From: Methylobacterium oryzae
GTDB lineage: Bacteria; Pseudomonadota; Alphaproteobacteria; Rhizobiales; Beijerinckiaceae
Assembly (NCBI RefSeq): GCF_021398735.1
Contig: NZ_CP090349.1
Location: forward strand, 5,764,001 to 5,828,000
Length of the DNA stretch: 64,000 nucleotides
Direction: 5' to 3'
Shown: positions 1 to 64,000 of the stretch, piece after piece
Position numbering within the stretch: position 1 is the stretch's first letter
How the letters are laid out: each line of letters starts with the position of its first letter
Translations under genes and position numbers: made by a program
The notes under the pieces: generated by a model
What the model was told of the DNA's origin: nothing
Seen by the model: the letters and a program-made list of their open reading frames with translations, nothing else
Databases searched by the model: none

Positions 1-1197
1 CAGCAGGTCGCGATCGGAAGTGATCGTGCAACCCTCCGTGCGCAGGCTCGCGTAGGTCAGCAGCGCCCGGTCGCCGACGTCGTCGAAATTGCGGCCCCGC
101 GCGTCCGGGTCGAGCAGCGACGGATAGGCGAGGAGCGGCACGGTCGCCGCGCACGGGTCGTCGTAGAGGGTCGCGCCCTCGAGCAGCAGGCGCGGGCTGT
201 CCCAGGTGATCAGGTCGCGCGAGGTCGTCCAGTAGAAGCCCGACCGGGGAAAGCCCTCCCCCGCCTTGGCCATGAACACGGCGATCCAGGCGCCCGTGCC
301 GCGGTGCCGGACGACGGCGCCGACCGGGCCCGGGAACGGCCCGACCGGCCGGCAGGTGGCGGTACTCGGGCGGCCGGCCCGGTAGGGATCCGGGAAGGCT
401 GCGGTGAAGCCGGTGCCGGTCCAGGCCCGCCAGCGGGTCGGATCGGCCGGGTCGTCGCTGCGGAACAGGCAGACCCCCGCCTCCTGGTCGCTGCCGGGCC
501 GGGTCCAGCCGGTGGTCGAGGCGAGGAAGTACCGCCACGTCCCGTCGGCCACGATGTTCGACGGGTTGAAGAAGCCGCGGTGGCGGCCCTGGTCGACCTC
601 CTGCCGGAACGGCGCCCCGGCGACCACCGCGGGCGGGCTCTGGCGCTTGAAGCTGCGGCCGCCATCCGTCGAGGCGGCGGCCGTGATCGTGTTGTACCAG
701 CAGGCCATGTAGCTGGCGGCCGGGCAGCGGCCGGGATGCTCGTTGGCCTGGTACTCGTGGTGGAGGAGCGCGGCCACGCGGCTCCCGTCCTCGGTCCAGG
801 TGGCGGTGATCCAGGAGCGGTCGTCGTAGGCGGCCGGGTCGGGCTTCTCGCCCGAATCGAGCACCACCGCGCAGTCGATCCTGAGATGCTCGAGGTCGGG
901 ACCGCGCAGCGCCCGGTTGCGGTAATGCATCCCGTAGAGCGCGACCGCGCCCGACGCGTCCCGGAAGGCGCGCGCCGGCGCGTCGGGCACGTCGGCGCCG
1001 TCGCAGGCGTCGCGCCCCGCCTTGAAGACGAGCGCGGGCGGCCCGACCAGCGTCAGCGCCGAGAGCGGCGGCTCAGGCGCGGCCGCGGCGGCGTGCGGGA
1101 GGAGCGGCAGAAGCGCCAGGGATAGCGCCAGAGTGAGCGTCAGCAGGATCCGGCGCGCGGCGCGCGCCCATCCGGCGATCCCGTTCGCCCAATCCAT
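1..1197 (-). CDS. Secreted Asp-box (sialidase/BNR-like) beta-propeller protein, partial
   Basis: The reading frame is open from an ATG at 1197 to the window edge (399 codons), so the C-terminus is missing. Residues 13-40 form a hydrophobic Sec-type signal peptide ending in an AAAA stretch. An Asp-box motif, STDGGRSF, sits near residue 177; such motifs cap blades of sialidase-like propellers. Further on come tryptophan- and aspartate-rich stretches of the kind seen in glycoside hydrolase propellers. No substrate can be assigned: it may be a glycosidase of a sialidase, GH33 or GH43-like fold, or a non-enzymatic propeller. It is divergent from the nnrU-like gene, with 115 bp between start codons. 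Confidence 0.7.
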   Translation of the reverse strand, partial: MDWANGIAGWARAARRILLTLTLALSLALLPLLPHAAAAAPEPPLSALTLVGPPALVFKAGRDACDGADVPDAPARAFRDASGAVALYGMHYRNRALRGPDLEHLRIDCAVVLDSGEKPDPAAYDDRSWITATWTEDGSRVAALLHHEYQANEHPGRCPAASYMACWYNTITAAASTDGGRSFKRQSPPAVVAGAPFRQEVDQGRHRGFFNPSNIVADGTWRYFLASTTGWTRPGSDQEAGVCLFRSDDPADPTRWRAWTGTGFTAAFPDPYRAGRPSTATCRPVGPFPGPVGAVVRHRGTGAWIAVFMAKAGEGFPRSGFYWTTSRDLITWDSPRLLLEGATLYDDPCAATVPLLAYPSLLDPDARGRNFDDVGDRALLTYASLRTEGCTITSDRDLL

Positions 1198-1312
1198 GAT
1201 CGCCACCCGGCTGCGTCCCGGCTGCGCCTGGACAAACAGGCGGAGATTCGCTTGAGAACCATTACAGAGTGCTTGCCGCCGACCGCGCGCGCGGCCCGAC
1301 CGAAAGTCATCC

Positions 1313-1924
1313 ATGGTTCTCCTGATCCTCGGGCTGGTGCTGTTCCTCGGCACGCACGCCTTCTCGATGGCCCGTACCCGGCGCGCCGCGATCGTCGGCC
1401 GGATCGGCGAGGGCCGCTACAAGCTCGGCTACACCGCCCTGTCGCTGCTGGGGCTCGTGCTGATCGGGATCGGCTTCCACGATTACCGGCTCGCCGGCTA
1501 CATCCCGGTCTGGGATCCGCCGGTCTGGACGCGCCACCTCGCCCTGGCGCTGGTCTGGCCCGCCTTCGTGTGCCTCGCGGCCGCCTACCTGCCGGGCCAT
1601 ATCCGCGCCAAGGCCAAGCACCCGATGCTGCTCGCCGTGAAGATCTGGGCGACGGCGCACCTCCTCGCCAACGGCGATCTCGGCTCGATGCTGCTGTTCG
1701 GCGGCTTCCTCGCCTGGGCGGTGACCGCCCGGATCAGCGCCAAGCGCCGGGGCCTCGCCCCGGGGGCGGTCGCGGCCCAGCACGGTGGTCCGGCGGCGGC
1801 CCCGCTGGGCTGGCGCAACGACGTCCTGGCCCTGTTGATCGGCACGGCCGCGTGGTTCGTCTTCGCCCGCTACCTGCACTACCCGGTGATCGGCGTGCCG
1901 GTCTGGCCGGGCACCCCGGCCTGA
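1313..1924 (+). CDS. NnrU family membrane protein
   Basis: A 203-residue integral membrane protein of the NnrU family, a group first noticed beside nitrite/nitric oxide reductase genes and also present in non-denitrifiers. It begins MVLLILGLVLFLGTHAFSM, a transmembrane segment with the conserved HAFSM motif, and has five to six predicted helices. Family hallmarks visible are HLALALVW (about residue 70), HPMLLAVKIWATAHLLANGD (about 103-122) and the final tryptophan-rich helix. No denitrification genes are nearby, so its job here is unknown. The next gene starts 128 bp downstream. Confidence 0.85.
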   Translation: MVLLILGLVLFLGTHAFSMARTRRAAIVGRIGEGRYKLGYTALSLLGLVLIGIGFHDYRLAGYIPVWDPPVWTRHLALALVWPAFVCLAAAYLPGHIRAKAKHPMLLAVKIWATAHLLANGDLGSMLLFGGFLAWAVTARISAKRRGLAPGAVAAQHGGPAAAPLGWRNDVLALLIGTAAWFVFARYLHYPVIGVPVWPGTPA

Positions 1925-2052
1925 GCCGGCACCCGAGACGACACACGAGGCGGCCCAGAGACATGGCCTGTCGCCAACCCGGCGCCCGTGTGTTAGGCGC
2001 GGGGCCCGAACGCGACGAGGTGGCCCGCTGAGATCATGCGGGCCGGGATAGA

Positions 2053-2763
2053 ATGGCCGAGAACAACGAGTTCCTTCGCGAGGTCGACGAGGATTACCGC
2101 CGCGACCGGATCCTCCAGATCTGGAAGCGCTACAGCGGCGTGATCATCGCGCTCGCCGTGCTCTTGGTGGCGGGCGTCGCGGGCTGGCGCTACTGGCAGG
2201 CCCAGCAGCGCGCGGCGGCCGAGGTCGCCTCGGTGCAGTTCGACGACGCCAACCGCCTCGCCAAGGACGGCAAGGTCGCGGAGGCCGACAAGGCCTTCGA
2301 CGCCCTGGAGGCGCAGGGCCCGGCGGGCTACCGCCTGCTCGCCCGGTTCCGGGCGGCGGCCGAGACCGGCAAGCGCGACCCGGCGGCCGGGGCCGCGGAG
2401 TTCGACAAGCTCGCCGACGATACCGGCGTCGGCGACGGCCTGCGCGACCTCGCGCGCCTGCGCGCCGCGCTGCTGCGCCTCGACGGGGCGAACCCGGATC
2501 CGGCGCTCGCCAATCTCCAGGGCCTCGCCGCCGGGACCCCGTTCCGCCACACGGCCCGCGAGATGCTGGGCCTCGCTGCCCTGAAGAAGGGCGATTACGA
2601 GGACGCCAGCCGCTGGTTCGACCAGATCGTGGCCGATCCCGACACGCCGCGGAACCTGCGCGAGCGGATCGAGGTCTACGCGGCGATCGTGGCGGGCGGC
2701 CCCGTGACGGTGACCGCGGCCAAGCCCGAGCCTGCCGCGCCGCCCCCGCCGATCACGCGCTGA
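2053..2763 (+). CDS. Membrane-anchored TPR-like protein (YfgM-type)
   Basis: A 236-residue protein with a cytoplasmic N-terminus ([19 protein letters not shown]), one transmembrane helix at about residues 31-50 ([17 protein letters not shown]), and a periplasmic domain of degenerate tetratricopeptide repeats. This matches the TPR_21/YfgM family; in E. coli YfgM is a SecYEG-associated partner of the chaperone PpiD. As in E. coli and many alphaproteobacteria it lies directly upstream of der, 31 bp away on the same strand, so the two are probably co-transcribed. The last 20 residues are a Pro/Ala tail. Confidence 0.85.
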
Positions 2764-2794
2764 TTTCATCGTCCGGACTGTTTCGAGAACCACC

Positions 2795-4144
2795 ATGGAT
2801 ATGCCGACCGTCGCGATCGTCGGGAGGCCGAACGTCGGCAAGTCGACCCTGTTCAACCGCCTCGTGGGCAAGAAGCTCGCGCTGGTCGACGACCGCCCGG
2901 GCGTGACCCGCGACCGGCGCGAGGGCGACGTCGCGTTCGGCGGCCTCCAGTTCCGGGTGATCGACACCGCCGGCCTGGAAGAGGCCGACGCCGCGACCCT
3001 CACCGGCCGGATGCGGATGCAGACCGAGGCGGCGATCCTCGCCGCCGACGTGGTGCTGTTCGTGATCGACGCCCGCGCCGGCGTGCTGCCGGCCGACCAG
3101 CCCTTCGCCGAGCTGGTGCGCCGCGCCGGCTGCCCGGTGATCCTGATCGCCAACAAGGCCGAGGGCGGCGCCGGCCTCGCCGGGGCCTACGAGGCCTTCA
3201 CCCTCGGGCTCGGCGACCCGATCCCGTTCTCCGCCGAGCACGGCGAGGGCCTGGGCGAGCTGCACGAGGCGCTCAAGGGCGCCCTGCCCCAGCGCGACGA
3301 GGACGAGGAGGCCGACGACGACGCCCCCGGCCGCCGCGCCCTGAAGGTCGCGATCGTCGGCCGCCCGAATGCCGGCAAGTCGACCCTGATCAACCGCATG
3401 CTCGGCGAGGACCGGCTGCTCGTCGGCCCCGAGGCCGGCATCACCCGCGACTCGATCTCCCTCGACTGGGAGTGGCGCGGGCGGCGGATCAAGCTGCACG
3501 ACACCGCCGGGATGCGCCGCCGCGCCCGGATCGACGACAAGCTGGAGAAGCTCGCGGTCTCGGACGGCCTGCGCGCGGTGCGCTTCGCCGAGGTGGTGGT
3601 GGTGCTCCTCGACGCGACGATCCCGTTCGAGAAGCAGGACCTCACCATCGTCGACCTCGTCGAGAGCGAGGGCCGCGCCCTGGTGATCGGCCTCAACAAG
3701 TGGGATCTGGTCGCCGACCAGCCGGGCCTGCTCAAGCAGCTCCGCGAGGATTGCACCCGGCTGCTGCCGCAGGTGCGCGGCGTCGGGGTCGTGCCGCTCT
3801 CGGGTCTCGCGGGCGACGGCGTCGACAAGCTGATGCAGGCGGTGGTGCAGGCCGCCGAGGTCTGGGACCGGCGCGTCTCCACCTCGCGCATCAACGACTG
3901 GCTGAACGAGGCCACCTCCCGCAACCCGCCCCCGGCGGTGTCGGGCCGGCGGATCAAGATCCGCTACGCCACCCAGGTGAAGAGCCGGCCGCCGCACTTC
4001 GCGCTGTTCGGCAACCAGCTCAACGCCCTGCCGAAATCCTACACGCGCTACCTCGTGAACGGCCTGCGCGAGGCGTTCGACCTGCCGGGCACGCCGATCC
4101 GCCTGTCCCTGCGGACCTCGCAGAACCCGTTCGACAAGGGCTGA
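2795..4144 (+). CDS. der: GTPase Der (EngA), ribosome assembly factor
   Basis: A 449-residue double-GTPase needed for 50S ribosome maturation. The first G domain has its P-loop GRPNVGKS at residues 10-17, DTAG at 57-60 and NKAE at 120-123. The second has GRPNAGKS at 189-196, DTAG near 240 and NKWD near 300. The remaining 85 residues form the KH-like C-terminal domain. An acidic linker ([10 protein letters not shown]) separates the two G domains. The length is typical for alphaproteobacterial Der. The start follows a 31-bp gap after the TPR gene. A repeat pair follows the stop codon and may act as the 3' boundary. Confidence 0.97.
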
Positions 4145-4156
4145 TCCGAGCTCCTG

Positions 4157-4250
4157 TCGTCCTTGCGAGCGGAGCGAAGCAACCCAGTGTCGCGCCGCGC
4201 TGGTCGAGGTCGCGGCACCCCGGGTCACGTCGCTCCGCTCGTGATGACGG
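4157..4250. repeat. Palindromic repeat pair, copy 1
   Basis: Inverted pair of about 30-bp units between convergent der and the YbdK-type gene. The left unit (4157-4186) has outer stem TTGC/GCAA around GC-GGA-GC. The right unit (4219-4250, complementary strand) has outer stem TCAC/GTGA around the same core. The two units are therefore different subtypes of one family. The centre is GC-rich. Confidence 0.85.
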
Positions 4251-4267
4251 CGCGGATGCGGCAGTGC

Positions 4268-5386
4268 TCAGCGCGCCGCGTCGGCGATCCAGTCCACCGC
4301 GGCCGCCAGCGCGGCGCGCTCGTCCTGATCCGCGGCGAGCGCGGCCTCGTAGGCCGCGATCTGCCCGTCCGCGCTGGTCCCCTCGGCCACGATCGCCCGC
4401 GCGCGGGCCACGTCCGCCGCGCAGCCGAGAGCGTCCGCGTCCTCGGCCACCAGCGTGAGCACCGCCTCCAGCGCCTCGGCGAACGGCACGGCCTCGCCGC
4501 GCGCCTCGTCGATCAGGGACGCGGCGACGCCGCTGTGCTGGGCGCGCCAGAGATTCTCCGAGGCCAGCGCCCGCGAGACGCCGTCGAGCCCGGCATGGAG
4601 GTCCGGCCGGCGCGCGCACAGGCGCACGAGGCAGCGGAACAGCGCGGCGACGCAGAGCGAATCGTCGAGGCGCGTGCAGGCGTCGACGATGCGCAGCTCC
4701 AGGGTCGGGAACTTGATGGAGGGCCGCAGCGACCACCACAGGAAGCTCGCGTCCGCGATGGCGCCCGACCGGGTCATGATGGCGACGAACCGCGCGTGGG
4801 CGTCCGAGTCAGTGAACAGTTCCGGCAGGCCGGTGCGCGGCAATTCCCCGAAGACGCTGAGCCGGTAGGCCCGCAGGCCCGTCGCCTCGCCCTGCCAGAA
4901 CGGCGAGGAGGCCGACAGCGCGAGCAGCAGCGGCTGGAACGGCAGCAGCCGGTTCATCAGGTCGACCCGGGCGTCGGGGTCCGGAACCTCGACGTGGACG
5001 TGCATGCCGCAGATCAGGGCCCGCCGCGCCGCGATGCCGACATCCGACAGGATGCCCTTGTAGCGCGCGCCGTCGGTGGCGGTCTGGCGCGACCAGCGCG
5101 CCAGGGGGTGCGTGCCGCAGGCCAGCAGCCGCAGGCCGTTCTCGGCCGCGATCCCGGCGAGCTGCCGCCGCTGGCCGCCGAGATTCTCCCGGGCGGCCGC
5201 CGCGTCAGTGAGCGGCGGCGTGCAGACCTCGACCTGCGCGGCGACCAGCTCGCGGCCCGTCTCGGGGAGCTCCGCCTTGACCCGCGCGTGGAAGGCGGCG
5301 AGGTCGCCCCGCGGCGTCCCCCGGGTCTCGGCATCGGCCAGGAAGTACTCCTCCTCGATGCCGAAGCGGTAGCTCGGGGTGCTCAT
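4268..5386 (-). CDS. Carboxylate-amine ligase, YbdK/GCS2 family
   Basis: A 372-residue ATP-dependent ligase of the glutamate-cysteine ligase 2 family. The opening SYRFGIEEEYFLAD is the diagnostic GIEEEYF motif near residue 10. Other conserved parts are CGMHVHVEVPD near residue 125, SASSPFWQGEATGLRAYR near 160 and LELRIVDACT near 235. E. coli YbdK shows weak glutamate-cysteine ligase activity, but the physiological product of most members is unknown. It converges on der with a repeat pair between, and lies upstream of the dmrA-like gene on the same strand with a 61-bp gap. Confidence 0.9.
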   Translation of the reverse strand: MSTPSYRFGIEEEYFLADAETRGTPRGDLAAFHARVKAELPETGRELVAAQVEVCTPPLTDAAAARENLGGQRRQLAGIAAENGLRLLACGTHPLARWSRQTATDGARYKGILSDVGIAARRALICGMHVHVEVPDPDARVDLMNRLLPFQPLLLALSASSPFWQGEATGLRAYRLSVFGELPRTGLPELFTDSDAHARFVAIMTRSGAIADASFLWWSLRPSIKFPTLELRIVDACTRLDDSLCVAALFRCLVRLCARRPDLHAGLDGVSRALASENLWRAQHSGVAASLIDEARGEAVPFAEALEAVLTLVAEDADALGCAADVARARAIVAEGTSADGQIAAYEAALAADQDERAALAAAVDWIADAAR

Positions 5387-5447
5387 CGTGGTCTCCGGAA
5401 AACGCGACGCGTGCGCGCCAACGCGCCGGCGGGGACGAAGGTGCCGC

Positions 5448-5858
5448 TCAGGGCGTCCGCAGCGGCCCGCCGACCAGCCAAGCGGGGTCGAACCAGCGGT
5501 CGGCCTCGCCGTCGTAGGGCAGGCGCGTGATGTCCCAGTTCTGGATGTACCGCGCGTAGACGTTCCACACCGCGATCCCGCCGCCGACGAAGATCCGCCG
5601 CCCGGGATAGCGCTTGAGCACCGCCTCCGGATCCTCGTGGCTGCGGATCACGTCGATCGTGCGGTCCTTGAAGGCGAATTCGGGCACCGAGGCCACGGTC
5701 TTCGGCCCGGCGATCAGCACGTGGCCCATGGTGAGGGCGAAGAAGCGCGTGACGTCCTCCACGAAGAGCGGGTCGGTGTTGCCCTCCCAGGGCAGGTGGC
5801 CGTTGAGGCCGAGCTGGCCTCGCAGGCCGATCGCGCAGATGCAGCGGACGTCGATCAT
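5448..5858 (-). CDS. dmrA: DHFR-fold reductase, probable dihydromethanopterin reductase (DmrA-like)
   Basis: A 136-residue protein starting MIDVRCICAIG (an upstream ATG would add 14 unlikely residues). It has the dihydrofolate reductase fold: GLNGHLPW near residue 20, the cofactor-loop equivalent GHVLIAGPKT near 45, and the glycine-rich RRIFVGGGIAVWNVY near 100. It is shorter than usual FolA (about 160-170 residues) and lacks the common MGRKT motif. The size (about 15 kDa) and divergence match DmrA, the NADPH-dependent dihydromethanopterin reductase of Methylobacterium, which makes the C1 carrier tetrahydromethanopterin. That assignment rests on size, fold and the inferred host. A divergent FolA is the alternative. 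Confidence 0.65.
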   Translation of the reverse strand: MIDVRCICAIGLRGQLGLNGHLPWEGNTDPLFVEDVTRFFALTMGHVLIAGPKTVASVPEFAFKDRTIDVIRSHEDPEAVLKRYPGRRIFVGGGIAVWNVYARYIQNWDITRLPYDGEADRWFDPAWLVGGPLRTP

Positions 5859-5900
5859 CGTGATGAACTCAGAGAGGAAGATCAGGCCCGTCCTATACAA

Positions 5901-6015
5901 CCCCTCATCCCGAGATGCCCGCGCGAGCGGACCGCGAAGGAGGGCGCCAGGGATCGCGCGACCTCCGGGCCGTTCTCTCGAGGCCTCCGCTTCGCTCCGG
6001 CACCTCAGGATGAGG
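5901..6015. repeat. Second palindromic repeat family (CCTCATCC type)
   Basis: Inverted pair upstream of the dmrA-like gene. The left arm starts CCTCATCCCGAGATGCC; the right arm, read on the complementary strand, starts CCTCATCCTGAGGTGCC and continues into GGAGCGAAGCGGAGG. The arms differ at a few positions. Outer sequence differs from the main repeat family, but the GCGAAGC core recurs. This is the only copy seen in the window. Confidence 0.7.
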
Positions 6016-6054
6016 CAGGCGGTGGGATGTGCGTTCGAATAACAGCGCAGGGGC

Positions 6055-6804
6055 TCACTCGGGTGCGCGGAAACTCAGCACCCGGTCGGTGGGGAAATCG
6101 TAGAGCTTGCCGGTCTCGGTCCAGTCCGGGGACGCGAGCCGCACGAAATGGGGCGCGAGCTCCTCGGGCGTCCGGAGGGTCTCGGGGTCCTCGCCGGGCA
6201 TGGCCGAGCGGCGCATGCCGGTCCGCAGGGGGCCGGGATTGAGCAGCATGGCCCGGATCGCCGCGCTCTCGTTCTCGGCCGCGTAGGTCCGCACCAGGGC
6301 CTCCAGCGCCGCCTTCGAGACCGAGTAGGGCCCCCAGTAGGGCCGGCACTTCGAGGCGGCCCCCGACGAGACGAAGATCGCCCGGCCGGCGTCCGACATG
6401 CGCAGCAGCGGGTCGAGGGAGCGGATCAGGCGCCAGTTGGCGGTGACGTTCACGTCCATCACCTGCCCCCAGATCTTCGGGGTGATGTGGCCGATCGGCA
6501 TGAGCGCGCCGAGGATGCCGGCATTGGCGACCAGGATGTCGAGGCGCTTCCAGCGCTCGTTGATCGCCGCGCCCAGGCGGTCGATCGCGTCGTAGTCGGC
6601 GAGGTCGAACGGCACCAGGGTGGCGCTGGAGCCGGCCGCCCGGACGGCGTCGTCGAGCTCCTCGAGGGCGCCCACGGTCCGGGCCACCGCGATGACGTGC
6701 GCGCCGGCCCCGGCCAGCGCCAGGGCGGCGGCGCGCCCGATGCCGCGGGACGCGCCGGTGACGACCGCGACGCGGCCTTCCAGGGGTCTTTGGGAGTCAG
6801 CCAT
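6055..6804 (-). CDS. SDR family oxidoreductase
   Basis: A 249-residue short-chain dehydrogenase/reductase. The NAD(P)-binding motif TGASRGIGRA is near residue 16, NAG near residue 90 (LVANAGILG), and the catalytic pair is in GPYSVSKAALE near 155 with the serine in FVSSGAAS. The start MADSQRPLEG is preferred because the Rossmann strand follows immediately; ATGs at 6822 and 6855 are alternatives. Substrate cannot be inferred. It lies downstream of purF on the same strand, but a repeat pair and a hairpin separate them, so it probably has its own promoter. Confidence 0.85.
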   Translation of the reverse strand: MADSQRPLEGRVAVVTGASRGIGRAAALALAGAGAHVIAVARTVGALEELDDAVRAAGSSATLVPFDLADYDAIDRLGAAINERWKRLDILVANAGILGALMPIGHITPKIWGQVMDVNVTANWRLIRSLDPLLRMSDAGRAIFVSSGAASKCRPYWGPYSVSKAALEALVRTYAAENESAAIRAMLLNPGPLRTGMRRSAMPGEDPETLRTPEELAPHFVRLASPDWTETGKLYDFPTDRVLSFRAPE

Positions 6805-6868
6805 GGGGAGCACGTAGCGCATTCCCGCGCCAAGGGTCGAGGAGTCCGGTTTCAAATGGCCAGTAACC

Positions 6869-6900
6869 GGGCCCTTTCGACCACTTTCGGTCGATGGCCC
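6869..6900. terminator. Stem-loop upstream of the SDR gene, possible purF terminator
   Basis: GGGCC (6869-6873) pairs with GGCCC (6896-6900), and TCGACC (6877-6882) pairs with GGTCGA (6889-6894) around the loop ACTTTC. It lies 150 bp beyond the purF stop in the direction of transcription. There is no clear T-tract. Confidence 0.4.
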
Positions 6901-6907
6901 CGACCCG

Positions 6908-6999
6908 CGTCTTTGCGAGCGCAGCGAAGCAATCCAGGCGGCGCCATGCTCACCGATGTTGCGCTACCCTGGATTGCTTCGCTCCGCTCGCAAAGACGG
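6908..6999. repeat. Palindromic repeat pair, copy 2
   Basis: Both units carry the TTGC/GCAA outer stem. The left core is GC-GCA-GC and the right core GC-GGA-GC. The inner ends are CCAGG facing each other across a GC-rich centre. It sits between purF and the SDR gene, both on the minus strand. Confidence 0.9.
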
Positions 7000-7050
7000 C
7001 TGTGCCGAAGCCGTGTCTCTGCTTTGCCGGTCGCGCCCTTCCGGAGAGGC

Positions 7051-8526
7051 TCAGTCGGCCTCGGCCAGCATGGCGAAGCGCTTCGGGCCGGCGATGGACA
7101 GGTCGGTCAGGCCGGTCGGGTAGTCGCCCGTGAAGCAGTGGTCGGTGTATTGCGGGCAGGCCGCGTTGCGCGCCTCCTCGCCCATCGCCCGGTAGAGGCC
7201 GGGAATCGACAGGAAGGCCAGCGAATCGGCGCCGATATACTTGCGCATGGCCTCGAGATCGTGGGTCGCGGCGAGCAGCTTCTCCCGCTCGGGCGTGTCG
7301 ATCCCGTAGAAGTCCGGGTAGGTGATCGGCGGAGAGGCGATCCGGAAATGGACCTCCGCGGCGCCGGCCTCGCGCATCATCCGGACGATCTTCACCGAGG
7401 TCGTGCCGCGCACGAGGCTGTCGTCCACGAGGACGATGCTTTTGCCCTCGATCGCCGCGCGGTTGGCCGAGTGCTTCATCCGGACGCCGAGCTCGCGCAC
7501 CGACTGGGTCGGCTGGATGAAGGTCCGGCCGACATAGTGGTTGCGGATGATGCCCATCTCGAACGGGATCCCGGTCTCCTGCGAGAAGCCGAGCGCCGCC
7601 GGCACGCCGGAATCCGGCACCGGCACGACGATGTCGGCGGGCGCCGCGGCCTCGCGGGCCAGCTCCCGGCCGATCGCCTTGCGCACCGCGTAGACGCTCT
7701 TGCCGTTCACCACCGAGTCCGGCCGGGCGAAGTAGATGTACTCGAAGATGCAGGGCCGCATCGGCACGGCGTCGGCGAAGCGGATCGACTCGATCCCCTC
7801 CTCGGAGATCACCACGATCTCGCCGTTCTCGATGTCGCGCACGAAGCGGGCGCCGATGATGTCGAGCGCGCAGGTCTCGGAGGCCAGCATGTAGCGGCCG
7901 TCGAGCTCGCCCAGCACCAGCGGGCGGATGCCCAGCGGGTCGCGGGCGCCGATCAGCTTCTTGTTGGTCAGCGCCACGATCGCGTAGGCGCCCTGGATCG
8001 CCTGCAGGGCGTCGATGAAGCGCTCGATGATCCGCGGCTTCCGCGAGCGGGCCGCGAGGTGCAGGATCACCTCGGTGTCGGAGGTCGACTGCGTGATCGC
8101 GCCGTCGCGCACGAGGTCGCGGCGGATCGACAGGGCGTTGGTGAGGTTGCCGTTGTGGGCGACCGCGAGGCCGCCGCTGGCGAGCTCCGCGAAGAGCGGC
8201 TGGACGTTGCGCAGGATCGTGCCGCCGGTGGTCGAGTAGCGCACGTGCCCGATGGCGGCGCGGCCCTTGAGGCGGGCGATCGTGTCGCCGTCGGAGAAGG
8301 AATCGCCGACGAGGCCGGGGCGGCGCTCGGAGTGGAAGACGGAGCCGTCGAAGGAGACGATGCCGGCCGCCTCCTGGCCCCGGTGCTGCAGGGCGTGCAG
8401 GCCCAGCGCGACGATCGCGGAGGCGTCCGGATGGCCGAAGATCCCGAAGACCCCGCACTCCTCGCGCAGCGTGTCGCCGTCGAGGTCGAGATCGAAGGTG
8501 TCGGTGGTGGCGGCGGCGTGTGACAT
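7051..8526 (-). CDS. purF: Amidophosphoribosyltransferase PurF
   Basis: First enzyme of purine synthesis: PRPP plus glutamine gives 5-phosphoribosylamine. A short propeptide precedes CGVFGIFGH, whose cysteine becomes the N-terminal nucleophile of the glutamine amidotransferase domain. The phosphoribosyltransferase domain carries the PRPP-binding loop IVLVDDSLVRGTT near residue 365. The product is 491 residues from the MSH start, or 496 from the ATG at 8541. The propeptide and absence of a cysteine tetrad resemble the E. coli-type enzyme. cvpA lies immediately upstream on the same strand (131 bp), the classical cvpA-purF arrangement. Confidence 0.96.
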   Translation of the reverse strand: MSHAAATTDTFDLDLDGDTLREECGVFGIFGHPDASAIVALGLHALQHRGQEAAGIVSFDGSVFHSERRPGLVGDSFSDGDTIARLKGRAAIGHVRYSTTGGTILRNVQPLFAELASGGLAVAHNGNLTNALSIRRDLVRDGAITQSTSDTEVILHLAARSRKPRIIERFIDALQAIQGAYAIVALTNKKLIGARDPLGIRPLVLGELDGRYMLASETCALDIIGARFVRDIENGEIVVISEEGIESIRFADAVPMRPCIFEYIYFARPDSVVNGKSVYAVRKAIGRELAREAAAPADIVVPVPDSGVPAALGFSQETGIPFEMGIIRNHYVGRTFIQPTQSVRELGVRMKHSANRAAIEGKSIVLVDDSLVRGTTSVKIVRMMREAGAAEVHFRIASPPITYPDFYGIDTPEREKLLAATHDLEAMRKYIGADSLAFLSIPGLYRAMGEEARNAACPQYTDHCFTGDYPTGLTDLSIAGPKRFAMLAEAD

Positions 8527-8657
8527 GGGGCTGTCGATCACTCACAGATCCCGGCGGCGACGGGCCGGCGCGCCGGTCGTCGCGGAAGCAATCCGTACAC
8601 CACCGGAACCGCTATCTAGGCGTTCCGCGCGATGAGACCTACGGCGAATACCGCAGA

Positions 8658-9266
8658 TCAGCGTCGCGTCGGGGTCGGCGCGGTCTCGGTCCGGCGCTGC
8701 GGCGCGGCGTCGGTCTCGGCCGGTGCGTCGGCGGAGTCGCTCGGCGGCGCGCCGGTCTTCGGCTTCTTGAACTGCTTGAGGAAGCCTTCCGGATTCTCGG
8801 GCAGCTGCGCCACCAGGGCGTCTCCGGACTTCTCCAGCATCGGGCGCGTGCGGGCCTGGGCGGCCCAGTCCGGCACCTTGCCCTGCACCAGCCAGGACAG
8901 GAACACCCAGCCGATCACGCAGATCAGGAAGCCGCGGGCCGCGCCGAACAGGAAGCCGAGGGAGCGGTCGACCGCGCCGATCCGCGAGTCGAGCACGACG
9001 TCGGAGATCTTCACCGTGATGATGGACACGATGATCAGGGTGCCGAGGAAGATCGCCGCGATCGACGCCACCAGCGCCACGGTGTCGCTGTTCACGTGCT
9101 GCTTCACGGTGGGCAGCAGCATGGGGTGGAGCGTCCACGCGACGGCGGCAGCCGCCACCCAGGCGACGATCGCCAGGACCTCGCGGGTCACACCACGCAC
9201 GGCCGCGAGCAGCGCGGAGACCGCGACGATGCCGAGCACGGCGAGATCCAGGACGGTAAACGGCAT
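8658..9266 (-). CDS. cvpA: CvpA family membrane protein
   Basis: A 202-residue protein with four hydrophobic helices: MPFTVLDLAVLGIVAVSALL, VLAIVAWVAAAAVAW, VASIAAIFLGTLIIVSIIT and ARGFLICVIGWVFLSWLV. It has the CvpA signature ISDVVLDSRIGAVDRSLGFLFGAARG near residue 90. CvpA is linked to colicin V production and envelope stress; its biochemical role is unresolved. The C-terminal 40 residues are a soluble Pro/Thr/Asp-rich tail. The start MPFTVLD was chosen because the frame upstream is low-complexity read-through. It precedes purF. Confidence 0.9.
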   Translation of the reverse strand: MPFTVLDLAVLGIVAVSALLAAVRGVTREVLAIVAWVAAAAVAWTLHPMLLPTVKQHVNSDTVALVASIAAIFLGTLIIVSIITVKISDVVLDSRIGAVDRSLGFLFGAARGFLICVIGWVFLSWLVQGKVPDWAAQARTRPMLEKSGDALVAQLPENPEGFLKQFKKPKTGAPPSDSADAPAETDAAPQRRTETAPTPTRR

Positions 9267-9542
9267 CGTTGAGCTTTTTGGTACCCGCGGGGATGGCGCG
9301 TCGGCCGTGCGGCTCCCCCGGACCGCGGCGGATTTATACCAAGCCCGACCTCGGCCGTCACCCTGGCGCGCCCGCCTGATCGCGCGCCTGTGCCGTCCAT
9401 GCATCAGACCGTGCATCGGACGCGCCGATCACCGTGGCGCGACCCGCCGCGCGGAATGCTCGGCTCCACCCGGGCACCGTCCCGGTGCTATGGGTCGCGC
9501 CCGGGGTCCGGTCCGCGCGTCCGGACTCCCGGTGGCGAATGG

Positions 9543-10652
9543 ATGGAGGCGTTCCGCGTGTCCGAGGCCGGACCTGTGACGGAGATCGGCGCCCACGGCG
9601 CCCGGCTGACGATCGACCTCGGGGCGATCGCGGCCAACTGGCGGTTCCTGGCGGCCCGCGGCGCGGGCGTCGACTGCGCCGCCGTGGTGAAGGCCGATGC
9701 CTACGGCTGCGGCGTCGGCCGCGTCGGGCCGGCCCTGTGGGCCGCCGGCTGCCGGACCTTCTTCGTCGCGCACCTGTCCGAGGGCGTCGCCGCCCGGGCC
9801 GCCCTGCCGGACGCCGCGATCTACGTCCTGAACGGTCTGCCCCCGGGCGCCGCGGCGGCCTTCGCGGCCCACGGTCTGCGCCCGGTGCTCGGCAGCGTCG
9901 AGGAGCTGTCGGACTGGGCGGCGTTCCCGGGGAACCGCCCGCCCGCGGCGCTGCACGTCGATACCGGCATGAACCGGCTCGGCCTGTCGGTGCCCGAGGC
10001 GCTGGACCTCGCCGGGGACGCGCGGATCGCGGCCGCCGGGATCGACCTGCTGCTCAGCCACTTCGTCAGCGCCGAGAAGCCGGAGGACCCGGTCAACGCC
10101 CGTCAGATCGCCGATTTCGCGCGGGTCCGGGCGGCCTATCCCGGGCTCCGGGCCTCGCTGGCGAACTCGTCGGGCATCTTCCTCGACGGGGCCCGGCACG
10201 ACCTGCTGCGGCCGGGCTACGCCCTGTTCGGCGGCAACCCGACGCCGGGCGCCGCGAACCCGATGCGCCCGGTGGTGCGGCTGGAGGCGGCGATCGTGCA
10301 GGTGCGCGGCGTCGCGGCCGGCGCCACCGCGGGCTACAACGGCCGCTGGACCGCCGCCGCGCCGAGCCGGCTGGCGACCCTCTCGCTCGGTTACGCCGAC
10401 GGCCTCCCCCGGGCGATCAGCGAGCGAGGCCAGGCGCTGGTCGGCGGCGTGCCGTGCCCGATCCTGGGCCTCGTCTCCATGGACCTGATCATCCTCGACG
10501 TCACGGCGGCGCCCGCGGCCCGGCGCGGGGCGGAGGCGGTGCTGATCGGCGACAGCCTCGACATCGACGCGGTCGGCCGCGCCGCCGGCACGATCGGCTA
10601 CGAGATCCTGACCGGGCTGGGTTCTCGGTATGTTCGAACTTATGTAGGCTGA
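9543..10652 (+). CDS. alr: Alanine racemase
   Basis: A 369-residue PLP enzyme interconverting L- and D-alanine for peptidoglycan. The PLP lysine is in AAVVKADAYGCG near residue 57. The fold-III barrel continues with HVDTGMNRLGL near 139, HFVSAEKPEDP near 173 and LANSSGIF near 208. The catalytic tyrosine region of the C-terminal domain is GATAGYNGRW near 265, with SLGYADGLPR after it. The start MEAFRVSEAG at 9543 is preferred over upstream in-frame ATGs, which encode unrelated arginine-rich residues. radA follows 45 bp downstream. Confidence 0.93.
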   Translation: MEAFRVSEAGPVTEIGAHGARLTIDLGAIAANWRFLAARGAGVDCAAVVKADAYGCGVGRVGPALWAAGCRTFFVAHLSEGVAARAALPDAAIYVLNGLPPGAAAAFAAHGLRPVLGSVEELSDWAAFPGNRPPAALHVDTGMNRLGLSVPEALDLAGDARIAAAGIDLLLSHFVSAEKPEDPVNARQIADFARVRAAYPGLRASLANSSGIFLDGARHDLLRPGYALFGGNPTPGAANPMRPVVRLEAAIVQVRGVAAGATAGYNGRWTAAAPSRLATLSLGYADGLPRAISERGQALVGGVPCPILGLVSMDLIILDVTAAPAARRGAEAVLIGDSLDIDAVGRAAGTIGYEILTGLGSRYVRTYVG

Positions 10653-10697
10653 CGCGACTCCACCCTGACACGCCGGACCGCCGGCGCCCGGACCCGT

Positions 10698-12134
10698 ATG
10701 GCCAAGATCCACCAGACCTTCGTCTGCCAGTCCTGCGGGGCGGTCTACAACCGCTGGCGCGGGCGCTGCGAGGCCTGCAACGGCTGGAACACGATCGTCG
10801 AGGAGGCGCCCTCGGCCCCCGGCCAGTCCGGGCCGGCGGCGACCCGGCCGTCGCGCAACCGCGGCCGGGTCTTCCCCCTCGAGGGCCTGACCGGCGAGGC
10901 CAAGGAGGCGCCGCGCATCCCCTCGGGGATCGGCGAGCTCGACCGGGTGACCGGCGGCGGCTTCGTGCGCGGCTCGGTGATCCTGCTCGGCGGCGATCCC
11001 GGCATCGGCAAGTCGACCCTGCTGATGCAGGCCTCGGCCGCCATGGCGGGCACGGGCGAGCGGGTCGCCTACATCTCGGGCGAGGAGGCGGTCGGGCAGG
11101 TGCGCCTGCGGGCCGAGCGACTGGGCCTGAGCGCGCGCCCGGTCCAGCTCGCCGCCGAGACCAACGTCGAGGACATCGTCGAGACCCTGAGCCAGGGGCG
11201 CCCGCCCGCGCTGGCGATCATCGACTCGATCCAGACCATGTGGACCGAGACGGTGGAATCGGCCCCCGGCACGGTCACGCAGGTCCGCTCCTCGGCCCAG
11301 GCGCTGATTCGCTTCGCCAAGACCACCGGCACGGCGGTGATCCTGGTCGGCCACGTCACCAAGGACGGGCAGATCGCCGGCCCGCGGGTGGTGGAGCACA
11401 TGGTCGACGCGGTCGCCTCCTTCGAGGGCGACCAGGGCCACCATTTCCGCATCCTGCGCGCCGTGAAGAATCGGTTCGGGCCGACCGACGAGATCGGCGT
11501 GTTCGAGATGACCGACGCCGGCCTCAGCGAGGTGCCGAACCCGTCGGCGCTGTTCCTGGCCGGCCGCGACCACCAGGCGGCGGGCACCGCGGTCTTCGCC
11601 GGCATGGAGGGCACGCGGCCGCTGCTGGTGGAGATCCAGGCGCTGGTGGCGCCCTCGTCGCTCGGCATGCCCCGGCGCGCCGTGGTCGGCTGGGACCCGA
11701 ACCGGCTGTCGATGGTGCTCGCCGTGCTGGAAGCCCACGGCGGCATCCGGCTCGGCAGCCACGACGTCTATTTGAATGTTGCCGGAGGCTTGCGCATCAC
11801 CGAGCCGGCAGCGGATCTGGCGGTGGCGGCAGCGCTGGTCTCGTCGCTGTCGGGGGCCGTGCTGCCGCCCGAGACGGTCTATTTCGGCGAGATCGGCCTG
11901 TCGGGGGCGATCCGGCCCGTAGCGCAGGCCGGCTCCCGGCTGAAGGAGGCGCAGAAGCTCGGCTTCGCCAAGGCGCTGATCCCGCAGGGCCGCGGCGAGG
12001 GCGAGAAGGCGCTCTCCGTGGAGACGCTGCGCCACATCGCCGACCTGGTGGCGGGCATCAGCGCGGGCGCGCCGCGGCGGGGATCCGGCCAGCGCGGGCG
12101 GCAGCCGGCCCGCTACGCCGACGAGGAGATGTGA
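10698..12134 (+). CDS. radA: DNA repair protein RadA
   Basis: A 478-residue RecA-like branch-migration ATPase. The N-terminal zinc finger is CQSCG...CEACNGW at residues 10-29. The Walker A motif [10 protein letters not shown] is near residue 99. The RadA-specific KNRFG motif ([13 protein letters not shown]) is near 256, and the Lon-protease-like C-terminal domain runs from about 300. The tail after residue 460 is basic and glycine-rich ([14 protein letters not shown]). The order alr-radA is common in Rhizobiales. A repeat pair begins 7 bp after the stop. Confidence 0.96.
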
Positions 12135-12140
12135 GCGCGT

Positions 12141-12234
12141 CCGTCCTTGCGAGCGGAGCGAAGCAATCCAGGGATGCGCTACGGTCGGGAAGGGCCCGTT
12201 GCCCTGGGTTGCTTCGCTGCGCTCGCTAGGACGG
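12141..12234. repeat. Palindromic repeat pair, copy 3
   Basis: It fills the space between convergent radA and moaA. The left unit has the TTGC/GCAA stem and a GGA triloop. The right unit has TAGC/GCAA (one mismatch) and a GCA triloop. The inner ends CCAGGG face each other. Confidence 0.9.
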
Positions 12235-12240
12235 AGGCGG

Positions 12241-13293
12241 TCAGCCCCCCGTCACGCTCATGTGCCGCGGCACGGCGGCCGGGCGCTGGCGCTCGATGAC
12301 GAAGTCGTGGCCCTTGGGCTTGCGGGTGATCGCCTCTACCACCGCCGCGGCCAGCACCGCGTCGTCCTGGGAGGCGCGCAGGACCGCGCGCAGGTCGGCC
12401 GAATCCTCCTGGCCGAGGCACATGTAGAGCTGGCCCGTGCAGGTCAGGCGAACCCGGTTGCAGCTCTCGCAGAAATTGTGGGTCAGCGGCGTGATGAAGC
12501 CGAGCTTCCCGCCGGTTTCCTCGACCCGCACGTAGCGCGCCGGGCCGCCGGTGCGGTCGGGCAGCGGCGTGAGGGTGTAGCGGGTCTCCAGGCGCTGCCG
12601 GGCCACCGACAGGGGCAGGAACTGGTCGGTCCGGTCGGCCTCGATCTCGCCGAGCGGCATGACCTCGATCAGCGTCATGTCCATGCCGAGGCCGTGGGCC
12701 CAGGCGATCATGCCGGGGATCTCGTCGGCGTTGACGTCGCGCAGCGCCACCGCGTTGATCTTCACCTTCATCCCGGCGGCCCGCGCCGCCGCGATGCCGT
12801 CGAGCACCACCTTGAGGTCGCCGCGGCGGGTGAGCGCCCGGAACTTGTCCGGGTCGAGGGTGTCGAGGGAGACGTTGATCCGGCGCACGCCGAGGCTCGC
12901 CAGCTCGTCGGCGTAGCGCGTGAGCTGCGTGCCGTTGGTGGTGAGCGTCAGCTCCTCCAGCGCCCCCGAATCGAGGTGGCGCGAGAGCCGGCGGAACAGG
13001 TGCATGATGTCCCGGCGCACGAGCGGCTCGCCGCCCGTGATCCGGAGCTTGCGCACGCCGCGGGCGATGAACACGCCGCAGAGCCGGTCCAGCTCCTCCA
13101 GGGTCAGCAGGTCGCGCTTGGGCAGGAACTCCATGTGCTCGGACATGCAGTAGGCGCAGCGCAGGTCGCAGCGATCCGTCACCGAGATGCGCAGGTACGA
13201 GATCGCCCGCTGGAACGGGTCGATCAGCGGCGCCGGCCCGGCGGTCGCGCCGAGAGCGGACGTCTGCGGCGTCAGGGAGCTGTCATCGAGCAT
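12241..13293 (-). CDS. moaA: GTP 3',8-cyclase MoaA
   Basis: A 350-residue radical SAM enzyme for the first step of molybdenum cofactor synthesis. The N-terminal 4Fe-4S site is CDLRCAYCM (CxxxCxxC) near residue 44. The second cluster is held by [18 protein letters not shown] near 280-297. The protein ends in the conserved Gly-Gly (MSVTGG), which is functionally important in MoaA. The start MLDDSSLTP was chosen because it opens about 25 residues before the radical SAM core; the frame continues upstream without meaning. It is divergent from the DUF971 gene, 81 bp apart. The molybdenum hydroxylase at 54-57 kb would need this cofactor. Confidence 0.95.
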
Positions 13294-13374
13294 CGTCCGG
13301 CATATGATGCCACCGGCGGTCGCGGGCAAGCCGATCCCGCGCCGCAGCCCCAGATTGCGTGAGGAGTGTGACCC

Positions 13375-13797
13375 GTGACCGAGGATCTGTGGCCGACCGA
13401 GATCCGCCTGTCGGCCGACCGGCGGGTGCTCAGCGTCGCCTTCGAGGACGGTGCGCGCTACGCCCTGCCGGCCGAGTACCTGCGCGTGTCGAGCCCCTCG
13501 GCCGAGGTGCAGGGCCACTCGCCGCAGGAGCGGAAGGTGATCGGCGGCAAGCGCGCCGTGGCGATCCTGGCGGTGGAGCCGGTCGGCAACTACGCGGTGA
13601 AGCTCGGCTTCGACGACATGCACGACACCGGCATCTACGGCTGGGGCTACCTCCACACCCTGGGCCGCGAGTACGAGACGCGCTGGAACACCTATCTCGG
13701 CGAGCTCGCCGAGCGCGGCCTGGACCGCGAGACCGCGCGCACCGCCCCGGTGAAGCAGGGCGGGGGCTGCGGGTCGGGCTCGTGCGGCTGCCACTGA
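13375..13797 (+). CDS. DUF971 (gamma-butyrobetaine hydroxylase-like N-terminal domain) protein
   Basis: A 140-residue protein with a GTG start preceded by GAGGAGTG. The DUF971 fold covers residues 5-105, with [18 protein letters not shown] near 30-47 and [12 protein letters not shown] near 88. The end is unusual: a cysteine-rich tail [12 protein letters not shown] that could bind a metal. DUF971 domains are often encoded near or fused to Fe-S carrier ATPases of the Mrp/ApbC family, so a role in Fe-S or metal handling is plausible but unproven. Confidence 0.85.
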
Positions 13798-13832
13798 GGG
13801 CAGCTGCTCCCGCTTACCCCGGCCCCGAGCCT

Positions 13833-13925
13833 CGTCTTTGCGAGCGGAGCGAAGCAATCCAGAGTGGCGCCACGATTTTCGGCGTCGCGCACCCCTGGGT
13901 CGCTTCGCTGCGCTCGCGATGACGG
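13833..13925. repeat. Palindromic repeat pair, copy 4
   Basis: The left unit has the TTGC/GCAA stem and a GGA triloop. The right unit has a third stem type, TCGC/GCGA, and a GCA triloop. It lies between two plus-strand genes (DUF971 and cupin). Confidence 0.88.
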
Positions 13926-13993
13926 CGTCGAGCCGCTGAGTGGGCCGGCGGCTTGCATCGCGCACCCGTCAGCCCACCACCTTCGGAGCCGCC

Positions 13994-14314
13994 ATGGCCT
14001 TCGCCTGCACCATCCCCGCGACGCCCACGATCCAGCAGGACGACGCCGCCGTGCGCATCACCCGCTGGGACTTCCCGCCCGGCGGCGTGACCGGCTGGCA
14101 CGAGCACGGCTGGCCCTACTTCGTGGTGATGCTGGTGGACGGGATCCTGCGCGTCCACGACGGCGCGGCGGTCAGCGAGACGGCCCTCGCGGCCGGGCAA
14201 TCCTACATGCGCCCGGCGGGCATTCGGCACGACGTGATGAACGGGTCCGACCACCCGATCGCGTTCGTCGAGATCGAGGTGAAGCGTCCGGACGCGCTGG
14301 TGACCCTGCCCTGA
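13994..14314 (+). CDS. Small cupin-domain protein
   Basis: A 106-residue single-domain cupin. The metal-binding motif 1 is GWHEHGWPYFVVML near residue 33 (His-x-His), and motif 2 includes MRPAGIRHDVMNGSDHPIAFVEIEVK near 70-95. Such proteins bind a divalent metal and act as small dioxygenases, isomerases or sensors; no substrate can be deduced. The start MAFACTIP follows ACCTTCGGAGCCGCC, which contains a GGAG ribosome-binding site. Repeat pairs flank the gene on both sides. Confidence 0.8.
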   Translation: MAFACTIPATPTIQQDDAAVRITRWDFPPGGVTGWHEHGWPYFVVMLVDGILRVHDGAAVSETALAAGQSYMRPAGIRHDVMNGSDHPIAFVEIEVKRPDALVTLP

Positions 14315-14353
14315 TCCGGTTTCCGTTTGAACGCTTCGGTTGATGTGCCTATC

Positions 14354-14446
14354 CCGTCATCACGAGCGAAGCGAAGTGACCCAGGGCAGCGCGACCTCTG
14401 CAGGCGTGGCGCCGCTGGATTGCTTCGCTCCGCTCGCAAAGACGGC
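14354..14446. repeat. Palindromic repeat pair, copy 5
   Basis: Between the convergent cupin and L,D-transpeptidase genes. The left unit has the TCAC/GTGA stem with triloop GAA. The right unit has the TTGC/GCAA stem with triloop GGA. Subtype order is reversed relative to copies 1 and 12. Confidence 0.9.
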
Positions 14447-14534
14447 CGCGCCGAAGCCATCAACCGGAAACCCTACGAAACGCGAACAGGGCCGACCTCG
14501 CGGCCGGCCCCCTCGTCGAAGCTCCGAAAAGGAA

Positions 14535-15200
14535 TCAGCGCTGGACGATGACCTTCGTGCCGACCTTGGCGCGGGTGTAGAGGTCCGTCACGTCGTCGTT
14601 GGTCATGCGGATGCAGCCCGACGAGACGGCCGTGCCGATCGTCTCCGGCTCGTTGGAGCCGTGAATGCGGTAGATCGAGCCGCCGAGATACATGGCGCGG
14701 GCGCCGAGCGGGTTCTCGAGGCCGCCCTTCATGTAGCGCGGCAGGTCGGGCCGGCGCTTCAGCATGGTCGACGGCGGGCGCCAATCCGGCCACTCGCGCT
14801 TCATCGTGATGGTCTGCACACCGCCCCAGGTGAAGCCCGGCCGGCCGACGCCGACGCCGTAGCGCAGGGCCTGGCCGCCGCCGAGCACGTAGTAGAGCCG
14901 CCGCTCGGCGGTGGAGACGACGATCGTGCCGGCGCCGTAGGGGCCGTTATAGGCCACCGTCTCGCGCGGGATCGCCGACATCTGCGGGACCGCCGCGTCG
15001 GCGTTCAGCGGGTCGGCGGGGTTCAGGGAGGCGTTGGCCACCGGCACCGCGACGGTCTCGACGGCCTGCGGGCGGACGCGCACGGTGAGCGCGTCGTTCA
15101 GCGGCTGGCGGGTCAGCGGGTCGATCTCGTAGGCCAGTGCCGGCGCGGCGCAGGCGGCCGCGCCGAGAAGCCCGATCAGGGCGGGGAGAAAACGACGCAT
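14535..15200 (-). CDS. L,D-transpeptidase (YkuD domain), secreted
   Basis: A 221-residue periplasmic enzyme that forms 3-3 peptidoglycan cross-links or attaches proteins to peptidoglycan. A signal peptide (MRRFLPALIGLLGAAACAAPALA) covers residues 1-23. The YkuD domain runs from about residue 85 to the end, with the active site IHGSNEPETIG...SSGCIRMTNDD near 180-205; the cysteine is the nucleophile. This is the ErfK/YcfS/YbiS type without a visible peptidoglycan-binding domain. The start at 15200 was chosen for the signal peptide. A much larger L,D-transpeptidase of another type lies at 25301. Confidence 0.92.
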   Translation of the reverse strand: MRRFLPALIGLLGAAACAAPALAYEIDPLTRQPLNDALTVRVRPQAVETVAVPVANASLNPADPLNADAAVPQMSAIPRETVAYNGPYGAGTIVVSTAERRLYYVLGGGQALRYGVGVGRPGFTWGGVQTITMKREWPDWRPPSTMLKRRPDLPRYMKGGLENPLGARAMYLGGSIYRIHGSNEPETIGTAVSSGCIRMTNDDVTDLYTRAKVGTKVIVQR

Positions 15201-15425
15201 CAAAGCCTCTCGGGGCAGGCGCGGACTATGGCGGGAACGCGGCGAAGACCGCGGCACGATGCCGTGCCGATCCTCGCCAAGGGGTAAACGCTCGCGCCTC
15301 AAATCCAAGCCTGAAACCGCCCGGCCGGGGCGGTTCCGCCTGCCCGTGACTCGATGGCAACACTGTGGCAGCTTGGCCGTAAGAGCCAGGATGACGGGCG
15401 CGGATCCGCGCGTTCGCGCTCCCCG

Positions 15426-17354
15426 TCAGGCCTCGTCGGCGGCGAGCCAGATCGCCGGCTCGCGCGCGGCCGGGCGGAGGGGGGCCGGCGCGGCGGGCAG
15501 GCCGCGCAGCTGGGCGAGTTCGGCGAGCTCCGGCGCCTGCGCGGTGTCGTCGGCGTTCAGGAACAGGCCCCGCGCCCGGGCGGCGCGGCCGAGATCGGCC
15601 CGGCTGGTCCAGACGCTCTGGGCCGGGCTCGTGAGCAGCGCCAGGGCGATCGGCGCCAGCCAGAGGGCGAGCCACGGGTTCCCGACGAGGACCAGGGCGA
15701 GCACCATCAGCGCGCCGACCACCACGGCGTCGGCCTGGAGCCGGAACGCCTCCGCCCAGGAGACCTGCCGGTCGTCCCGGTCCTGCGTCTCCCAGCGGAC
15801 CACCCGGCCGAAGAAGGTCGAGACCACGGCGCCGGCGGTGAACAGGGTCAGGACCGGCCACAGGATCACCCACACCGCCTGCTCCAGGGCGGCGCTCGCG
15901 AGCAGCGCCCGCGCGCCGCCGAAGGCCGCCCGGCGCTCCGCGGAGGCGAGGACGTGGCCGAGGCTCAGGAGCTTCGGCAGGGCCAGCACGGCGACGCTGA
16001 GGGCGGCGAGCGCGTGGGCGGCGGCGCCCTGCCCGGTCAGACCGTAGGCCAGGAGGCCGAGATCGCCGGTCCGGGCGGCCTGCCACGCGGCGAGGCCCAG
16101 GAAGGCGATCCAGAGCGGCAGCACCCCGTACGAGAGGATGCCGACGAGGAGGTGCCAGCGGCTCGCGCCGTGAAGGCCCGCCCAGGGCAGCACCCGCAGG
16201 TGCTGGAGGTTGCCCTGGCACCAGCGGCGCTCGCGGCCGAGCAGGTCGACGAGGTTGGTGGGCATCTCCTCCCAGGTGCCGCCCATCTCGGGCAGCAGCC
16301 GCACCTCCCAGCCGGCGCGCACCATCAGCGCGCCCTCGACGATGTCGTGGCACAGGATCTCGCCGCCGAGCGGCTCCCGGCCCGGGAGCTTCGGGAGCTG
16401 CGCGTTCTCCGCGAAGGCCTCGACCCGCAGGATCGCGTTGTGGCCCCAGTAGCTGCCCTCCGGGCCCTGCCAGGTCTCCAGGCAGCGCAGGGCCAGCGGC
16501 GCGTAGAGCCGGACGGCGAATTGCTGGATGCGCGCGAAGAGCGTGTCCCGGCCGGCCGCGTACGAGACGGTCTGGATCAGGCCGGTGCGCGGGCTCGCCT
16601 GCATCAGCCCGACGAGCCGGCCCATGGCCGCGCCGGTCATCAGGCTGTCGGCGTCCAGCACGATCATGAAGGCGTACTCGCCGCCGTAGGTGCGGCAGAA
16701 CTCGCCGATATTGCCGGCCTTGCGGCCGACATTCTCCGTCCGGCGCCGGTAGCGGATCCGCGGCAGCGCCGGGTCGGAGGCCGCCCAGGCCTGGATGCGG
16801 GCGTACTCGTGCTCCTCCACGGCGGCGATCGCGCCGTCCCGTGTGTCGGAGAGGACGAAGATGTCGATGCCCCGCGCCTCGGCGCGGGCGAGCGACCGGG
16901 CCATCACCCGCAGGCGGGCGAAGACCGCGACCGCGTCCTCGGCGTGGATCGCCACCACGGCGGCGGTGCGTCCGGCCCCGGCCGGCACGGCGCCCGCCTG
17001 CTCGGAGCGGCGCTCCAGCGCGGACTTCGCCCGGTCGCCCAGGAGGGCCGCGACGAACCCGTAGACGTACTGGCAGGCGACGAAGGCCTGCCAGCCCATC
17101 ACGAGGCCGAACAGCACCAGGACCGCCCAGGCCAGCGGGCTGACACCCGCCGGGTAGGCGAGCGCGGCGAGCCAGACGAGGCCGCCGGCGGTGGCGAGGC
17201 TCGGGACGGCCAGGGCGAGGCGGCGGGCGCGCAGGGCGCCGCGCGGCGCGTCGGTCCAGACCTCGCGGCAGGCTGCGTTCTCCGACGGATCGGGTATGGC
17301 GGGAGCCGCGTTCCGGTGCGACCGCTCGGCGGAGGAGGTGACGCGTGACGACAT
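15426..17354 (-). CDS. opgH: Glucans biosynthesis glucosyltransferase OpgH (MdoH)
   Basis: A 642-residue inner-membrane glycosyltransferase family 2 enzyme that builds and exports the glucan backbone of osmoregulated periplasmic glucans. Two helices (about residues 45-90) precede the cytoplasmic catalytic domain, which shows VLSDTRD, VLDADSLM near 210 and the RERRWCQGN (QxxRW-type) motif near 350. Five or more helices follow. It is shorter than E. coli OpgH (847 residues), mostly at the N-terminus, as in other alphaproteobacteria. The start MSSRVTSS is 61 bp from the divergent opgD start. Confidence 0.93.
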   Translation of the reverse strand: MSSRVTSSAERSHRNAAPAIPDPSENAACREVWTDAPRGALRARRLALAVPSLATAGGLVWLAALAYPAGVSPLAWAVLVLFGLVMGWQAFVACQYVYGFVAALLGDRAKSALERRSEQAGAVPAGAGRTAAVVAIHAEDAVAVFARLRVMARSLARAEARGIDIFVLSDTRDGAIAAVEEHEYARIQAWAASDPALPRIRYRRRTENVGRKAGNIGEFCRTYGGEYAFMIVLDADSLMTGAAMGRLVGLMQASPRTGLIQTVSYAAGRDTLFARIQQFAVRLYAPLALRCLETWQGPEGSYWGHNAILRVEAFAENAQLPKLPGREPLGGEILCHDIVEGALMVRAGWEVRLLPEMGGTWEEMPTNLVDLLGRERRWCQGNLQHLRVLPWAGLHGASRWHLLVGILSYGVLPLWIAFLGLAAWQAARTGDLGLLAYGLTGQGAAAHALAALSVAVLALPKLLSLGHVLASAERRAAFGGARALLASAALEQAVWVILWPVLTLFTAGAVVSTFFGRVVRWETQDRDDRQVSWAEAFRLQADAVVVGALMVLALVLVGNPWLALWLAPIALALLTSPAQSVWTSRADLGRAARARGLFLNADDTAQAPELAELAQLRGLPAAPAPLRPAAREPAIWLAADEA

Positions 17355-17415
17355 GGCGCGAGGAACTCGACCGTGGAAGGCTGCCGGCCGCCCGGCCGTG
17401 CGGGGCCGGGAACCG

Positions 17416-19140
17416 ATGACCGTGGATACCGATGTGCGGGGTGAGGATACGGAGCCGACCCGGCAGCCCAGGCCGCCGGAAGCCGAACGGATCAATCCCC
17501 CCTCCCGGCGCCGCGTTCTTCGAACAGTCCTGGCCGCGGCTGCCGGCACGGTTCTACCTAGCGCGACGGATCTGAATGGGTCCAGAACGTGGGCCGGGCC
17601 GGCGCTTCCGCCGCAGGGCGACGCGATGACCTTCGAGACCCTCTCGGCCGAGGCGGCGCGGCGCGCCGCAGCGCCCTACGCCCCGCCGCCCGAGGACCTG
17701 CCGCCGGCGCTCGCCGCCCTCGACTACGACGGCTACCGGGCGATCACCTTCCGGCCGGACGCGGGCCTGCGGCTCGGCGCGCATTTCAGCGCCCAGCTGT
17801 TCCACCGCGGCTTCCTGCAGCGCCGGCGCGTGGCGCTGCACCTCCAGCCGCTCCGGGGGCCCGCGCGGCCGATCCCCTACGACACGGGGCTGTTCGACCT
17901 GGGCACGCGGCTCGCCGGCCAGGGCTTCCCGGCGGATCTCGGCTTCGCGGGCTTCCGCCTGCACTACGCCTTCCCGGACACGCCCGCCTGGCGGCCGAAG
18001 GGTTTCCAGGAGGAGTTCCTCGTCTTCCTGGGCGCCTCCTACTTCCGCCTGCGCGCGGCCAACCAGGAATACGGGCTCTCGGCCCGGGGCCTCGCCATCG
18101 GCACCGGCGCGCCGGAGGGTGAGGAATTTCCCGACTTCGTGGCCCACTGGATCTGCGAGCCGGAGCCGGAGGCGCGCACCCTCACGGTGCTCTCCCTCCT
18201 CGACAGCCCGAGCGTGGCCGGCGCCTACCGGTTCGAGATCGCGCCCGGCGACCCGGCCCGGATCGCCGTCACGGCAGCGCTCCACCCGCGCCGGGCGCTC
18301 CCGAAGCTCGGGCTGGCGCCGCTCACCAGCATGTTCCTGTACGGCCAGAATGGGCCCGGGGCCCGGGGCGCCAAGCCGTTCGACGATTTCCGGCCGCAGG
18401 TGCACGATTCCGACGGGCTCTGCGTCGCGGCCGGGGCCGACCCGGCGCGGATCGACCGGATCTGGCGCCCCCTGGTCAACGGGCGGGCGCAGCCGCAGAT
18501 CTCCGCCTTCGCGGCCCGGCCGCTCGCCGGCTTCGGGCTGCTGCAGCGGGAGCGGAGCTTCGCGGCCTACCTCGACGTGGAGGCGCGCCACGAGGCGCGG
18601 CCGGGCCTGTGGGTGGCGCCGGATTCCGCCGGGGGCGCCTTCGCGGACGGCGCCGTGCAGCTCTTCGAGATCCCGTCGGGCGAGGAGTACATGGACAACA
18701 TCGTGGCGGCCTTCGTGCCGGCGGCCCCGGCGCAGCCCGGCGCGCCGCTGCACGTCAGCTACGGGCTGACCACGGTGGGGGCCGAGCCCGTGCCGGCGAT
18801 CCCGGAGACCGCCCTCGCCCGGGTGACGTCGACGCGGCTCGGCTCGGCGGAGCGCCTGCGCCCGTCGAACCCGCCCGACCCGCGGCGGCGGCTCTGCGTC
18901 ATCGACTTCGAGGGTCCGGGCCTGCCGAAGGGTCCCGACGACGCGGTCGCCGCGGAGGTCTCGGCCAGCGCCGGCACGCTGCACGATCCGGTGGCCAACT
19001 TCGTGCCGCAGACCGGAGGCTGGCGGATCTACGTCGAGTGGCGCCCGCCGGAGCCGGTGCCGCCGGGCGACGTCGTGCTGCGCGCCCGGCTGGTCCGCGG
19101 AACCGTCCCCCTCAGCGAGACCTGGGACGCCGCCGTCTAG
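17416..19140 (+). CDS. opgD: Glucan biosynthesis protein OpgD (MdoD)
   Basis: A 574-residue periplasmic protein of the OpgG/OpgD family that modifies osmoregulated periplasmic glucans. The N-terminus carries a twin-arginine signal, SRRRVLRTVLAAAAGTVLPSA (residues 30-50), which points to OpgD rather than Sec-exported OpgG. The OpgG fold follows: YRAITFRPD near 110, LFHRGFLQ near 130, RGLAIGTG near 230 and a carboxy-terminal Ig-like domain ending WDAAV. Starts upstream of 17416 would overlap the opgH start. It is paired head to head with opgH, so the two are probably co-regulated. Confidence 0.93.
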   Translation: MTVDTDVRGEDTEPTRQPRPPEAERINPPSRRRVLRTVLAAAAGTVLPSATDLNGSRTWAGPALPPQGDAMTFETLSAEAARRAAAPYAPPPEDLPPALAALDYDGYRAITFRPDAGLRLGAHFSAQLFHRGFLQRRRVALHLQPLRGPARPIPYDTGLFDLGTRLAGQGFPADLGFAGFRLHYAFPDTPAWRPKGFQEEFLVFLGASYFRLRAANQEYGLSARGLAIGTGAPEGEEFPDFVAHWICEPEPEARTLTVLSLLDSPSVAGAYRFEIAPGDPARIAVTAALHPRRALPKLGLAPLTSMFLYGQNGPGARGAKPFDDFRPQVHDSDGLCVAAGADPARIDRIWRPLVNGRAQPQISAFAARPLAGFGLLQRERSFAAYLDVEARHEARPGLWVAPDSAGGAFADGAVQLFEIPSGEEYMDNIVAAFVPAAPAQPGAPLHVSYGLTTVGAEPVPAIPETALARVTSTRLGSAERLRPSNPPDPRRRLCVIDFEGPGLPKGPDDAVAAEVSASAGTLHDPVANFVPQTGGWRIYVEWRPPEPVPPGDVVLRARLVRGTVPLSETWDAAV

Positions 19141-19142
19141 GC

Positions 19143-19176
19143 TCCGTCATCGCGTCGCCGCGCTCGCGAAGACGGC
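19143..19176. repeat. Degenerate remnant of the palindromic repeat, copy 6
   Basis: Three bases after the opgD stop: CCGTCATCGCG at the left and CTCGCGAAGACGG at the right, with most of the internal unit missing. It looks like a deleted pair reduced to its outer ends. Confidence 0.5.
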
Positions 19177-19181
19177 GTGTC

Positions 19182-19382
19182 TCAGGCGGTCCGGCGCTCC
19201 TGCTCCAGGCGCCGGGCCAGGCGGGTGGCGCCGTAGACCTCGCTCAGGCGGCGGCGGGCCGCGCTGACCGGCGGGGCCTGCCGCTCGTCGTGGGCGGCCG
19301 CGATGACGCGCAGGGCGGCGGCGACCGAACGCTCCAGGCGACGCTCGGCCTGGACGGCCGCGTCCCGATGATGGTCCAGCAT
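19182..19382 (-). CDS. Small hypothetical protein, basic and Arg/Ala-rich
   Basis: A 66-residue reading frame starting MLDHHRDAAVQAE, with a good ribosome-binding site (GAGGG) 9 bases upstream. The sequence is predicted to be mostly helical, rich in Arg, Ala and Glu (ERRLERSVAAALRV, ARRRLSEVYGATRLARRLEQ), with no signal peptide or membrane segment. I do not recognise the family. It converges on opgD and lies downstream of zwf on the same strand with a 122-bp gap. Confidence 0.5.
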   Translation of the reverse strand: MLDHHRDAAVQAERRLERSVAAALRVIAAAHDERQAPPVSAARRRLSEVYGATRLARRLEQERRTA

Positions 19383-19504
19383 GTGATGATCCCTCGTGCT
19401 GCGCCGTCTCCACCCTCTGGCGGGGCGGTCGCCGGCAGCGCCGACAGATTTCACATCCGGCTTGACGGTATCAAGGCAGCTTGGCCGTGGGCCGCCGAAC
19501 GTCC

Positions 19505-20977
19505 TTACCGCAGCTCCTCGTGCCACGTCCGGCCGTCGCGCTCGATCAGCGCGATGGCGGCGGTCGGGCCCCAGCTCCCGGCCGGGTAGGGCCGCGGCGC
19601 CTCGGGCCGGTCGGCCCAGGCCTTGAGCACGCCGTCCGCCCAGGCCCAGGCCGCCTCGACCTCGTCGCGGCGCATGAACAGCGTCGCGTTGCCGCGGACC
19701 ACGTCCATCAGCAGGCGCTCGTAGGCGTCGGGGTAGCGCTGCTTGAAGGTCTCCTCGAAGGAGATGTCGAGGTCGGTCGGGCGCAGCCGCAGGCCGCCGG
19801 GCCCCGGATCCTTGGTCATCACCTCGAGCTTCATGCCCTCCTGCGGCTGCAGGCGGATCACGAGGCGGTTGGGCTCGCGGCCGAAGGCCTCCTCGGGGAA
19901 GATCGAGAACGGCGAGGCGCGGAACTGCACCACGATCTCGGAGAGCTTCTGGGGCAGGCGCTTGCCGGTGCGCAGGTAGAACGGCACCCCGGCCCACCGC
20001 CCGGACTGGATCTCGACCTTCATGGCCACGAAGGTCTCGGTCCGGCTCTCGTGGCCGAGCTCGGCGAGGTAGCCCTCGACCGGTTTGCCGTCGACGGCGC
20101 CCGCCACGTACTGGCCGCGCACCGTCACCAGCGGGATGTCCTGGCTGGTGATCGGCTTCAGGGCGCGCAGCACCTTGAGCTTCTCGTCGCGGACGGAGTT
20201 CGCCTCGAGATTGAGCGGGCTCTCCATGGCGGTGAGGCAGAGGAGCTGCAGGATGTGGTTCTGCAGCATGTCGCGCATCGCGCCCGACGTGTCGTAGTAG
20301 CCGGCCCGGCCCTCGACCCCCACCGTCTCGGCGACCGTGATCTGGACGTGGTCGATCACGTCGGAGGTCCAGAGCCGCTCGAAGATCGTGTTGGCGAAGC
20401 GGAGCGAGAGCAGGTTCTGGACCGTCTCCTTGCCGAGATAGTGGTCGATCCGGAAGATCTGCGATTCGGGGAAGACCTCGCCGACCGCGTCGTTGATCGC
20501 CCGGGCCGATTTCAGGTCCTTGCCGATCGGCTTCTCCAGCACGACGCGGGACTTCTCGCCGACGAGCCCGTGGGCGGCGAGGTTGCGGCAGATCGAGCCG
20601 TAGAGGTCGGGCGAGGTGGCGAGGTAGTAGGGCCGGACCTGGTCGGGCCGCTCGTCGAGCTTGGCGACGAGGTCGGTCCAGCCGCTGTCGCCGGCCCCGT
20701 CCACCGCGACGTAGTCGACGTGGTCGAGGAAGCGGTGGAGCATGTCGTCGGACAGGTCGGCCGCCGGCACGAAGCGCTTGAGCGCGTCGCGGGCGTGCTC
20801 GCGGAAGGCGTCGAGGGACAGTTCCGAGCGCGAGGCGCCGATGATCCGGCTGGTCTCGGGGATCTGGCCGTCGCGGAATCGGTAGAACAGGGCCGGCAGG
20901 AGCTTGCGCGCGGTCAGATCGCCGGTAGCGCCGAACACGACGCAGTCGAAGGAAGCGACGGGGATGATCGTGGCCAA
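19505..20977 (-). CDS. zwf: Glucose-6-phosphate 1-dehydrogenase
   Basis: Oxidises glucose-6-phosphate to 6-phosphogluconolactone for the pentose phosphate and Entner-Doudoroff routes. The nucleotide-binding motif is VVFGATGDLTARK near residue 10, EKPIGKDL near 170, and the active-site motif RIDHYLGKE near 197. I chose a TTG start at 20977: a GGGAG ribosome-binding site lies 7 bases upstream, and the resulting 490 residues match E. coli Zwf (491). The in-frame ATG at 21028 would add 17 basic residues not expected in the family. It is encoded alone, without pgl or edd next to it. Confidence 0.95.
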   Translation of the reverse strand: MATIIPVASFDCVVFGATGDLTARKLLPALFYRFRDGQIPETSRIIGASRSELSLDAFREHARDALKRFVPAADLSDDMLHRFLDHVDYVAVDGAGDSGWTDLVAKLDERPDQVRPYYLATSPDLYGSICRNLAAHGLVGEKSRVVLEKPIGKDLKSARAINDAVGEVFPESQIFRIDHYLGKETVQNLLSLRFANTIFERLWTSDVIDHVQITVAETVGVEGRAGYYDTSGAMRDMLQNHILQLLCLTAMESPLNLEANSVRDEKLKVLRALKPITSQDIPLVTVRGQYVAGAVDGKPVEGYLAELGHESRTETFVAMKVEIQSGRWAGVPFYLRTGKRLPQKLSEIVVQFRASPFSIFPEEAFGREPNRLVIRLQPQEGMKLEVMTKDPGPGGLRLRPTDLDISFEETFKQRYPDAYERLLMDVVRGNATLFMRRDEVEAAWAWADGVLKAWADRPEAPRPYPAGSWGPTAAIALIERDGRTWHEELR

Positions 20978-21135
20978 GTGCGGCTCCCGGGTGTCGTGCG
21001 CTGGTCTCGTGCGGCGGCTGCGTCGCACTGACCTAGCCCGTGTGCAAGGGCTTCGCCAGACGAGGGGCGCAGGCCAGCGCTGTCCGGTTCAGGGGGCGGC
21101 CGGGACAGATCCGGGCAAGTCCACGCTGCCACGCT

Positions 21136-21175
21136 CCGTCCTTGCGAGCGCAGCGAAGCAACCCAGGGCAGCGCG
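21136..21175 (+). repeat. Palindromic repeat unit, left flank of the GIY-YIG gene
   Basis: A complete unit with CCGTC outer end, TTGC/GCAA stem and GCA triloop, continuing through CCAGGGCAGCGCGG, the usual left half of the spacer in other pairs. It ends about 20 bp before the GIY-YIG start codon. Confidence 0.88.
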
Positions 21176-21196
21176 GCGGCGCCGAAGGACAGCACG

Positions 21197-21484
21197 ATGC
21201 GCGAGCCGGCCGTCTACATTATGGCGAGCCGCCGCAACGGCACGCTCTACACCGGCGTGACCTCGGACCTCGCACGGCGGGTCCACGAGCACCGGGAGGG
21301 GCTGCTTCCCGGTTTCACGAGCCGCTACGCTTGCCAACGCCTCGTCTGGTACGAGCGCTATCCCACGATGAATGAGGCCATCACCCGCGAGAAGCAGATC
21401 AAGGCGGGCTCACGGAAGAAGAAGCTCGCCCTGATCGAGGCGATGAATCCGGACTGGAACGACCTGTATCCCGATCTCGCGTGA
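21197..21484 (+). CDS. Single-domain GIY-YIG nuclease within a repeat pair
   Basis: A 95-residue protein consisting only of a GIY-YIG domain. The first motif is VYIMASRRNGTLYTGV (residues 5-20: GIY becomes VYI, YIG becomes YTG). The catalytic arginine is expected in DLARRVHEHREG (24-35) and the metal-binding glutamate in NEAITREKQIK (59-69). The end AGSRKKKLALIEAMNPDWNDLY is typical of the alphaproteobacterial YhbQ-like subgroup, which is often present in many copies per genome. The gene has its own ribosome-binding site (AAGGA). It sits between two inverted copies of the window's repeat, 21 bp from the left unit and 8 bp from the right. Role unknown; see findings. Confidence 0.9.
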   Translation: MREPAVYIMASRRNGTLYTGVTSDLARRVHEHREGLLPGFTSRYACQRLVWYERYPTMNEAITREKQIKAGSRKKKLALIEAMNPDWNDLYPDLA

Positions 21485-21492
21485 ACGGGTCC

Positions 21493-21537
21493 GGCGTCGC
21501 GGATCCCTGGATTGCTTCGCTGCGCTCGCAAAGACGG
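21493..21537 (-). repeat. Palindromic repeat unit, right flank of the GIY-YIG gene
   Basis: Inverted relative to the left unit. It starts with the usual right half of the spacer (GGCGTCGCGGATCCCTGG) and has the TTGC/GCAA stem and GCA triloop, identical in type to the left partner. Confidence 0.88.
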
Positions 21538-21581
21538 CGTTGTCTGGCTCATCGCGGCCCCCCAGGCCGCCTTCACACACT

Positions 21582-21622
21582 CCGTCATCACGAGCGGAGC
21601 GAAGTGACCCAGGGCAGCGCGA
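21582..21622 (+). repeat. Solo palindromic repeat unit, TCAC/GTGA subtype
   Basis: A single unit with stem TCAC/GTGA and triloop GGA, followed by CCAGGGCAGCGCGAGG. It lies 45 bp after the right flank of the GIY-YIG cassette and 12 bp before the stop of the convergent SDR gene. No partner is visible. Confidence 0.85.
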
Positions 21623-21633
21623 GGCCGCGCGGG

Positions 21634-22476
21634 TCACCCCGCCATGTACCGCTTGAACGCCTCGGCGTAGTCCGGATGCCAGCGCGAGAGGGCGGGCCGG
21701 TTCTCGACGATGTCGCCGGACGCCCAGGCGATCCGCTTCGCGTCCTGGGCGCGGGTGGTCTCGTTGTCCGGGCAGAGGATGTAGAAATCGCCGGCGGCGA
21801 GCCGGTCCAGCAGGAAGGCCACGGTCTCGTCGGGCGTCCAGGCCCCGGCGGGCTTCTCCGCGACGCCGCGGGCCTTCGTGAGGCCCGTGTAGACGAAGCC
21901 CGGGATCAGCAGGTGGGCCGTGGTGTGGCAGCCCTCCCGGTTGCGCAGCTCGTGGGCGAGCGCCTCGGTGACCGCCTTCACGCCCGCCTTCGAGACGTTG
22001 TAGGGCGCGTTGCCCGGCGGGGTGGTGATGCCCTGCTTCGAACCCGTGACGATGATCGCCCCGGGCTTGCCGCCCTCGATCATGCCGGGCGCGAAGGCGT
22101 GGATGCCGTTGACCACGCCGCCGAGATTGGTGCCCAGGATCCGCGTCCAGGTGTCGGCGTCGGAGAACAGTTTTCCGCCGGCCTCGATCCCGGCATTCAG
22201 CATCACCAGGGCGGGCGGCCCGCCCTTGGAGACGGCGGTCGCCAGGGCCTCGACGGCGCCCCGGTCCGACACGTCGGTGGGCACGGCGCGCACCTCGACG
22301 GCGGCGAGTTCGGCGACGGCGGCCCGGGCCGCGTCCAGGGCCGGCCCCGGCAGGTCGGCGAGCCAGACGTTCATGCCGGCCCGGGCGAAGGCCTGCGCGG
22401 CGGCGAGCCCGATGCCGCTCGCAGCCCCGGTGACGACCGCGCTGCGACCGGGGCTGATCGCGGGGTGCTGGCTCAT
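21634..22476 (-). CDS. SDR family NAD(P)-dependent oxidoreductase
   Basis: A 280-residue short-chain dehydrogenase. The cofactor motif is TGAASGIGLA near residue 16, followed by LADLP (an acidic residue after strand 2 suggests NAD preference) and LNAGIEAGG near 94. The catalytic motif is APYNVSKAGVKA near 158, with the serine in IVTGSKQG. The C-terminal 60 residues (DNETTRAQDAKRIAWASGDIVENRPALSRW) extend beyond the core. The substrate is unknown. It lies divergent from the xylanase gene, 156 bp apart. Confidence 0.88.
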   Translation of the reverse strand: MSQHPAISPGRSAVVTGAASGIGLAAAQAFARAGMNVWLADLPGPALDAARAAVAELAAVEVRAVPTDVSDRGAVEALATAVSKGGPPALVMLNAGIEAGGKLFSDADTWTRILGTNLGGVVNGIHAFAPGMIEGGKPGAIIVTGSKQGITTPPGNAPYNVSKAGVKAVTEALAHELRNREGCHTTAHLLIPGFVYTGLTKARGVAEKPAGAWTPDETVAFLLDRLAAGDFYILCPDNETTRAQDAKRIAWASGDIVENRPALSRWHPDYAEAFKRYMAG

Positions 22477-22632
22477 GACGGATCCTCGGCTGACGGGCGC
22501 CCATCAGATGGGGCGCCTCGGGCGGAAGGCGAGTTCGCGCCGCAGTCCCGCGCCGCCCCGGCAGAACCAGCGGATCGCCGCCGCGGCGGCTTCTGCTAGG
22601 GTGGCGGGCACGTCACGGAACGAAGCACCCGG

Positions 22633-23811
22633 ATGCCCCCTCTCCCGCACCGCCGGTCGATCCTCGCCGGCGCGGCCGCCCTCGGCCTCGCCGGCGCGGC
22701 GCGCGCGGCCGGCCCGGCGGGGTTCGGTCCCCTCGGCCGGCCGTCCTGGTCGGCCGACAGCCTCCAGGCCGCCGCGGCCGCCAAGGGCCTGACATACGGC
22801 TGCGAGGTGCCGTTCCACCGCTTCGACGCGACGCCCGCCTACCGGCAGGCGGTGGCGCGGGAATGCGGCATCCTCGTCTGCGGCACCGAGATGAAGATGG
22901 AGGAGGTCCTGCCGGCGCCGGGCAAGACCGACTTCGCCCGCGGCGACGCCATCCTGCGCTTCGCGAGGGGAAACGGCCAGCGCATGCGCGGCCACACGCT
23001 CGTCTGGCACGCGGCGCTGCCGCCCTGGGTCGGACCGCTGCTCGGCCGGGCGAGCGCCGTCCAGGCCGAGGACTTCATGCGGCGCTGGATCGAGACGGTG
23101 GCGGGCCATTACCGCGGCCAGATCGTCGCCTGGGACGTGGTCAACGAGATCCTCGGCAACGAGTCCGACCCAGACCGCGGCGGCGGCCTGCGCGACTCGC
23201 CCTGGCTCGCCGCGATCGGGCCCGGCTACGTCGACCTCGCCTTCCGGATCCTGCACGAGACCGACCCCGCGGCGGCCGGCACGTGGAACGAGGACGCGGT
23301 GGAGCAGGGCGCGCCCTGGATGGAGGCCAAGCGCACCAAGGTCCTGCGCCGCCTGGAGGCGATGCGGTCCCGGGGCGTGCCGATCCGGCGCTTCGGGCTG
23401 CAATCGCACCTCACCAGCACGATCCCGATCGACCAGGGCCAGCTGCGGCGCTTCCTGCGGGAGATCGGCCAGATGGGCCTCGGCATCGAGATCACCGAGC
23501 TCGACATCGACGACCGCGCCTTCCCGTCCGACGTGGCGACCCGCGACCGGATGGTGGCCGATTACGCCCGCCGCTACCTCGACGTGGTGCTGGACGAGCC
23601 CGCCTGCCTCGACGTCCTGACCTGGGACATCTACGACCCGGACACGTGGCTGAACGACCACCCCTACCGCAAGCGGCCCGACGGCCTGCCGCAGCGGGCG
23701 CTGCCGCTCGACGCGCAGTTCCGGCGCAAGCCCCTGTGGCACGCGATGAAGGCGGCCTTCGAGGCCGCGCCCGATCACAGGGCCGCCCGCGAGAAGCTCA
23801 GGCGGGCGTGA
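22633..23811 (+). CDS. Endo-1,4-beta-xylanase-like glycoside hydrolase family 10
   Basis: A 392-residue secreted enzyme. The N-terminus RRSILAGAAALGLAGAARAA is a twin-arginine signal. The GH10 barrel shows CGTEMKMEEVLP near 83, HTLVWH near 121, the acid/base glutamate in WDVVNEI (E172), the subsite region FGLQSHL near 254, and the nucleophile in ITELDID (E289). The second half of the barrel ends with LTWDIYD and KPLWHAMKAAF. All catalytic residues are present. The stop overlaps the convergent acyltransferase gene by 14 bp. Xylan or another beta-1,4-linked plant or self-made polysaccharide is the expected substrate. Confidence 0.93.
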   Translation: MPPLPHRRSILAGAAALGLAGAARAAGPAGFGPLGRPSWSADSLQAAAAAKGLTYGCEVPFHRFDATPAYRQAVARECGILVCGTEMKMEEVLPAPGKTDFARGDAILRFARGNGQRMRGHTLVWHAALPPWVGPLLGRASAVQAEDFMRRWIETVAGHYRGQIVAWDVVNEILGNESDPDRGGGLRDSPWLAAIGPGYVDLAFRILHETDPAAAGTWNEDAVEQGAPWMEAKRTKVLRRLEAMRSRGVPIRRFGLQSHLTSTIPIDQGQLRRFLREIGQMGLGIEITELDIDDRAFPSDVATRDRMVADYARRYLDVVLDEPACLDVLTWDIYDPDTWLNDHPYRKRPDGLPQRALPLDAQFRRKPLWHAMKAAFEAAPDHRAAREKLRRA

Positions 23812-24916
23812 CGCCGGCCCGGCGGCCGTCCTCGGCCAGGCTCGGCTCCGGCGGCCGGTCCGCCAGGAGCCGGCGGCGGAGGCGCGCGCAGGGGCGCTCG
23901 ACGAGGCCGTAAATCCCCCAGCACCACAGCAGGGTCACCGGGAAGGCCGCCAGCATCAGGCCGACGCCGTGCAGCCCGGGCCGCAGGTGCAGCACCAGGG
24001 CCACCACGGTCATGTGCGCGAGGTAGAAGCTGTAGGACCAGAGACCGAGCCGGCGCATCGGCCGGCTGGCCAGCAGCCGCACCAGAGGTCCCTCGCCGTG
24101 CAGCAGGTACGCGAAGGGCACGAACAGGGCGGCGCTCTGGAGCGTGTAGCGCAGACTCTCCCGGAAGGCGGGATCGCGGACCGCCAGGGTCCCGAGGATC
24201 ACCGCGAGGCTCGCCGCGACGTGCCAGGGCGCGGGGCGCCACGCGCGGTCGGCCGGGATCACCGGGTTGTTCCACAGCCCGAGGCAGCACCCGAACAGGA
24301 TCGCGTCGATCCGGGTGTGGGTCCAGCTGTAGTTCAGGCTGTAATCCGGCAGCCGCCAGACGTTGACACACCGGATCGCCAGCACGGCCGCGCAGAGCCC
24401 CAGGCAGGCCAGGGCCGCGCGGCGCGGCCGCAGGCGCCCGAGCCAGAGCAGGAAGACCAGCGGGAAGACGAGGTAGAAGTGCTCCTCGATGGCGAGGCTC
24501 CAGAGCGGCACCGGCAGCACCGCCTCGGTGCCGAACAGGCCGGGATAGTTCGTCAGGAAGGTCGCCTGCCCGAGGACCGCCGCCGGCGCGACCGGCATCC
24601 AGTCGAGCCACCCCGCCGCGTAGAGCGCGCCGGAGGCGAGCAGGGTCAGGTACATGGGCGGCAGGATGCGCAGGCTCCGCCGGAGGTAGAAGGCGGGAAG
24701 CGACACCGTCCCGGTCCGCGCCCGCTCGATCCGCAGGAGCGTGGTGATCAGGTAGCCGCTGAGGAAGAAGAAGACGGTCACGCCGAAGCCGCCCGGCACT
24801 ACGTGGCCGTAGCCGCAATGGGCCGCGAACACGATCAGGATGGCGAGCGCCCGCACCCCGTCGAGCTGCGGCAGGTAGGGCATCGTCCTCGGGATCGGAT
24901 CACCGGAATCCGGCAT
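23798..24916 (-). CDS. Acyltransferase family 3 membrane protein (OafA/YrhL type)
   Basis: A 372-residue protein with about ten transmembrane helices that O-acylates sugars of surface polysaccharides. The diagnostic start is LPQLDGVRALAILIVFAAHCG (residues 15-35, with the conserved R and H), followed by GGFGVTVFFFLSGYLIT and the conserved R-x10-R segment YLRRSLRILPP. The helix with LWSLAIEEHFYLVFP carries the family E-E-H-F-Y motif. The start at 24916 has AGGAG 13 bases upstream; an ATG 33 bases further in is possible. Its 3' end overlaps the GH10 gene, hinting at a shared link to an extracellular polysaccharide. Confidence 0.9.
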   Translation of the reverse strand: MPDSGDPIPRTMPYLPQLDGVRALAILIVFAAHCGYGHVVPGGFGVTVFFFLSGYLITTLLRIERARTGTVSLPAFYLRRSLRILPPMYLTLLASGALYAAGWLDWMPVAPAAVLGQATFLTNYPGLFGTEAVLPVPLWSLAIEEHFYLVFPLVFLLWLGRLRPRRAALACLGLCAAVLAIRCVNVWRLPDYSLNYSWTHTRIDAILFGCCLGLWNNPVIPADRAWRPAPWHVAASLAVILGTLAVRDPAFRESLRYTLQSAALFVPFAYLLHGEGPLVRLLASRPMRRLGLWSYSFYLAHMTVVALVLHLRPGLHGVGLMLAAFPVTLLWCWGIYGLVERPCARLRRRLLADRPPEPSLAEDGRRAGVTPA

Positions 24917-25300
24917 GCTGGGGACCGATCTCCTGTCCGGGCCTGGGCAGCCGTGGCGGCCCGGCCACGCGGTGTCCGACGGAACGCTTAAATGAAGGTG
25001 TCCTACTCCGTCATCGCGGGCGGAGCGAAGTGACCCGGGGCAGCGCGACGACGGGCGGCGTCGCGCCGTCTGGATCGCTTCGCTCCGCTCGCAAAGACGT
25101 GGGCGCCGGAGCCAGCAACGCATGAATGTATGAGCGCGACGTTCACGCCGACCGACATCCGCGCCGTCACACGCGGATGAATCAATGGCGGGATCGTGAA
25201 TCCCGATCCTGCCCGCTCTCGGGGTCGGAGGAGATTGGTAACCACGCCGGCCCATCATCCGGCCCGGTCGCGCCGCCTGAGCGCGTCGGGAGTGTTGCGT
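24917..25300. other. Intergenic region with a repeat pair, otherwise no gene seen
   Basis: Divergent upstream region of the acyltransferase and the large L,D-transpeptidase. A repeat pair occupies 25008-25100. I see no convincing promoter or small gene in the rest. An in-frame GTG at 25196 could extend the transpeptidase but would precede its signal peptide with 35 odd residues. Confidence 0.6.
25008..25100. repeat. Palindromic repeat pair, copy 8
   Basis: The left unit has the stem TCGC/GTGA (one G-T wobble) with triloop GGA. The right unit has TTGC/GCGA (one wobble) with triloop GGA. Both read as intermediates between the subtypes. This is the only pair located between divergent genes. Confidence 0.85.
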
Positions 25301-27151
25301 ATGGTCCCGGTCCAGCCCCGCCGTCACGCCCGCCCGCACGCCGCGCTGGGTGCGGGCCTGTCCCTGCTGGCCCTGCTCGGAGCGCCCGGCGTCGCCCTGG
25401 CGCAGGGGACCGGCGCGGCGCAGGGCGGCCCCGCGCCGGTGCCGCCGCTCGCCGCGCCGGTCGCGGTGCCGCCCGCCGCGGGCGAGACCGCGAAGAGCCA
25501 GGAGCCCCGCGCACCGGAGGCGAAGGGTGAGGCGAAGGGCGCGGCCGGCAAGCCGGCGGAGGCCAAGTGGGCCGACACCAGGCCGGCCGAGACCAGGCCG
25601 GCCGAGCCCCGGGCGACCGAGGCCGCGCCGGAGCCCGTCCCGGCGCAGGGCAAGGCGCAGGATGCCAGGGCACAGGACGCGAAGGCCCAGGACGGCAAGG
25701 CGTCGGAGAGCAAGGCGTCCGACGCCCGATCGGCCGAGACCAAGTCCCAGCCGGCCAAGCCTCAGGAAGCTGCGAAGAGGTCCCGCGAGCCGGCGCCGCT
25801 GGTCTACGCCAAGGTCTCCGCCGACCCGAACCCGACGCTGACGCCGCGGACGTTCCTCGACACGCTCCGGGCGGCCGAGCGCTACGCGGCCTTCGCGGAG
25901 GCCGGGGGCTGGGAGCGGCTGCCAGACGATCTCGCGCGCCTCAAGCCCGGCGAGCGCCACCCGGCGATCCCCGCCCTGCGCCACCACCTGACGCTGACCG
26001 GCGACCTGCCGGCGGATGCGCCCGCGAACGACCGCCTCGACCCGCCCCTGGTGGCGGCGATCGCCGCCTTCCAGGGCCGCCACGGCCTGCCCGACAGCGG
26101 TATCCTTGGCCGGCTCACGATCAACGCGCTCAACGTGCCGGCCGCGGTGCGCCAGCGCCAGCTCGCCGCCTCCGCGGCCCGGTTGATGGGCTCGAAATTC
26201 CCGTTCGGCGAGCGCTACGTGGTGGTCAACATCCCGTCCGCCGCCGTGGAGGCGGTGGAGAACGGCGCCGTGGCGCGCCGCTACGTCGCGGTGGTCGGCT
26301 CCCCCGACAAGGCGACGCCGTCCGTCGAGACGCGGATCACCGACATCAACTTCAACCCGACCTGGACCGTCCCCGCCTCGGTGGTGAAGAACGAGATCAT
26401 CCCGGCGATGCGCAAGAACCCGGGCTACCTCGCCAAGAACCGCATCCGGATCCTGGGCCCGGCGGGCGAGGTCGACCCGACCCGGATCGACTGGGCGGGC
26501 CAGAAGGCCGTCAACTACACGCTGCGCCAGGATTCCGGCCTCGACAATTCGCTGGGCCAGGTGCGGATCGACATGCCGAACCGCTTTGCCGTCTACATGC
26601 ACGATACGCCGGCGAAGTCGCTCTTCGCCGCGAGCGTGCGCTTCCACAGCCACGGCTGCGTCCGGGTCGGACAGGTGAAGGAGCTGGTCGGCTGGCTGCT
26701 GCAGGGCACGGACGGCCCCAACGGGCCCGGCACGAACTGGGGGCCGATCGAGATCGAGACCGGCATCGCCGACGGCGAGCGCCGCGACATCAAGCTCACC
26801 AAGCCGATCCCGGTCACCTTCGTGTACCTCACCGGCTTCGCCACGCCGGACGGGAAGGCGCATTTCCGCGACGACATCTACAACCTCGACACGCCGGCGC
26901 CCGAGCCCGCCGCCACCGGCGCGATCCCGCCCGCGGCGGGCGCGGACGCCGCGAAGCCGGCCCCCGCCCCCGCGCCGGTCCCGCCCCGGCCCGGTGCGGC
27001 CCACGACGCGAAGCCGGCTCCCGCGCGGGCTGCCGCGGCCAAGCCCGCGACGGTCGGGCCCGCGCCGGTCAGGCCCGCACCGGCGAAGCCGTCGCCGGAG
27101 CGGCCCGCCACCGAGCACCGCAGTTTGGAATCCGTCGAACCTATCCGCTAA
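25301..27151 (+). CDS. Large L,D-transpeptidase with low-complexity linker (LdtD/YcbB-like)
   Basis: A 616-residue periplasmic enzyme. A signal peptide covers residues 1-34 (ALGAGLSLLALLGAPGVALAQ). Residues 50-165 are a repetitive Ala/Lys/Glu/Pro tract (TRPAETRPAEPRATEA, AQDAKAQDGKASESKASD). A peptidoglycan-binding helical domain follows (AAIAAFQGRHGLPDSGILGRLTINALN near 255). The YkuD domain comes next, with catalytic SVRFHSHGCVRVGQV near 445, where the cysteine is the nucleophile. The last 80 residues are a Pro/Ala/Lys tail. The domain order matches the YcbB group that makes 3-3 cross-links. Confidence 0.92.
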   Translation: MVPVQPRRHARPHAALGAGLSLLALLGAPGVALAQGTGAAQGGPAPVPPLAAPVAVPPAAGETAKSQEPRAPEAKGEAKGAAGKPAEAKWADTRPAETRPAEPRATEAAPEPVPAQGKAQDARAQDAKAQDGKASESKASDARSAETKSQPAKPQEAAKRSREPAPLVYAKVSADPNPTLTPRTFLDTLRAAERYAAFAEAGGWERLPDDLARLKPGERHPAIPALRHHLTLTGDLPADAPANDRLDPPLVAAIAAFQGRHGLPDSGILGRLTINALNVPAAVRQRQLAASAARLMGSKFPFGERYVVVNIPSAAVEAVENGAVARRYVAVVGSPDKATPSVETRITDINFNPTWTVPASVVKNEIIPAMRKNPGYLAKNRIRILGPAGEVDPTRIDWAGQKAVNYTLRQDSGLDNSLGQVRIDMPNRFAVYMHDTPAKSLFAASVRFHSHGCVRVGQVKELVGWLLQGTDGPNGPGTNWGPIEIETGIADGERRDIKLTKPIPVTFVYLTGFATPDGKAHFRDDIYNLDTPAPEPAATGAIPPAAGADAAKPAPAPAPVPPRPGAAHDAKPAPARAAAAKPATVGPAPVRPAPAKPSPERPATEHRSLESVEPIR

Positions 27152-27183
27152 AGCCAACCCAGCCATGCGATTCTCGGCACGCC

Positions 27184-27208
27184 GGAACATCCCGGCGGGC
27201 CGGCCATT
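27184..27208 (+). promoter_or_regulatory. Possible EcfG (general stress sigma) promoter of dps
   Basis: GGAAC (27184-27188), a 16-base spacer and CATT (27205-27208). This approximates the alphaproteobacterial EcfG consensus GGAAC-N16/17-CGTT with one mismatch, about 80 bp before the dps start. Dps is a known general-stress target in Methylobacterium. The match could be chance in GC-rich DNA. Confidence 0.35.
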
Positions 27209-27287
27209 GGCCTGCAGAAAGCGCGTCCGCCCCTCCGCGGAGTGACGGAGCGGCGCGCCGAGCCAGCGAATCGCATTGGAGACGACC

Positions 27288-27821
27288 ATGGCCAAGGCCA
27301 AGCCGAGCAGCCGCATCGAGAGTGCGCGCCTCAACACCCCGACCGACCTCGATCCGAGCGACGTCCGGACGATCGCCGAGGGCCTGACCGTCCTGAGCTC
27401 GGACCTGTTCGCCCTCTACATCAAGACCAAGAACTTCCACTGGCACATGAGCGGGCCCCATTTCCGCGACTACCACCTGCTGCTGGACGAGCAGTCGGCC
27501 CAGATCTTCGAGATCATCGACGCGGTGAACGAGCGCGCCCGCAAGATCGGCGGCACGGTCCTGCGCTCGCTCGGCCAGGCCAAGAGCCTGACCCGCGTGG
27601 CCGACAACGATGCCGAGTACGTCTCGCCCCTCGACATGCTCAAGGAGCTGCGCGACGACAACAAGGCCCTCACCGCCAACATGCGGACGCTCCACGGGGT
27701 CACCGACGAGGCCGGCGACGTGGCGACCACCTCGCAGCTCGAGGAGTGGATCGACCAGTCCGAGGAGCGGACGTGGTTCCTCTACGAGACCACCCGCAAC
27801 GCGACCGACAGCGGCCACTGA
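27288..27821 (+). CDS. dps: Dps family DNA-protecting ferritin-like protein
   Basis: A 177-residue miniferritin that stores iron with hydrogen peroxide and, as a dodecamer, protects DNA during starvation. The ferroxidase residues are in KTKNFHWHMSGPHFRDYHLLLDEQ near residues 45-68 (H, D and E of the intersubunit site). The basic N-terminus MAKAKPSSRIESAR may contact DNA. The ATG at 27288 is preceded by TTGGAGACG; a TTG at 27276 would add four residues. A strong hairpin follows the stop codon. Confidence 0.95.
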   Translation: MAKAKPSSRIESARLNTPTDLDPSDVRTIAEGLTVLSSDLFALYIKTKNFHWHMSGPHFRDYHLLLDEQSAQIFEIIDAVNERARKIGGTVLRSLGQAKSLTRVADNDAEYVSPLDMLKELRDDNKALTANMRTLHGVTDEAGDVATTSQLEEWIDQSEERTWFLYETTRNATDSGH

Positions 27822-27830
27822 GCCGCGCGC

Positions 27831-27857
27831 CCCGGCACCGGCGCGGCCGGCGCCGGG
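27831..27857. terminator. Stem-loop between convergent dps and pat genes
   Basis: CCCGGC-A-CCGGC (27831-27842) pairs with GCCGG-C-GCCGGG (27846-27857), with one A-C mismatch and a 3-base loop. It lies 10 bp after the dps stop and could serve both directions. There is no T-tract. Confidence 0.5.
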
Positions 27858-27875
27858 TCGGGCCTCGCCGCGCCG

Positions 27876-30563
27876 CTAGCCGGTTGCGAGATCGAGGTGC
27901 ACCTTCACGAGGCCCGGATCGTCCGGGTCGCGCCCCTGCGTGAACCCGAGGCGGCGGCACACCGCCAGCATCGGTCGGTTCTCGGCCAGCACCGTGCCCT
28001 CGACCCGGCCGATCCCCTCGGAGCGCGCCCAGTCGATCATCAGGCGCATCAGCGCGAAGGCGAGGCCCGTCCCGCGGGCGTCGCGGCCCACCGCGATCGC
28101 GTACTCGCCGCTCTCGTGGTTGGCGTCGGCGTGGAGCCGGACCGCACCGAGCATGCGCTCGCCGCCGCCCGGCCCGATCTCCGTGGCCACGAACGCGATG
28201 GCGCGGGCGTAGTCGAGCTGCGTCAGGCGGGCCAGGAAGGCGTGGCTGAACTCGCGCACCGGCCCGAAGAACCGCAGCCGCAGGTCCTCCGGATCAAGAC
28301 CCTTGAAGAAGGCCAGGAAGAGGCCCTCGTCCTCCGGGCGCACGGGCCGCACCCGCACGGTCCGGTCCTTGAGGTTGAGCGTGCGGATCCACTCGGCCGG
28401 ATAGGGCCGGATCGCGAAGCGCGGGTGGCCGCGGCCGTGGGCGCTGCCGTAGTCGCCACGCTCGGCGCGCCCGATCCGGACCCGGGCGTCGAGGGCCAGC
28501 ACGCCGGTCTCGTCGGCCAGGAGCGGGTTGATGTCGAGCTCGCGCACCTGCGGCAGGTCGGCGGCGAGCTGGGACAGCTTCACCAGCGTCAGCGCGATCG
28601 CCCCGAGATCGGCCGCCGGCACGTCGCGGTAGGCCTCCAGGCGGCGCGCGACCCGGGTGCGGGCAATGAGATCGCGCGCCAGGGTCAGGTCGAGCGGCGG
28701 CAGGCCGAGGGCGCGGTCGTCGATCACCTCCACGGCGGTCCCGCCCCGGCCGAACACCACCACCGGGCCGAACACCGCGTCCTCCGCGAGCCCGGCGATC
28801 AGCTCCCGGCGCTGGCCGCGGCGGACCATCGGCTGCACGGCGAAGCCGGTGACCCGGGCGTCGGGCCGCTCCCGGCGCGCGCGGGCCAGGATGCTGCGGG
28901 CGGCCTCCGCGACGTCGGCCTCGCTGGTCAGGTCGAGGTGGACGCCGCCGATGTCGGATTTGTGCACGATGTCCGGCGAGACGACCTTCAGCGCCACCGT
29001 CCCGCCCGCCGCGATGATCGGCCACGCGGCCGCCGCGGCCGCGTCCGTGTCGGGGGCGAGCGTGATCGGGACGGTCGGGATCCCGTAGGCCTGCAGGAGG
29101 CCGTTCACCGCCACCGGGTCGAGCCACGCGGCGCCCTGGCGCAGGGCGCCGGCGACGATCGAGCGGGCCCGCGCCGTGTCGGGGGAGAAGTCCCGCGGCA
29201 GCGAGTCCGGCGTGCGCATCAGGTCGTCCTGGGCCTCGCGGTAGCGCACGAGGTGCAGGAAGCCCTCGATCGCCTCGGAATCGGTGGTGAAATGCGGGAT
29301 CCCGGCCTGCGCGAAGGTCTCGCGCGCCGCCTCCGCGTCGCCCAGCGTGACCGCGAAGACCGGCTTCTTGCGGGTCTGGCCGGCGCGGGCGGCCTTGACC
29401 GTCGCGGCGACGGCCTCGGCCACCGCGCCGGCCTCCGAGCGGATCGTCGGCACGTGGATCGCCAGCACGGCGTCGCTCGTCCGATCCGTCAGCAGCGGCG
29501 TCAGCGCGGACGCGAAGGCCGGACCGGCGGCGTCGACGCCGAGGTCGAGGGGGTTTCCCGGCGCGCGGCCCTCCGCCTCGGCGGGCGCCGCCAGGGTCCC
29601 GGCCCGCTCGATCAGCCGGTCCGCCGCGAGGAGGCCGATGCCGCGGCCGTTGGACACGATCGCCAGCCGGTGACCGGGGAACGGCCGCTGCCGCCCCAGG
29701 GTCTCCACGGCGGAGAACATCGCGTCGAGGTCCGGCACGGCCAGCAGGCCGGCCCGCCGGAAGGCCGCGGCGTAGACCGCGTCCGGGCGGGCCAGGGCGC
29801 CGGTATGGGTGACGGCGGCGCGGGTGTCGGGCCGGTGCCGGCCGGCCCGCAGGACCACGACGGGCTTGGCCCGGGCCGCGGCGCGGGCGGCCGACATGAA
29901 CCGGCGGGCATCCGCGACCCGGTCGAGGCAGAGCAGGATCGCGCGGGTGCGGAAATCGGCGGCGAAGTGGTCGAGGCAGTCGGCCACGCCGATGTCGAGG
30001 ACGCTGCCGAGCGACAGCACCGCCGAGAAGCCCGTGCCGTGGCGGGCGCCCCAGGCGACGATGGCGGCCGCGACCGTGCCGGATTGCGAGACGAGGGCGA
30101 GGTCGCCGGCCTCGGGCGCTTGGGCGAACAGGCTGGCGTTGAGCCTGGCGCCCGGAACCGCCAAGCCGGCGCTGTCGGGCCCGAGCAGGCGCAGGCCGTG
30201 GGCGCGGGCGATCCCGTGGGCGACCGGACCGGGATCCTCCGGCCCGGATCCGAGCCGCGCCGTGAGGATCACGGCCGCCCCGGCGCCGATCGCGGCGGCC
30301 TGCGCGACGACCTCGGGCACGCTCGGCGGCGGCACCGCGATCAGGACGAGGTCGGGGGCGGCGGGCAGATCCGCGACCCGCGGCACGCAGGCCAGCCCCT
30401 CGACGGCGGCCTGATCGGGCTGGACCGGCATGATCGCGCCGGGAAAGCCCGCGGCGCGCAGGCTGTCGAGCACGCTGCGCCCCAGCGAGCCCTCGCGCCC
30501 CACCGCCCCGACCAGGGCGATCGAGCGGGGCGCCAGCAGTTTGTCGAACCGGTAGGTGCTCAC
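27876..30563 (-). CDS. Pat-type protein acetyltransferase (NDP-forming acyl-CoA synthetase domains plus GNAT)
   Basis: An 895-residue fusion. Residues 1-130 form a CoA-binding Rossmann domain (SIALVGAVGREGSLGRSVL), about 140-440 the succinyl-CoA-ligase-like domains (LALVSQSGTVAAAIVAWGA, FSAVLSLGSVLDIG), about 470-700 an ATP-grasp domain (TVALKVVSPDIVHKSDIGGV), and about 730-890 a GNAT acetyltransferase (RVRPVRPEDEGLFLAFF, VGRDARGTGLAFALM). Enzymes of this architecture (Pat, YfiQ) acetylate lysines, classically inactivating acetyl-CoA synthetase. Whether the ligase half is catalytic cannot be told. A CobB-type sirtuin that could reverse the modification is at 59382. Confidence 0.93.
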   Translation of the reverse strand: MSTYRFDKLLAPRSIALVGAVGREGSLGRSVLDSLRAAGFPGAIMPVQPDQAAVEGLACVPRVADLPAAPDLVLIAVPPPSVPEVVAQAAAIGAGAAVILTARLGSGPEDPGPVAHGIARAHGLRLLGPDSAGLAVPGARLNASLFAQAPEAGDLALVSQSGTVAAAIVAWGARHGTGFSAVLSLGSVLDIGVADCLDHFAADFRTRAILLCLDRVADARRFMSAARAAARAKPVVVLRAGRHRPDTRAAVTHTGALARPDAVYAAAFRRAGLLAVPDLDAMFSAVETLGRQRPFPGHRLAIVSNGRGIGLLAADRLIERAGTLAAPAEAEGRAPGNPLDLGVDAAGPAFASALTPLLTDRTSDAVLAIHVPTIRSEAGAVAEAVAATVKAARAGQTRKKPVFAVTLGDAEAARETFAQAGIPHFTTDSEAIEGFLHLVRYREAQDDLMRTPDSLPRDFSPDTARARSIVAGALRQGAAWLDPVAVNGLLQAYGIPTVPITLAPDTDAAAAAAWPIIAAGGTVALKVVSPDIVHKSDIGGVHLDLTSEADVAEAARSILARARRERPDARVTGFAVQPMVRRGQRRELIAGLAEDAVFGPVVVFGRGGTAVEVIDDRALGLPPLDLTLARDLIARTRVARRLEAYRDVPAADLGAIALTLVKLSQLAADLPQVRELDINPLLADETGVLALDARVRIGRAERGDYGSAHGRGHPRFAIRPYPAEWIRTLNLKDRTVRVRPVRPEDEGLFLAFFKGLDPEDLRLRFFGPVREFSHAFLARLTQLDYARAIAFVATEIGPGGGERMLGAVRLHADANHESGEYAIAVGRDARGTGLAFALMRLMIDWARSEGIGRVEGTVLAENRPMLAVCRRLGFTQGRDPDDPGLVKVHLDLATG

Positions 30564-30957
30564 GACCGGCGGCTCACGACATCGTCACGGGACGCGGTCC
30601 CGCAGGCCATTCCTGGCGGCACGCATCTGGCCTCTCGCTCACGTCCGAACGGACGAGGCGCCGGGGCGCCCGCCGCCCTCCCAGATGGCGCGATCCGGCG
30701 CGCCTGCAACGCCCGGTCGGCACGCGCCGGCCGGAAATCGCTTGGTCGACGCGAGCGCGGTCTCCAGATCTCCTTTTGTTCAATATCGGGCGCCATTTAT
30801 CCACTCTAAGACGGCACTTGTGGGCATGTGTGGATTGGACTTGCTATTGAATTCACACCACCATAGTAACTGCCCATTAACTACCCTGTATCGGGTCGAG
30901 CAGAGACAGATCCCGGCCGGCGTCGGTGGCCGGCTGGGATCGATTGGAGGTTACGGG
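30564..30957. promoter_or_regulatory. Long upstream region of mucR with an AT-rich segment
   Basis: No gene seen. From 30770 to 30895 the base composition drops sharply compared with the surroundings (for example TTTTGTTCAATATCGG, TTGCTATTGAATTCACAC, CATAGTAACTGCCCATTAAC). MucR/Ros proteins bind AT-rich DNA and commonly repress their own genes, so this is a likely autoregulatory region. A GGAGG ribosome-binding site lies just before the start codon. Confidence 0.45.
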
Positions 30958-31371
30958 ATGGACGCCACGGGTGAAGGGCAACCGGACTATCTCACGCTGT
31001 CCGTCGACATCGTGTCGGCCTTCGTGAGCAACAATCCGGTCCCCGCGCCGGAACTGCCGGGGCTGATCGCGGCCATCCACGCGACGCTGCACGGGCTCGG
31101 CGAGCCGTCCGCCCCGCCGGCGGAGCAGCTGCGGCCGGCCGTGCCGGTCCGGCGCTCGGTCCAGCCCGACTTCATCGTCTGCCTGGAGGACGGCAAGAAG
31201 TTCAAGTCGCTGAAGCGCCACCTGCGGACGCACTACAACCTGACGCCCGAGGAGTATCGGGGAAAGTGGGGCCTGCCGCCCGACTACCCGATGGTGGCGC
31301 CGAACTACGCCGCGGCGCGGTCCAGCCTCGCCAAGAGCATGGGCCTCGGCCACCAGCGCCGGAAGGGCTGA
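30958..31371 (+). CDS. mucR: MucR family transcriptional regulator
   Basis: A 137-residue Ros/MucR zinc-finger regulator. Residues 12-40 form the N-terminal oligomerisation region (LSVDIVSAFVSNNPVPAPELPGLI). The zinc-finger core is VCLEDGKKFKSLKRHLRTHYNLTPEEYRGKWGLP near 73-106, with cysteine, aspartate and histidines in Ros-type spacing. Residues after it (YPMVAPNYAAARSSLAKSMGLG) are highly conserved. MucR proteins are H-NS-like silencers that control exopolysaccharide, motility and cell cycle genes in alphaproteobacteria. It is preceded by an AT-rich region and stands alone. Confidence 0.95.
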   Translation: MDATGEGQPDYLTLSVDIVSAFVSNNPVPAPELPGLIAAIHATLHGLGEPSAPPAEQLRPAVPVRRSVQPDFIVCLEDGKKFKSLKRHLRTHYNLTPEEYRGKWGLPPDYPMVAPNYAAARSSLAKSMGLGHQRRKG

Positions 31372-31481
31372 CGGCGCGGCGCTCTCATCCGCGCCCGCGT
31401 CCACAGCTTTCGCAGGCGGGTTAGGCATCGGGCAAGCCGCGCTTGCGAGGGTCGGGGGCCCGTCAGCGCCCCCGAGACCCG

Positions 31482-32240
31482 ATGCCCGGCAAGCCCAGCC
31501 TCGTCGCCCGCCTGTTCTGGACGGCCGTGATCGGCCTTCCCTTCGGGCTCTGGTACGGCCGGCCGGCGCTCGCCGCGACGGGACTCGCCCTCGCGCTCGT
31601 CCTGCTGCGGCATCTCGGGCGCCCGCGCCGGTTCCGGGCCCGGGTGCGCCGGATCGCCCGCGCCCATGCCGAGACGCTGGCGCTGCGGCGGCGGCAGGAG
31701 AGCTACACCGACCCCTACGGCAACCGGATCGAGGACGGCTGGCTGCGCGAGCGCGATTATTTCCTCGAGCGGACCGTCCTGCCGCAGCTCGGCCCGCGCT
31801 TCGCCGACCTCGCCGAGGCGGAGCACGCGCGGATGCTGGCGATCGTCGAGGCCGAGGCCGCCGCCGTCGCGCTCCCGGAGGAGGACGAGGCGCCCGGGGA
31901 CGGGCTGGACTACGAGCGCTACTGCGCCGAGCGCCTGGTCCGGGCGGGCTGGCGGGCGCACCGGACGCCGGCGAGCGGCGACCAGGGCGCCGATATCGTG
32001 GCGGTGCGGGACGGGCTGCGCCTCGTCGTGCAGTGCAAGCGGCTGAGCAAGCCCGTGGGCAACGCCGCCGTGCAGGAAGCCGCCGCGGCCCTGCGCTACT
32101 GGGACGGGGACCGGGCCGCCGTGGTGTCGAACGCCGGCTTCACGCCGGCGGCGCGCCGGCTCGCCACGGCCACCGGCGTCCTCCTCCTGCACCACGACGC
32201 CCTCGAGGCGATCGAGGCGTTCGACCTCGCGGAGACGTGA
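31482..32240 (+). CDS. Membrane-anchored Mrr-like restriction endonuclease
   Basis: A 252-residue protein. The N-terminus has two hydrophobic helices (FWTAVIGLPFGLWYG and LAATGLALALVLLRHL, residues 12-46). A charged helical linker follows, then a C-terminal Mrr_cat domain from about residue 145. It carries the PD-(D/E)xK signature: E near YERYCAERLVRAGW, D in ASGDQGADIVAV near 170, and QCKR near 186. Such membrane-tethered Mrr domains are widespread but their targets are unknown. No methyltransferase or specificity gene is adjacent, so it is not a classical restriction-modification pair. The start at 31482 is the first ATG; a TTG lies 39 bases upstream. Confidence 0.88.
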   Translation: MPGKPSLVARLFWTAVIGLPFGLWYGRPALAATGLALALVLLRHLGRPRRFRARVRRIARAHAETLALRRRQESYTDPYGNRIEDGWLRERDYFLERTVLPQLGPRFADLAEAEHARMLAIVEAEAAAVALPEEDEAPGDGLDYERYCAERLVRAGWRAHRTPASGDQGADIVAVRDGLRLVVQCKRLSKPVGNAAVQEAAAALRYWDGDRAAVVSNAGFTPAARRLATATGVLLLHHDALEAIEAFDLAET

Positions 32241-32246
32241 TGCCCG

Positions 32247-32888
32247 TCAGGCGAGCGGGCCGGGGATGGCGATCTCCGCCTCGCTGAGCAGGCGCGCTTC
32301 GTGGCGGCGCACGAACAGCCACAGGGCCAGGCCGCCGAACACCACCAGGGCGAGCAGGGTCAGGCCCACCGGGCCGACGATGTGCTCGATCTGGCGCCCG
32401 CAATAGTACGAGCCGATGCCCATGCTGCCAGCCCAGACGACGCCGCCGAGGGCGTTGAAGGCGAAGAAGCGGCGCGCGTCCAGGCGGTTGACCCCGGCGA
32501 GCAGGGCCGCGTAGGCACGCAGCATCGCGGTGAAGCGGCCGAAGAACACGATCTTCCCGCCGTGCTGGCGGAACAGGTACTGGCCGAGCTTGAGCCGCCC
32601 GTGGTCGAGGGCGATGAGATGGCCGTAGCGGAGCAGCAGCGGCATGCCCCAGCGCCGCCCCGCCCAGTAGCCGACATTGTCGCCCAGGATCGCGGCCGTC
32701 GCCGCCGCGGCGATGACCAGTCCGATGTTCAGGTTCCCGGTGCTGCCGGCGTAGACGGCGGCCGAGATCAGCACCGTCTCGCCGGGGCACGGCACGCCGG
32801 CGCTCTCGAGAGTGATGATCACGAAGATCGCGATGTATCCGTAATTCGCGATCAGGTCGGCGATGGGCAGGTCGTTCAGGAAGGCCAT
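32247..32888 (-). CDS. DedA family membrane protein
   Basis: A 213-residue protein of the DedA/VTT superfamily, members of which act in lipid carrier (undecaprenyl phosphate or phosphatidylethanolamine) flipping and membrane homeostasis. Seen are FVIITLESAGVPCPGETVLISAAVYAG (residues 20-46, the conserved ExxxPxPGE-type motif), GDNVGYWAGRRWG near 68, and FFGRFTAMLRAYAALLAGVNRL near 112 (the F/GRF-R-G amphipathic motif). The start MAFLNDLP was chosen as the family N-terminus. It converges with the Mrr-like gene, 6 bp apart. Confidence 0.92.
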   Translation of the reverse strand: MAFLNDLPIADLIANYGYIAIFVIITLESAGVPCPGETVLISAAVYAGSTGNLNIGLVIAAAATAAILGDNVGYWAGRRWGMPLLLRYGHLIALDHGRLKLGQYLFRQHGGKIVFFGRFTAMLRAYAALLAGVNRLDARRFFAFNALGGVVWAGSMGIGSYYCGRQIEHIVGPVGLTLLALVVFGGLALWLFVRRHEARLLSEAEIAIPGPLA

Positions 32889-32979
32889 GCGGTCCTCGGG
32901 CCGGTCTCCGGGCAGAGCCCGGCGACACAAGCGGACGGAACGTGGCCTTAAGAGGGCCGATCTGCGGCCGGCGGCGTCC

Positions 32980-33459
32980 TCAGAGGACCTTCAGCAGTGC
33001 TTCGGCGCCGGACGCCTCGGCCTTCGAGGGCGTCTCCTCGACGTTGAGGATCCGGACGACGCCGTCCTCGACCAGCATCGAGTAGCGCTTCGAGCGCATC
33101 CCGAGGCCGAAGCCGGTGCCGTCCATCTCCAGGCCGAGGGCCTTGGCGAAATCGGCGTTGCCGTCGGCGAGGAATTCCAGCCCCTCGGCGCCGCTCGCCT
33201 TCGACCACGCGTCGAGCACGAACACGTCGTTGACGCTCGTCACCGCGATGGCGTCGATACCGCGCCCGAGGATCTCGTCCTTGTGGGTGACGAAGCCCGG
33301 CAGGTGGTTGCGGTGGCAGCTGGGGGTGAACGCGCCCGGCACGCCGATCAAGACCACGCGCCGGCCCTTGAACACGTCGTCGGTGGTGCGCGCGATCGGG
33401 CCCTCGGGGCCGATCACCCGGAAGGTGGCCTGGGGCAGGTGGTCGCCGACCTGGATCAT
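32980..33459 (-). CDS. Peroxiredoxin, Prx5 family
   Basis: A 159-residue thiol peroxidase reducing hydrogen and organic peroxides. The peroxidatic cysteine is C48 in the motif PGAFTPSCHRNHLPGF. SVNDVFVLDAWSKA near residue 78 and MRSKRYSMLVEDGVV near 120 are typical of Prx5/AhpE-like enzymes, often glutaredoxin-dependent. No second conserved cysteine is seen, consistent with a 1-Cys mechanism. It lies 91 bp upstream of dedA on the same strand and may share a transcript. Confidence 0.93.
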   Translation of the reverse strand: MIQVGDHLPQATFRVIGPEGPIARTTDDVFKGRRVVLIGVPGAFTPSCHRNHLPGFVTHKDEILGRGIDAIAVTSVNDVFVLDAWSKASGAEGLEFLADGNADFAKALGLEMDGTGFGLGMRSKRYSMLVEDGVVRILNVEETPSKAEASGAEALLKVL

Positions 33460-33570
33460 CGCGGGTCCCTCGTTGTCGCGCGCTGGGATGGCGCGCGTGA
33501 GCAGCGCGCCTGACCTAGCGTGGCAGGGGGTGCCTGTCGAGGATGCGGCCAGCTCCGGCTTGCACCGCCC

Positions 33571-33828
33571 TCACGGGCCGATCAGCTTGATGAAGGCCGC
33601 CCCGGCCCCGAAGAAGGCCGCTCCCGCCGCCATGCCCGAGAGGGCCACCTGCCAGGGCGCCAGGGCCCGGTCACGGCCGAGCTTGGCCTGCTCGGCCAGC
33701 AGCTTCGCCTGCTCGGCGATCAGCTTGTGCTGCTCAGCAACGAACTTGCGGGTCTCCTCCTGGGACCGCTCGATCCGCGCCCGCTGCTCCTCGATGTCGA
33801 AGGTGGGAGCGGGTGCGACATCCGCCAT
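33571..33828 (-). CDS. Small coiled-coil protein with C-terminal membrane helix
   Basis: An 85-residue protein starting MADVAPAPTFDIEEQ. Residues 12-55 form a charged helix with repeated heptad-like units (EEQRARIERSQEETRKF, AEQHKLIAEQAKLLAEQAKL). Residues 58-83 are a transmembrane helix with many small residues (VALSGMAAGAAFFGAGAAFIKLI). I do not recognise the family; it resembles small tail-anchored proteins common in Methylobacteriaceae. Coding is supported by the periodic composition and clean start and stop. Confidence 0.7.
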   Translation of the reverse strand: MADVAPAPTFDIEEQRARIERSQEETRKFVAEQHKLIAEQAKLLAEQAKLGRDRALAPWQVALSGMAAGAAFFGAGAAFIKLIGP

Positions 33829-34014
33829 GACCAGCGAGCCTCAACGGTGACCGCGACGGCCGCGACGCGGACCGACCCGGGTATTGTGGGACAGGGATTG
33901 AGACCCGCACAAGCTTGGGGGAGGCTTGCTGCGTCCCTTTTGCCCGCTGGACAACGGAGGGGCGCGGCGTAGCATGGACGCATGGCGCACCCTCCGCACC
34001 GCAGGCCCGATCCC

Positions 34015-34653
34015 ATGTCGGCAGCGTCGTCCCAGGCCGGGAAGGCGGCGCCGCTCCGCACGGAGCTGGCGGGCCCGCACTTCCTCGACGGGCAGTTCCT
34101 CGTGGCCATGCCCGGCATGGCCGACGAGCGCTTCGCGCGCTCGGTGATCTACATCTGCGCCCATTCCGCCGACGGGGCCATGGGCATCATCGTCAACAAG
34201 GCGGCGACCGACATCAGCATGCCGGACCTGCTGGTCCAGCTCGACGTGGCGCCCGAGGCGGACGCGATCCGCCTGCGCGAGCGGGTCGGCCACATGCCGG
34301 TCCTGATGGGCGGCCCGGTGGAGGGACGGCGCGGCTTCGTGCTCCACAGCGACGATTTCCACATCCAGCAATCGACGCTGATCATCGACGACGGCATCTG
34401 CCTGACCGCGACCGTGGAGATCCTTCGCGCCATCGCCAGCGGCGAGGGGCCGGCTAGCGCCGTGCTGGCGCTCGGCTACGCCGGCTGGCAGGCCGGGCAG
34501 CTGGAGAGCGAGATCATGGCCAACGGCTGGCTCAACTGCCCGGCCGACCCGGCCCTGATCTTCAACGCCGACCTCGACGCCAAGTACGACCTCGCCCTGC
34601 GGGCGAACGGCATCGACCCGGCGATGCTGTCGATGACCGCCGGCCGGGCCTGA
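34015..34653 (+). CDS. YqgE/AlgH family protein (UPF0301)
   Basis: A 212-residue protein of the UPF0301 family. Conserved parts are [25 protein letters not shown] (near residue 22), [14 protein letters not shown] near 50, [14 protein letters not shown] near 100, [15 protein letters not shown] near 155 and [12 protein letters not shown]. Function is uncertain; AlgH in Pseudomonas was linked to alginate regulation. The start at 34015 gives a family-like length, while an ATG at 33982 would add 11 residues. It is followed by a repeat pair. Confidence 0.92.
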
Positions 34654-34679
34654 GCCGGGCGCGCTCGCCAGGGCGGCAC

Positions 34680-34772
34680 GGCGTCTTCGCGAGCGCAGCG
34701 AAGCAGTCCAGGGCAGCGCGATGCTGGCCGGCGTAGCGTTCCTGGATTGCTTCGCTCCGCTCGCAACGACGG
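34680..34772. repeat. Palindromic repeat pair, copy 9
   Basis: Between the convergent yqgE-like and secreted hypothetical genes. The left unit is TCGC/GCAG (imperfect) with triloop GCA. The right unit is TTGC/GCAA with triloop GGA. The spacer contains GGGCAGCGCGA as in other copies. Confidence 0.88.
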
Positions 34773-34805
34773 TTGCGCCGGGCCGCTGGCCGTCACCGGG
34801 CGGCC

Positions 34806-35792
34806 TTACTCCGGAACGGCGTCGCCGCCGCCGACCGCGTCCGGGTTCATGCCCTCGACCGCGGGCTTGGGCCGCGGCCGGCGGGGCGCCACGGAGGCGG
34901 TAGGCGTCGCCGTGTTGGCGCCGAGCCGGGTGGCCAGGGCCAGGGCGCGGTTCTCCGTCACCCGCAGATGGCAGAACCCGTGCGTGCCCTCGCGCGCGTA
35001 GGTGCGGCAGAGCTGCTCCCGGTCCGACGAGAACGCCGCCTGTTCGCTGACGATCGGCCGGACATCCTCGCGCCGGGCCCGCTGGGTCATCAGCTTGTAA
35101 TTGTCCCGGACGGCCTTGTCGGCCACGCCGCGGGCGGTGTCGAACTCGCCGGCCCGCGGGATCAGGGTGGCGGCGCCCGGCCCCCAGAGGCCGACCGGCG
35201 TGGTCGCGCAATCCGCCGCCGAGAAGGTGCAGACCGGGCCCGAACCCAGGCTCGAGACCAGGACGCCGCCGTCGGTCACGTCGAAGCGCAGCGGGCACTC
35301 GGCCCCGGCGGCCTCGAAGCGGGGCACGCCCTCGGGCTTGCCCTCGGCGGTGAGCGCCACCGGATTGCCGCCCGCGAGCGGCACCGTGCACGAATCCGCC
35401 GGCTGCGAGATCTTGGTCCCCGGCAGCTTGATCCGCGCCGTGACGGCGGTGCCGGAACGCTCCAGCTTCAGGGATCCGGAGAGGCCGTTGAGCTGCAGCT
35501 CCTGGCCGATCACGCCGTCCTCAGAGGGCGTCTTCAGCACGACCGGGCGGGCCGGGACTGGGGCAGGCCGGGGCGCCTCGGGAGCCGCCGCGGGCGGGCC
35601 CGGCTCGCCCGGGGCCCCCGGGACGGGCGCCGGCTCCGGCAGGCCGCGCGGCGGCACCGGCGGCCGTTCCGGCTTGATGCCGAACAGGCGCTCGAAGAAG
35701 TTCTGGGCCCGCGCGGGGGGCGCGGCGAGCATCCCGGGCGCCGCGACGGCGACCGCCAGGATCGGGAGCAGGAGGCTGCGGGTCGGGCGCAT
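34806..35792 (-). CDS. Conserved secreted hypothetical protein, proline-rich
   Basis: A 328-residue protein with a signal peptide (MRPTRSLLLPILAVAVAAPGMLAAPPARA). Residues 42-85 are Pro/Ala/Gly-rich and probably disordered. A beta-rich domain of about 130 residues follows (GSLKLERSGTAVTARIKLPGTK) with paired cysteines (DSCTVPL, AECPLRF, PVCTFSAADCAT). The C-terminal helical part has CRTYAREGTHGFCHLRVTENRALALATRL, somewhat like cysteine-containing lysozyme-inhibitor-type domains, but I cannot assign a family. It is divergent from dnaK. Confidence 0.75.
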   Translation of the reverse strand: MRPTRSLLLPILAVAVAAPGMLAAPPARAQNFFERLFGIKPERPPVPPRGLPEPAPVPGAPGEPGPPAAAPEAPRPAPVPARPVVLKTPSEDGVIGQELQLNGLSGSLKLERSGTAVTARIKLPGTKISQPADSCTVPLAGGNPVALTAEGKPEGVPRFEAAGAECPLRFDVTDGGVLVSSLGSGPVCTFSAADCATTPVGLWGPGAATLIPRAGEFDTARGVADKAVRDNYKLMTQRARREDVRPIVSEQAAFSSDREQLCRTYAREGTHGFCHLRVTENRALALATRLGANTATPTASVAPRRPRPKPAVEGMNPDAVGGGDAVPE

Positions 35793-36184
35793 CGGACTCT
35801 ACGACGGGGACACGAAGTGGCGGGGCCACGCGCAACCCCTTGTCGAAACGTTAACACGCCGTCGATGGCGCCGACGTGGCAGCGGAGCAACAAAATGCAG
35901 CCACGCCACCGGGCCGGCGCCGGCGGTGCGGCGAGATCCTGCCGGAATGCCAAGGGGATGGCGCGGATCCGCGGGGCCGATCCCGCCGCGCAGGCTTCGC
36001 CTTGCGGGCCCGGAACGGGCTTCTTATATCGCCCTCGACGCGGGATTGCGCGCTGGGTTTCAGCCGTTCACGGCCCTTGATCCGGCCCGGGTCCCATACT
36101 CACATCACCCCCGACACCGCCATGGGCCGAGCTGCTTCGGGGCTCGGCGGTCTGCTTGAACGCGACACAAAGAGGGATCCCACC
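35793..36184. other. Upstream region of dnaK without a gene
   Basis: A 392-bp divergent region. I see no gene. A heat-shock-like promoter is proposed at 36074-36099. The segment 36010-36030 (GGGCTTCTTATATCGCCC) is less GC-rich and may hold another promoter. The rest shows nothing recognisable. Confidence 0.5.
36074..36099 (+). promoter_or_regulatory. Possible RpoH (heat-shock) promoter of dnaK
   Basis: CCCTTGAT (36074-36081), 11 bases, then CCCATAC (36093-36099). This resembles the heat-shock sigma consensus CTTGAA and CCCCAT, with a spacer a little short. It lies about 90 bp before the dnaK start codon, where such a promoter is expected. Confidence 0.45.
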
Positions 36185-38101
<1,917 letters not shown>

Positions 38102-38123
38102 GGCGCGGATCTGATACGACCGC

Positions 38124-38155
38124 GCGGGGCCGGAGCGATCCGGCCCCGCCTTTGC
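38124..38155 (+). terminator. Hairpin between dnaK and dnaJ
   Basis: GCGGGGCCGGA (38124-38134) pairs perfectly with TCCGGCCCCGC (38139-38149) around the tetraloop GCGA, followed by CTTTG. It lies 23 bp after the dnaK stop. It may terminate or attenuate the transcript, giving more dnaK than dnaJ. Confidence 0.65.
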
Positions 38156-38352
38156 GTGAGAAGCGTATTCAGAAGCTCCGTCATGCCGGGCCTGCGGGGC
38201 CCGGAACCGGGAGCCGCCGGCCGATCGCGGATCCGCGTCGTCGGCGCCTCCGGTTTCCGGGCTCGTCGCGGCCTCCCGGAACGGCGGCGCGGTGGTAGAG
38301 AAGCGTCGCGGCCCGGGGTACGGGACGGGACGGGAAGGCACCTGAGGGCGGG

Positions 38353-39501
38353 ATGTCGAAGCGGGACTACTACGAGATCCTGGGGGTCACCAAGACCGCC
38401 ACGGAAGGCGAGATGAAGGTCGCCTTCCGCAAGCTCGCGATGACCTATCATCCCGACCGGAATCCCGGCGACAAGGACGCCGAGATCAAGTTCAAGGAAA
38501 TCAACGAGGCCTATCAGTGCCTCTCCGACGGCCAGAAGCGCGCCGCCTACGACCGGTTCGGCCACGCGGCCTTCAGCCAGGGCGGGGCCGGCGGTCCCGG
38601 ATTCGGCAACGAGTTCGGCGACTTCATGTCGGACATCTTCGACAATTTCTTCGGCGACGGCCGCGGGGCCGCCGGCGGTGGCCGCGGACGCGGCGGCACG
38701 CCGGGCCGCGAGCGCGGGGCCGACCTGCGCTACAACCTCGAGATCACTCTGGAGGAGGCCTTCACCGGCAAGGCCGAGACCATCAAGATCCCGACCTCGA
38801 TCACCTGCGAGGTCTGCGACGGGTCCGGCGCGAAGCCCGGCTCGAAGCCGCGGACTTGCCCGACCTGCGCGGGCTACGGACGGGTCCGGGCGGCGCAGGG
38901 CTTCTTCGCCATCGAGCGGACCTGCCCCAACTGCCACGGCCGCGGCGAGATCGTCGACGACCCCTGCACCGCCTGCCAGGGCGCCGGGCGCGTCAACCGC
39001 GAGCGCACCCTCTCGATCAACGTGCCGGCGGGCGTCGATGACGGGCTTCGGATCCGGCTCGCCGGCGAGGGCGAGAGCGGGCTGCGCGGCGGGCCGGCGG
39101 GCGACCTCTACGTCTTCCTGTCGATCAAGCAGCACGAGTTCTTCCAGCGCGACGGCGCTGACCTGTTCTGCCGGGTGCCGATCTCGATGGTCACGGCCGC
39201 GCTCTCGGGCGAGATCACCGTGCCGGTGATCGACGGCTCGCAGACGCAGGTGCGCATCCCGGCGGGGACGCAGACCGCCAAGCAGTTCCGCATCAAGGGC
39301 AAGGGCATGCCGGTGCTGCGCTCGCGGGAGGTCGGCGACCTCTACATCCAGGTCTTCGTCGAGACCCCGCAGAACCTGACCAAGCGCCAGCGCGAGCTGC
39401 TCCAGGAGTTCGACCAGTCGGCCTCCCCGGAGAACCATCCGGAGTCCGCGGGCTTCTTCTCGAAGGTGCGGGACTTCTTCGGGGGCGCGGTCCGGCCGTG
39501 A
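38353..39501 (+). CDS. dnaJ: Chaperone protein DnaJ (Hsp40)
   Basis: A 382-residue co-chaperone that stimulates DnaK ATPase. The J domain has [16 protein letters not shown] and the HPD motif in [10 protein letters not shown] (near residue 35). A Gly/Phe-rich segment spans about 75-125. The zinc domain has four CxxCxGxG repeats from CEVCDGSG to CTACQGAG (about 155-220). The C-terminal peptide-binding domains contain [22 protein letters not shown]. The length and domain order are those of type I DnaJ. Start ATG 38353 follows GAGGGCGGG. Confidence 0.98.
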
Positions 39502-39577
39502 GGCCGGATCCGAATCCCGGGAAGACCCGTTATGCAAGCGGCCGGCGTGGCTTGCATCCCCTAGGCGCGGCGCCGGC

Positions 39578-39606
39578 TTGACTGTAAGACAGCGCCGTCC
39601 CTAGCC
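39578..39606 (+). promoter_or_regulatory. Possible sigma-70 promoter of the PmtA-like gene
   Basis: TTGACT (39578-39583), a 17-base spacer and CTAGCC (39601-39606). The -35 box is good and the -10 box weak. The predicted start of transcription would be about 30 bp before the TTG start codon. Confidence 0.4.
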
Positions 39607-39640
39607 ATTCATTCTCATCCGGCATCAAGGAATCCAGGAC

Positions 39641-40279
39641 TTGCCGCCGCTCCGCCGTCCCAACGCGAAGGCTCCTGCGGGCAGGAGCGCGATTTTCGGG
39701 CCGCGGCGCGACCCCCTCGAGGACGAGGCCCGATTCCTGCGGTCCTGGCTTGAGCGCCCCCTGGTCACGGGGGCCGTGACGCCCTCGGGCAAGATGCTCG
39801 CCCGGACCATGGCGGCCTACGTCGACCCGCGCCTCGAAGGGCCCGTGGTCGAGCTGGGCCCCGGCACCGGTCCTGTGACCGAGGCGCTGATCCGGCGCGG
39901 CGTCGCGCCGGAGCGGCTGATCCTCGTGGAGTTCAACCCCGATTTCTGCCGCCTCCTGACCCATCGCTTCCCGGGCGTGCGGGTCATCCAGGGCGACGCC
40001 TACAACATGCGCGCGAGCCTCCAGGACGTGCTGACGGAGCCCGCCGCCGCGACGATCTCGAGCCTGCCGCTGTTCACCAAGCCGCTGGAGCAGCGGCTCG
40101 ACCTGCTCAACACCGCCCACGACCTGATGCGGCCGGGCGCGCCCTTCGTGCAGTTCACCTACGCGGTCGTTCCGCCGATCCCGGCCCGCTGCGAGGCCGG
40201 CAGCTACACCGCCGACCGCTCCAACCGGGTCTGGCTGAACCTGCCGCCGGCGCGGGTCTGGGTCTACCGCCGACCCTGA
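39641..40279 (+). CDS. Phospholipid N-methyltransferase-like SAM-dependent methyltransferase (PmtA type)
   Basis: A 212-residue methyltransferase. The SAM-binding motif VVELGPGTGPVTEAL is near residue 68, followed by LILVEFNPDFCRLL near 93, RVIQGDAYN near 113 and SSLPLFTKPLEQR near 137. The last motif and the overall pattern match the rRNA-dimethylase-like group that includes PmtA, which converts phosphatidylethanolamine to phosphatidylcholine via methylations. A TTG start is used because no ATG lies before the SAM domain; AAGGA is placed about 10 bases upstream. No partner genes adjoin it. Confidence 0.85.
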   Translation: MPPLRRPNAKAPAGRSAIFGPRRDPLEDEARFLRSWLERPLVTGAVTPSGKMLARTMAAYVDPRLEGPVVELGPGTGPVTEALIRRGVAPERLILVEFNPDFCRLLTHRFPGVRVIQGDAYNMRASLQDVLTEPAAATISSLPLFTKPLEQRLDLLNTAHDLMRPGAPFVQFTYAVVPPIPARCEAGSYTADRSNRVWLNLPPARVWVYRRP

Positions 40280-40388
40280 CCTGAACACCGCCTGAGCGAA
40301 CAGGTCACGTTTGCGTCAACTGGAAAGGCGCACACCTGGGACACGGCCGGACGCCACAGGGCGACCGGCGTGGATCAGGAGAACGCCG

Positions 40389-40706
40389 ATGTTCACCAAG
40401 ACCGCACGGACCCGTTTGGCCGCCGCCCTGGCCTTCGGCGGACTCGCCTTCGCGGCGCCGGCCATGGCCGCGCCCCTCGGCCGCGATGCCGGCCTGCAGG
40501 CGGAAGCCGGCGACGTCCAGACCGTCCAGTACGGCTACGGCTACGGGCACCGCCACGGCGGCTGGGGTCACCGCGGCTACGGCCCGCGCCATCACCACCA
40601 CGGCTGGGGCCGGGGCCACCATCACGGCTGGGGGCACCGCGGCTTCGGCCCGCGTCACCATCACCACGGCGGCTGGGGCCATCGCCACGGCTACGGCCGC
40701 TGGTAA
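40389..40706 (+). CDS. Small secreted His/Gly-rich repeat protein
   Basis: A 105-residue protein with a signal peptide (TARTRLAAALAFGGLAFAAPAMAA). The mature part is dominated by His, Gly, Trp, Tyr and Arg, with a duplicated module: GWGHRGYGPRHHHHGWG and then GWGHRGFGPRHHHHGGWG, each followed by further His-Gly repeats. There are no cysteines. Such composition suggests metal binding or an unstructured envelope protein; I cannot name a function. The start at 40389 follows AGGAGAACGCCG, which has a good ribosome-binding site. Confidence 0.75.
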   Translation: MFTKTARTRLAAALAFGGLAFAAPAMAAPLGRDAGLQAEAGDVQTVQYGYGYGHRHGGWGHRGYGPRHHHHGWGRGHHHGWGHRGFGPRHHHHGGWGHRHGYGRW

Positions 40707-40722
40707 GGGCTCCGAGCCCGCC

Positions 40723-40755
40723 GCGCCCGGCCACGGCTCCGTGATGGCCGGGCGC
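40723..40755. terminator. Bidirectional stem-loop between the His-rich gene and deoA
   Basis: GCGCCCGGCCA (40723-40733) pairs perfectly with TGGCCGGGCGC (40745-40755). The loop itself contains CGG/CCG. It lies 16 bp after one stop and 5 bp from the convergent deoA stop. Confidence 0.5.
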
Positions 40756-40760
40756 GCCCG

Positions 40761-42065
40761 CTAGCCGGCGCCCACCCGCTCGAGGACGGGCGGGCGCTCC
40801 GGCGGCGCGTTGCCCATTCGGTAGGCCGCCCGCAGCGCGGCCTCCGCCCGGTCCGCGGCGGCCTCGTCGGCCGCGTGGACGATCCCGAGCAGCCCGCCGG
40901 ACGATCCGGGACCGGCGAGATCCGTGAAGCCGACCCGCGGGTCGACCGGATCCTCCGGCCGGGTGCGGCCGCCGCCGAGCCCGATCACCGCCAGGCCCAG
41001 CGCCCGCGTCGCGATCCCCGCGACGGTCCCGTCCTGACGGACCGCCCGGCGCACCGGCGCGGCGGGCAGATGCGCCTCCGGCCGCTCCAGGAGATCGCCC
41101 GGTCCGCCGAGCGCCGCGATCATGCGGCCGAAGCCCTCGGCCGCCCGGCCCGAGGCGAGGGCCTGCTCCAGCCGCTCCGCGGCGCTATCGCGGTCCGGCG
41201 CCAGGCCGCCGACGACCAGCATCTCGGCGCCCAGCGCCACCGTGACCGCGTGGAAGCGCGGCTCGCGGCGCGCGCCCGTCAGGTAGTCGAGCGCGTAGGC
41301 GACCTCGACGGCGTTGCCGGCCGCGCTGGCGAGCGGCGCGTCCATGTCGGTGATCAGCGCGGCGGTGTGCAGGCCGGCCCCCTCCGCAACCGTGACGATG
41401 CTCTGGGCCAGCGCCCGCGCCTCAGGCACGCCCGCCATGAAGGCGCCGGAGCCCTGCTTCACGTCCATCACGAGCCCGTCGAGCCCGGCGGCGAGCTTCT
41501 TCGACAGGATCGAGGCGGTGATCAGGTCGCGGGACTCGACCGTGCCGGTGACGTCGCGGATCGCGTAGAGGCGCCGGTCCGCGGGCGCGAGTTCGGCGGT
41601 CTGGCCGATGATGGCGCAGCCGACCTCCGCGACGACCCGGCGGAACGCGTCGAGCCCGGGCGTGGCGTCGTAGCCCGGGATGCTGCCGAGCTTGTCCAGC
41701 GTCCCGCCGGTATGGCCGAGGCCGCGCCCCGAGATCATCGGAACGTAGCCGCCGCAGGCCGCGACCATCGGGGCGAGCGGCAGGCTCACCGCGTCGCCGA
41801 TGCCGCCGGTGGAGTGCTTGTCGAGGACGGGCCCGGGCAGGTCCCAGGCGAGGATCCGGCCCGATTCCGCCATTGCGCGGGTGAGCGCCACCCGCTCCGG
41901 CAGCGACAGGCCGCGGAAGAACACCGCCATGGCGAAGGCCGCCGCCTGCCCCTCCCCGACCGTGCCGTCGGTGAGGCCGCGGATGAAGGCCCCGATCTCG
42001 TCCGGATCGAGGGGCTGGCCGTCGCGCTTGGCCCGGATCGTCTCCTGAGGCAGCCGCACGCTCAC
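40761..42065 (-). CDS. deoA: Thymidine phosphorylase
   Basis: A 434-residue enzyme splitting thymidine to thymine and deoxyribose-1-phosphate. The signature [20 protein letters not shown] is near residue 113. The phosphate-binding KHSTGGIGD is near 84 and [26 protein letters not shown] near 185. The length matches E. coli DeoA (440). Last gene of the four-gene nucleoside salvage operon: its ATG overlaps the deoC stop by 4 bp, so translation is probably coupled. Confidence 0.97.
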
Positions 42066-42793
42066 AGCGTCCGCGCCCGCATCAGGGTCTCGAACAGGCT
42101 GCTCGCCCCGAGCCGGAAGGTTCTCGGGCTCACCCAGCCGGGACCCATCAGCCGGTCGGCGAGGTCGAGGTAGGTGGCGGCGTCGGCGACGCTGCGCAGG
42201 CCGCCGGAGACCTTCAGGCCCGCGGGGCGGCCGCCGGCGCGGATCTCGGCCAGCATCGCCTCGGCGGCTTCCGGGGTCGCCGAGACCGGGCTCTTGCCCG
42301 TGGAGGTCTTCAGGAAGTCGGCGCCCGCCTCCAGGGCGATCCGGCTGGCCTCCCGGATCCGCTCCGGCTCGGCGAGCGCACCCGTCTCCAGGATCACCTT
42401 CAGGGTCGCGGATCCGCAGGTGTCGCGCACGGCCTCGACCATGTCGCGGGCCACCGCCGCCTCGCCCCGCAGCAGCGCGCCGTAGGGCAGGACGAGGTCG
42501 ATCTCGTCGGCGCCGTCGCGCAGCGCCTCGGCGGTGTCGTCGGTGGCGCGGGCGCAGTCCTCGCCGCCCGCGGGGAAGTTGATCACCGTGGCGATCCGGA
42601 TCGCGGTGCCCGCGAGCGCCCGCGCGCCCTGCGCGACGAAGCGCGGCCAGACGCAGATCGCCGCGACGCCGCCGCGCTTCGCGTCCCGGCAGAGGACGTC
42701 GATCCGGGTCTCGGTGCAGGTCTCGCCGAGATCGGTGAGGTCGAGGAGCGGCAGGGCCCGGCGTGCGACCGCGCCGGCTTCGGGGTCAGTCAT
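42062..42793 (-). CDS. deoC: Deoxyribose-phosphate aldolase
   Basis: A 243-residue class I aldolase cleaving 2-deoxyribose-5-phosphate to glyceraldehyde-3-phosphate and acetaldehyde. The Schiff-base lysine is in [12 protein letters not shown] near residue 168, with [10 protein letters not shown] near 140 and [13 protein letters not shown] near 197. ATG 42793 lies inside the end of the phosphorylase gene upstream (8-bp overlap). The acetaldehyde and triose phosphate connect nucleoside breakdown to central metabolism. No deoB is present in the operon. Confidence 0.97.
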
Positions 42794-43610
42794 CGGCTGT
42801 CTCTCCGTCGGGCAGGCCGGCCACGAACGCCCGGACCAAGCGGCCGAGATCCTCCGCGGCCCGGGCCGCGACTTCCTTCGTCTCCGCGTGGTGCGGCGCG
42901 CCGCCGGCAATGCCGGCCGCGAGGTTCGTCACCACCGAGACCGCCGCCACCGGCAGGTCGAGGAACCGGGCGAGGATCACCTCCGGCACGGTGGACATGC
43001 CCACGAGGTCGGCGCCCAGGATGCCGGCCATCCGCACCTCCGCGGGCGTCTCGAAGCTCGGGCCCGAGAACCACGCGTAGACTCCCTCCCCCAGGGGCAC
43101 GCCGCAGGCCCCGGCCGCCGCGCGGAGCCGCGCCCGCAGGTCCGGGTCGTAGGCCTCGGTCATCGGCACGAACCGGGCGTCGCTGGCCTCGCCGATCAGC
43201 GGGCTCAGGCCGGAGAGGTTGATGTGGTCGGCGAGCAGCACGAGGCAGCCGGGCCCGGTCGCGGGCCGCAGCGATCCGGAGGCGTTGGTGAGGAGCAGGC
43301 GGCGGGCGCCGAGGTGCCGGGCGCAAGCGAGCGGCACCCGCATCGCCGCCGGGTCACCGCGCTCGTAGGCGTGGGCCCGCCCCTCGAAGATCAGGACCGG
43401 CCGCCCGGCGAGGCGGCCGCGATGCAGCCGGCCACCGTGGCCGCTGACACCGGGCCCCGGAAATCCGGGGATCGCCGCGTAGTCGACGGCGCGCGCGTCC
43501 GTGAGGGCCGCCGCGATCCCGCCGAGGCCGGTGCCGGTCACCACCGCGCAGGCGTAGGGACCCGCGAAGCCGGCGGCGCGCAGGGCGTCGCGGGCGGCCG
43601 CCTCACTCAC
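42786..43610 (-). CDS. Purine nucleoside phosphorylase (trimeric PNP/MTAP type)
   Basis: A 274-residue phosphorylase releasing purine bases from nucleosides. Conserved parts are VVTGTGLGG near residue 23, GHGGRLHRG near 57, FEGRAHAYE near 74, LLLTNASGSL near 104, GPGCLVLLADHINLSG near 118, WFSGPSFETPAEVRM near 180, and GMSTVPEVILAR near 204. These are the motifs of the PunA/XapA trimeric group, not of E. coli DeoD. It overlaps both neighbours by 8 bp, in the order cdd-PNP-deoC-deoA. Confidence 0.93.
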   Translation of the reverse strand: MSEAAARDALRAAGFAGPYACAVVTGTGLGGIAAALTDARAVDYAAIPGFPGPGVSGHGGRLHRGRLAGRPVLIFEGRAHAYERGDPAAMRVPLACARHLGARRLLLTNASGSLRPATGPGCLVLLADHINLSGLSPLIGEASDARFVPMTEAYDPDLRARLRAAAGACGVPLGEGVYAWFSGPSFETPAEVRMAGILGADLVGMSTVPEVILARFLDLPVAAVSVVTNLAAGIAGGAPHHAETKEVAARAAEDLGRLVRAFVAGLPDGETADD

Positions 43611-44043
43611 CGAGCGTCTCCGGGCCGAAGGATTCCGGCAGCAGCTCCGCCAGCGTGAAGGTGCGGGCGACCCCGCCCGGACCGGCGGCGTGGATCGGGG
43701 TGTCCGGCCGGGCGAACTCGCGGATGCGCTGGCGGCAGGCGCCGCAGGGCGTCACCAGGCCGTTGCCGTCGCCGCAGACCAGGATCGCCGCGATGCGCCG
43801 GCCGCCGGCCGCCACCATGGCGGCGATCGCCCCGGCCTCCGCGCAGGTCCCGACCGGGTATGCGGCGTTCTCGACGTTGCACCCGGCGTGGATCGCGCCG
43901 CGCTCGTCGCGCAGCGCGGCCCCGACGGGGAAGCGGGAATAGGGCGCGTGCGCGTGCGCGCGCACCGCGCGCGCCGCCTCGAACAGGGCTGCGAGCCCGT
44001 CATCGTCCCGTGCTGGGTCCCGTGCTGGATCCGCGGCCTGCAT
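43603..44043 (-). CDS. cdd: Cytidine deaminase
   Basis: A 146-residue zinc enzyme turning cytidine and deoxycytidine into uridine forms. The zinc-site motif is HAGCNVENAAYPVGTCAEAGAI near residues 52-73 (first cysteine-type ligand and the catalytic E) and PCGACRQ near 99. It is a homotetrameric short form. As the first gene of the operon, it supplies deoxyuridine for the downstream phosphorylases. The N-terminal 16 residues contain a small repeat (ARDPARDDDG). Confidence 0.95.
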   Translation of the reverse strand: MQAADPARDPARDDDGLAALFEAARAVRAHAHAPYSRFPVGAALRDERGAIHAGCNVENAAYPVGTCAEAGAIAAMVAAGGRRIAAILVCGDGNGLVTPCGACRQRIREFARPDTPIHAAGPGGVARTFTLAELLPESFGPETLGE

Positions 44044-44107
44044 GGCCGATCTTTGGCACCCGCCGGGGCGCCCTGTCGAGGCCCCGGGCGGGAGTCCGGC
44101 GCGGCGC

Positions 44108-44875
44108 TCAGCGGGTCGCCGGACCGGCGCCGAGGAGGCTCGCCGCCTGACGCAGGTCCGCGTCGCTGCGCGGGCCGCTCAGGGCGTAGGCGGTGTCGCC
44201 CGCGTTCCACGAGACGACGTCGCCGTCGTCCGAGCCGGTGATGAGCGTCGTCGGTCCGCCGCGGATGCCGCGGGTGGCGAACAGCGACGCCTCGCCGAAG
44301 CGCTCGGTCTCCAAGGCGACCTCGATCCCGGTGCCGTGCCGGGCGGGGAAGACCTGGATGTCGCGCACCCGCCAGCCGTCCGGCAGGGCCGGCAGGTCGA
44401 TGCCGGTCGCCGAGCGGAGCCGCGCCCGGTCGTAGACCGGATCGTCGGCCTGGCCACCGATGCTCTTGCGCAGCTGCGCCACGACCCGGGCCTGCCGCGC
44501 GTCGGCGATCAGGGCCGGATCCGGGGTCGCCGCCAGGGTGTCGGGAACGCCGAAGCGGCCGATCTCGTCGTGGGCCAGCCAGCCCGCGCCCACGAGCACC
44601 GCGATCGCGGCGGCCCGCTTCAGGCGCGAGGCGACGCGGCGCCAGCGCAGGTTCCGGTCGAAGCGGCGCGCCAGGACCATGTTCCGGTCCGGCCCGGGCC
44701 CCGGAACGCGCTCGAAGCAGGCCCTGAGGGCGTCGCGATCGTGCATCTCGGCCATCACCCGGGCCGCGGCCTCGGGATTGGCCGCGAGGTGCGCCTCGAC
44801 GTCGAGACGGCGCATCGGGTCGATCTGGCCGTCGACGAAGGCGATGAGATCGTCGTCTGTGATCGGATCGATCAT
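44108..44875 (-). CDS. Anti-sigma factor, single-pass membrane protein
   Basis: A 255-residue protein encoded directly after an ECF sigma gene. The N-terminal 80 residues (TDDDLIAFVDGQIDPMRRLDVEAHLAANPEAA) have the typical anti-sigma helix bundle but no zinc-binding HxxxCxxC motif. One transmembrane helix is at about 90-110 (RAAAIAVLVGAGWLAHDEIG). The periplasmic part is a beta-rich domain (GWRVRDIQVFPARHGTGIEVALE). It probably holds the sigma factor inactive until an envelope or redox signal. The start at 44875 was chosen because upstream codons do not resemble the family. Confidence 0.85.
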   Translation of the reverse strand: MIDPITDDDLIAFVDGQIDPMRRLDVEAHLAANPEAAARVMAEMHDRDALRACFERVPGPGPDRNMVLARRFDRNLRWRRVASRLKRAAAIAVLVGAGWLAHDEIGRFGVPDTLAATPDPALIADARQARVVAQLRKSIGGQADDPVYDRARLRSATGIDLPALPDGWRVRDIQVFPARHGTGIEVALETERFGEASLFATRGIRGGPTTLITGSDDGDVVSWNAGDTAYALSGPRSDADLRQAASLLGAGPATR

Positions 44876-44976
44876 CGTGAAGTCCTCGAATCCAGCGTGC
44901 CCGGAGGCGATCCGCCGGTCGCAATCGTCAGTCGGCACCGGCGCCCGCGGGTGCCGGTCCTTCATCAGCTCCGCGC

Positions 44977-45612
44977 TCAGCTCTCTCCGACGGCGCGTCG
45001 CAGAGGCCAGGCGGACCTTTCCCGCGGCTCGTCGGACACGACGAGCCGGAGGGTGGAGGGCGGTCCGCGCCGCGTCTCGGGTGTCTTGGCGGGCTCCGCC
45101 TCGTCGGAGCTGCGGTCGGTCCGCGTCCCCTCCTCGAAGGCCCGCAGAGCCGCCCGGCCGCGGCCGAGACGGGACATCAGCGTGCCGATCGGGATGCCGA
45201 GGACGGCCGCCGCGTCGGCGTAGGCCATGCCTTCCAGGGTGACGAGGTGGAGCGCCGCGCGCTGCTCCTCCGGCAGCTTGAGGAAGGCCTGCCGGATCTG
45301 GGCGAGGCGCACCTGACCCTCCTGGGCCGGCGGCGCCATGTCCTCGGTCATCCGGACCAGTGTGTCGGCGTGCCGCGCCTCGACCTGCCGGCGGCGCTGC
45401 TCGTCGATGAAGGCGTTGTGCAGCACCGTCATCATCCAGGTGCGCAGATTGGTGTTCGGCCGCAGCGAGCCCTGCATCTCCAGGGCCCGCACCAGCGTGT
45501 CGTGCACGAGGTCGTCGGCCCGCAGCGTGTCGCGGGTGAGCGACCGCGCGTAGCGCCGCAGGGGCACCAGCAGGTCGAGGAGGTCCGCGCGCTTGTTCTT
45601 GTCCGATGCCAT
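44977..45612 (-). CDS. ECF-family RNA polymerase sigma factor
   Basis: A 211-residue sigma-70-like factor. Region 2 is at about residues 12-80 (LVPLRRYARSLTRDTLRADDLVHDTLVRAL, then NLRTWMMTVLHNAFIDEQRRR) and region 4 at about 105-160 (FLKLPEEQRAALHLVTLEGMAYADAAAVLGIPIGTLMSRLGRGRAAL). The final 45 residues are an extra tail. The neighbouring anti-sigma gene lies 101 bp downstream. The glutathione peroxidase gene upstream suggests an oxidative-stress link, but no clear target promoter was found. Confidence 0.9.
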   Translation of the reverse strand: MASDKNKRADLLDLLVPLRRYARSLTRDTLRADDLVHDTLVRALEMQGSLRPNTNLRTWMMTVLHNAFIDEQRRRQVEARHADTLVRMTEDMAPPAQEGQVRLAQIRQAFLKLPEEQRAALHLVTLEGMAYADAAAVLGIPIGTLMSRLGRGRAALRAFEEGTRTDRSSDEAEPAKTPETRRGPPSTLRLVVSDEPRERSAWPLRRAVGES

Positions 45613-45668
45613 GATGTGTGAACGCGGGGGCCGCACGTTTAATCCCGCCTGCCGGCCCGGCGTCGCGG

Positions 45669-46235
45669 TCAGGCCTGGTCGAGGGTGGCGGCGATCCCCG
45701 AGATCACCCGCGGATCGGTCGGCTCGACCTGCGTGGCGAAGGCCGCCGCGAGGCTGCCGTCGCGGGCGATCAGGTACTTGTGGAAGTTCCAGCGCGGCGT
45801 CTCGGCGGGGCGCTCGGCCGCCGCCCAGCGGTAGAACGGGTGGGCGCCCGGCATCTTCACCCGGGTCTTGGCCGTGAGCGGGAAGGTGACGCCGTGATTC
45901 CTCCGCGCCGCCTCCGCGATGGCCTGGCCGTCCAGGGGTTCCTGGTTGCCGAAATCCGGCGACGGGACGCCCAGCACGATGAGCCCGCGATCGCCGAACC
46001 GCGTCCAGATCGTCTGCAGCCCGGTGAGCTGCCCGGCATAGCCGCAAGCTGTCGCGGTGTTGACCACGAGAATCGGCTTCCCCGCGTAGGCGGAGAGCGG
46101 CATCGGCGCGGCCTCCGGGGTCTCGAAGGCGAAATCCGTGGCCCGCGCGGTGCCGGCGGGCTGCTCCGCGGCGCGGGCGCCGCCGGCGAGACCGGCACCG
46201 ATCAGGATCAGGGCCTCGCGGCGCAGCAGCGTCAT
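45669..46235 (-). CDS. Glutathione peroxidase family protein, secreted
   Basis: A 188-residue thioredoxin-fold peroxidase. A signal peptide (RREALILIGAGLAGGARA) starts after MTLL. The active-site motif is LVVNTATACGYAGQLTGLQ near residue 60, with the nucleophilic cysteine; VLGVPSPDFGNQEP near 90 and WNFHKYLIARDG near 150 complete the catalytic triad (Cys, Gln, Trp). NTATACGY differs slightly from the usual NVASxCG. It probably reduces peroxides in the periplasm. It lies 56 bp upstream of the sigma factor gene, same strand. Confidence 0.9.
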   Translation of the reverse strand: MTLLRREALILIGAGLAGGARAAEQPAGTARATDFAFETPEAAPMPLSAYAGKPILVVNTATACGYAGQLTGLQTIWTRFGDRGLIVLGVPSPDFGNQEPLDGQAIAEAARRNHGVTFPLTAKTRVKMPGAHPFYRWAAAERPAETPRWNFHKYLIARDGSLAAAFATQVEPTDPRVISGIAATLDQA

Positions 46236-46382
46236 GGCGGTGACCTCTTCGCGACCTCGTCGCGCCACTGAGCGCGCGATTTTCCGCGCGGCAACGCGCC
46301 CGACCCGCCACGGTTTCATGCGCCGCGACGGTCGTTTCGACGCAGGCTCGACCGCCGCGGATCGGAAGGCCGGCGGGCGGCC

Positions 46383-48074
46383 TCAACCGGTCCGGACCGT
46401 GTCGAGGAAGCGGCCCACTTCCACGTCGAGCTGTTGAGCCTGCCCCAGCAGCCCGGACGCCGCCTCGAGCACCTGTGCGGCGGCGCTCCCAGCCCCCTCC
46501 GCCGAGCGGGCCACGGCCGTGATGTTGTTGGTGACGGCTCCGGTCCCGAGTGCCGCCTGCCCGACGTTCCGGACGATCTCCTGGGTCGCCGAACCCTGCT
46601 CCTCGACCGCCGCGGCAATCCCGCTCGACACTGCACTGATCTCGTTGATGCGGCTGACGACCCGCGTGATCGCGTCGGAGGCGTCCCCGGTCCAGGACTG
46701 GATCTCGCCGACCTGTCGGGCGACCTCCTCGGTCGCCTTGGCGGTCTGCTCGGCCAGTTCCTTGACCTCGCTCGCGACCACCGCGAAGCCGCGACCCGCC
46801 GCGCCGGCGCGGGCCGCCTCGATCGTGGCGTTGAGGGCCAGCAGGTTGGTCTGGCCGGCGATGCCCGAGATGAGGCCGACCACGTCGCCGATCCGCGTCG
46901 CGCTCTCCCGCAGGCTGCGCATCAGGTCCGCGGATCGTCCGGCCTCCGCGACGGCCGTGTCGGCGAAGTCGGCCGCCGTCTGCACCTGACGGCCGATCTC
47001 GTGAATGGTCGTGCCGAGTTCCTCGGCGGCGGCAGCCACCGTGCTGACATTCGTGGCCGCCTGCTCGGCCGCCGCCGCGACCGTCGTCGACTGGTCGGCC
47101 GTCTCGGCCGCAGCGAAGCTCATGCGCGCGGCCGTGGATTCGAGTTCGCTCGCCGCCGACGAGACGGCCCGCACCACACCGCCGACCGCCGCCTGGAAGC
47201 CGTCGGCCATCTCGACCATCGCGGCCTTGCGTTGCGCATCGAGGGCGGCACGGGCCTGCGCAGCCTCGGCTTCGAGGGTCGCGGCTCGGACGAGGCCGTC
47301 GCGGAAGACTCGGACCGCATCGGCCATGGCGCCGATCTCGTCACCGCGGCCGACTCCGGGCACTTCGGTCCGGAGATCGTTCGCCGCCATCCGGGTCATC
47401 GCGGCCGTGATGGCGCGGACCGGCTTGGCGATGCCGATCTGCAGGAGCGCCAGACCGATCAGCCCGATGCCGGCCATCAGGCCGAGGCCGATCAGGCTCG
47501 CTGAACGCGTCGCCGCGATGGCCGTCGCCGCGGCCTGAGCCCGGCCGTTCATCAGCGCGCGCTCCGTGTCGGCGATCTCGGCCGTCTTGGCGCGGATCTC
47601 GTCCATGATCGCCTTGCCGACGCCCGAGATCATGATCCGGCGCGCCTCTTCCCGCGTCGCGGCATCGCGCATCAGGGCGATCTCGCGATCCGCGAACGCG
47701 CTGCCCCAGCGATCAGCCAGCGACTTCAGGTCCGTCAAGCGTGCCTGCTGCGCGGGGTTGTCCGCCACGAGCCGCCGCATCTCCGACCAGGCCGCCGCGA
47801 AGGCCTCACGTCCGGCCGTCTCGGGCTCGAGGAAGCGCGGCTCCGCGGCGATCAGGTAGCCGCGCAGGCCGGTCTCCCGATTCACCATCGCGAGGCTCAT
47901 CCGCTCGACCTGTTCCAGCACCGCCTGCGTATGCTCGATCCGGTCCTGAGCTTCCCGGATGTCACCGATGTTCCGCAAGGTTATGCCGGCCACGACCAAT
48001 GTAACGATGAGCATCGCGCCCATGACAAGAGCGATCTTGATGCTGATCCTGTAGTCAGACATACGAAATGACAT
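46383..48074 (-). CDS. Methyl-accepting chemotaxis protein with CHASE3 sensor
   Basis: A 563-residue chemoreceptor. Transmembrane helices lie at about 12-32 and 188-210. Between them is a helical CHASE3-type periplasmic domain ([22 protein letters not shown]). A HAMP domain ([22 protein letters not shown]) follows, then the signalling domain with the highly conserved hairpin tip [41 protein letters not shown] near 405-445. The pattern indicates a cytoplasmic output to CheA/CheW. No che genes are nearby. It is preceded by an AT-rich intergenic region. Confidence 0.95.
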
Positions 48075-48320
48075 GTCTCGGGCTCTCCCCGCGGTGAGTG
48101 AGTCGCCGCCTCATCAACCGCGCTCTGCCCGTAGACGCTTCATCGTCGCTTATGAAGAAAAATTTTTATTAACTCGAAGTCAGACCAAAATACATATACG
48201 CAAACTCCCTTCCTTCCACCGAACATCAGGCCGATAATCTGCCAGATCCGACAATCTTTGACAGATCTAGACAGAAAATTGTCTTGATATCAATTATTCG
48301 TACACGGCCCGAAGGGCCCA
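48075..48320. promoter_or_regulatory. AT-rich region upstream of the chemoreceptor gene
   Basis: From about 48150 to 48305 the sequence is AT-rich (AAAAATTTTTATTAACTCG, CAAAATACATATACG, AGAAAATTGTCTTGATATCAATTATTCG) against a 70 percent GC background. TTGATATCAA is a perfect 10-bp palindrome, and GACAGA/GACAATC elements repeat nearby. No gene is seen. A MucR- or H-NS-like binding site or a strong promoter is plausible. Confidence 0.4.
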
Positions 48321-49448
48321 TCACTGATACGTCTGCTGAAGGTCGACCGTGCAATCCCGGCCGATCCGCTCGTAGTTCTCGGCGAGCCAGGCCTGCGCGG
48401 CGGCGCGGCCCTTGTCGCGCAGGCGCTTGAACACGGTCCAGCGCGCGTCGAGCTTGGAGGCGGCGTTATAGTCTTCGAGGGCGTCGGTGCCGTCGATCCG
48501 GTGCACGAGGACCCGGCGGTACTGGCCCTGGCCGAGGGTGCCCTCCTCGATCAGCCCGTCCAGGAAGTCGATCGCCCGCAATTCGCGCATCAGATTCGCG
48601 TTGAACGTGATCTCGTTGAGCCGGTCGCGGATCTCGGCCTCCGTGCGCGGGGTCTCGCGCCGCTCCACGGGGTTGATCTGCACGAGCAGGATGTCGCGGG
48701 TCTGGGCGCCGCGGTGCAGGGGGTAGAGCGGCGGGTTGCCGAGGTAGCCGCCGTCCCAGTAGGGCACGCCGTCGATCTCCACCGCCTGGAAGACCGTGGG
48801 TAGGCAGGCCGAGGCCATCAGGTGGTCGACGGTCAGGCGCTCGCGCTCGAACACCGCGAGCTTGCCGGTCCAGACGTTGGTCGCCGAGACGAACAGGCCC
48901 GCCGTGTCGGCCTCGCGGAGGCGGTCGAAATCGACCTGCTCGGCGAGCGCCTTGCGCAGCGGATTGATGTTGAGCGGGTTCGACACGTAGGGGCTCGGCG
49001 CCAGCATCTTGGCCCAGAACTCGGCCACCGGGTTGCCTTTCCACAGGCTGAACAGGCCGCTCACGAGGTTGCGCTGGGCCGGCCCCAGGTCGCCGTCGAG
49101 GCTGACCTCGCGCCAGAACCGCTCCAGACCCTCGCGGGCCCCGTCCGGGCCGCCCTTCAGCCAGCCATCCACCAGAACGACGGCGTTCATCGCCCCGGCG
49201 CTCGCCCCCGTCACCGCCTCGAAGCCGAGGCGGCCGTCCTCGATGAGCGCGTCGAGCACGCCCCAGGTGAAGGCGCCGTGCGCGCCGCCGCCCTGGAGAG
49301 CGAGCGCCACCGGCTTCTCGAACTTGGGCCCGGCGAGCGCGGGGCCCGGCGCCTGCGCCGGCTGCGCCTCGATCGCGTCGGTGACGGGCGATTCGGGAAC
49401 GGCGGTGGCGGGGTTGTGCGGCTCGGCGCCACCGAATTGCTCGCTCAT
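48321..49448 (-). CDS. Patatin-like phospholipase
   Basis: A 375-residue serine lipase-like protein. The oxyanion-hole motif is ALQGGGAHGAFTWGVLD near residue 50, the nucleophile lies in TGASAGAMNAVV near 80 (GxSxG), and the catalytic aspartate in WDGGYLGNPP near 230 (DGG). The first 40 residues are a disordered Pro/Ala stretch. The product is presumably cytoplasmic or membrane-associated, and hydrolyses phospholipids or acyl chains. AGGAGG lies 6 bases before ATG 49448. The same frame stays open far upstream as a GC-driven artefact. Confidence 0.92.
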   Translation of the reverse strand: MSEQFGGAEPHNPATAVPESPVTDAIEAQPAQAPGPALAGPKFEKPVALALQGGGAHGAFTWGVLDALIEDGRLGFEAVTGASAGAMNAVVLVDGWLKGGPDGAREGLERFWREVSLDGDLGPAQRNLVSGLFSLWKGNPVAEFWAKMLAPSPYVSNPLNINPLRKALAEQVDFDRLREADTAGLFVSATNVWTGKLAVFERERLTVDHLMASACLPTVFQAVEIDGVPYWDGGYLGNPPLYPLHRGAQTRDILLVQINPVERRETPRTEAEIRDRLNEITFNANLMRELRAIDFLDGLIEEGTLGQGQYRRVLVHRIDGTDALEDYNAASKLDARWTVFKRLRDKGRAAAQAWLAENYERIGRDCTVDLQQTYQ

Positions 49449-49832
49449 GTCGGCCTCCTGATCCACCACACAGATGGGATGCTGCGATGCAGCATCAACC
49501 GTGCGGCGGGATCGCGGCGGGGTGCCCGCCCCGCGCCGGCACCTGTCCCGGCCTGAGCGAATCGGCAACAGAGTCCGACGAAAACCGGCCGGCGACGGCG
49601 GCGGGTGCCTCCGGGACGTGCAGGAAACTCGACATCCGCGCCCGGATACGACATGACAGCCGCGATGCTGTCCTGCGCGATGCTGCCCCGCGCGGCGCCG
49701 GGTTGACGCGGCGCCGGGTCGTCCGCAGCTAACCCGCGGCAGCCCCGAAGTTCCGGCGAGGCGTGTCCCCGGGACCGGCCCGGCAGCCGTCACGGCTCCG
49801 GCACCCGCGAGGCGCGCCCGCGAAAGTCCACG
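49449..49832. other. Intergenic region upstream of ispG, nothing recognisable
   Basis: A divergent region of 384 bp between the patatin gene and ispG. It is GC-rich, without a clear promoter, repeat or small gene. GATGCTG/CAGCATC-like motifs recur (around 49478 and 49665) but form no clear structure. Confidence 0.4.
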
Positions 49833-51158
49833 ATGGAAGTCATGGAAGCCACCCGTTCCGAGAACCCCGCCGACAACCCGCTGGCCGGCGGCGGACCGGA
49901 GATCGCCGGCCCCGCCCCGCGCCACCGCACCGTCGGCGTCACGGTCGGTGAGGGCGAGGGCGCGGTCACCGTCGGCGGCGGCGCCCCGATCGTCGTCCAG
50001 TCGATGACCAACACCGACACGGCCGACATCGACGCCACCGTGGCGCAGGTCGCCCAGCTCGCCCGGGTCGGCTCGGAGCTCGTGCGCATCACGGTCGACC
50101 GCGACGAGGCGGCGGCCGCGGTGCCGAAGATCCGCGAGCGCCTCGACCGGATCGGCGTCCACGTGCCGCTGGTGGGCGACTTTCACTACATCGGCCACAA
50201 GCTGCTCGCCGACCATCCGGCCTGCGCGGAGGCGCTGGCCAAGTACCGGATCAACCCCGGCAACGTCGGCTTCAAGGACAAGAAGGACACGCAGTTCTCG
50301 GCGATCATCGAGCAGGCGATCAAGCACAACAAGACCGTGCGGATCGGCGCCAACTGGGGCTCGCTGGACGGCGAGCTGCTCACTCACCTGATGGACGAGA
50401 ACGCCAAGGCGCCGCGGCCGATCGACGCCCGGGCGGTGATGCGCGAGGCGATGGTCCGCTCGGCGATCAGCTCGGCCGACCGCGCCGTGGAGCTCGGCCT
50501 GCCGCAGAACAAGATCATCCTCTCGGCCAAGGTCTCGGCGGTGCAGGACCTGATCGCCGTCTACCGCGAGGTGGCGCGCCGCTCGGACTACGCCATCCAT
50601 CTCGGCCTCACCGAGGCCGGCATGGGCTCGAAGGGTCTCGTGGCCGCCTCGGCCGCCATCGGCGTGCTGCTCCAGGAGGGGATCGGCGACACGATCCGGT
50701 ACTCGCTGACCCCCGAGCCCGGCGGCGACCGGACCGTCGAGGTCAAGGCCAGCCAGGAACTCCTGCAGACCATGGGGTTCCGCACCTTCGTGCCGATGGT
50801 GGCGGCCTGCCCGGGTTGCGGCCGCACGACCTCGACCACGTTCCAGGAACTCGCCCGCGACATCCAGAACTGGATCGTCACCTCCATGCCGGAGTGGAAG
50901 AAGACCTATCCGGGCGTCGAGGGGCTGAACGTGGCCGTGATGGGCTGCATCGTGAACGGCCCGGGCGAATCGAAGCACGCCGATATCGGCATCTCGCTGC
51001 CCGGCACCGGCGAGACCCCGACCGCGCCGGTCTTCATCGACGGCAAGAAGGCGATGACGCTCCGCGGCCCGACGCTGGCCAAGGACTTCGAGACGATCGT
51101 GATCGACTACATCGAGCGCCGATTCGGCCAGGGCGGGAACCGCACCGCCGCCGAGTGA
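49833..51158 (+). CDS. ispG: 4-hydroxy-3-methylbut-2-enyl diphosphate synthase (flavodoxin) IspG/GcpE
   Basis: A 441-residue 4Fe-4S enzyme of the MEP isoprenoid pathway. The barrel domain carries [10 protein letters not shown] near residue 54, [15 protein letters not shown] near 110 and LRINPGNVG-like [14 protein letters not shown] near 141. The cluster ligands are in [10 protein letters not shown] (CxxC) and [21 protein letters not shown] near 370. The N-terminal 30 residues are a disordered extension. In-frame ATG 49845 is an alternative start four codons later. Confidence 0.97.
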
Positions 51159-51470
51159 CGGGCGGGCCGACGCGCAGGTCCCGCGAGACGGAGACCGCGT
51201 CGCCTCCCGCCGTCGCTCCGGGGCGCCGCGTGTCCGGTTAACGTTGGCGGCGTGGCCCGCCGTGCCGAGACCCAGCTCCGCGTTCTTCGCGGGTGCACAC
51301 GGTTTCCGGGCGCACGAGGGCATGATAGCAAGGCCGCACGATCCCGCGAGCGGTCGGCCCGGTGGCCGGCCCGCACGGTTCGGCGGAGTCTTCGCGTTTT
51401 CTGCCCGGCCCCGACTGGCCCCTGAGCCGAACCGCGAAGCGCCGGCCACGCCCGAGCTTCCGACATCCGC
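51159..51470. other. Intergenic region between ispG and kup, nothing recognisable
   Basis: 312 bp on the shared plus strand. No gene, repeat or strong promoter is evident. A short frame at 51241-51474 overlaps the kup start and has no coding features. Confidence 0.4.
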
Positions 51471-53489
51471 ATGAGCCAAACCTTCGCACCCGGCGCAGCC
51501 CCCCAGCCCGCGCCCGCAGCCCCCGACGCCGCGCGCGCGGCCGCCCAGGCCGCCGACGAGACCGGCGCCCCGGCGCCGACGCACGGGCCGGCCACCGCCG
51601 GCAGCCTCGACGCCCCCGAGAAGGCCGAGACCCAGCACGGCCATGCCGGGTTCTGGACGCTGCTGGTCGGCTCCGTCGGCGTCGTCTACGGCGATATCGG
51701 CACCAGCCCGCTCTACGCGTTCCGCGAGGCCCTGGTCCCGGCCCGGACCGACGGCATCCTGCTGCCCGAGGAGGTGATCGGCACCGTGTCGCTGATCCTC
51801 TGGGCCCTCTTCATGATCGTGACGGTCAAGTACGTCGCGATCCTGCTGCGCATGGACAACAACGGCGAGGGCGGCATCCTCTCGCTGATGGCGCTGGCCC
51901 GGAAGGCGCTCGGCGGCTCGCGCATCGTGTTCATGCTGGGGCTCCTCGGCGCCTCGCTGTTCTACGGCGACGCGGTGATCACGCCGGCGATCTCGGTCCT
52001 CTCGGCGGTGGAGGGCCTGAAGCTCGTCACGCCCGCCCTCGACGAGTACGTCCTGCCGATCACCGTGGTGATCATCGTCGCGCTGTTCCTCGTGCAGAAC
52101 CGCGGGACCGGGAAGGTGGCGGCCTTCTTCGGGCCGGTGACCGTCGTGTGGTTCCTCGCCATGGCGCTCGCGGCGCTGCCGCACATCACCCTGCACCCGG
52201 AGGTGTTCCGCGCTCTCAATCCCTGGCACGCCGTGCACTACCTGCTCGGCCACGGCAGCGGCGCGCTGATCGCCCTGGGGGCGGTGTTCCTGGCGGTGAC
52301 CGGGGCCGAGGCCCTGTTCGCCGATCTCGGCCATTTCGGCCGCAAGCCGATCCAGGTGGCCTGGATCTGCCTCGTCTTCCCGGCGCTCGCCCTCAACTAT
52401 CTCGGGCAGGCGGCCCTGGTGCTGGAGAAGCCAGACACGGCCGATCCGTTCTTCCAGCTCGTGCCCGCCTGGGGACTGCTGCCGATGGTGGTGCTCGCCA
52501 CGATCGCCACCGTGGTGGCGAGCCAGGCGGTGATCACCGGCGCCTTCTCGCTGTCCCGGCAGGCGATCCAGCTCGGCCTGCTGCCGCGGCTGGAGATCCG
52601 CCACACCTCCGAGTCGCATGCCGGCCAGATCTACCTGCCGCAGATCAACGCCCTCCTGATGTTCGGCGTGGTGCTGCTCGCCGTGCTGTTCAAGACCTCG
52701 TCGTCGCTCGCCTCGGCCTACGGCATCGCGGTGACCGGCACGATGCTGCTCACCGCCTCGCTGACCTTCCTAGTGATGTGGCGCATGTGGAAGTGGTCGC
52801 CCGTGGCGGCTGCGGCCGTGATGCTGCCCTTCATCGTCCTCGAGTTCCTGTTCCTGCTCTCCAACCTGATCAAGGTCGTGGAGGGCGGCTACGTACCCCT
52901 GCTGCTCGCGGGCGGCCTCATCATCCTGATGTGGACCTGGGTGCGCGGGGTGACGATCCTGTTCAACAAGACCCGCAAGACCGACGTGCCGCTGGTCGAG
53001 CTGGTCGGCATGCTGGAGAAGAGCCCGCCCCACCACGTGCGCGGTACCGCGGTGTTCCTGACGAGCGATCCCGAGATCGCCCCGGCGGCGCTCCTGCACA
53101 ACCTCAAGCACAACAAGGTGCTACACGAGAAGAACGTGATCCTCACCGTCGAGACGGTGGACACGCCGCGCTCGAACGAGGCCGACAAGGTGCGGATCGA
53201 GCCGGTGGGCCCGCATTTCTACAAGGTCGTGATGAAGTTCGGCTACATGGAGACGCCGAACATCCCGAAGACGCTGGTGCTGCTGCGCCGCCAGGGCTTC
53301 AAGTTCGACATCATGGCGACGTCGTTCTTCCTGTCGCGCCGCTCGATCCGGCCGGCGGCGCATTCGGGCATGCCGCTCTGGCAGGACCGGATCTTCATCA
53401 CCCTCGCCAAGAACGCCAACGACGCGACGGACTTCTTCCAGATCCCGACCGGGCGCGTGGTGGAGGTCGGGACGCAGGTGACGGTCTGA
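51471..53489 (+). CDS. kup: Low-affinity potassium transport protein Kup
   Basis: A 672-residue K+/H+ symporter of the KUP/HAK family. After a 45-residue Pro/Ala-rich N-terminus, twelve transmembrane helices follow, starting [28 protein letters not shown] (the family signature GDIGTSPLY). Others are [20 protein letters not shown] near 125 and [15 protein letters not shown] near 285. The long cytoplasmic C-terminal domain begins at about 500. The stop is 13 bp before the frameshifted small gene. Confidence 0.97.
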
Positions 53490-53502
53490 GGGCCGCGCCG
53501 CC

Positions 53503-53839
53503 ATGGTCATCGGCGCGCGCGTCCTGATGATCCGGGCTCCGGACGGCGATGTCCCTGTCCCGGTCCGGCTCCGCGCGCCGGAATACGCGGACGGGAACTG
53601 GATCTGTCGCTACACGATCGGTTGGCCCGAGCAGCCGCGAGACAAGTTTCGGAGCCGGCGCGGACGCGCTGCAGGCGCTCCATCTGGCGATGCAGAAGAT
53701 CGGTCTCGATCTGTACGTCAGCGCGGCCAATAAGGCCGGCGTCCTGATATGGGAGAAGCCCGGTGACGGGTACGGCTTCCCTATCCCGAAGAACGGCCGC
53801 GATCTTCTGGTCGGCGCCGACACGACTTTCGAGGGCTGA
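53503..53839 (+). pseudogene. Frameshifted small gene (single-base insertion)
   Basis: Two frames join into one plausible protein. Frame one starts at 53503: MVIGARVLMIRAPDGDVPVP... to WPEQPRDKF. Frame two continues GAGADALQALHLAMQKIGLDLYV... to GADTTFEG. Removing one T from the run TTT at 53647-53649 restores a 111-residue product without stop codons. The restored protein (two small beta-rich segments, GYGFPIPKNGRDLLVGAD at the end) resembles a short uncharacterised family; I do not give a name. It is either a pseudogene or a sequencing error. Confidence 0.65.
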
Positions 53840-53872
53840 GCTGCCGGCCCGACGGAGCTCGACAGCGGGCGC

Positions 53873-53900
53873 CTGTCATCGCGCGCAGCGAAGCGTCCCA
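53873..53900. repeat. Degenerate palindromic repeat unit, copy 10
   Basis: CTGTCATCGCGCGCAGCGAAGCG keeps the GCGCAGCGAAGC part but has lost several stem bases. No clear partner; GGAGCGATGTGCGTCGCTCC at 53930-53949 may be a diverged second unit. Confidence 0.4.
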
Positions 53901-54116
53901 ACCCGAGGTGCAGCGCTGGGGCGCCAAGCGGAGCGATGTGCGTCGCTCCGCCCGCGGCCACGGCGCGCGGCGAACCGGACCGCCTGACCGAATCGACCCG
54001 CCCGCGTCCCCGTGTCGATGGTCACCCATGTGCGCCGCCGCACGCGGCATGCCTCGGGCGCAGAGGCTCGGGGATGACCGGCCGCGTCCCCGCGTTGCGC
54101 CCACCCCGCCGCGTGC

Positions 54117-54139
54117 CTTAGAATATTTATTATTCTGAG
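54117..54139. promoter_or_regulatory. AT-rich inverted repeat upstream of the molybdenum hydroxylase operon
   Basis: CTTAGAATA (54117-54125) and TATTCTGAG (54131-54139) are complementary with one G-T pair, separated by TTTAT. It is unusually AT-rich here and lies about 125 bp before the first start codon, suggesting an operator or a regulator binding site. Confidence 0.4.
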
Positions 54140-54263
54140 CTTGAGCGTTCGCCCCGCGGCCTGTCCGCACCGGGGAACGTGAGCCGGCTAAGCCGGCCGA
54201 GGCCCCCGGCCCGGCTCGGACCCGACTGATCGCCGCTCCGGCGCCGCCAGACAGGACGCAACG

Positions 54264-54743
54264 ATGATCAAACTCACCGTGAACGGGGCTGCGCGCAGCT
54301 TCGACGGCGACCCCGACATGCCGCTGCTGTGGTACCTGCGGGACGAGCTCGGGCTCACCGGCACCAAGTTCGGCTGCGGCGTGTCGCTCTGCGGGGCCTG
54401 CACCATCCATCTCGGCGGCGCGGCGACCCGCGCCTGCATCACGCCGGTCTCGGCGGCCGCCGGCCAGGAGGTCGTGACCATCGAGGGTCTGTCGCCGGAC
54501 GGCAACCATCCCGTGCAGGTGGCGTGGCGCGACCAGAACGTCGCCCAGTGCGGCTTCTGCCAGTGCGGCCAGATCATGCAGGCGGCCGCCCTCCTCAAGG
54601 ACACGCCGAAGCCCACCGACGACGACATCGACACCACGATGAGCGGCAACATCTGCCGCTGCGGCACCTACCCGCGCATCCGCGCCGCGATCCATCAGGC
54701 CGCCGGCCAGACGGCGCCCGCCAGCAAGGGAGAGCGCCTGTGA
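54264..54743 (+). CDS. 2Fe-2S subunit of a molybdenum hydroxylase (IorA/CoxS type)
   Basis: A 159-residue iron-sulphur subunit. The plant-type 2Fe-2S cluster is bound by [13 protein letters not shown] near 43-55 with an upstream C in [13 protein letters not shown]. The second cluster is in the [13 protein letters not shown] near 97-109 and [10 protein letters not shown] near 132. This matches the small subunit of isoquinoline 1-oxidoreductase and related enzymes. Its stop overlaps the GTG start of the large subunit (GTGA), so they are translated together. No FAD subunit gene is next to it. Confidence 0.92.
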
Positions 54744-57070
54744 TCCACGACGCCAAGCTCACCGCTGAGCGCGCCGCCGGCACCACGCCGGCCCTCGACA
54801 ACGTCAGCCGCCGCGGCATCCTCGGCGGCGCCGGCGCCCTGGTTCTGGCCCTCTCGCTGCGCCCGGCCCGGGCCGACGAGACCCAGACCAAGGAGCAGAA
54901 GGAGCAGAAGTTCGGCGCCGACGGCATGCCGCACGGCTGGCGCGACGACCCGAAGGTCTTCGTCGCCATCGCGCCGGACGGCACCGTCACGGTGACCAAT
55001 CACCGCTCCGACATGGGCCAGGGCATCCGCACCTCTGTGGCCTTCACGGTCGCCGACGAGCTGGAGGCCGACTGGGCGAAGGTGAAGGTCGTCCAGGCCT
55101 GGGGCGACGAGACCCGCTTCGGCAACCAGGACACGGATGGTTCGCGCTCGACCCGCCACTTCTTCCAGCACTTCCGCCACGCCGGCGCCGCCGCGCGGCT
55201 GATGCTGATCCAGGCGGCGGCCAAGCAGTGGGGCGTGCCGGCCTCCGAGGTGACGGCCGTCAACCACACGCTGACCCACGCCAAGTCGGGCCGCACCCTC
55301 GGCTACGGCGCGGTCGCCAAGGCCGCCGCCGAGCTGCCGGTGCCCACCGACGTCAAGCTGAAGGATCCCAAGGACTTCCGCTACATCGGCACCGGCAAGA
55401 TCGGTCTGATCGACAATTTCGACATCACCACCGGCAAGGCGGTCTACGGCCTCGACACCAAGCTCGACGGGATGCTGTACGCGGTCGTCGCTCGCCCGGC
55501 CGTCTACGGCGGCACGGTGAAGTCCTTCGACGACAGCGAGGCCAAGAAGGTCCCGGGCGTCGTGAAGATCTTCAAGATCGACGCCACCCCGATCCCCTCG
55601 GAGTTCATGCCGCTCGGCGGCGTCGCCGTGGTGGCCAAGAACACCTGGGCAGCCCTGAAGGCCCGGGACGCGCTCAAGATCACCTGGGACGACGGCCCGA
55701 ACGCCGGCTACGATACCGACGCGTTCCGCAAGGAGCTGGAGGCCGCCGCGCGCAAGCCCGGCAAGGTCGTGCGCACGCAGGGCGACGTCGACGGCGCCAT
55801 GGCCAAGGCCAAGACCAAGGTCCAGGCCGAGTACTTCGTGCCGCACCTCGCCCAGGCCCCCATGGAGCCCCCGGCGGCGGTAGCCCGGGTGAAGGATGGG
55901 TTCTGCGAGGCCTGGGCCTGCGTCCAGGGTCCGCAGGCCGCCAACGACCGCCTGATGAAGGCGCTCAAGCTGCCCGACGACAAGGTCAAGGTGAACGTCA
56001 CGCTGCTCGGCGGCGGGTTCGGGCGCAAGTCGAAGCCCGATTACGTGGTCGAGGCGGCGCTCTGCTCGCAGGCCGTCGACGGCGCGCCGGTGAAGCTCGC
56101 CTGGACCCGTGAGGACGACCTCCACCACGGCTTCTACCACACGATCTCGGTGGAGCGGCTGGAGGCCGGCCTCGACGACAAGGGCATGCCGGTGGCGTGG
56201 CTGCACCGCTCGGTGGCGCCGACGATCGGCTCGATCTTCGCGCCCGACCCGAAGCACGAGCTGCCGTTCGAGCTCGGGATGGGGTTGGTCAACACGCCGC
56301 TCGACATCCCGAACATGCGGCTGGAGAACCCCGAGGCCGCCGCGCATGCCCGCATCGGCTGGTTCCGCTCGGTGTCGAACATCCCGCACGCCTTCGCGAT
56401 CCAGTCCTTCGTGTCAGAGCTGGCGCACGCCGCCGGCCGCGAGCCGAAGGAGTACCTGCTCGCGCTCATCGGACCGGATCGCAAGATCAGCCCGACCGAG
56501 ATCGGCGACGTCTGGAACTACGGCGAGGACCCGAAGCGCTACCCGATCGAGACCGGCCGCCTGCGCGGCGTGATCGAGGCGGCCGCCAAGGGCGCGGGCT
56601 GGGGTCGCCAGATGCCGAAGGGCACCGGCCTCGGCATCGCCGGCCACTACAGCTTCGTCACCTACACGGCGGTGGCGGCCGAGGTGGAGGTCGACGACAA
56701 GGGCCAGGTCCAGGTGAAGGCGATCGACATCGCGGTCGATTGCGGCCCGCAGGTGAACCCGGAGCGCATCCGCTCGCAGATGGAGGGCGCCGTGGTCATG
56801 GGGATGGGGCTCGCCCTCACCTCCGAGATCACCTTCAAGCAGGGCCGGGCGGTCCAGAACAACTTCGACGGCTACGAGGTCCTCCGGATCGACGCCGCCC
56901 CGAAGGCGGTCCGCGTGCACTTGGTGCCGACCGGCCGCTGGGACGGTCCGCTCGGCGGCGTCGGCGAGCCCGGCGTGCCGCCGGTGGCGCCGGCCATCGC
57001 CAACGCGATCTTCGCGGCCACCGGCCGGCGGGTCCGGCAATTGCCGATCCGCGATCAGCTGAGCGCCTGA
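54740..57070 (+). CDS. Molybdopterin-binding large subunit of a xanthine dehydrogenase family enzyme (IorB type)
   Basis: A 776-residue molybdenum cofactor-binding subunit that oxidises an aldehyde or N-heterocycle. A GTG start overlaps the previous gene. A twin-arginine signal ([23 protein letters not shown], residues 24-46) implies export of the assembled complex. Conserved parts include [14 protein letters not shown] near 90, the large segment [18 protein letters not shown] near 425 and [27 protein letters not shown] near 740, whose glutamate is the catalytic base of this family. Electron acceptors, probably cytochromes, are not encoded here. The actual substrate is unknown. Confidence 0.92.
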
Positions 57071-57144
57071 ACCGTCACCCGTCGCGAGGCGTTGGGGCCG
57101 TGGGGAAACCCGCGGCCCCATTCTCTTGGAAAGTACTCGACCCG

Positions 57145-57528
57145 ATGATGCGTCCCGCCCTGACGGCCTGCCTGACCCTGATCCTGACGGCGGCCCCCGC
57201 CCTCGCCTCGCCCTGCGGCGACCGGATCGAGGGCGTCTCCAAGCGGGTCCAGTCCGAGCTGACCCAGTCGATCTCCGCCTCGACCAGCGGCCAGGGTAAC
57301 GCCGCCAAGCGCGGCGGCGAGGGTGTCACCGGGACGGAGGGCCAGCGGGCAAACGAGTCGCCGCAGGCGCCGCCGGAGAAGTCGGCCCAGGCCGGCCAGG
57401 GCGCGGACGCCGCCCAGCAGGCGAAGGTCGCCCTGGAAGAGGCGCGCACGGCGGATCAGAAGGGCGACGCGCAGGCGTGCGAGGCGGCGCTCACCCGCGC
57501 TGAGCAGCAGCTGAAGAAGGCACCCTGA
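57145..57528 (+). CDS. Small secreted hypothetical protein, Gln/Ala-rich
   Basis: A 127-residue protein with a signal peptide (MMRPALTACLTLILTAAPALA). A CG motif (SPCGDRIEGVSKRV) follows, then a low-complexity region (GQGNAAKRGGEGVTGTEGQRANESPQAPP) and a C-terminal helical pair (QQAKVALEEARTADQKGDAQACEAALTRAEQQL). The end resembles TPR-like helices and includes the second cysteine. I do not recognise the family. It starts 75 bp after the large subunit gene and could be co-transcribed. Confidence 0.75.
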   Translation: MMRPALTACLTLILTAAPALASPCGDRIEGVSKRVQSELTQSISASTSGQGNAAKRGGEGVTGTEGQRANESPQAPPEKSAQAGQGADAAQQAKVALEEARTADQKGDAQACEAALTRAEQQLKKAP

Positions 57529-57567
57529 GGGGCTGAAACGCTTCCCGGTTATCCGTTTCTGCCCCAC

Positions 57568-57655
57568 CGGCTTTGCGAGGGGAGCGAAGCAACCCAGGGT
57601 CACGCCAAGCCTTCCGAGGTCGCGCTGCCCTGCGTCGCTTCGCTCATGATGACGG
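57568..57655. repeat. Palindromic repeat pair, copy 11
   Basis: Between two convergent genes. The left unit is TTGC/GCAA with a changed core (GGGGAGC instead of GCGGAGC). The right unit has lost several bases on one side (TCATGAGCGAAGCGACG on the complementary strand). Confidence 0.8.
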
Positions 57656-57766
57656 AGCGCGTAATACCCCAGCCTCCGTCAGGTCCGAGCCGGCCCGTCA
57701 CGGTTGGCTCAGGGCCGGCCGCGAGCGCAATTCGATCCGCGTGACGTACGTCCGGGGAGAGCCCCG

Positions 57767-58564
57767 TCACCGCCCCAGCGCGCTGATCTCGATCACGAAT
57801 TTCCGCCGCAGCGCCCTGGAGAAATCGCTGTAGCCGGCAGCCGCCAGCAGGAAGGCGCCCGGGCCTCCGATGACGTGCGCGCGGTACCACTGCTCCAGGC
57901 CCGTGCGCTCCTGCGGCAGCGGCGTCGGGAGCAGGCCGTAGCCGGGCGCCCGGTAGGCCCCGGCCCCGACCACGTCGTTCTCGCCCGGCACCAGGATCGG
58001 CAGGCCGTTGATCGTCGCGCCGGTGTCGAGCAGTGACCGGTGCGCCTCCGCGAGACTGGCGGCGTCGGTGCAGTTGTCGATCCCGTCGCCGGAGACGTCG
58101 ACCACCACGCGCTCGGCCGGGACCGGGAGCGCCGGGAACACGGCGGCGGTCACGGTGCGGAACATCTGGCCGAGGCAGGTGAACTCGCCCGCCTGGCGCG
58201 GCGTCGCCCGCACCAGGGCCGCGGCCGCCGCGGCGTCGGCCTGGCCGGCGATCCGCCGCCAGCCGACCGCGAGGGTCGCCCGGTCGGCCCAGGTCACCAT
58301 CGCGAACAGGATCCCGCCCGGGTTGCCGGTGATCGCGCCGAGGACCGACGGGTCCTCCAGGGCCTCGGCGATGCCCTCCATCTGCAGCCGGAAGCGCGCC
58401 TCGTCGACGGATTGCGACACGTCCACGGAGACGACCAGCGCGGTGGCGACGCTCTCGGGCGCGGCCTGAACGGGCTCGGGTGTGGCGGGCGCGAGCCCGA
58501 GGAGCAGCAGGACGGCGCCCCGCAGGACGCCGCGGCGGATCCGTCGCGAACCCGTCCGCATCAT
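57767..58564 (-). CDS. DUF1194 (VWA-like) secreted protein
   Basis: A 265-residue protein with a basic N-terminus and a signal peptide (GVLRGAVLLLLGLAPATPEPVQA). The von Willebrand A-like domain follows: VVSVDVSQSVDEAR (MIDAS DxSxS) near residue 48, VDVSGDGIDNC near 148 and HVIGGPGAFLLAAAGYSDFSRALRRKF at the end. DUF1194 proteins are widespread in alphaproteobacteria and act as periplasmic metal-dependent adhesion-type modules of unknown function. The tandem MM start at 58564/58561 was accepted because the upstream sequence is not signal-like. Confidence 0.88.
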   Translation of the reverse strand: MMRTGSRRIRRGVLRGAVLLLLGLAPATPEPVQAAPESVATALVVSVDVSQSVDEARFRLQMEGIAEALEDPSVLGAITGNPGGILFAMVTWADRATLAVGWRRIAGQADAAAAAALVRATPRQAGEFTCLGQMFRTVTAAVFPALPVPAERVVVDVSGDGIDNCTDAASLAEAHRSLLDTGATINGLPILVPGENDVVGAGAYRAPGYGLLPTPLPQERTGLEQWYRAHVIGGPGAFLLAAAGYSDFSRALRRKFVIEISALGR

Positions 58565-58874
58565 CGACCTCGGCGCTACCGGAAGGCGCGGCCCTGCGGC
58601 CGTCGCGCATCCGTTAGGCCACGTTTCGGCGTCGCGCGAAACCGGCCTTTCGGGGGGCCCGCCGCGCGGACCCACCCGTCGGACCGACGCGCCGCGGGGC
58701 AGGCCCGGATGCGCGTCGGCAGGGTGTGGTTCGGGCGCGAAGCCCGGCCCCGGTGAGGAAGGTTCGCTCCGGCGGCGGTGGCCCGCTCATCTCGGAGGTT
58801 GCCCGTCCTCCGGCCCCGTCCCTGGGCCGGCCGCGGGGTCGTCGAGGGCGGCCTCGGCCGCCCCGGAAGCTGCC
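58565..58874. other. GC-rich intergenic region, nothing recognisable
   Basis: 310 bp between the DUF1194 gene and the next minus-strand gene. It shows no repeat, promoter or small gene that I can support. Confidence 0.4.
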
Positions 58875-59099
58875 TCAGGCCGCCGCGGCGGCGAGGGCGT
58901 GCGGGTTGCCGTTCAGGCCGGCGCAGAGATCGTCGATCTCTGCGAGGTCCAACGCCTCGCCGGCCCGGCCGGCGATGGTGTCGATCAGGTGATCCTGACG
59001 GGGGTCGAACGGATGACCCTGCATCCGGTAGAACTGGTAATAGCGCAGTGCCGCCAGGACGGTGTCACGCTCGCGGTCGGTTACGGTGAAGTGCTGCAT
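58875..59099 (-). CDS. Small conserved hypothetical protein
   Basis: A 74-residue soluble protein beginning MQHFTVTDRERDTVLAALRYYQFYRMQG. It has two helical segments (TVLAALRYYQFYRM and HLIDTIAGRAGEALDLAEIDDLCAGLN) and no membrane helix. Similar short proteins starting with a helical YYQ motif are frequent in Methylobacteriaceae. AAGGGGAAGC precedes the ATG, giving a fair ribosome-binding site. No function can be given. Confidence 0.65.
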   Translation of the reverse strand: MQHFTVTDRERDTVLAALRYYQFYRMQGHPFDPRQDHLIDTIAGRAGEALDLAEIDDLCAGLNGNPHALAAAAA

Positions 59100-59381
59100 G
59101 GGTAGTTGCTTCCCCTTGTGGCTTCAACGAACGCTCGGGTAGGCCGCGACGCCGATCCCGAGCTTGACTGTTGTAACCCGTGGGCAACTGCCCGACCAGT
59201 TCTTGACAGCTCGCGCCGATGTGATTCGCGTCATTTAAGATTTTGATCCTGGCCCGGTCCGGCAGATCACGGGCCGAGAAACCCCGTTCGCACAACAGGT
59301 TGGCGAGCCCGACGGCGAACGCCGCGTGGTGGGCCCCGTCTGCGGCCGGTCCCGAATCCCCGCCGTCGGCCGGTCGCCCCG

Positions 59382-60095
59382 CTAGAGGCCGAGTTCGTCG
59401 AGGTAGCACGGCAGCGCGACGCTCGCCGGCCCGTAGCGGGTCGCGTCGAAGGCGTCGGCGTTGTCGGACGGCTCCAGGTTGACCTCGCAGGTCGGGATGC
59501 CGAGGGCCTGGGCCTGCCGCACGTAGCCGGCCGCCGGGTAGACGGCCCCCGACGTGCCCACGGCCACGAACAGGTCGGCCTCGGAGAGCGCCGCCTCGAT
59601 CGCGTCGCGGTGCATCGGCATCTCGCCGAACCAGACCACGTCCGGCCGCATCCGGCCCGGAGTGCTGCAGGTGGGGCAGCTGTCCGCCCGGCTCAGATCG
59701 GCGCGCCACGGGGTGACCGCGCCGCAGGCGCAGCAGCGCGCCTTGAGCAGCTCGCCGTGCATGTGGGTGACCGCCCGCGAGCCGGCCCGCTCGTGCAGGT
59801 CGTCGACGTTCTGGGTGCACAGGAATAGCCGCCCGCCCCGGTCGGCGATCCGCGCCTCGGCCCGCGCCAGAGCGAAGTGCGCGGCGTTCGGCTCGGCCGC
59901 GACCACGCCGCGGCGGCGATGGTCGTAGAAGTCGAGCACCGTGTCGGGATCGGCCGCGTAGGCCTCCGGTGTGGCGAGCTCCATCGGGTCGAACCGCGCC
60001 CAGATCCCGCCGCGGTCGCGGAACGTGCCGAGCCCGCTCTCGGCCGAGACGCCGGCCCCGGTCAGCACGAAGATCGTCTTGGGATGGTCGCTCAC
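59382..60095 (-). CDS. cobB: NAD-dependent protein deacylase (sirtuin, CobB type)
   Basis: A 237-residue sirtuin removing acetyl or succinyl groups from lysines with NAD. The NAD motif GAGVSAESGLGTFRDRGGIW is near residue 11, LCTQNVDDLHERAGS near 90, the catalytic histidine in THMHGELLKARCCACG near 112 and a zinc site with C..C pairs (CCACG and CPTCSTPG). The class III YxxR motif is visible (FYDHRR). The GTG start at 60095 is preceded by AGGAG, whereas the upstream ATG would add 26 unrelated residues. It could undo the work of the Pat acetyltransferase at 27876. Confidence 0.95.
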   Translation of the reverse strand: MSDHPKTIFVLTGAGVSAESGLGTFRDRGGIWARFDPMELATPEAYAADPDTVLDFYDHRRRGVVAAEPNAAHFALARAEARIADRGGRLFLCTQNVDDLHERAGSRAVTHMHGELLKARCCACGAVTPWRADLSRADSCPTCSTPGRMRPDVVWFGEMPMHRDAIEAALSEADLFVAVGTSGAVYPAAGYVRQAQALGIPTCEVNLEPSDNADAFDATRYGPASVALPCYLDELGL

Positions 60096-60215
60096 GCGCG
60101 GCTCCTGTTCGCCTGAGAATGGCCGGATATGTCCGCTGGTTGGCGGTGCGGTTTCTTTCCCGCTGCGTCCCACCGGTGAATGCTGCGGCTCGCTTCACTG
60201 AGCGGGAGACACGAA

Positions 60216-60776
60216 ATGTCCGATGTTGCGCTGCTGGTCATCGATGTCCAGGAATCCTTCCGGCACAGGCCCTTCTGGAACGACGCCGATGTCCCGCCCT
60301 TCACCGCGCGCCTGCAGGCGCTCATCGACGGCGCCGCCGCGCGGCGGATCCCGGTCCTGCAGGTGTTCCACGTGGCCGAGAGCGGCCCGTTCGCCATCGC
60401 CTCCGGCCACGTCCGTACCCTCGCGCCGGTCGTGATCGCGCCGACGGCCACCTTCCACAAGCGCCGGCACAGCGCCCTGGTCGATAGCGGCCTGTCGGGC
60501 TGGCTGACGCAGCACGGCATCCGCCGGCTGATCGTGTCGGGCATCCGGACCGAGCAGTGCTGCGAGACCACGGCCCGCCACGCCTCCGACAGCGGCTGGC
60601 AGGTCGACTACGTGACCGAGGCCACCCTGACCTTCGCCATGACCCACCCGGACGGCCGCCGCTTCGGCGCGGACGAGATCAAGGCCCGCACCGAGCTGGT
60701 GCTGACCGACCGGTTCGCCCGGATCGCCACCGTGGACCAGGCGCTGGCCGGCCCGGACCTGCCGGTCGCCGCGTGA
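60216..60776 (+). CDS. Isochorismatase family cysteine hydrolase
   Basis: A 186-residue cysteine hydrolase. The catalytic aspartate is in LLVIDVQESF near residue 10, the lysine in TFHKRRHSAL near 83, and the cysteine in GIRTEQCCETTARHASD near 110-126. Members include nicotinamidases, isochorismatases and carbamoylases, and the substrate here is unknown. The start at 60216 follows GGGAGACACGAA. Its stop overlaps the GTG start of the GlxA-type regulator by 4 bp, indicating a two-gene operon whose regulator may respond to the enzyme's substrate. Confidence 0.9.
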   Translation: MSDVALLVIDVQESFRHRPFWNDADVPPFTARLQALIDGAAARRIPVLQVFHVAESGPFAIASGHVRTLAPVVIAPTATFHKRRHSALVDSGLSGWLTQHGIRRLIVSGIRTEQCCETTARHASDSGWQVDYVTEATLTFAMTHPDGRRFGADEIKARTELVLTDRFARIATVDQALAGPDLPVAA

Positions 60777-61843
60777 GCGGGGCGGCGCGGCACATCCCGG
60801 TCCTCGTGGTCCTGCCGCCGCGCGCGCTGCTGCTCGACCTCGCCGGCCCGCTGGAGGTGCTGCGGATCGCCGGCACCGTCCAGGACCGGATCGGCTTCGC
60901 GGTGGCGTACGCGGCACCGCGGGCGCTCACCCGCTGCTCGATCGGGCTCGACCTGGGCGGTGCCGGACCGCTGCCGGAGACGGTGGCGGACGGGACGGTC
61001 GTGCTCCTGCCGGGCTCCGCGACGCAGGTGCTCGGCGACGCGCCGGACCCGGCGGCCGACGCCGACGCGGAGGCCGAGATCGTCGCGTGGCTGCGCGGCG
61101 TCATCCGGCCGGGCCACACCGTGGCGACCGTCTGCGAGGGCGCGCTGCTCGCGGCGCGGGCCGGGCTCCTCGACGGCTACGCCTGCACCACCCACCATGC
61201 CAGCTGCGACCGGCTGAGGGCGGCGGCCCCCGAGGCCCGAGTCGTGGACAACCGCCTGTTCGTGCAGGACCGCGACCGGTTCAGCAGCGCCGGCGTCACG
61301 GCCGGCATCGACCTGATGCTGCACCTCGTGGCGGAGTGGGCGGGCCCGGCGACGGCGGTCGCCGTCGCGCGGACGCTCGTCGTGTACATGCGGCGCGGGC
61401 CCGACGATCCCCAGCTCTCGCCCTGGCTCGAGGGGCGCAGCCATCTGCACCCGGCGGTCCACCGGGCCCAGGACGCGATCGCCGCCGACCCGGCCCGGGA
61501 CTGGTCGCCGGCGCTGCTCGGCCAGGTCGCGGGCGCGAGCCCGCGCAACCTCGCGCGGCTGTTCCGGCTCCACGCCGGCATGACCGTGACGGACGCGGTC
61601 AACCGGTCCCGCGTCGCGCTAGCCCGGGAGCTGATCGCGCAGAGCGACCTCGGCCTGGAGCAGGTCGCCGAGCGCGCCGGCTTCGGCTCCGCCCGGCACA
61701 TGCGCCGCGTCTGGCGGCAGTTCCACGCAGCGGCGCCATCGCGCCTGCGTGCCGGACCCGCGGACGGGGCGTCCGCGCCGGTCCGCCCGAGGCACCCCGC
61801 GAGACACCTGTCCTTGCGAGCGGAGCGAAGCAATCCAGGGTAG
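60773..61843 (+). CDS. GlxA family AraC-type transcriptional regulator (DJ-1/PfpI N-terminal domain)
   Basis: A 356-residue regulator. Residues 8-190 form a DJ-1/PfpI-like domain (VLVVLPPRALLLDLAGPLEVL, TVATVCEGALLAARAGLLDG with the nucleophile-elbow cysteine). Residues 225-325 hold the AraC HTH pair (LLGQVAGASPRNLARLFRLHAGMT and LEQVAERAGFGSARHMRRVWRQFHAAAP). A GTG start overlaps the enzyme gene. The last residues ([11 protein letters not shown]) and the TAG stop come from a palindromic repeat inserted at the gene's 3' end, so the C-terminus appears to have been remodelled. Confidence 0.92.
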   Translation: MSGAARHIPVLVVLPPRALLLDLAGPLEVLRIAGTVQDRIGFAVAYAAPRALTRCSIGLDLGGAGPLPETVADGTVVLLPGSATQVLGDAPDPAADADAEAEIVAWLRGVIRPGHTVATVCEGALLAARAGLLDGYACTTHHASCDRLRAAAPEARVVDNRLFVQDRDRFSSAGVTAGIDLMLHLVAEWAGPATAVAVARTLVVYMRRGPDDPQLSPWLEGRSHLHPAVHRAQDAIAADPARDWSPALLGQVAGASPRNLARLFRLHAGMTVTDAVNRSRVALARELIAQSDLGLEQVAERAGFGSARHMRRVWRQFHAAAPSRLRAGPADGASAPVRPRHPARHLSLRAERSNPG

Positions 61844-61901
61844 CGCTCCGCTTTCCGGCGTCGCGCGCCCCTGGGTCACGTCGCTGCGCTCGTGATGACG
61901 G
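61808..61901. repeat. Palindromic repeat pair, copy 12
   Basis: The left unit (TTGC/GCAA, GGA triloop) overlaps the 3' end of the GlxA-type gene and supplies its last codons and TAG stop. The right unit is TCAC/GTGA with a GCA triloop. The spacer is GGTAGCGCT...GGCGTCGCGCGCCC. Confidence 0.92.
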
Positions 61902-62072
61902 GAGAGCGACGACGGCCGAAGATCTCGGCCGGAACGGTGGTTCCGCGTATGGCGCTGCCCGCTGGACCCGAACGGCCGCCTGTGACCTCCTGCGGTGCCG
62001 ACCGCGTCCGCCCGAATCGGCGCGGACCGTGCATCGGCCCGGCGCGCCCGCTGGCGCGGAGGAGTGAGCGGC

Positions 62073-63500
62073 ATGCCTGAATTCGACCTTGCCATCCGGG
62101 GCGGCACGGTGGTCACGGCGAGCGACACGGTCCGGGCCGATATCGGCGTGCGCGGCGGGCGGATCGTCGCGGTGGCCGAGGGTATCGCCGACGCCGCCCG
62201 GGTGATCGACGCCTCCGGCCTGCTGGTCCTGCCGGGCGGCATCGACAGCCACGTCCACATCGCCCAGGATTCTGGCCCCGGCATCGTCATGGCCGACGAT
62301 TTCGCCAGCGCCACCCGGGCGGCGGCGGCCGGCGGCACCACCTGCGTGATGCCCTTCGCGCTCCAGCCCCGGGGTGCCTCGCTGCGCGGCGCCGTCGACG
62401 CCTACCGGGCCAGCGCCGAGGGCCAGTGCCACGTCGACGTGGCGATCCACATGATCATCTCGGACCCGACCGAGGCGGTGCTCGGCCAGGAGCTGCCGGC
62501 CCTGGTCGCCGACGGCTACACCTCGTTCAAGGTCTTCATGACCTACGACGACCTCGTGCTGAACGACCGCCAGCTCCTCGACGTGTTCCACGTCGCGCGG
62601 CGGCAGGGCGCCCGGGTCATGGTCCACGCCGAGGGCTACGACGCGATCCGCTACCTGAGCGAGCGGCTGGAGCGGGCGGGCGAGACCCGGCCCTACGGCC
62701 ACGCCCTGTCGCGCCCGGAGATCGTCGAGCGGGAGGCGGCCCACCGGGCGATCAGCCACGCCGAGCTGATCGACCTGCCGATCGTCATCGTCCACGTCTC
62801 GGGCCGCGAGGCCACCGAGCAGATCGCCTGGGCGCAGGCGCGCGGCCTGAAGATCCGGGCCGAGACCTGCCCGCAATACCTCACCCTCACGGCCGAGGAC
62901 ATGAAGGGTCTCGGCCAGGAGGATCTCATGGCGGGGGCGAAGTACGTCTGCTCGCCGCCGACGCGGGACGTCGAGAGCCAGGAGGCGGTGTGGTCGGGGA
63001 TCCGCCGCGGGATCTTCGACGTGGTCTCGTCCGACCATTGCCCGTTCCGCTACGACGACCCGCAGGGCAAGCTGAACCCGCGGGGGAAGACCTCCTTCCG
63101 CTGGATCCCGAACGGCATTCCCGGCATCGAGACGCGGCTGCCGGTGTTCTTCTCGGAGGGGGTCTCGAAGGGGCGGATCAGCCTCAACCAGTTCGTCGCG
63201 CTCACCGCCACGAACCACGCGAAGCTCTACGGGCTCTACCCGCGCAAAGGCTCGATCGCCCCGGGCTTCGACGCCGACCTGACCCTGTGGGACCCGAACC
63301 GGCGCGAGACCATCCGCCAAGCGAACCTGCACCACGGCTCCGACTACACGCCCTGGGAAGGCTTCGACGTCACCGGCTGGCCGGTCATGACCATCGCGGG
63401 CGGGCAGGTCATCGCCGAGGACGGCCGGGTCCTGTCCGAGCCGGGGCGCGGGCGGGTGCTCGACCGGGCCGTCGATCCGGCCGAGCGGCGGGACGCCTGA
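62073..63500 (+). CDS. hydA: Dihydropyrimidinase/D-hydantoinase
   Basis: A 475-residue amidohydrolase cleaving dihydropyrimidines or hydantoins. The metal site is GGIDSHVHIAQ near residue 55 (HxH), the carboxylated lysine in YTSFKVFMTYDD near 150, and the further histidines in VMVHAEGYD and VHVSG. The C-terminal metal-binding aspartate is in VSSDHCPF near 315. The last 30 residues complete the second beta sandwich. The start follows GGAGGAGTGAGCGGC. The ABC transporter gene after it (48 bp) suggests uptake of a related substrate. Confidence 0.95.
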   Translation: MPEFDLAIRGGTVVTASDTVRADIGVRGGRIVAVAEGIADAARVIDASGLLVLPGGIDSHVHIAQDSGPGIVMADDFASATRAAAAGGTTCVMPFALQPRGASLRGAVDAYRASAEGQCHVDVAIHMIISDPTEAVLGQELPALVADGYTSFKVFMTYDDLVLNDRQLLDVFHVARRQGARVMVHAEGYDAIRYLSERLERAGETRPYGHALSRPEIVEREAAHRAISHAELIDLPIVIVHVSGREATEQIAWAQARGLKIRAETCPQYLTLTAEDMKGLGQEDLMAGAKYVCSPPTRDVESQEAVWSGIRRGIFDVVSSDHCPFRYDDPQGKLNPRGKTSFRWIPNGIPGIETRLPVFFSEGVSKGRISLNQFVALTATNHAKLYGLYPRKGSIAPGFDADLTLWDPNRRETIRQANLHHGSDYTPWEGFDVTGWPVMTIAGGQVIAEDGRVLSEPGRGRVLDRAVDPAERRDA

Positions 63501-63548
63501 CGGCCGCGCTGGCCCGCCGCTTGCCTGCAGCTCCCGGGGGAGAACCGC

Positions 63549-64000
<452 letters not shown>

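Follow-up and report, generated by a model that had tools for sequence, protein, structure and literature searches.

The window, a 64,000-nucleotide stretch of Methylobacterium oryzae DNA (genome G000 of our set), carries a gene for a 95-residue Ssn-like GIY-YIG nuclease of clade A (positions 21197-21484, plus strand), which is intact, with an ATG start and no internal stop, and lies between two inverted REP units. The left unit (21136-21175, plus strand) starts with CCGTCC at 21136, continues through the core TTGCGAGCGCAGCGAAGCAA (21142-21161) and the inner tail CCCAGGGCAGCGCG to 21175, and ends 21 bp ahead of the ATG. The right unit (21493-21537, minus strand) begins 8 bp past the stop codon with the inner tail GGCGTCGCGGATCCCTGG from 21493 and has its outer end, GACGG, at 21537; it is of the same core variant, its core at 21512-21531 being the exact reverse complement of the left one. 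An AAGGA motif 7 bp upstream of the ATG (21185-21189, plus strand) is likely the ribosome binding site, and a third REP unit, oriented like the left unit, follows at 21582-21621 (plus strand). The neighbouring genes anchor the orthologous site in other genomes and are, on the left, the listed open reading frame at 19505-21028 (minus strand), which we take to be zwf (glucose-6-phosphate dehydrogenase), and on the right an open reading frame at 21634-22476 (minus strand), presumably a gene for an SDR oxidoreductase. An earlier note on this DNA had described such an intact gene between two inverted units, and its coordinates and distances proved correct.

In Pfam the 95-residue protein hits the GIY-YIG family (PF01541, E 1e-14), whereas NCBIfam yielded no family for it. 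Its structural model adopts a confident GIY-YIG fold with a mean pLDDT of 96. A fold search returned UPF0213, Slx1 or UvrC in each of the first 19 PDB rows, with only the first row below E 0.001. The closest solved structures by sequence and fold are the UPF0213 proteins (PDB identifiers 1zg2 and 1ywl), yet these share 31% and 24% identity with it in the fold search, and we know of no repeat link for UPF0213 proteins of known structure. Conserved residues include Y7, Y18, G20, R28, H32 and E65, among which Y7, Y18, R28 and E65, presumably the GIY-YIG catalytic residues, each occur in 97% or more of the rows that have the column in question (146-150 rows). The predicted fold and the putative catalytic residues place the protein in the GIY-YIG nuclease superfamily. 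Values of dN/dS are 0.11-0.37 in seven of eight gene pairs (from 45 possible pairs) and 0.71 in the eighth. A separate GIY-YIG match in the same genome (G000:C3:89118-89351; L003) falls in an open frame of 244 aa that lies on a contig of 117 kb, and homologues of the nuclease are present in 11 phage records, all at less than 60% identity.

The 20-bp core occurs 218 times in the genome at up to two mismatches, as against no occurrence of a reversed control pattern. We sampled 59 distinct units (up to three substitutions) from the window and from 30 loci (L004-L033) around the first 30 exact matches, and 57 of these have an inverted partner within 75 bp under a lenient test allowing up to five substitutions; the two partnerless units are the ones that flank the nuclease gene. 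Given the inverted units around the gene and the pairing of nearly all sampled units, the gene occupies the centre of a REP pair that it splits in two. In the paired units the consensus inner tails also match both linkers that join the gene to its units, so that the proposal of the gene in the spacer position, with linkers equal to the two spacer halves, is borne out. Across the 59 units the CGTC tag and the CCAG tail each carry 1.7-2.0 bits, and the outer flank beyond the tag is not conserved. One correction concerns the repeats being palindromic: three gene-less pairs fold better than shuffled sequences with DNA energies (z -10.8, -8.3 and -3.7), but the two single units that were folded, taken with part of their linkers, do not (z +1.3 and +1.5).

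These features fit the CGTC-tagged REPs, which the main text of Di Nocera et al. (2013; PMC3733652) describes as mostly alphaproteobacterial inverted dimers with a CCA-type tail. The repeats of the present genome share the terminal CGTC tag and the CCA-type tail, and inverted dimers predominate here too. As to the complementary AT at the first two stem positions and the loop of 4-5 given for the superfamily, the base after CGTC is mostly C, T or A in the 59 units, and the two single units fold no better than shuffles. According to the same text, CGTC REPs seem to lack a dedicated transposase and have no associated transposase genes, the enzyme being left open, and CGTC-1 of Neisseria is equated with dRS3 (PMC3733652); neither Methylobacterium nor GIY-YIG occurs in that main text.

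Gene-less REP pairs are found in the window at 6909-6997, 12143-12231 and 61810-61899 and, with approximate ends, at 13834-13922, 14356-14443, 25011-25098 and 34683-34770. Some have been gained or lost among five sister genomes: the pair at 6909-6997 is present in one (G098) and absent in G095, G043, G103 and G017, that at 25011-25098 is shared with G103 only, and that at 14356-14443 is absent from the orthologous place in all five. No precise empty site could be recognized for the gene-less pairs, the edges being ragged in the four that were aligned, and the insertion at 14356-14443 is neither cut at the unit ends nor accompanied by a clean target duplication. By eye, this insertion also carries outer stretches that are alike in inverted order, and outer inverted stretches are included in some of the insertions.

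To compare the surroundings of the homologues with chance, the 200 bp upstream of each gene was searched against the reverse complement of the 200 bp downstream. From 94 rows, the genus sample comprised 65 clade A and B loci and five clade C rows, with 24 others, fragments included, left out; 206 pairs of stretches more distant from the gene, but within the same loci, served as controls (99th percentile, 14.95). This percentile is exceeded at 53 of the 70 loci, namely at 20/24 in clade A, 29/41 in clade B and 4/5 in clade C, leaving 4/24, 12/41 and 1/5 below it. Other collections gave 83 loci, three of which had flanks too short to be used; of the remaining 80, 63 pass the 99th percentile of 407 control pairs, in a sample that leans to near kin, since part of it is the best 80 of 528 relatives, and that includes two loci (L157 and L185) from genomes already in the genus set (G098 and G034). 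The wider sample spans alpha-, beta- and gammaproteobacteria; single metagenome-assembled genomes labelled Hydrogenedentota and Syntrophaceae pass and those labelled Elusimicrobia and Nitrospinaceae fail. Inverted repeats thus flank GIY-YIG homologues far more often than they occur in control flanks, both in the genus and elsewhere, and a chance co-location of nuclease and repeats is ruled out against the control flanks.

The type of repeat follows the clade of the nuclease, and each main repeat type comes with a nuclease clade, an aspect that the present repeats add to the CGTC REP superfamily. Clade A (72-100% identity) has TGCGAG-class units at 23 of 24 loci, clade B (about 50-64% identity) has mostly the CATTCCGGGG or CCGGGAAAGGG types, and clade C (about 38% identity) mostly the CTCATCCTGAGG type. 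On a homologue tree of 150 rows, from which three partial homologues were dropped and in which 10 rows without a class went uncounted, the six repeat classes require 10 changes against a shuffled mean of 51.2, a value as low as this arising in none of 200 shuffles, though with 95 columns most forks of this tree are poorly resolved and the smallest class (CCTCGGG, three rows) does not cluster. More distant homologues also have repeats of their own. The Neisseria gonorrhoeae homologue, 61% identical over 92 residues and possibly the published Ssn, is flanked on both sides by CGTCATTCCCGC repeats, one of them right after the stop codon, and a Shinella and a Planktothrix homologue are accompanied by CGTCATCCTCGGG and GTCATTCTGAG repeats, respectively. 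The Planktothrix homologue on plasmid p1 of P. agardhii (L156, 1180-2110) has a type IIL restriction gene on one side and the DISARM gene drmA on the other, and many GTCATTCTGAG repeats surround it. Two records of the plasmid collection that are named as N. gonorrhoeae plasmids (NZ_CP119140.1 and NZ_CP119142.1) are 2.17 Mb long, the size of a chromosome. Five of the 10 alignment columns that vary most with repeat class, in a ranking that still includes near-kin effects, fall in residues 67-75, at the junction of two helices in the model, and the other five are columns 23, 34, 46, 47 and 57. We would guess that residues 67-75 form a putative reading head for the repeat.

The presence of a clade also goes with the abundance of its repeat. 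Across 111 genomes of the genus, with thresholds of 10 (A), 10 (B1) and 50 (C) copies that were picked after the counts had been seen, with broken genes scored as present and with descent ignored, repeat A reaches its threshold in 15/23 genomes with gene A against 11/88 without it (odds ratio 13, p 1.1e-6), repeat B1 in 10/36 with gene B against 3/75 (odds ratio 9.2, p 6e-4), and repeat C in 13/22 with gene C against 6/89 (odds ratio 20, p 2.6e-7). Off-diagonal associations are seen too, for gene A with repeat C (p 0.004), gene C with repeat B1 (p 5e-4) and gene B with repeat A (p 0.03), and some genomes are therefore rich in several repeats. The earlier note had held that similar repeat numbers in genomes lacking the gene would make the link a coincidence. 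By that test the 11 genomes that lack the clade-A gene but hold at least 10 repeats, up to 120 in G103, count against the link. Conversely, eight of the 23 genomes with a clade-A gene have fewer than 10 copies of the exact repeat type; in G045 and G101 the units at the gene are of another stem variant.

A similar contrast is seen among 26 close relatives, the nearest when the neighbouring SDR gene is compared, where the 10 with an open clade-A gene hold 66-149 repeats and the 16 others, one of them with a frameshifted gene, hold 2-120, 13 of these having at most 28 (Mann-Whitney p 2.5e-4). A descent-aware test gives the same direction in 4.1 of six independent pairs and never the opposite one (median p 0.125), six pairs being too few for significance. 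The label of an open gene changes nine times on a tree of 30 genomes built from the SDR gene, six of the changes being forced by well-supported branches. The close genomes that lack the gene and are nevertheless rich in repeats (G103, G083 and G071) may represent recent gene losses. In clades A and B, 11 of 65 loci contain stops or are split by a frameshift or an insertion, which would be a high turnover if this were a housekeeping gene.

At the home site, between the zwf-like and SDR genes, the clade-A gene is open in ten genomes and frameshifted in G017. A degenerate remnant of the gene lies between the units in G089 and, by eye, also in G027; in G041 and G006 the segment of two pairs and the gene is inverted, and G083 has a gene-less pair only. 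By eye, the stretch from unit 1 to unit 3 is replaced in G103, G043 and G071 by a single unit, flanked on the left like unit 1 and on the right like unit 3, as after a deletion between direct units, but this could also be an older empty state; G043, unlike the other two, is repeat-poor.

The 24 clade-A genes occupy four loci (11, 3, 2 and 7 genes) and one additional place in G062, and 22 of the 23 genomes have a single clade-A copy. Homologues of more than one clade may occur together in a genome, and some genomes have clade B at two loci (G091, G087, G028 and G022). Two other clade-A loci were compared for empty sites. The first lies beside a gene that we take to be polA, and 12 of 24 fetched loci were compared there: the nuclease gene is present in G026, G085 and G096, both gene and units are missing from G084, without a clean join, and the left flank is missing in 8/12, including G078, which has no units in its 4 kb. 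At the second locus, where all 24 fetched loci were compared, the gene is present in G045 and G101, one genome lacks the flank and 21 are gene-less, of which only G040 shows units, of a variant type. G046 has neither gene nor repeats there, more likely through loss, since its flank is nearer to that of G045 (92%) than the flank of G101 is (89%). In its intergenic stretch (L282), the place taken by the nuclease cassette in G045 and G101 is held by an unrelated palindrome, GAGCATCGTCCCGAAAGGTGGGAACCGGCTTTCGG.

The extra copy in G062 is the only relocation for which an empty site could be observed. It matches the home-locus copy of the same genome over 590 bp at 92% identity, both ends of the match being REP units, and carries a stop codon; in G000 its place and the home site are about 18 kb apart, while the two lie on different contigs in G062. 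The orthologous place holds a plain REP pair in G091, G006, G083 and G087, has no REP pair in G041, G068 and G088, and could not be compared in G028 and G066, where the left flank was not found. G062 has the nuclease cassette inside a pre-existing pair with the right-hand unit doubled, and a gene found within a pair that is plain in four relatives can therefore move from pair to pair. As the units are too alike, no crossover point could be placed by eye within the G062 unit, and either an enzyme or plain homologous recombination may have made the move. The relocation looks like recombination from repeat to repeat, or targeting, rather than classical transposition. Orthologous loci of gene and repeats thus differ in presence and absence among sister genomes, and together with the flanking repeats and the agreement of repeat type with clade these differences uphold the link between nuclease and repeats that the earlier note had put forward.

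That note had further suggested that the 402-bp unit may be the autonomous parent of the 90-bp pairs, these being MITE-like deletion derivatives. Such a transposon would move itself through its inverted repeat ends, and the pairs would have arisen from it by internal deletion. The placement of the gene in mid-pair with matching linkers, the gene remnant between units in G089 and, by eye, in G027, the further copy elsewhere in G062 and the absence of the 14356-14443 pair from five sisters speak for such an element. Against it speak the single clade-A copy in nearly every genome and the distribution of the 24 genes over four loci plus one extra copy; the empty site in G062 is a repeat pair and not naive DNA, with one unit doubled, and the pair at 14356-14443 has neither the ends nor the duplication expected. 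Several gene copies, precise insertion in repeat-free sites and target duplication, the hallmarks of a transposon, were not found at these loci. The autonomous parent is only partly supported, and not in the form proposed, and the few loci and the entry into an existing pair make it improbable. We regard as equally improbable that recombination acted passively and by itself, with RecA moving, inverting and deleting DNA between repeats that are ordinary 45-bp homologies and with the nuclease as a bystander. The joined unit of G103, G043 and G071, the inversion in G041 and G006 and the gain in G062 all break within units and require no dedicated enzyme, but passive recombination leaves unexplained why nuclease clades lie in their own repeat types in distant bacteria, and why copy number differs with the state of the gene.

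Mobilization of the repeats by a RAYT, with an unrelated nuclease gene trapped between them, is hardly credible, since a Y1 (RAYT) transposase is matched in 15 of the 111 genus genomes and not at all in G000, and we reject RAYT as the mobiliser here, although Di Nocera et al. (PMC3733652) describe an association with RAYTs for REP pairs of the GTAG kind. Somewhat less improbable than the transposon, yet still unlikely, is a host-serving barrier, in which the nuclease would cut incoming single-stranded DNA at the repeats and tune natural transformation or recombination, any spread of repeats being a by-product. The flanking repeats of the N. gonorrhoeae homologue would suit such a role, which sits less well with the frequent loss and breakage of the gene, as seen in the nine changes of the open-gene label and the broken loci of clades A and B.

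We consider it probable that the locus belongs to a partner system of repeat and nuclease, that is, dispersed CGTC-tagged REP pairs together with a GIY-YIG nuclease specific for that repeat, whose gene is lodged in the middle of one pair. What is observed is the anatomy of the locus, the match of repeat type and clade, the contrast in copy number, presence/absence differences and an inversion bounded by units, and one cassette transfer. In such a partner system the nuclease would cut single-stranded repeat DNA in trans, perhaps at forks, in cruciforms or in incoming DNA, and repair of the cut would copy repeat-bounded DNA, so that REP pairs are kept and slowly spread and the nuclease gene is now and then carried along. 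It would work in the manner of RAYT/REPIN, with an unrelated nuclease replacing the tyrosine transposase. In the REPtron, likewise, the gene is flanked by REP units and is thought to serve dispersed REPs in trans, its product being a Y1 (HUH) tyrosine transposase there and a GIY-YIG nuclease here. The gene itself would be a mostly vertically inherited, dispensable and selfish-looking resident and not a frequently jumping transposon.

A link of this kind is probably not new, although the earlier note knew of no report. A 2025 paper in Nature Communications reportedly describes Ssn, a family of site-specific single-stranded nucleases in the GIY-YIG superfamily with many homologues, which is said to cut single-stranded repeat DNA in Neisseria and to tune natural transformation or recombination there. 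If so, the link between nuclease and repeats is known in kind and the present locus is a new case of it. Ssn is reportedly likewise a small GIY-YIG protein with cognate multicopy repeats around its gene, and the repeats of the present nuclease also adjoin the gene and are multicopy in the genome. Cleavage of single-stranded DNA reportedly belongs to Ssn and would extend to the present nuclease by analogy, whereas the position within a split pair, the copy-number contrast and the relocation from repeat to repeat come from the present analysis. Among the literature matches listed, GIY-YIG genes and CGTC REPs are not brought together in any title or opening of an abstract, a term search of a 2025 survey of REPs (PMC12306157) gave no hit, and neither the identification with CGTC REPs at large nor the copy-number contrast nor the move from pair to pair was found in print.

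A broader and more tentative possibility, which we hold with less confidence than the partner system itself, is that the whole CGTC REP superfamily, across phyla, has its long-missing dedicated enzymes in the small GIY-YIG nucleases. Each clade would read its own repeat, cut it when single-stranded and drive copying from repeat to repeat, and nuclease and REP pairs together would form a non-transposase mobile system whose gene moves from pair to pair. Relatives of the gene in other bacteria are paired with repeats in a similar way, which suggests that the nuclease studied here serves a widespread repeat family as its partner and is no ordinary jumping gene. If a repeat-specific GIY-YIG protein is the partner of the CGTC REPs, REP systems have been built by RAYT and, independently of kinship, by GIY-YIG nucleases. 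The flanks could then be used to match repeats with nucleases across many genomes, and the spread, the cutting sites and the specificity code of CGTC REPs would become directly testable.
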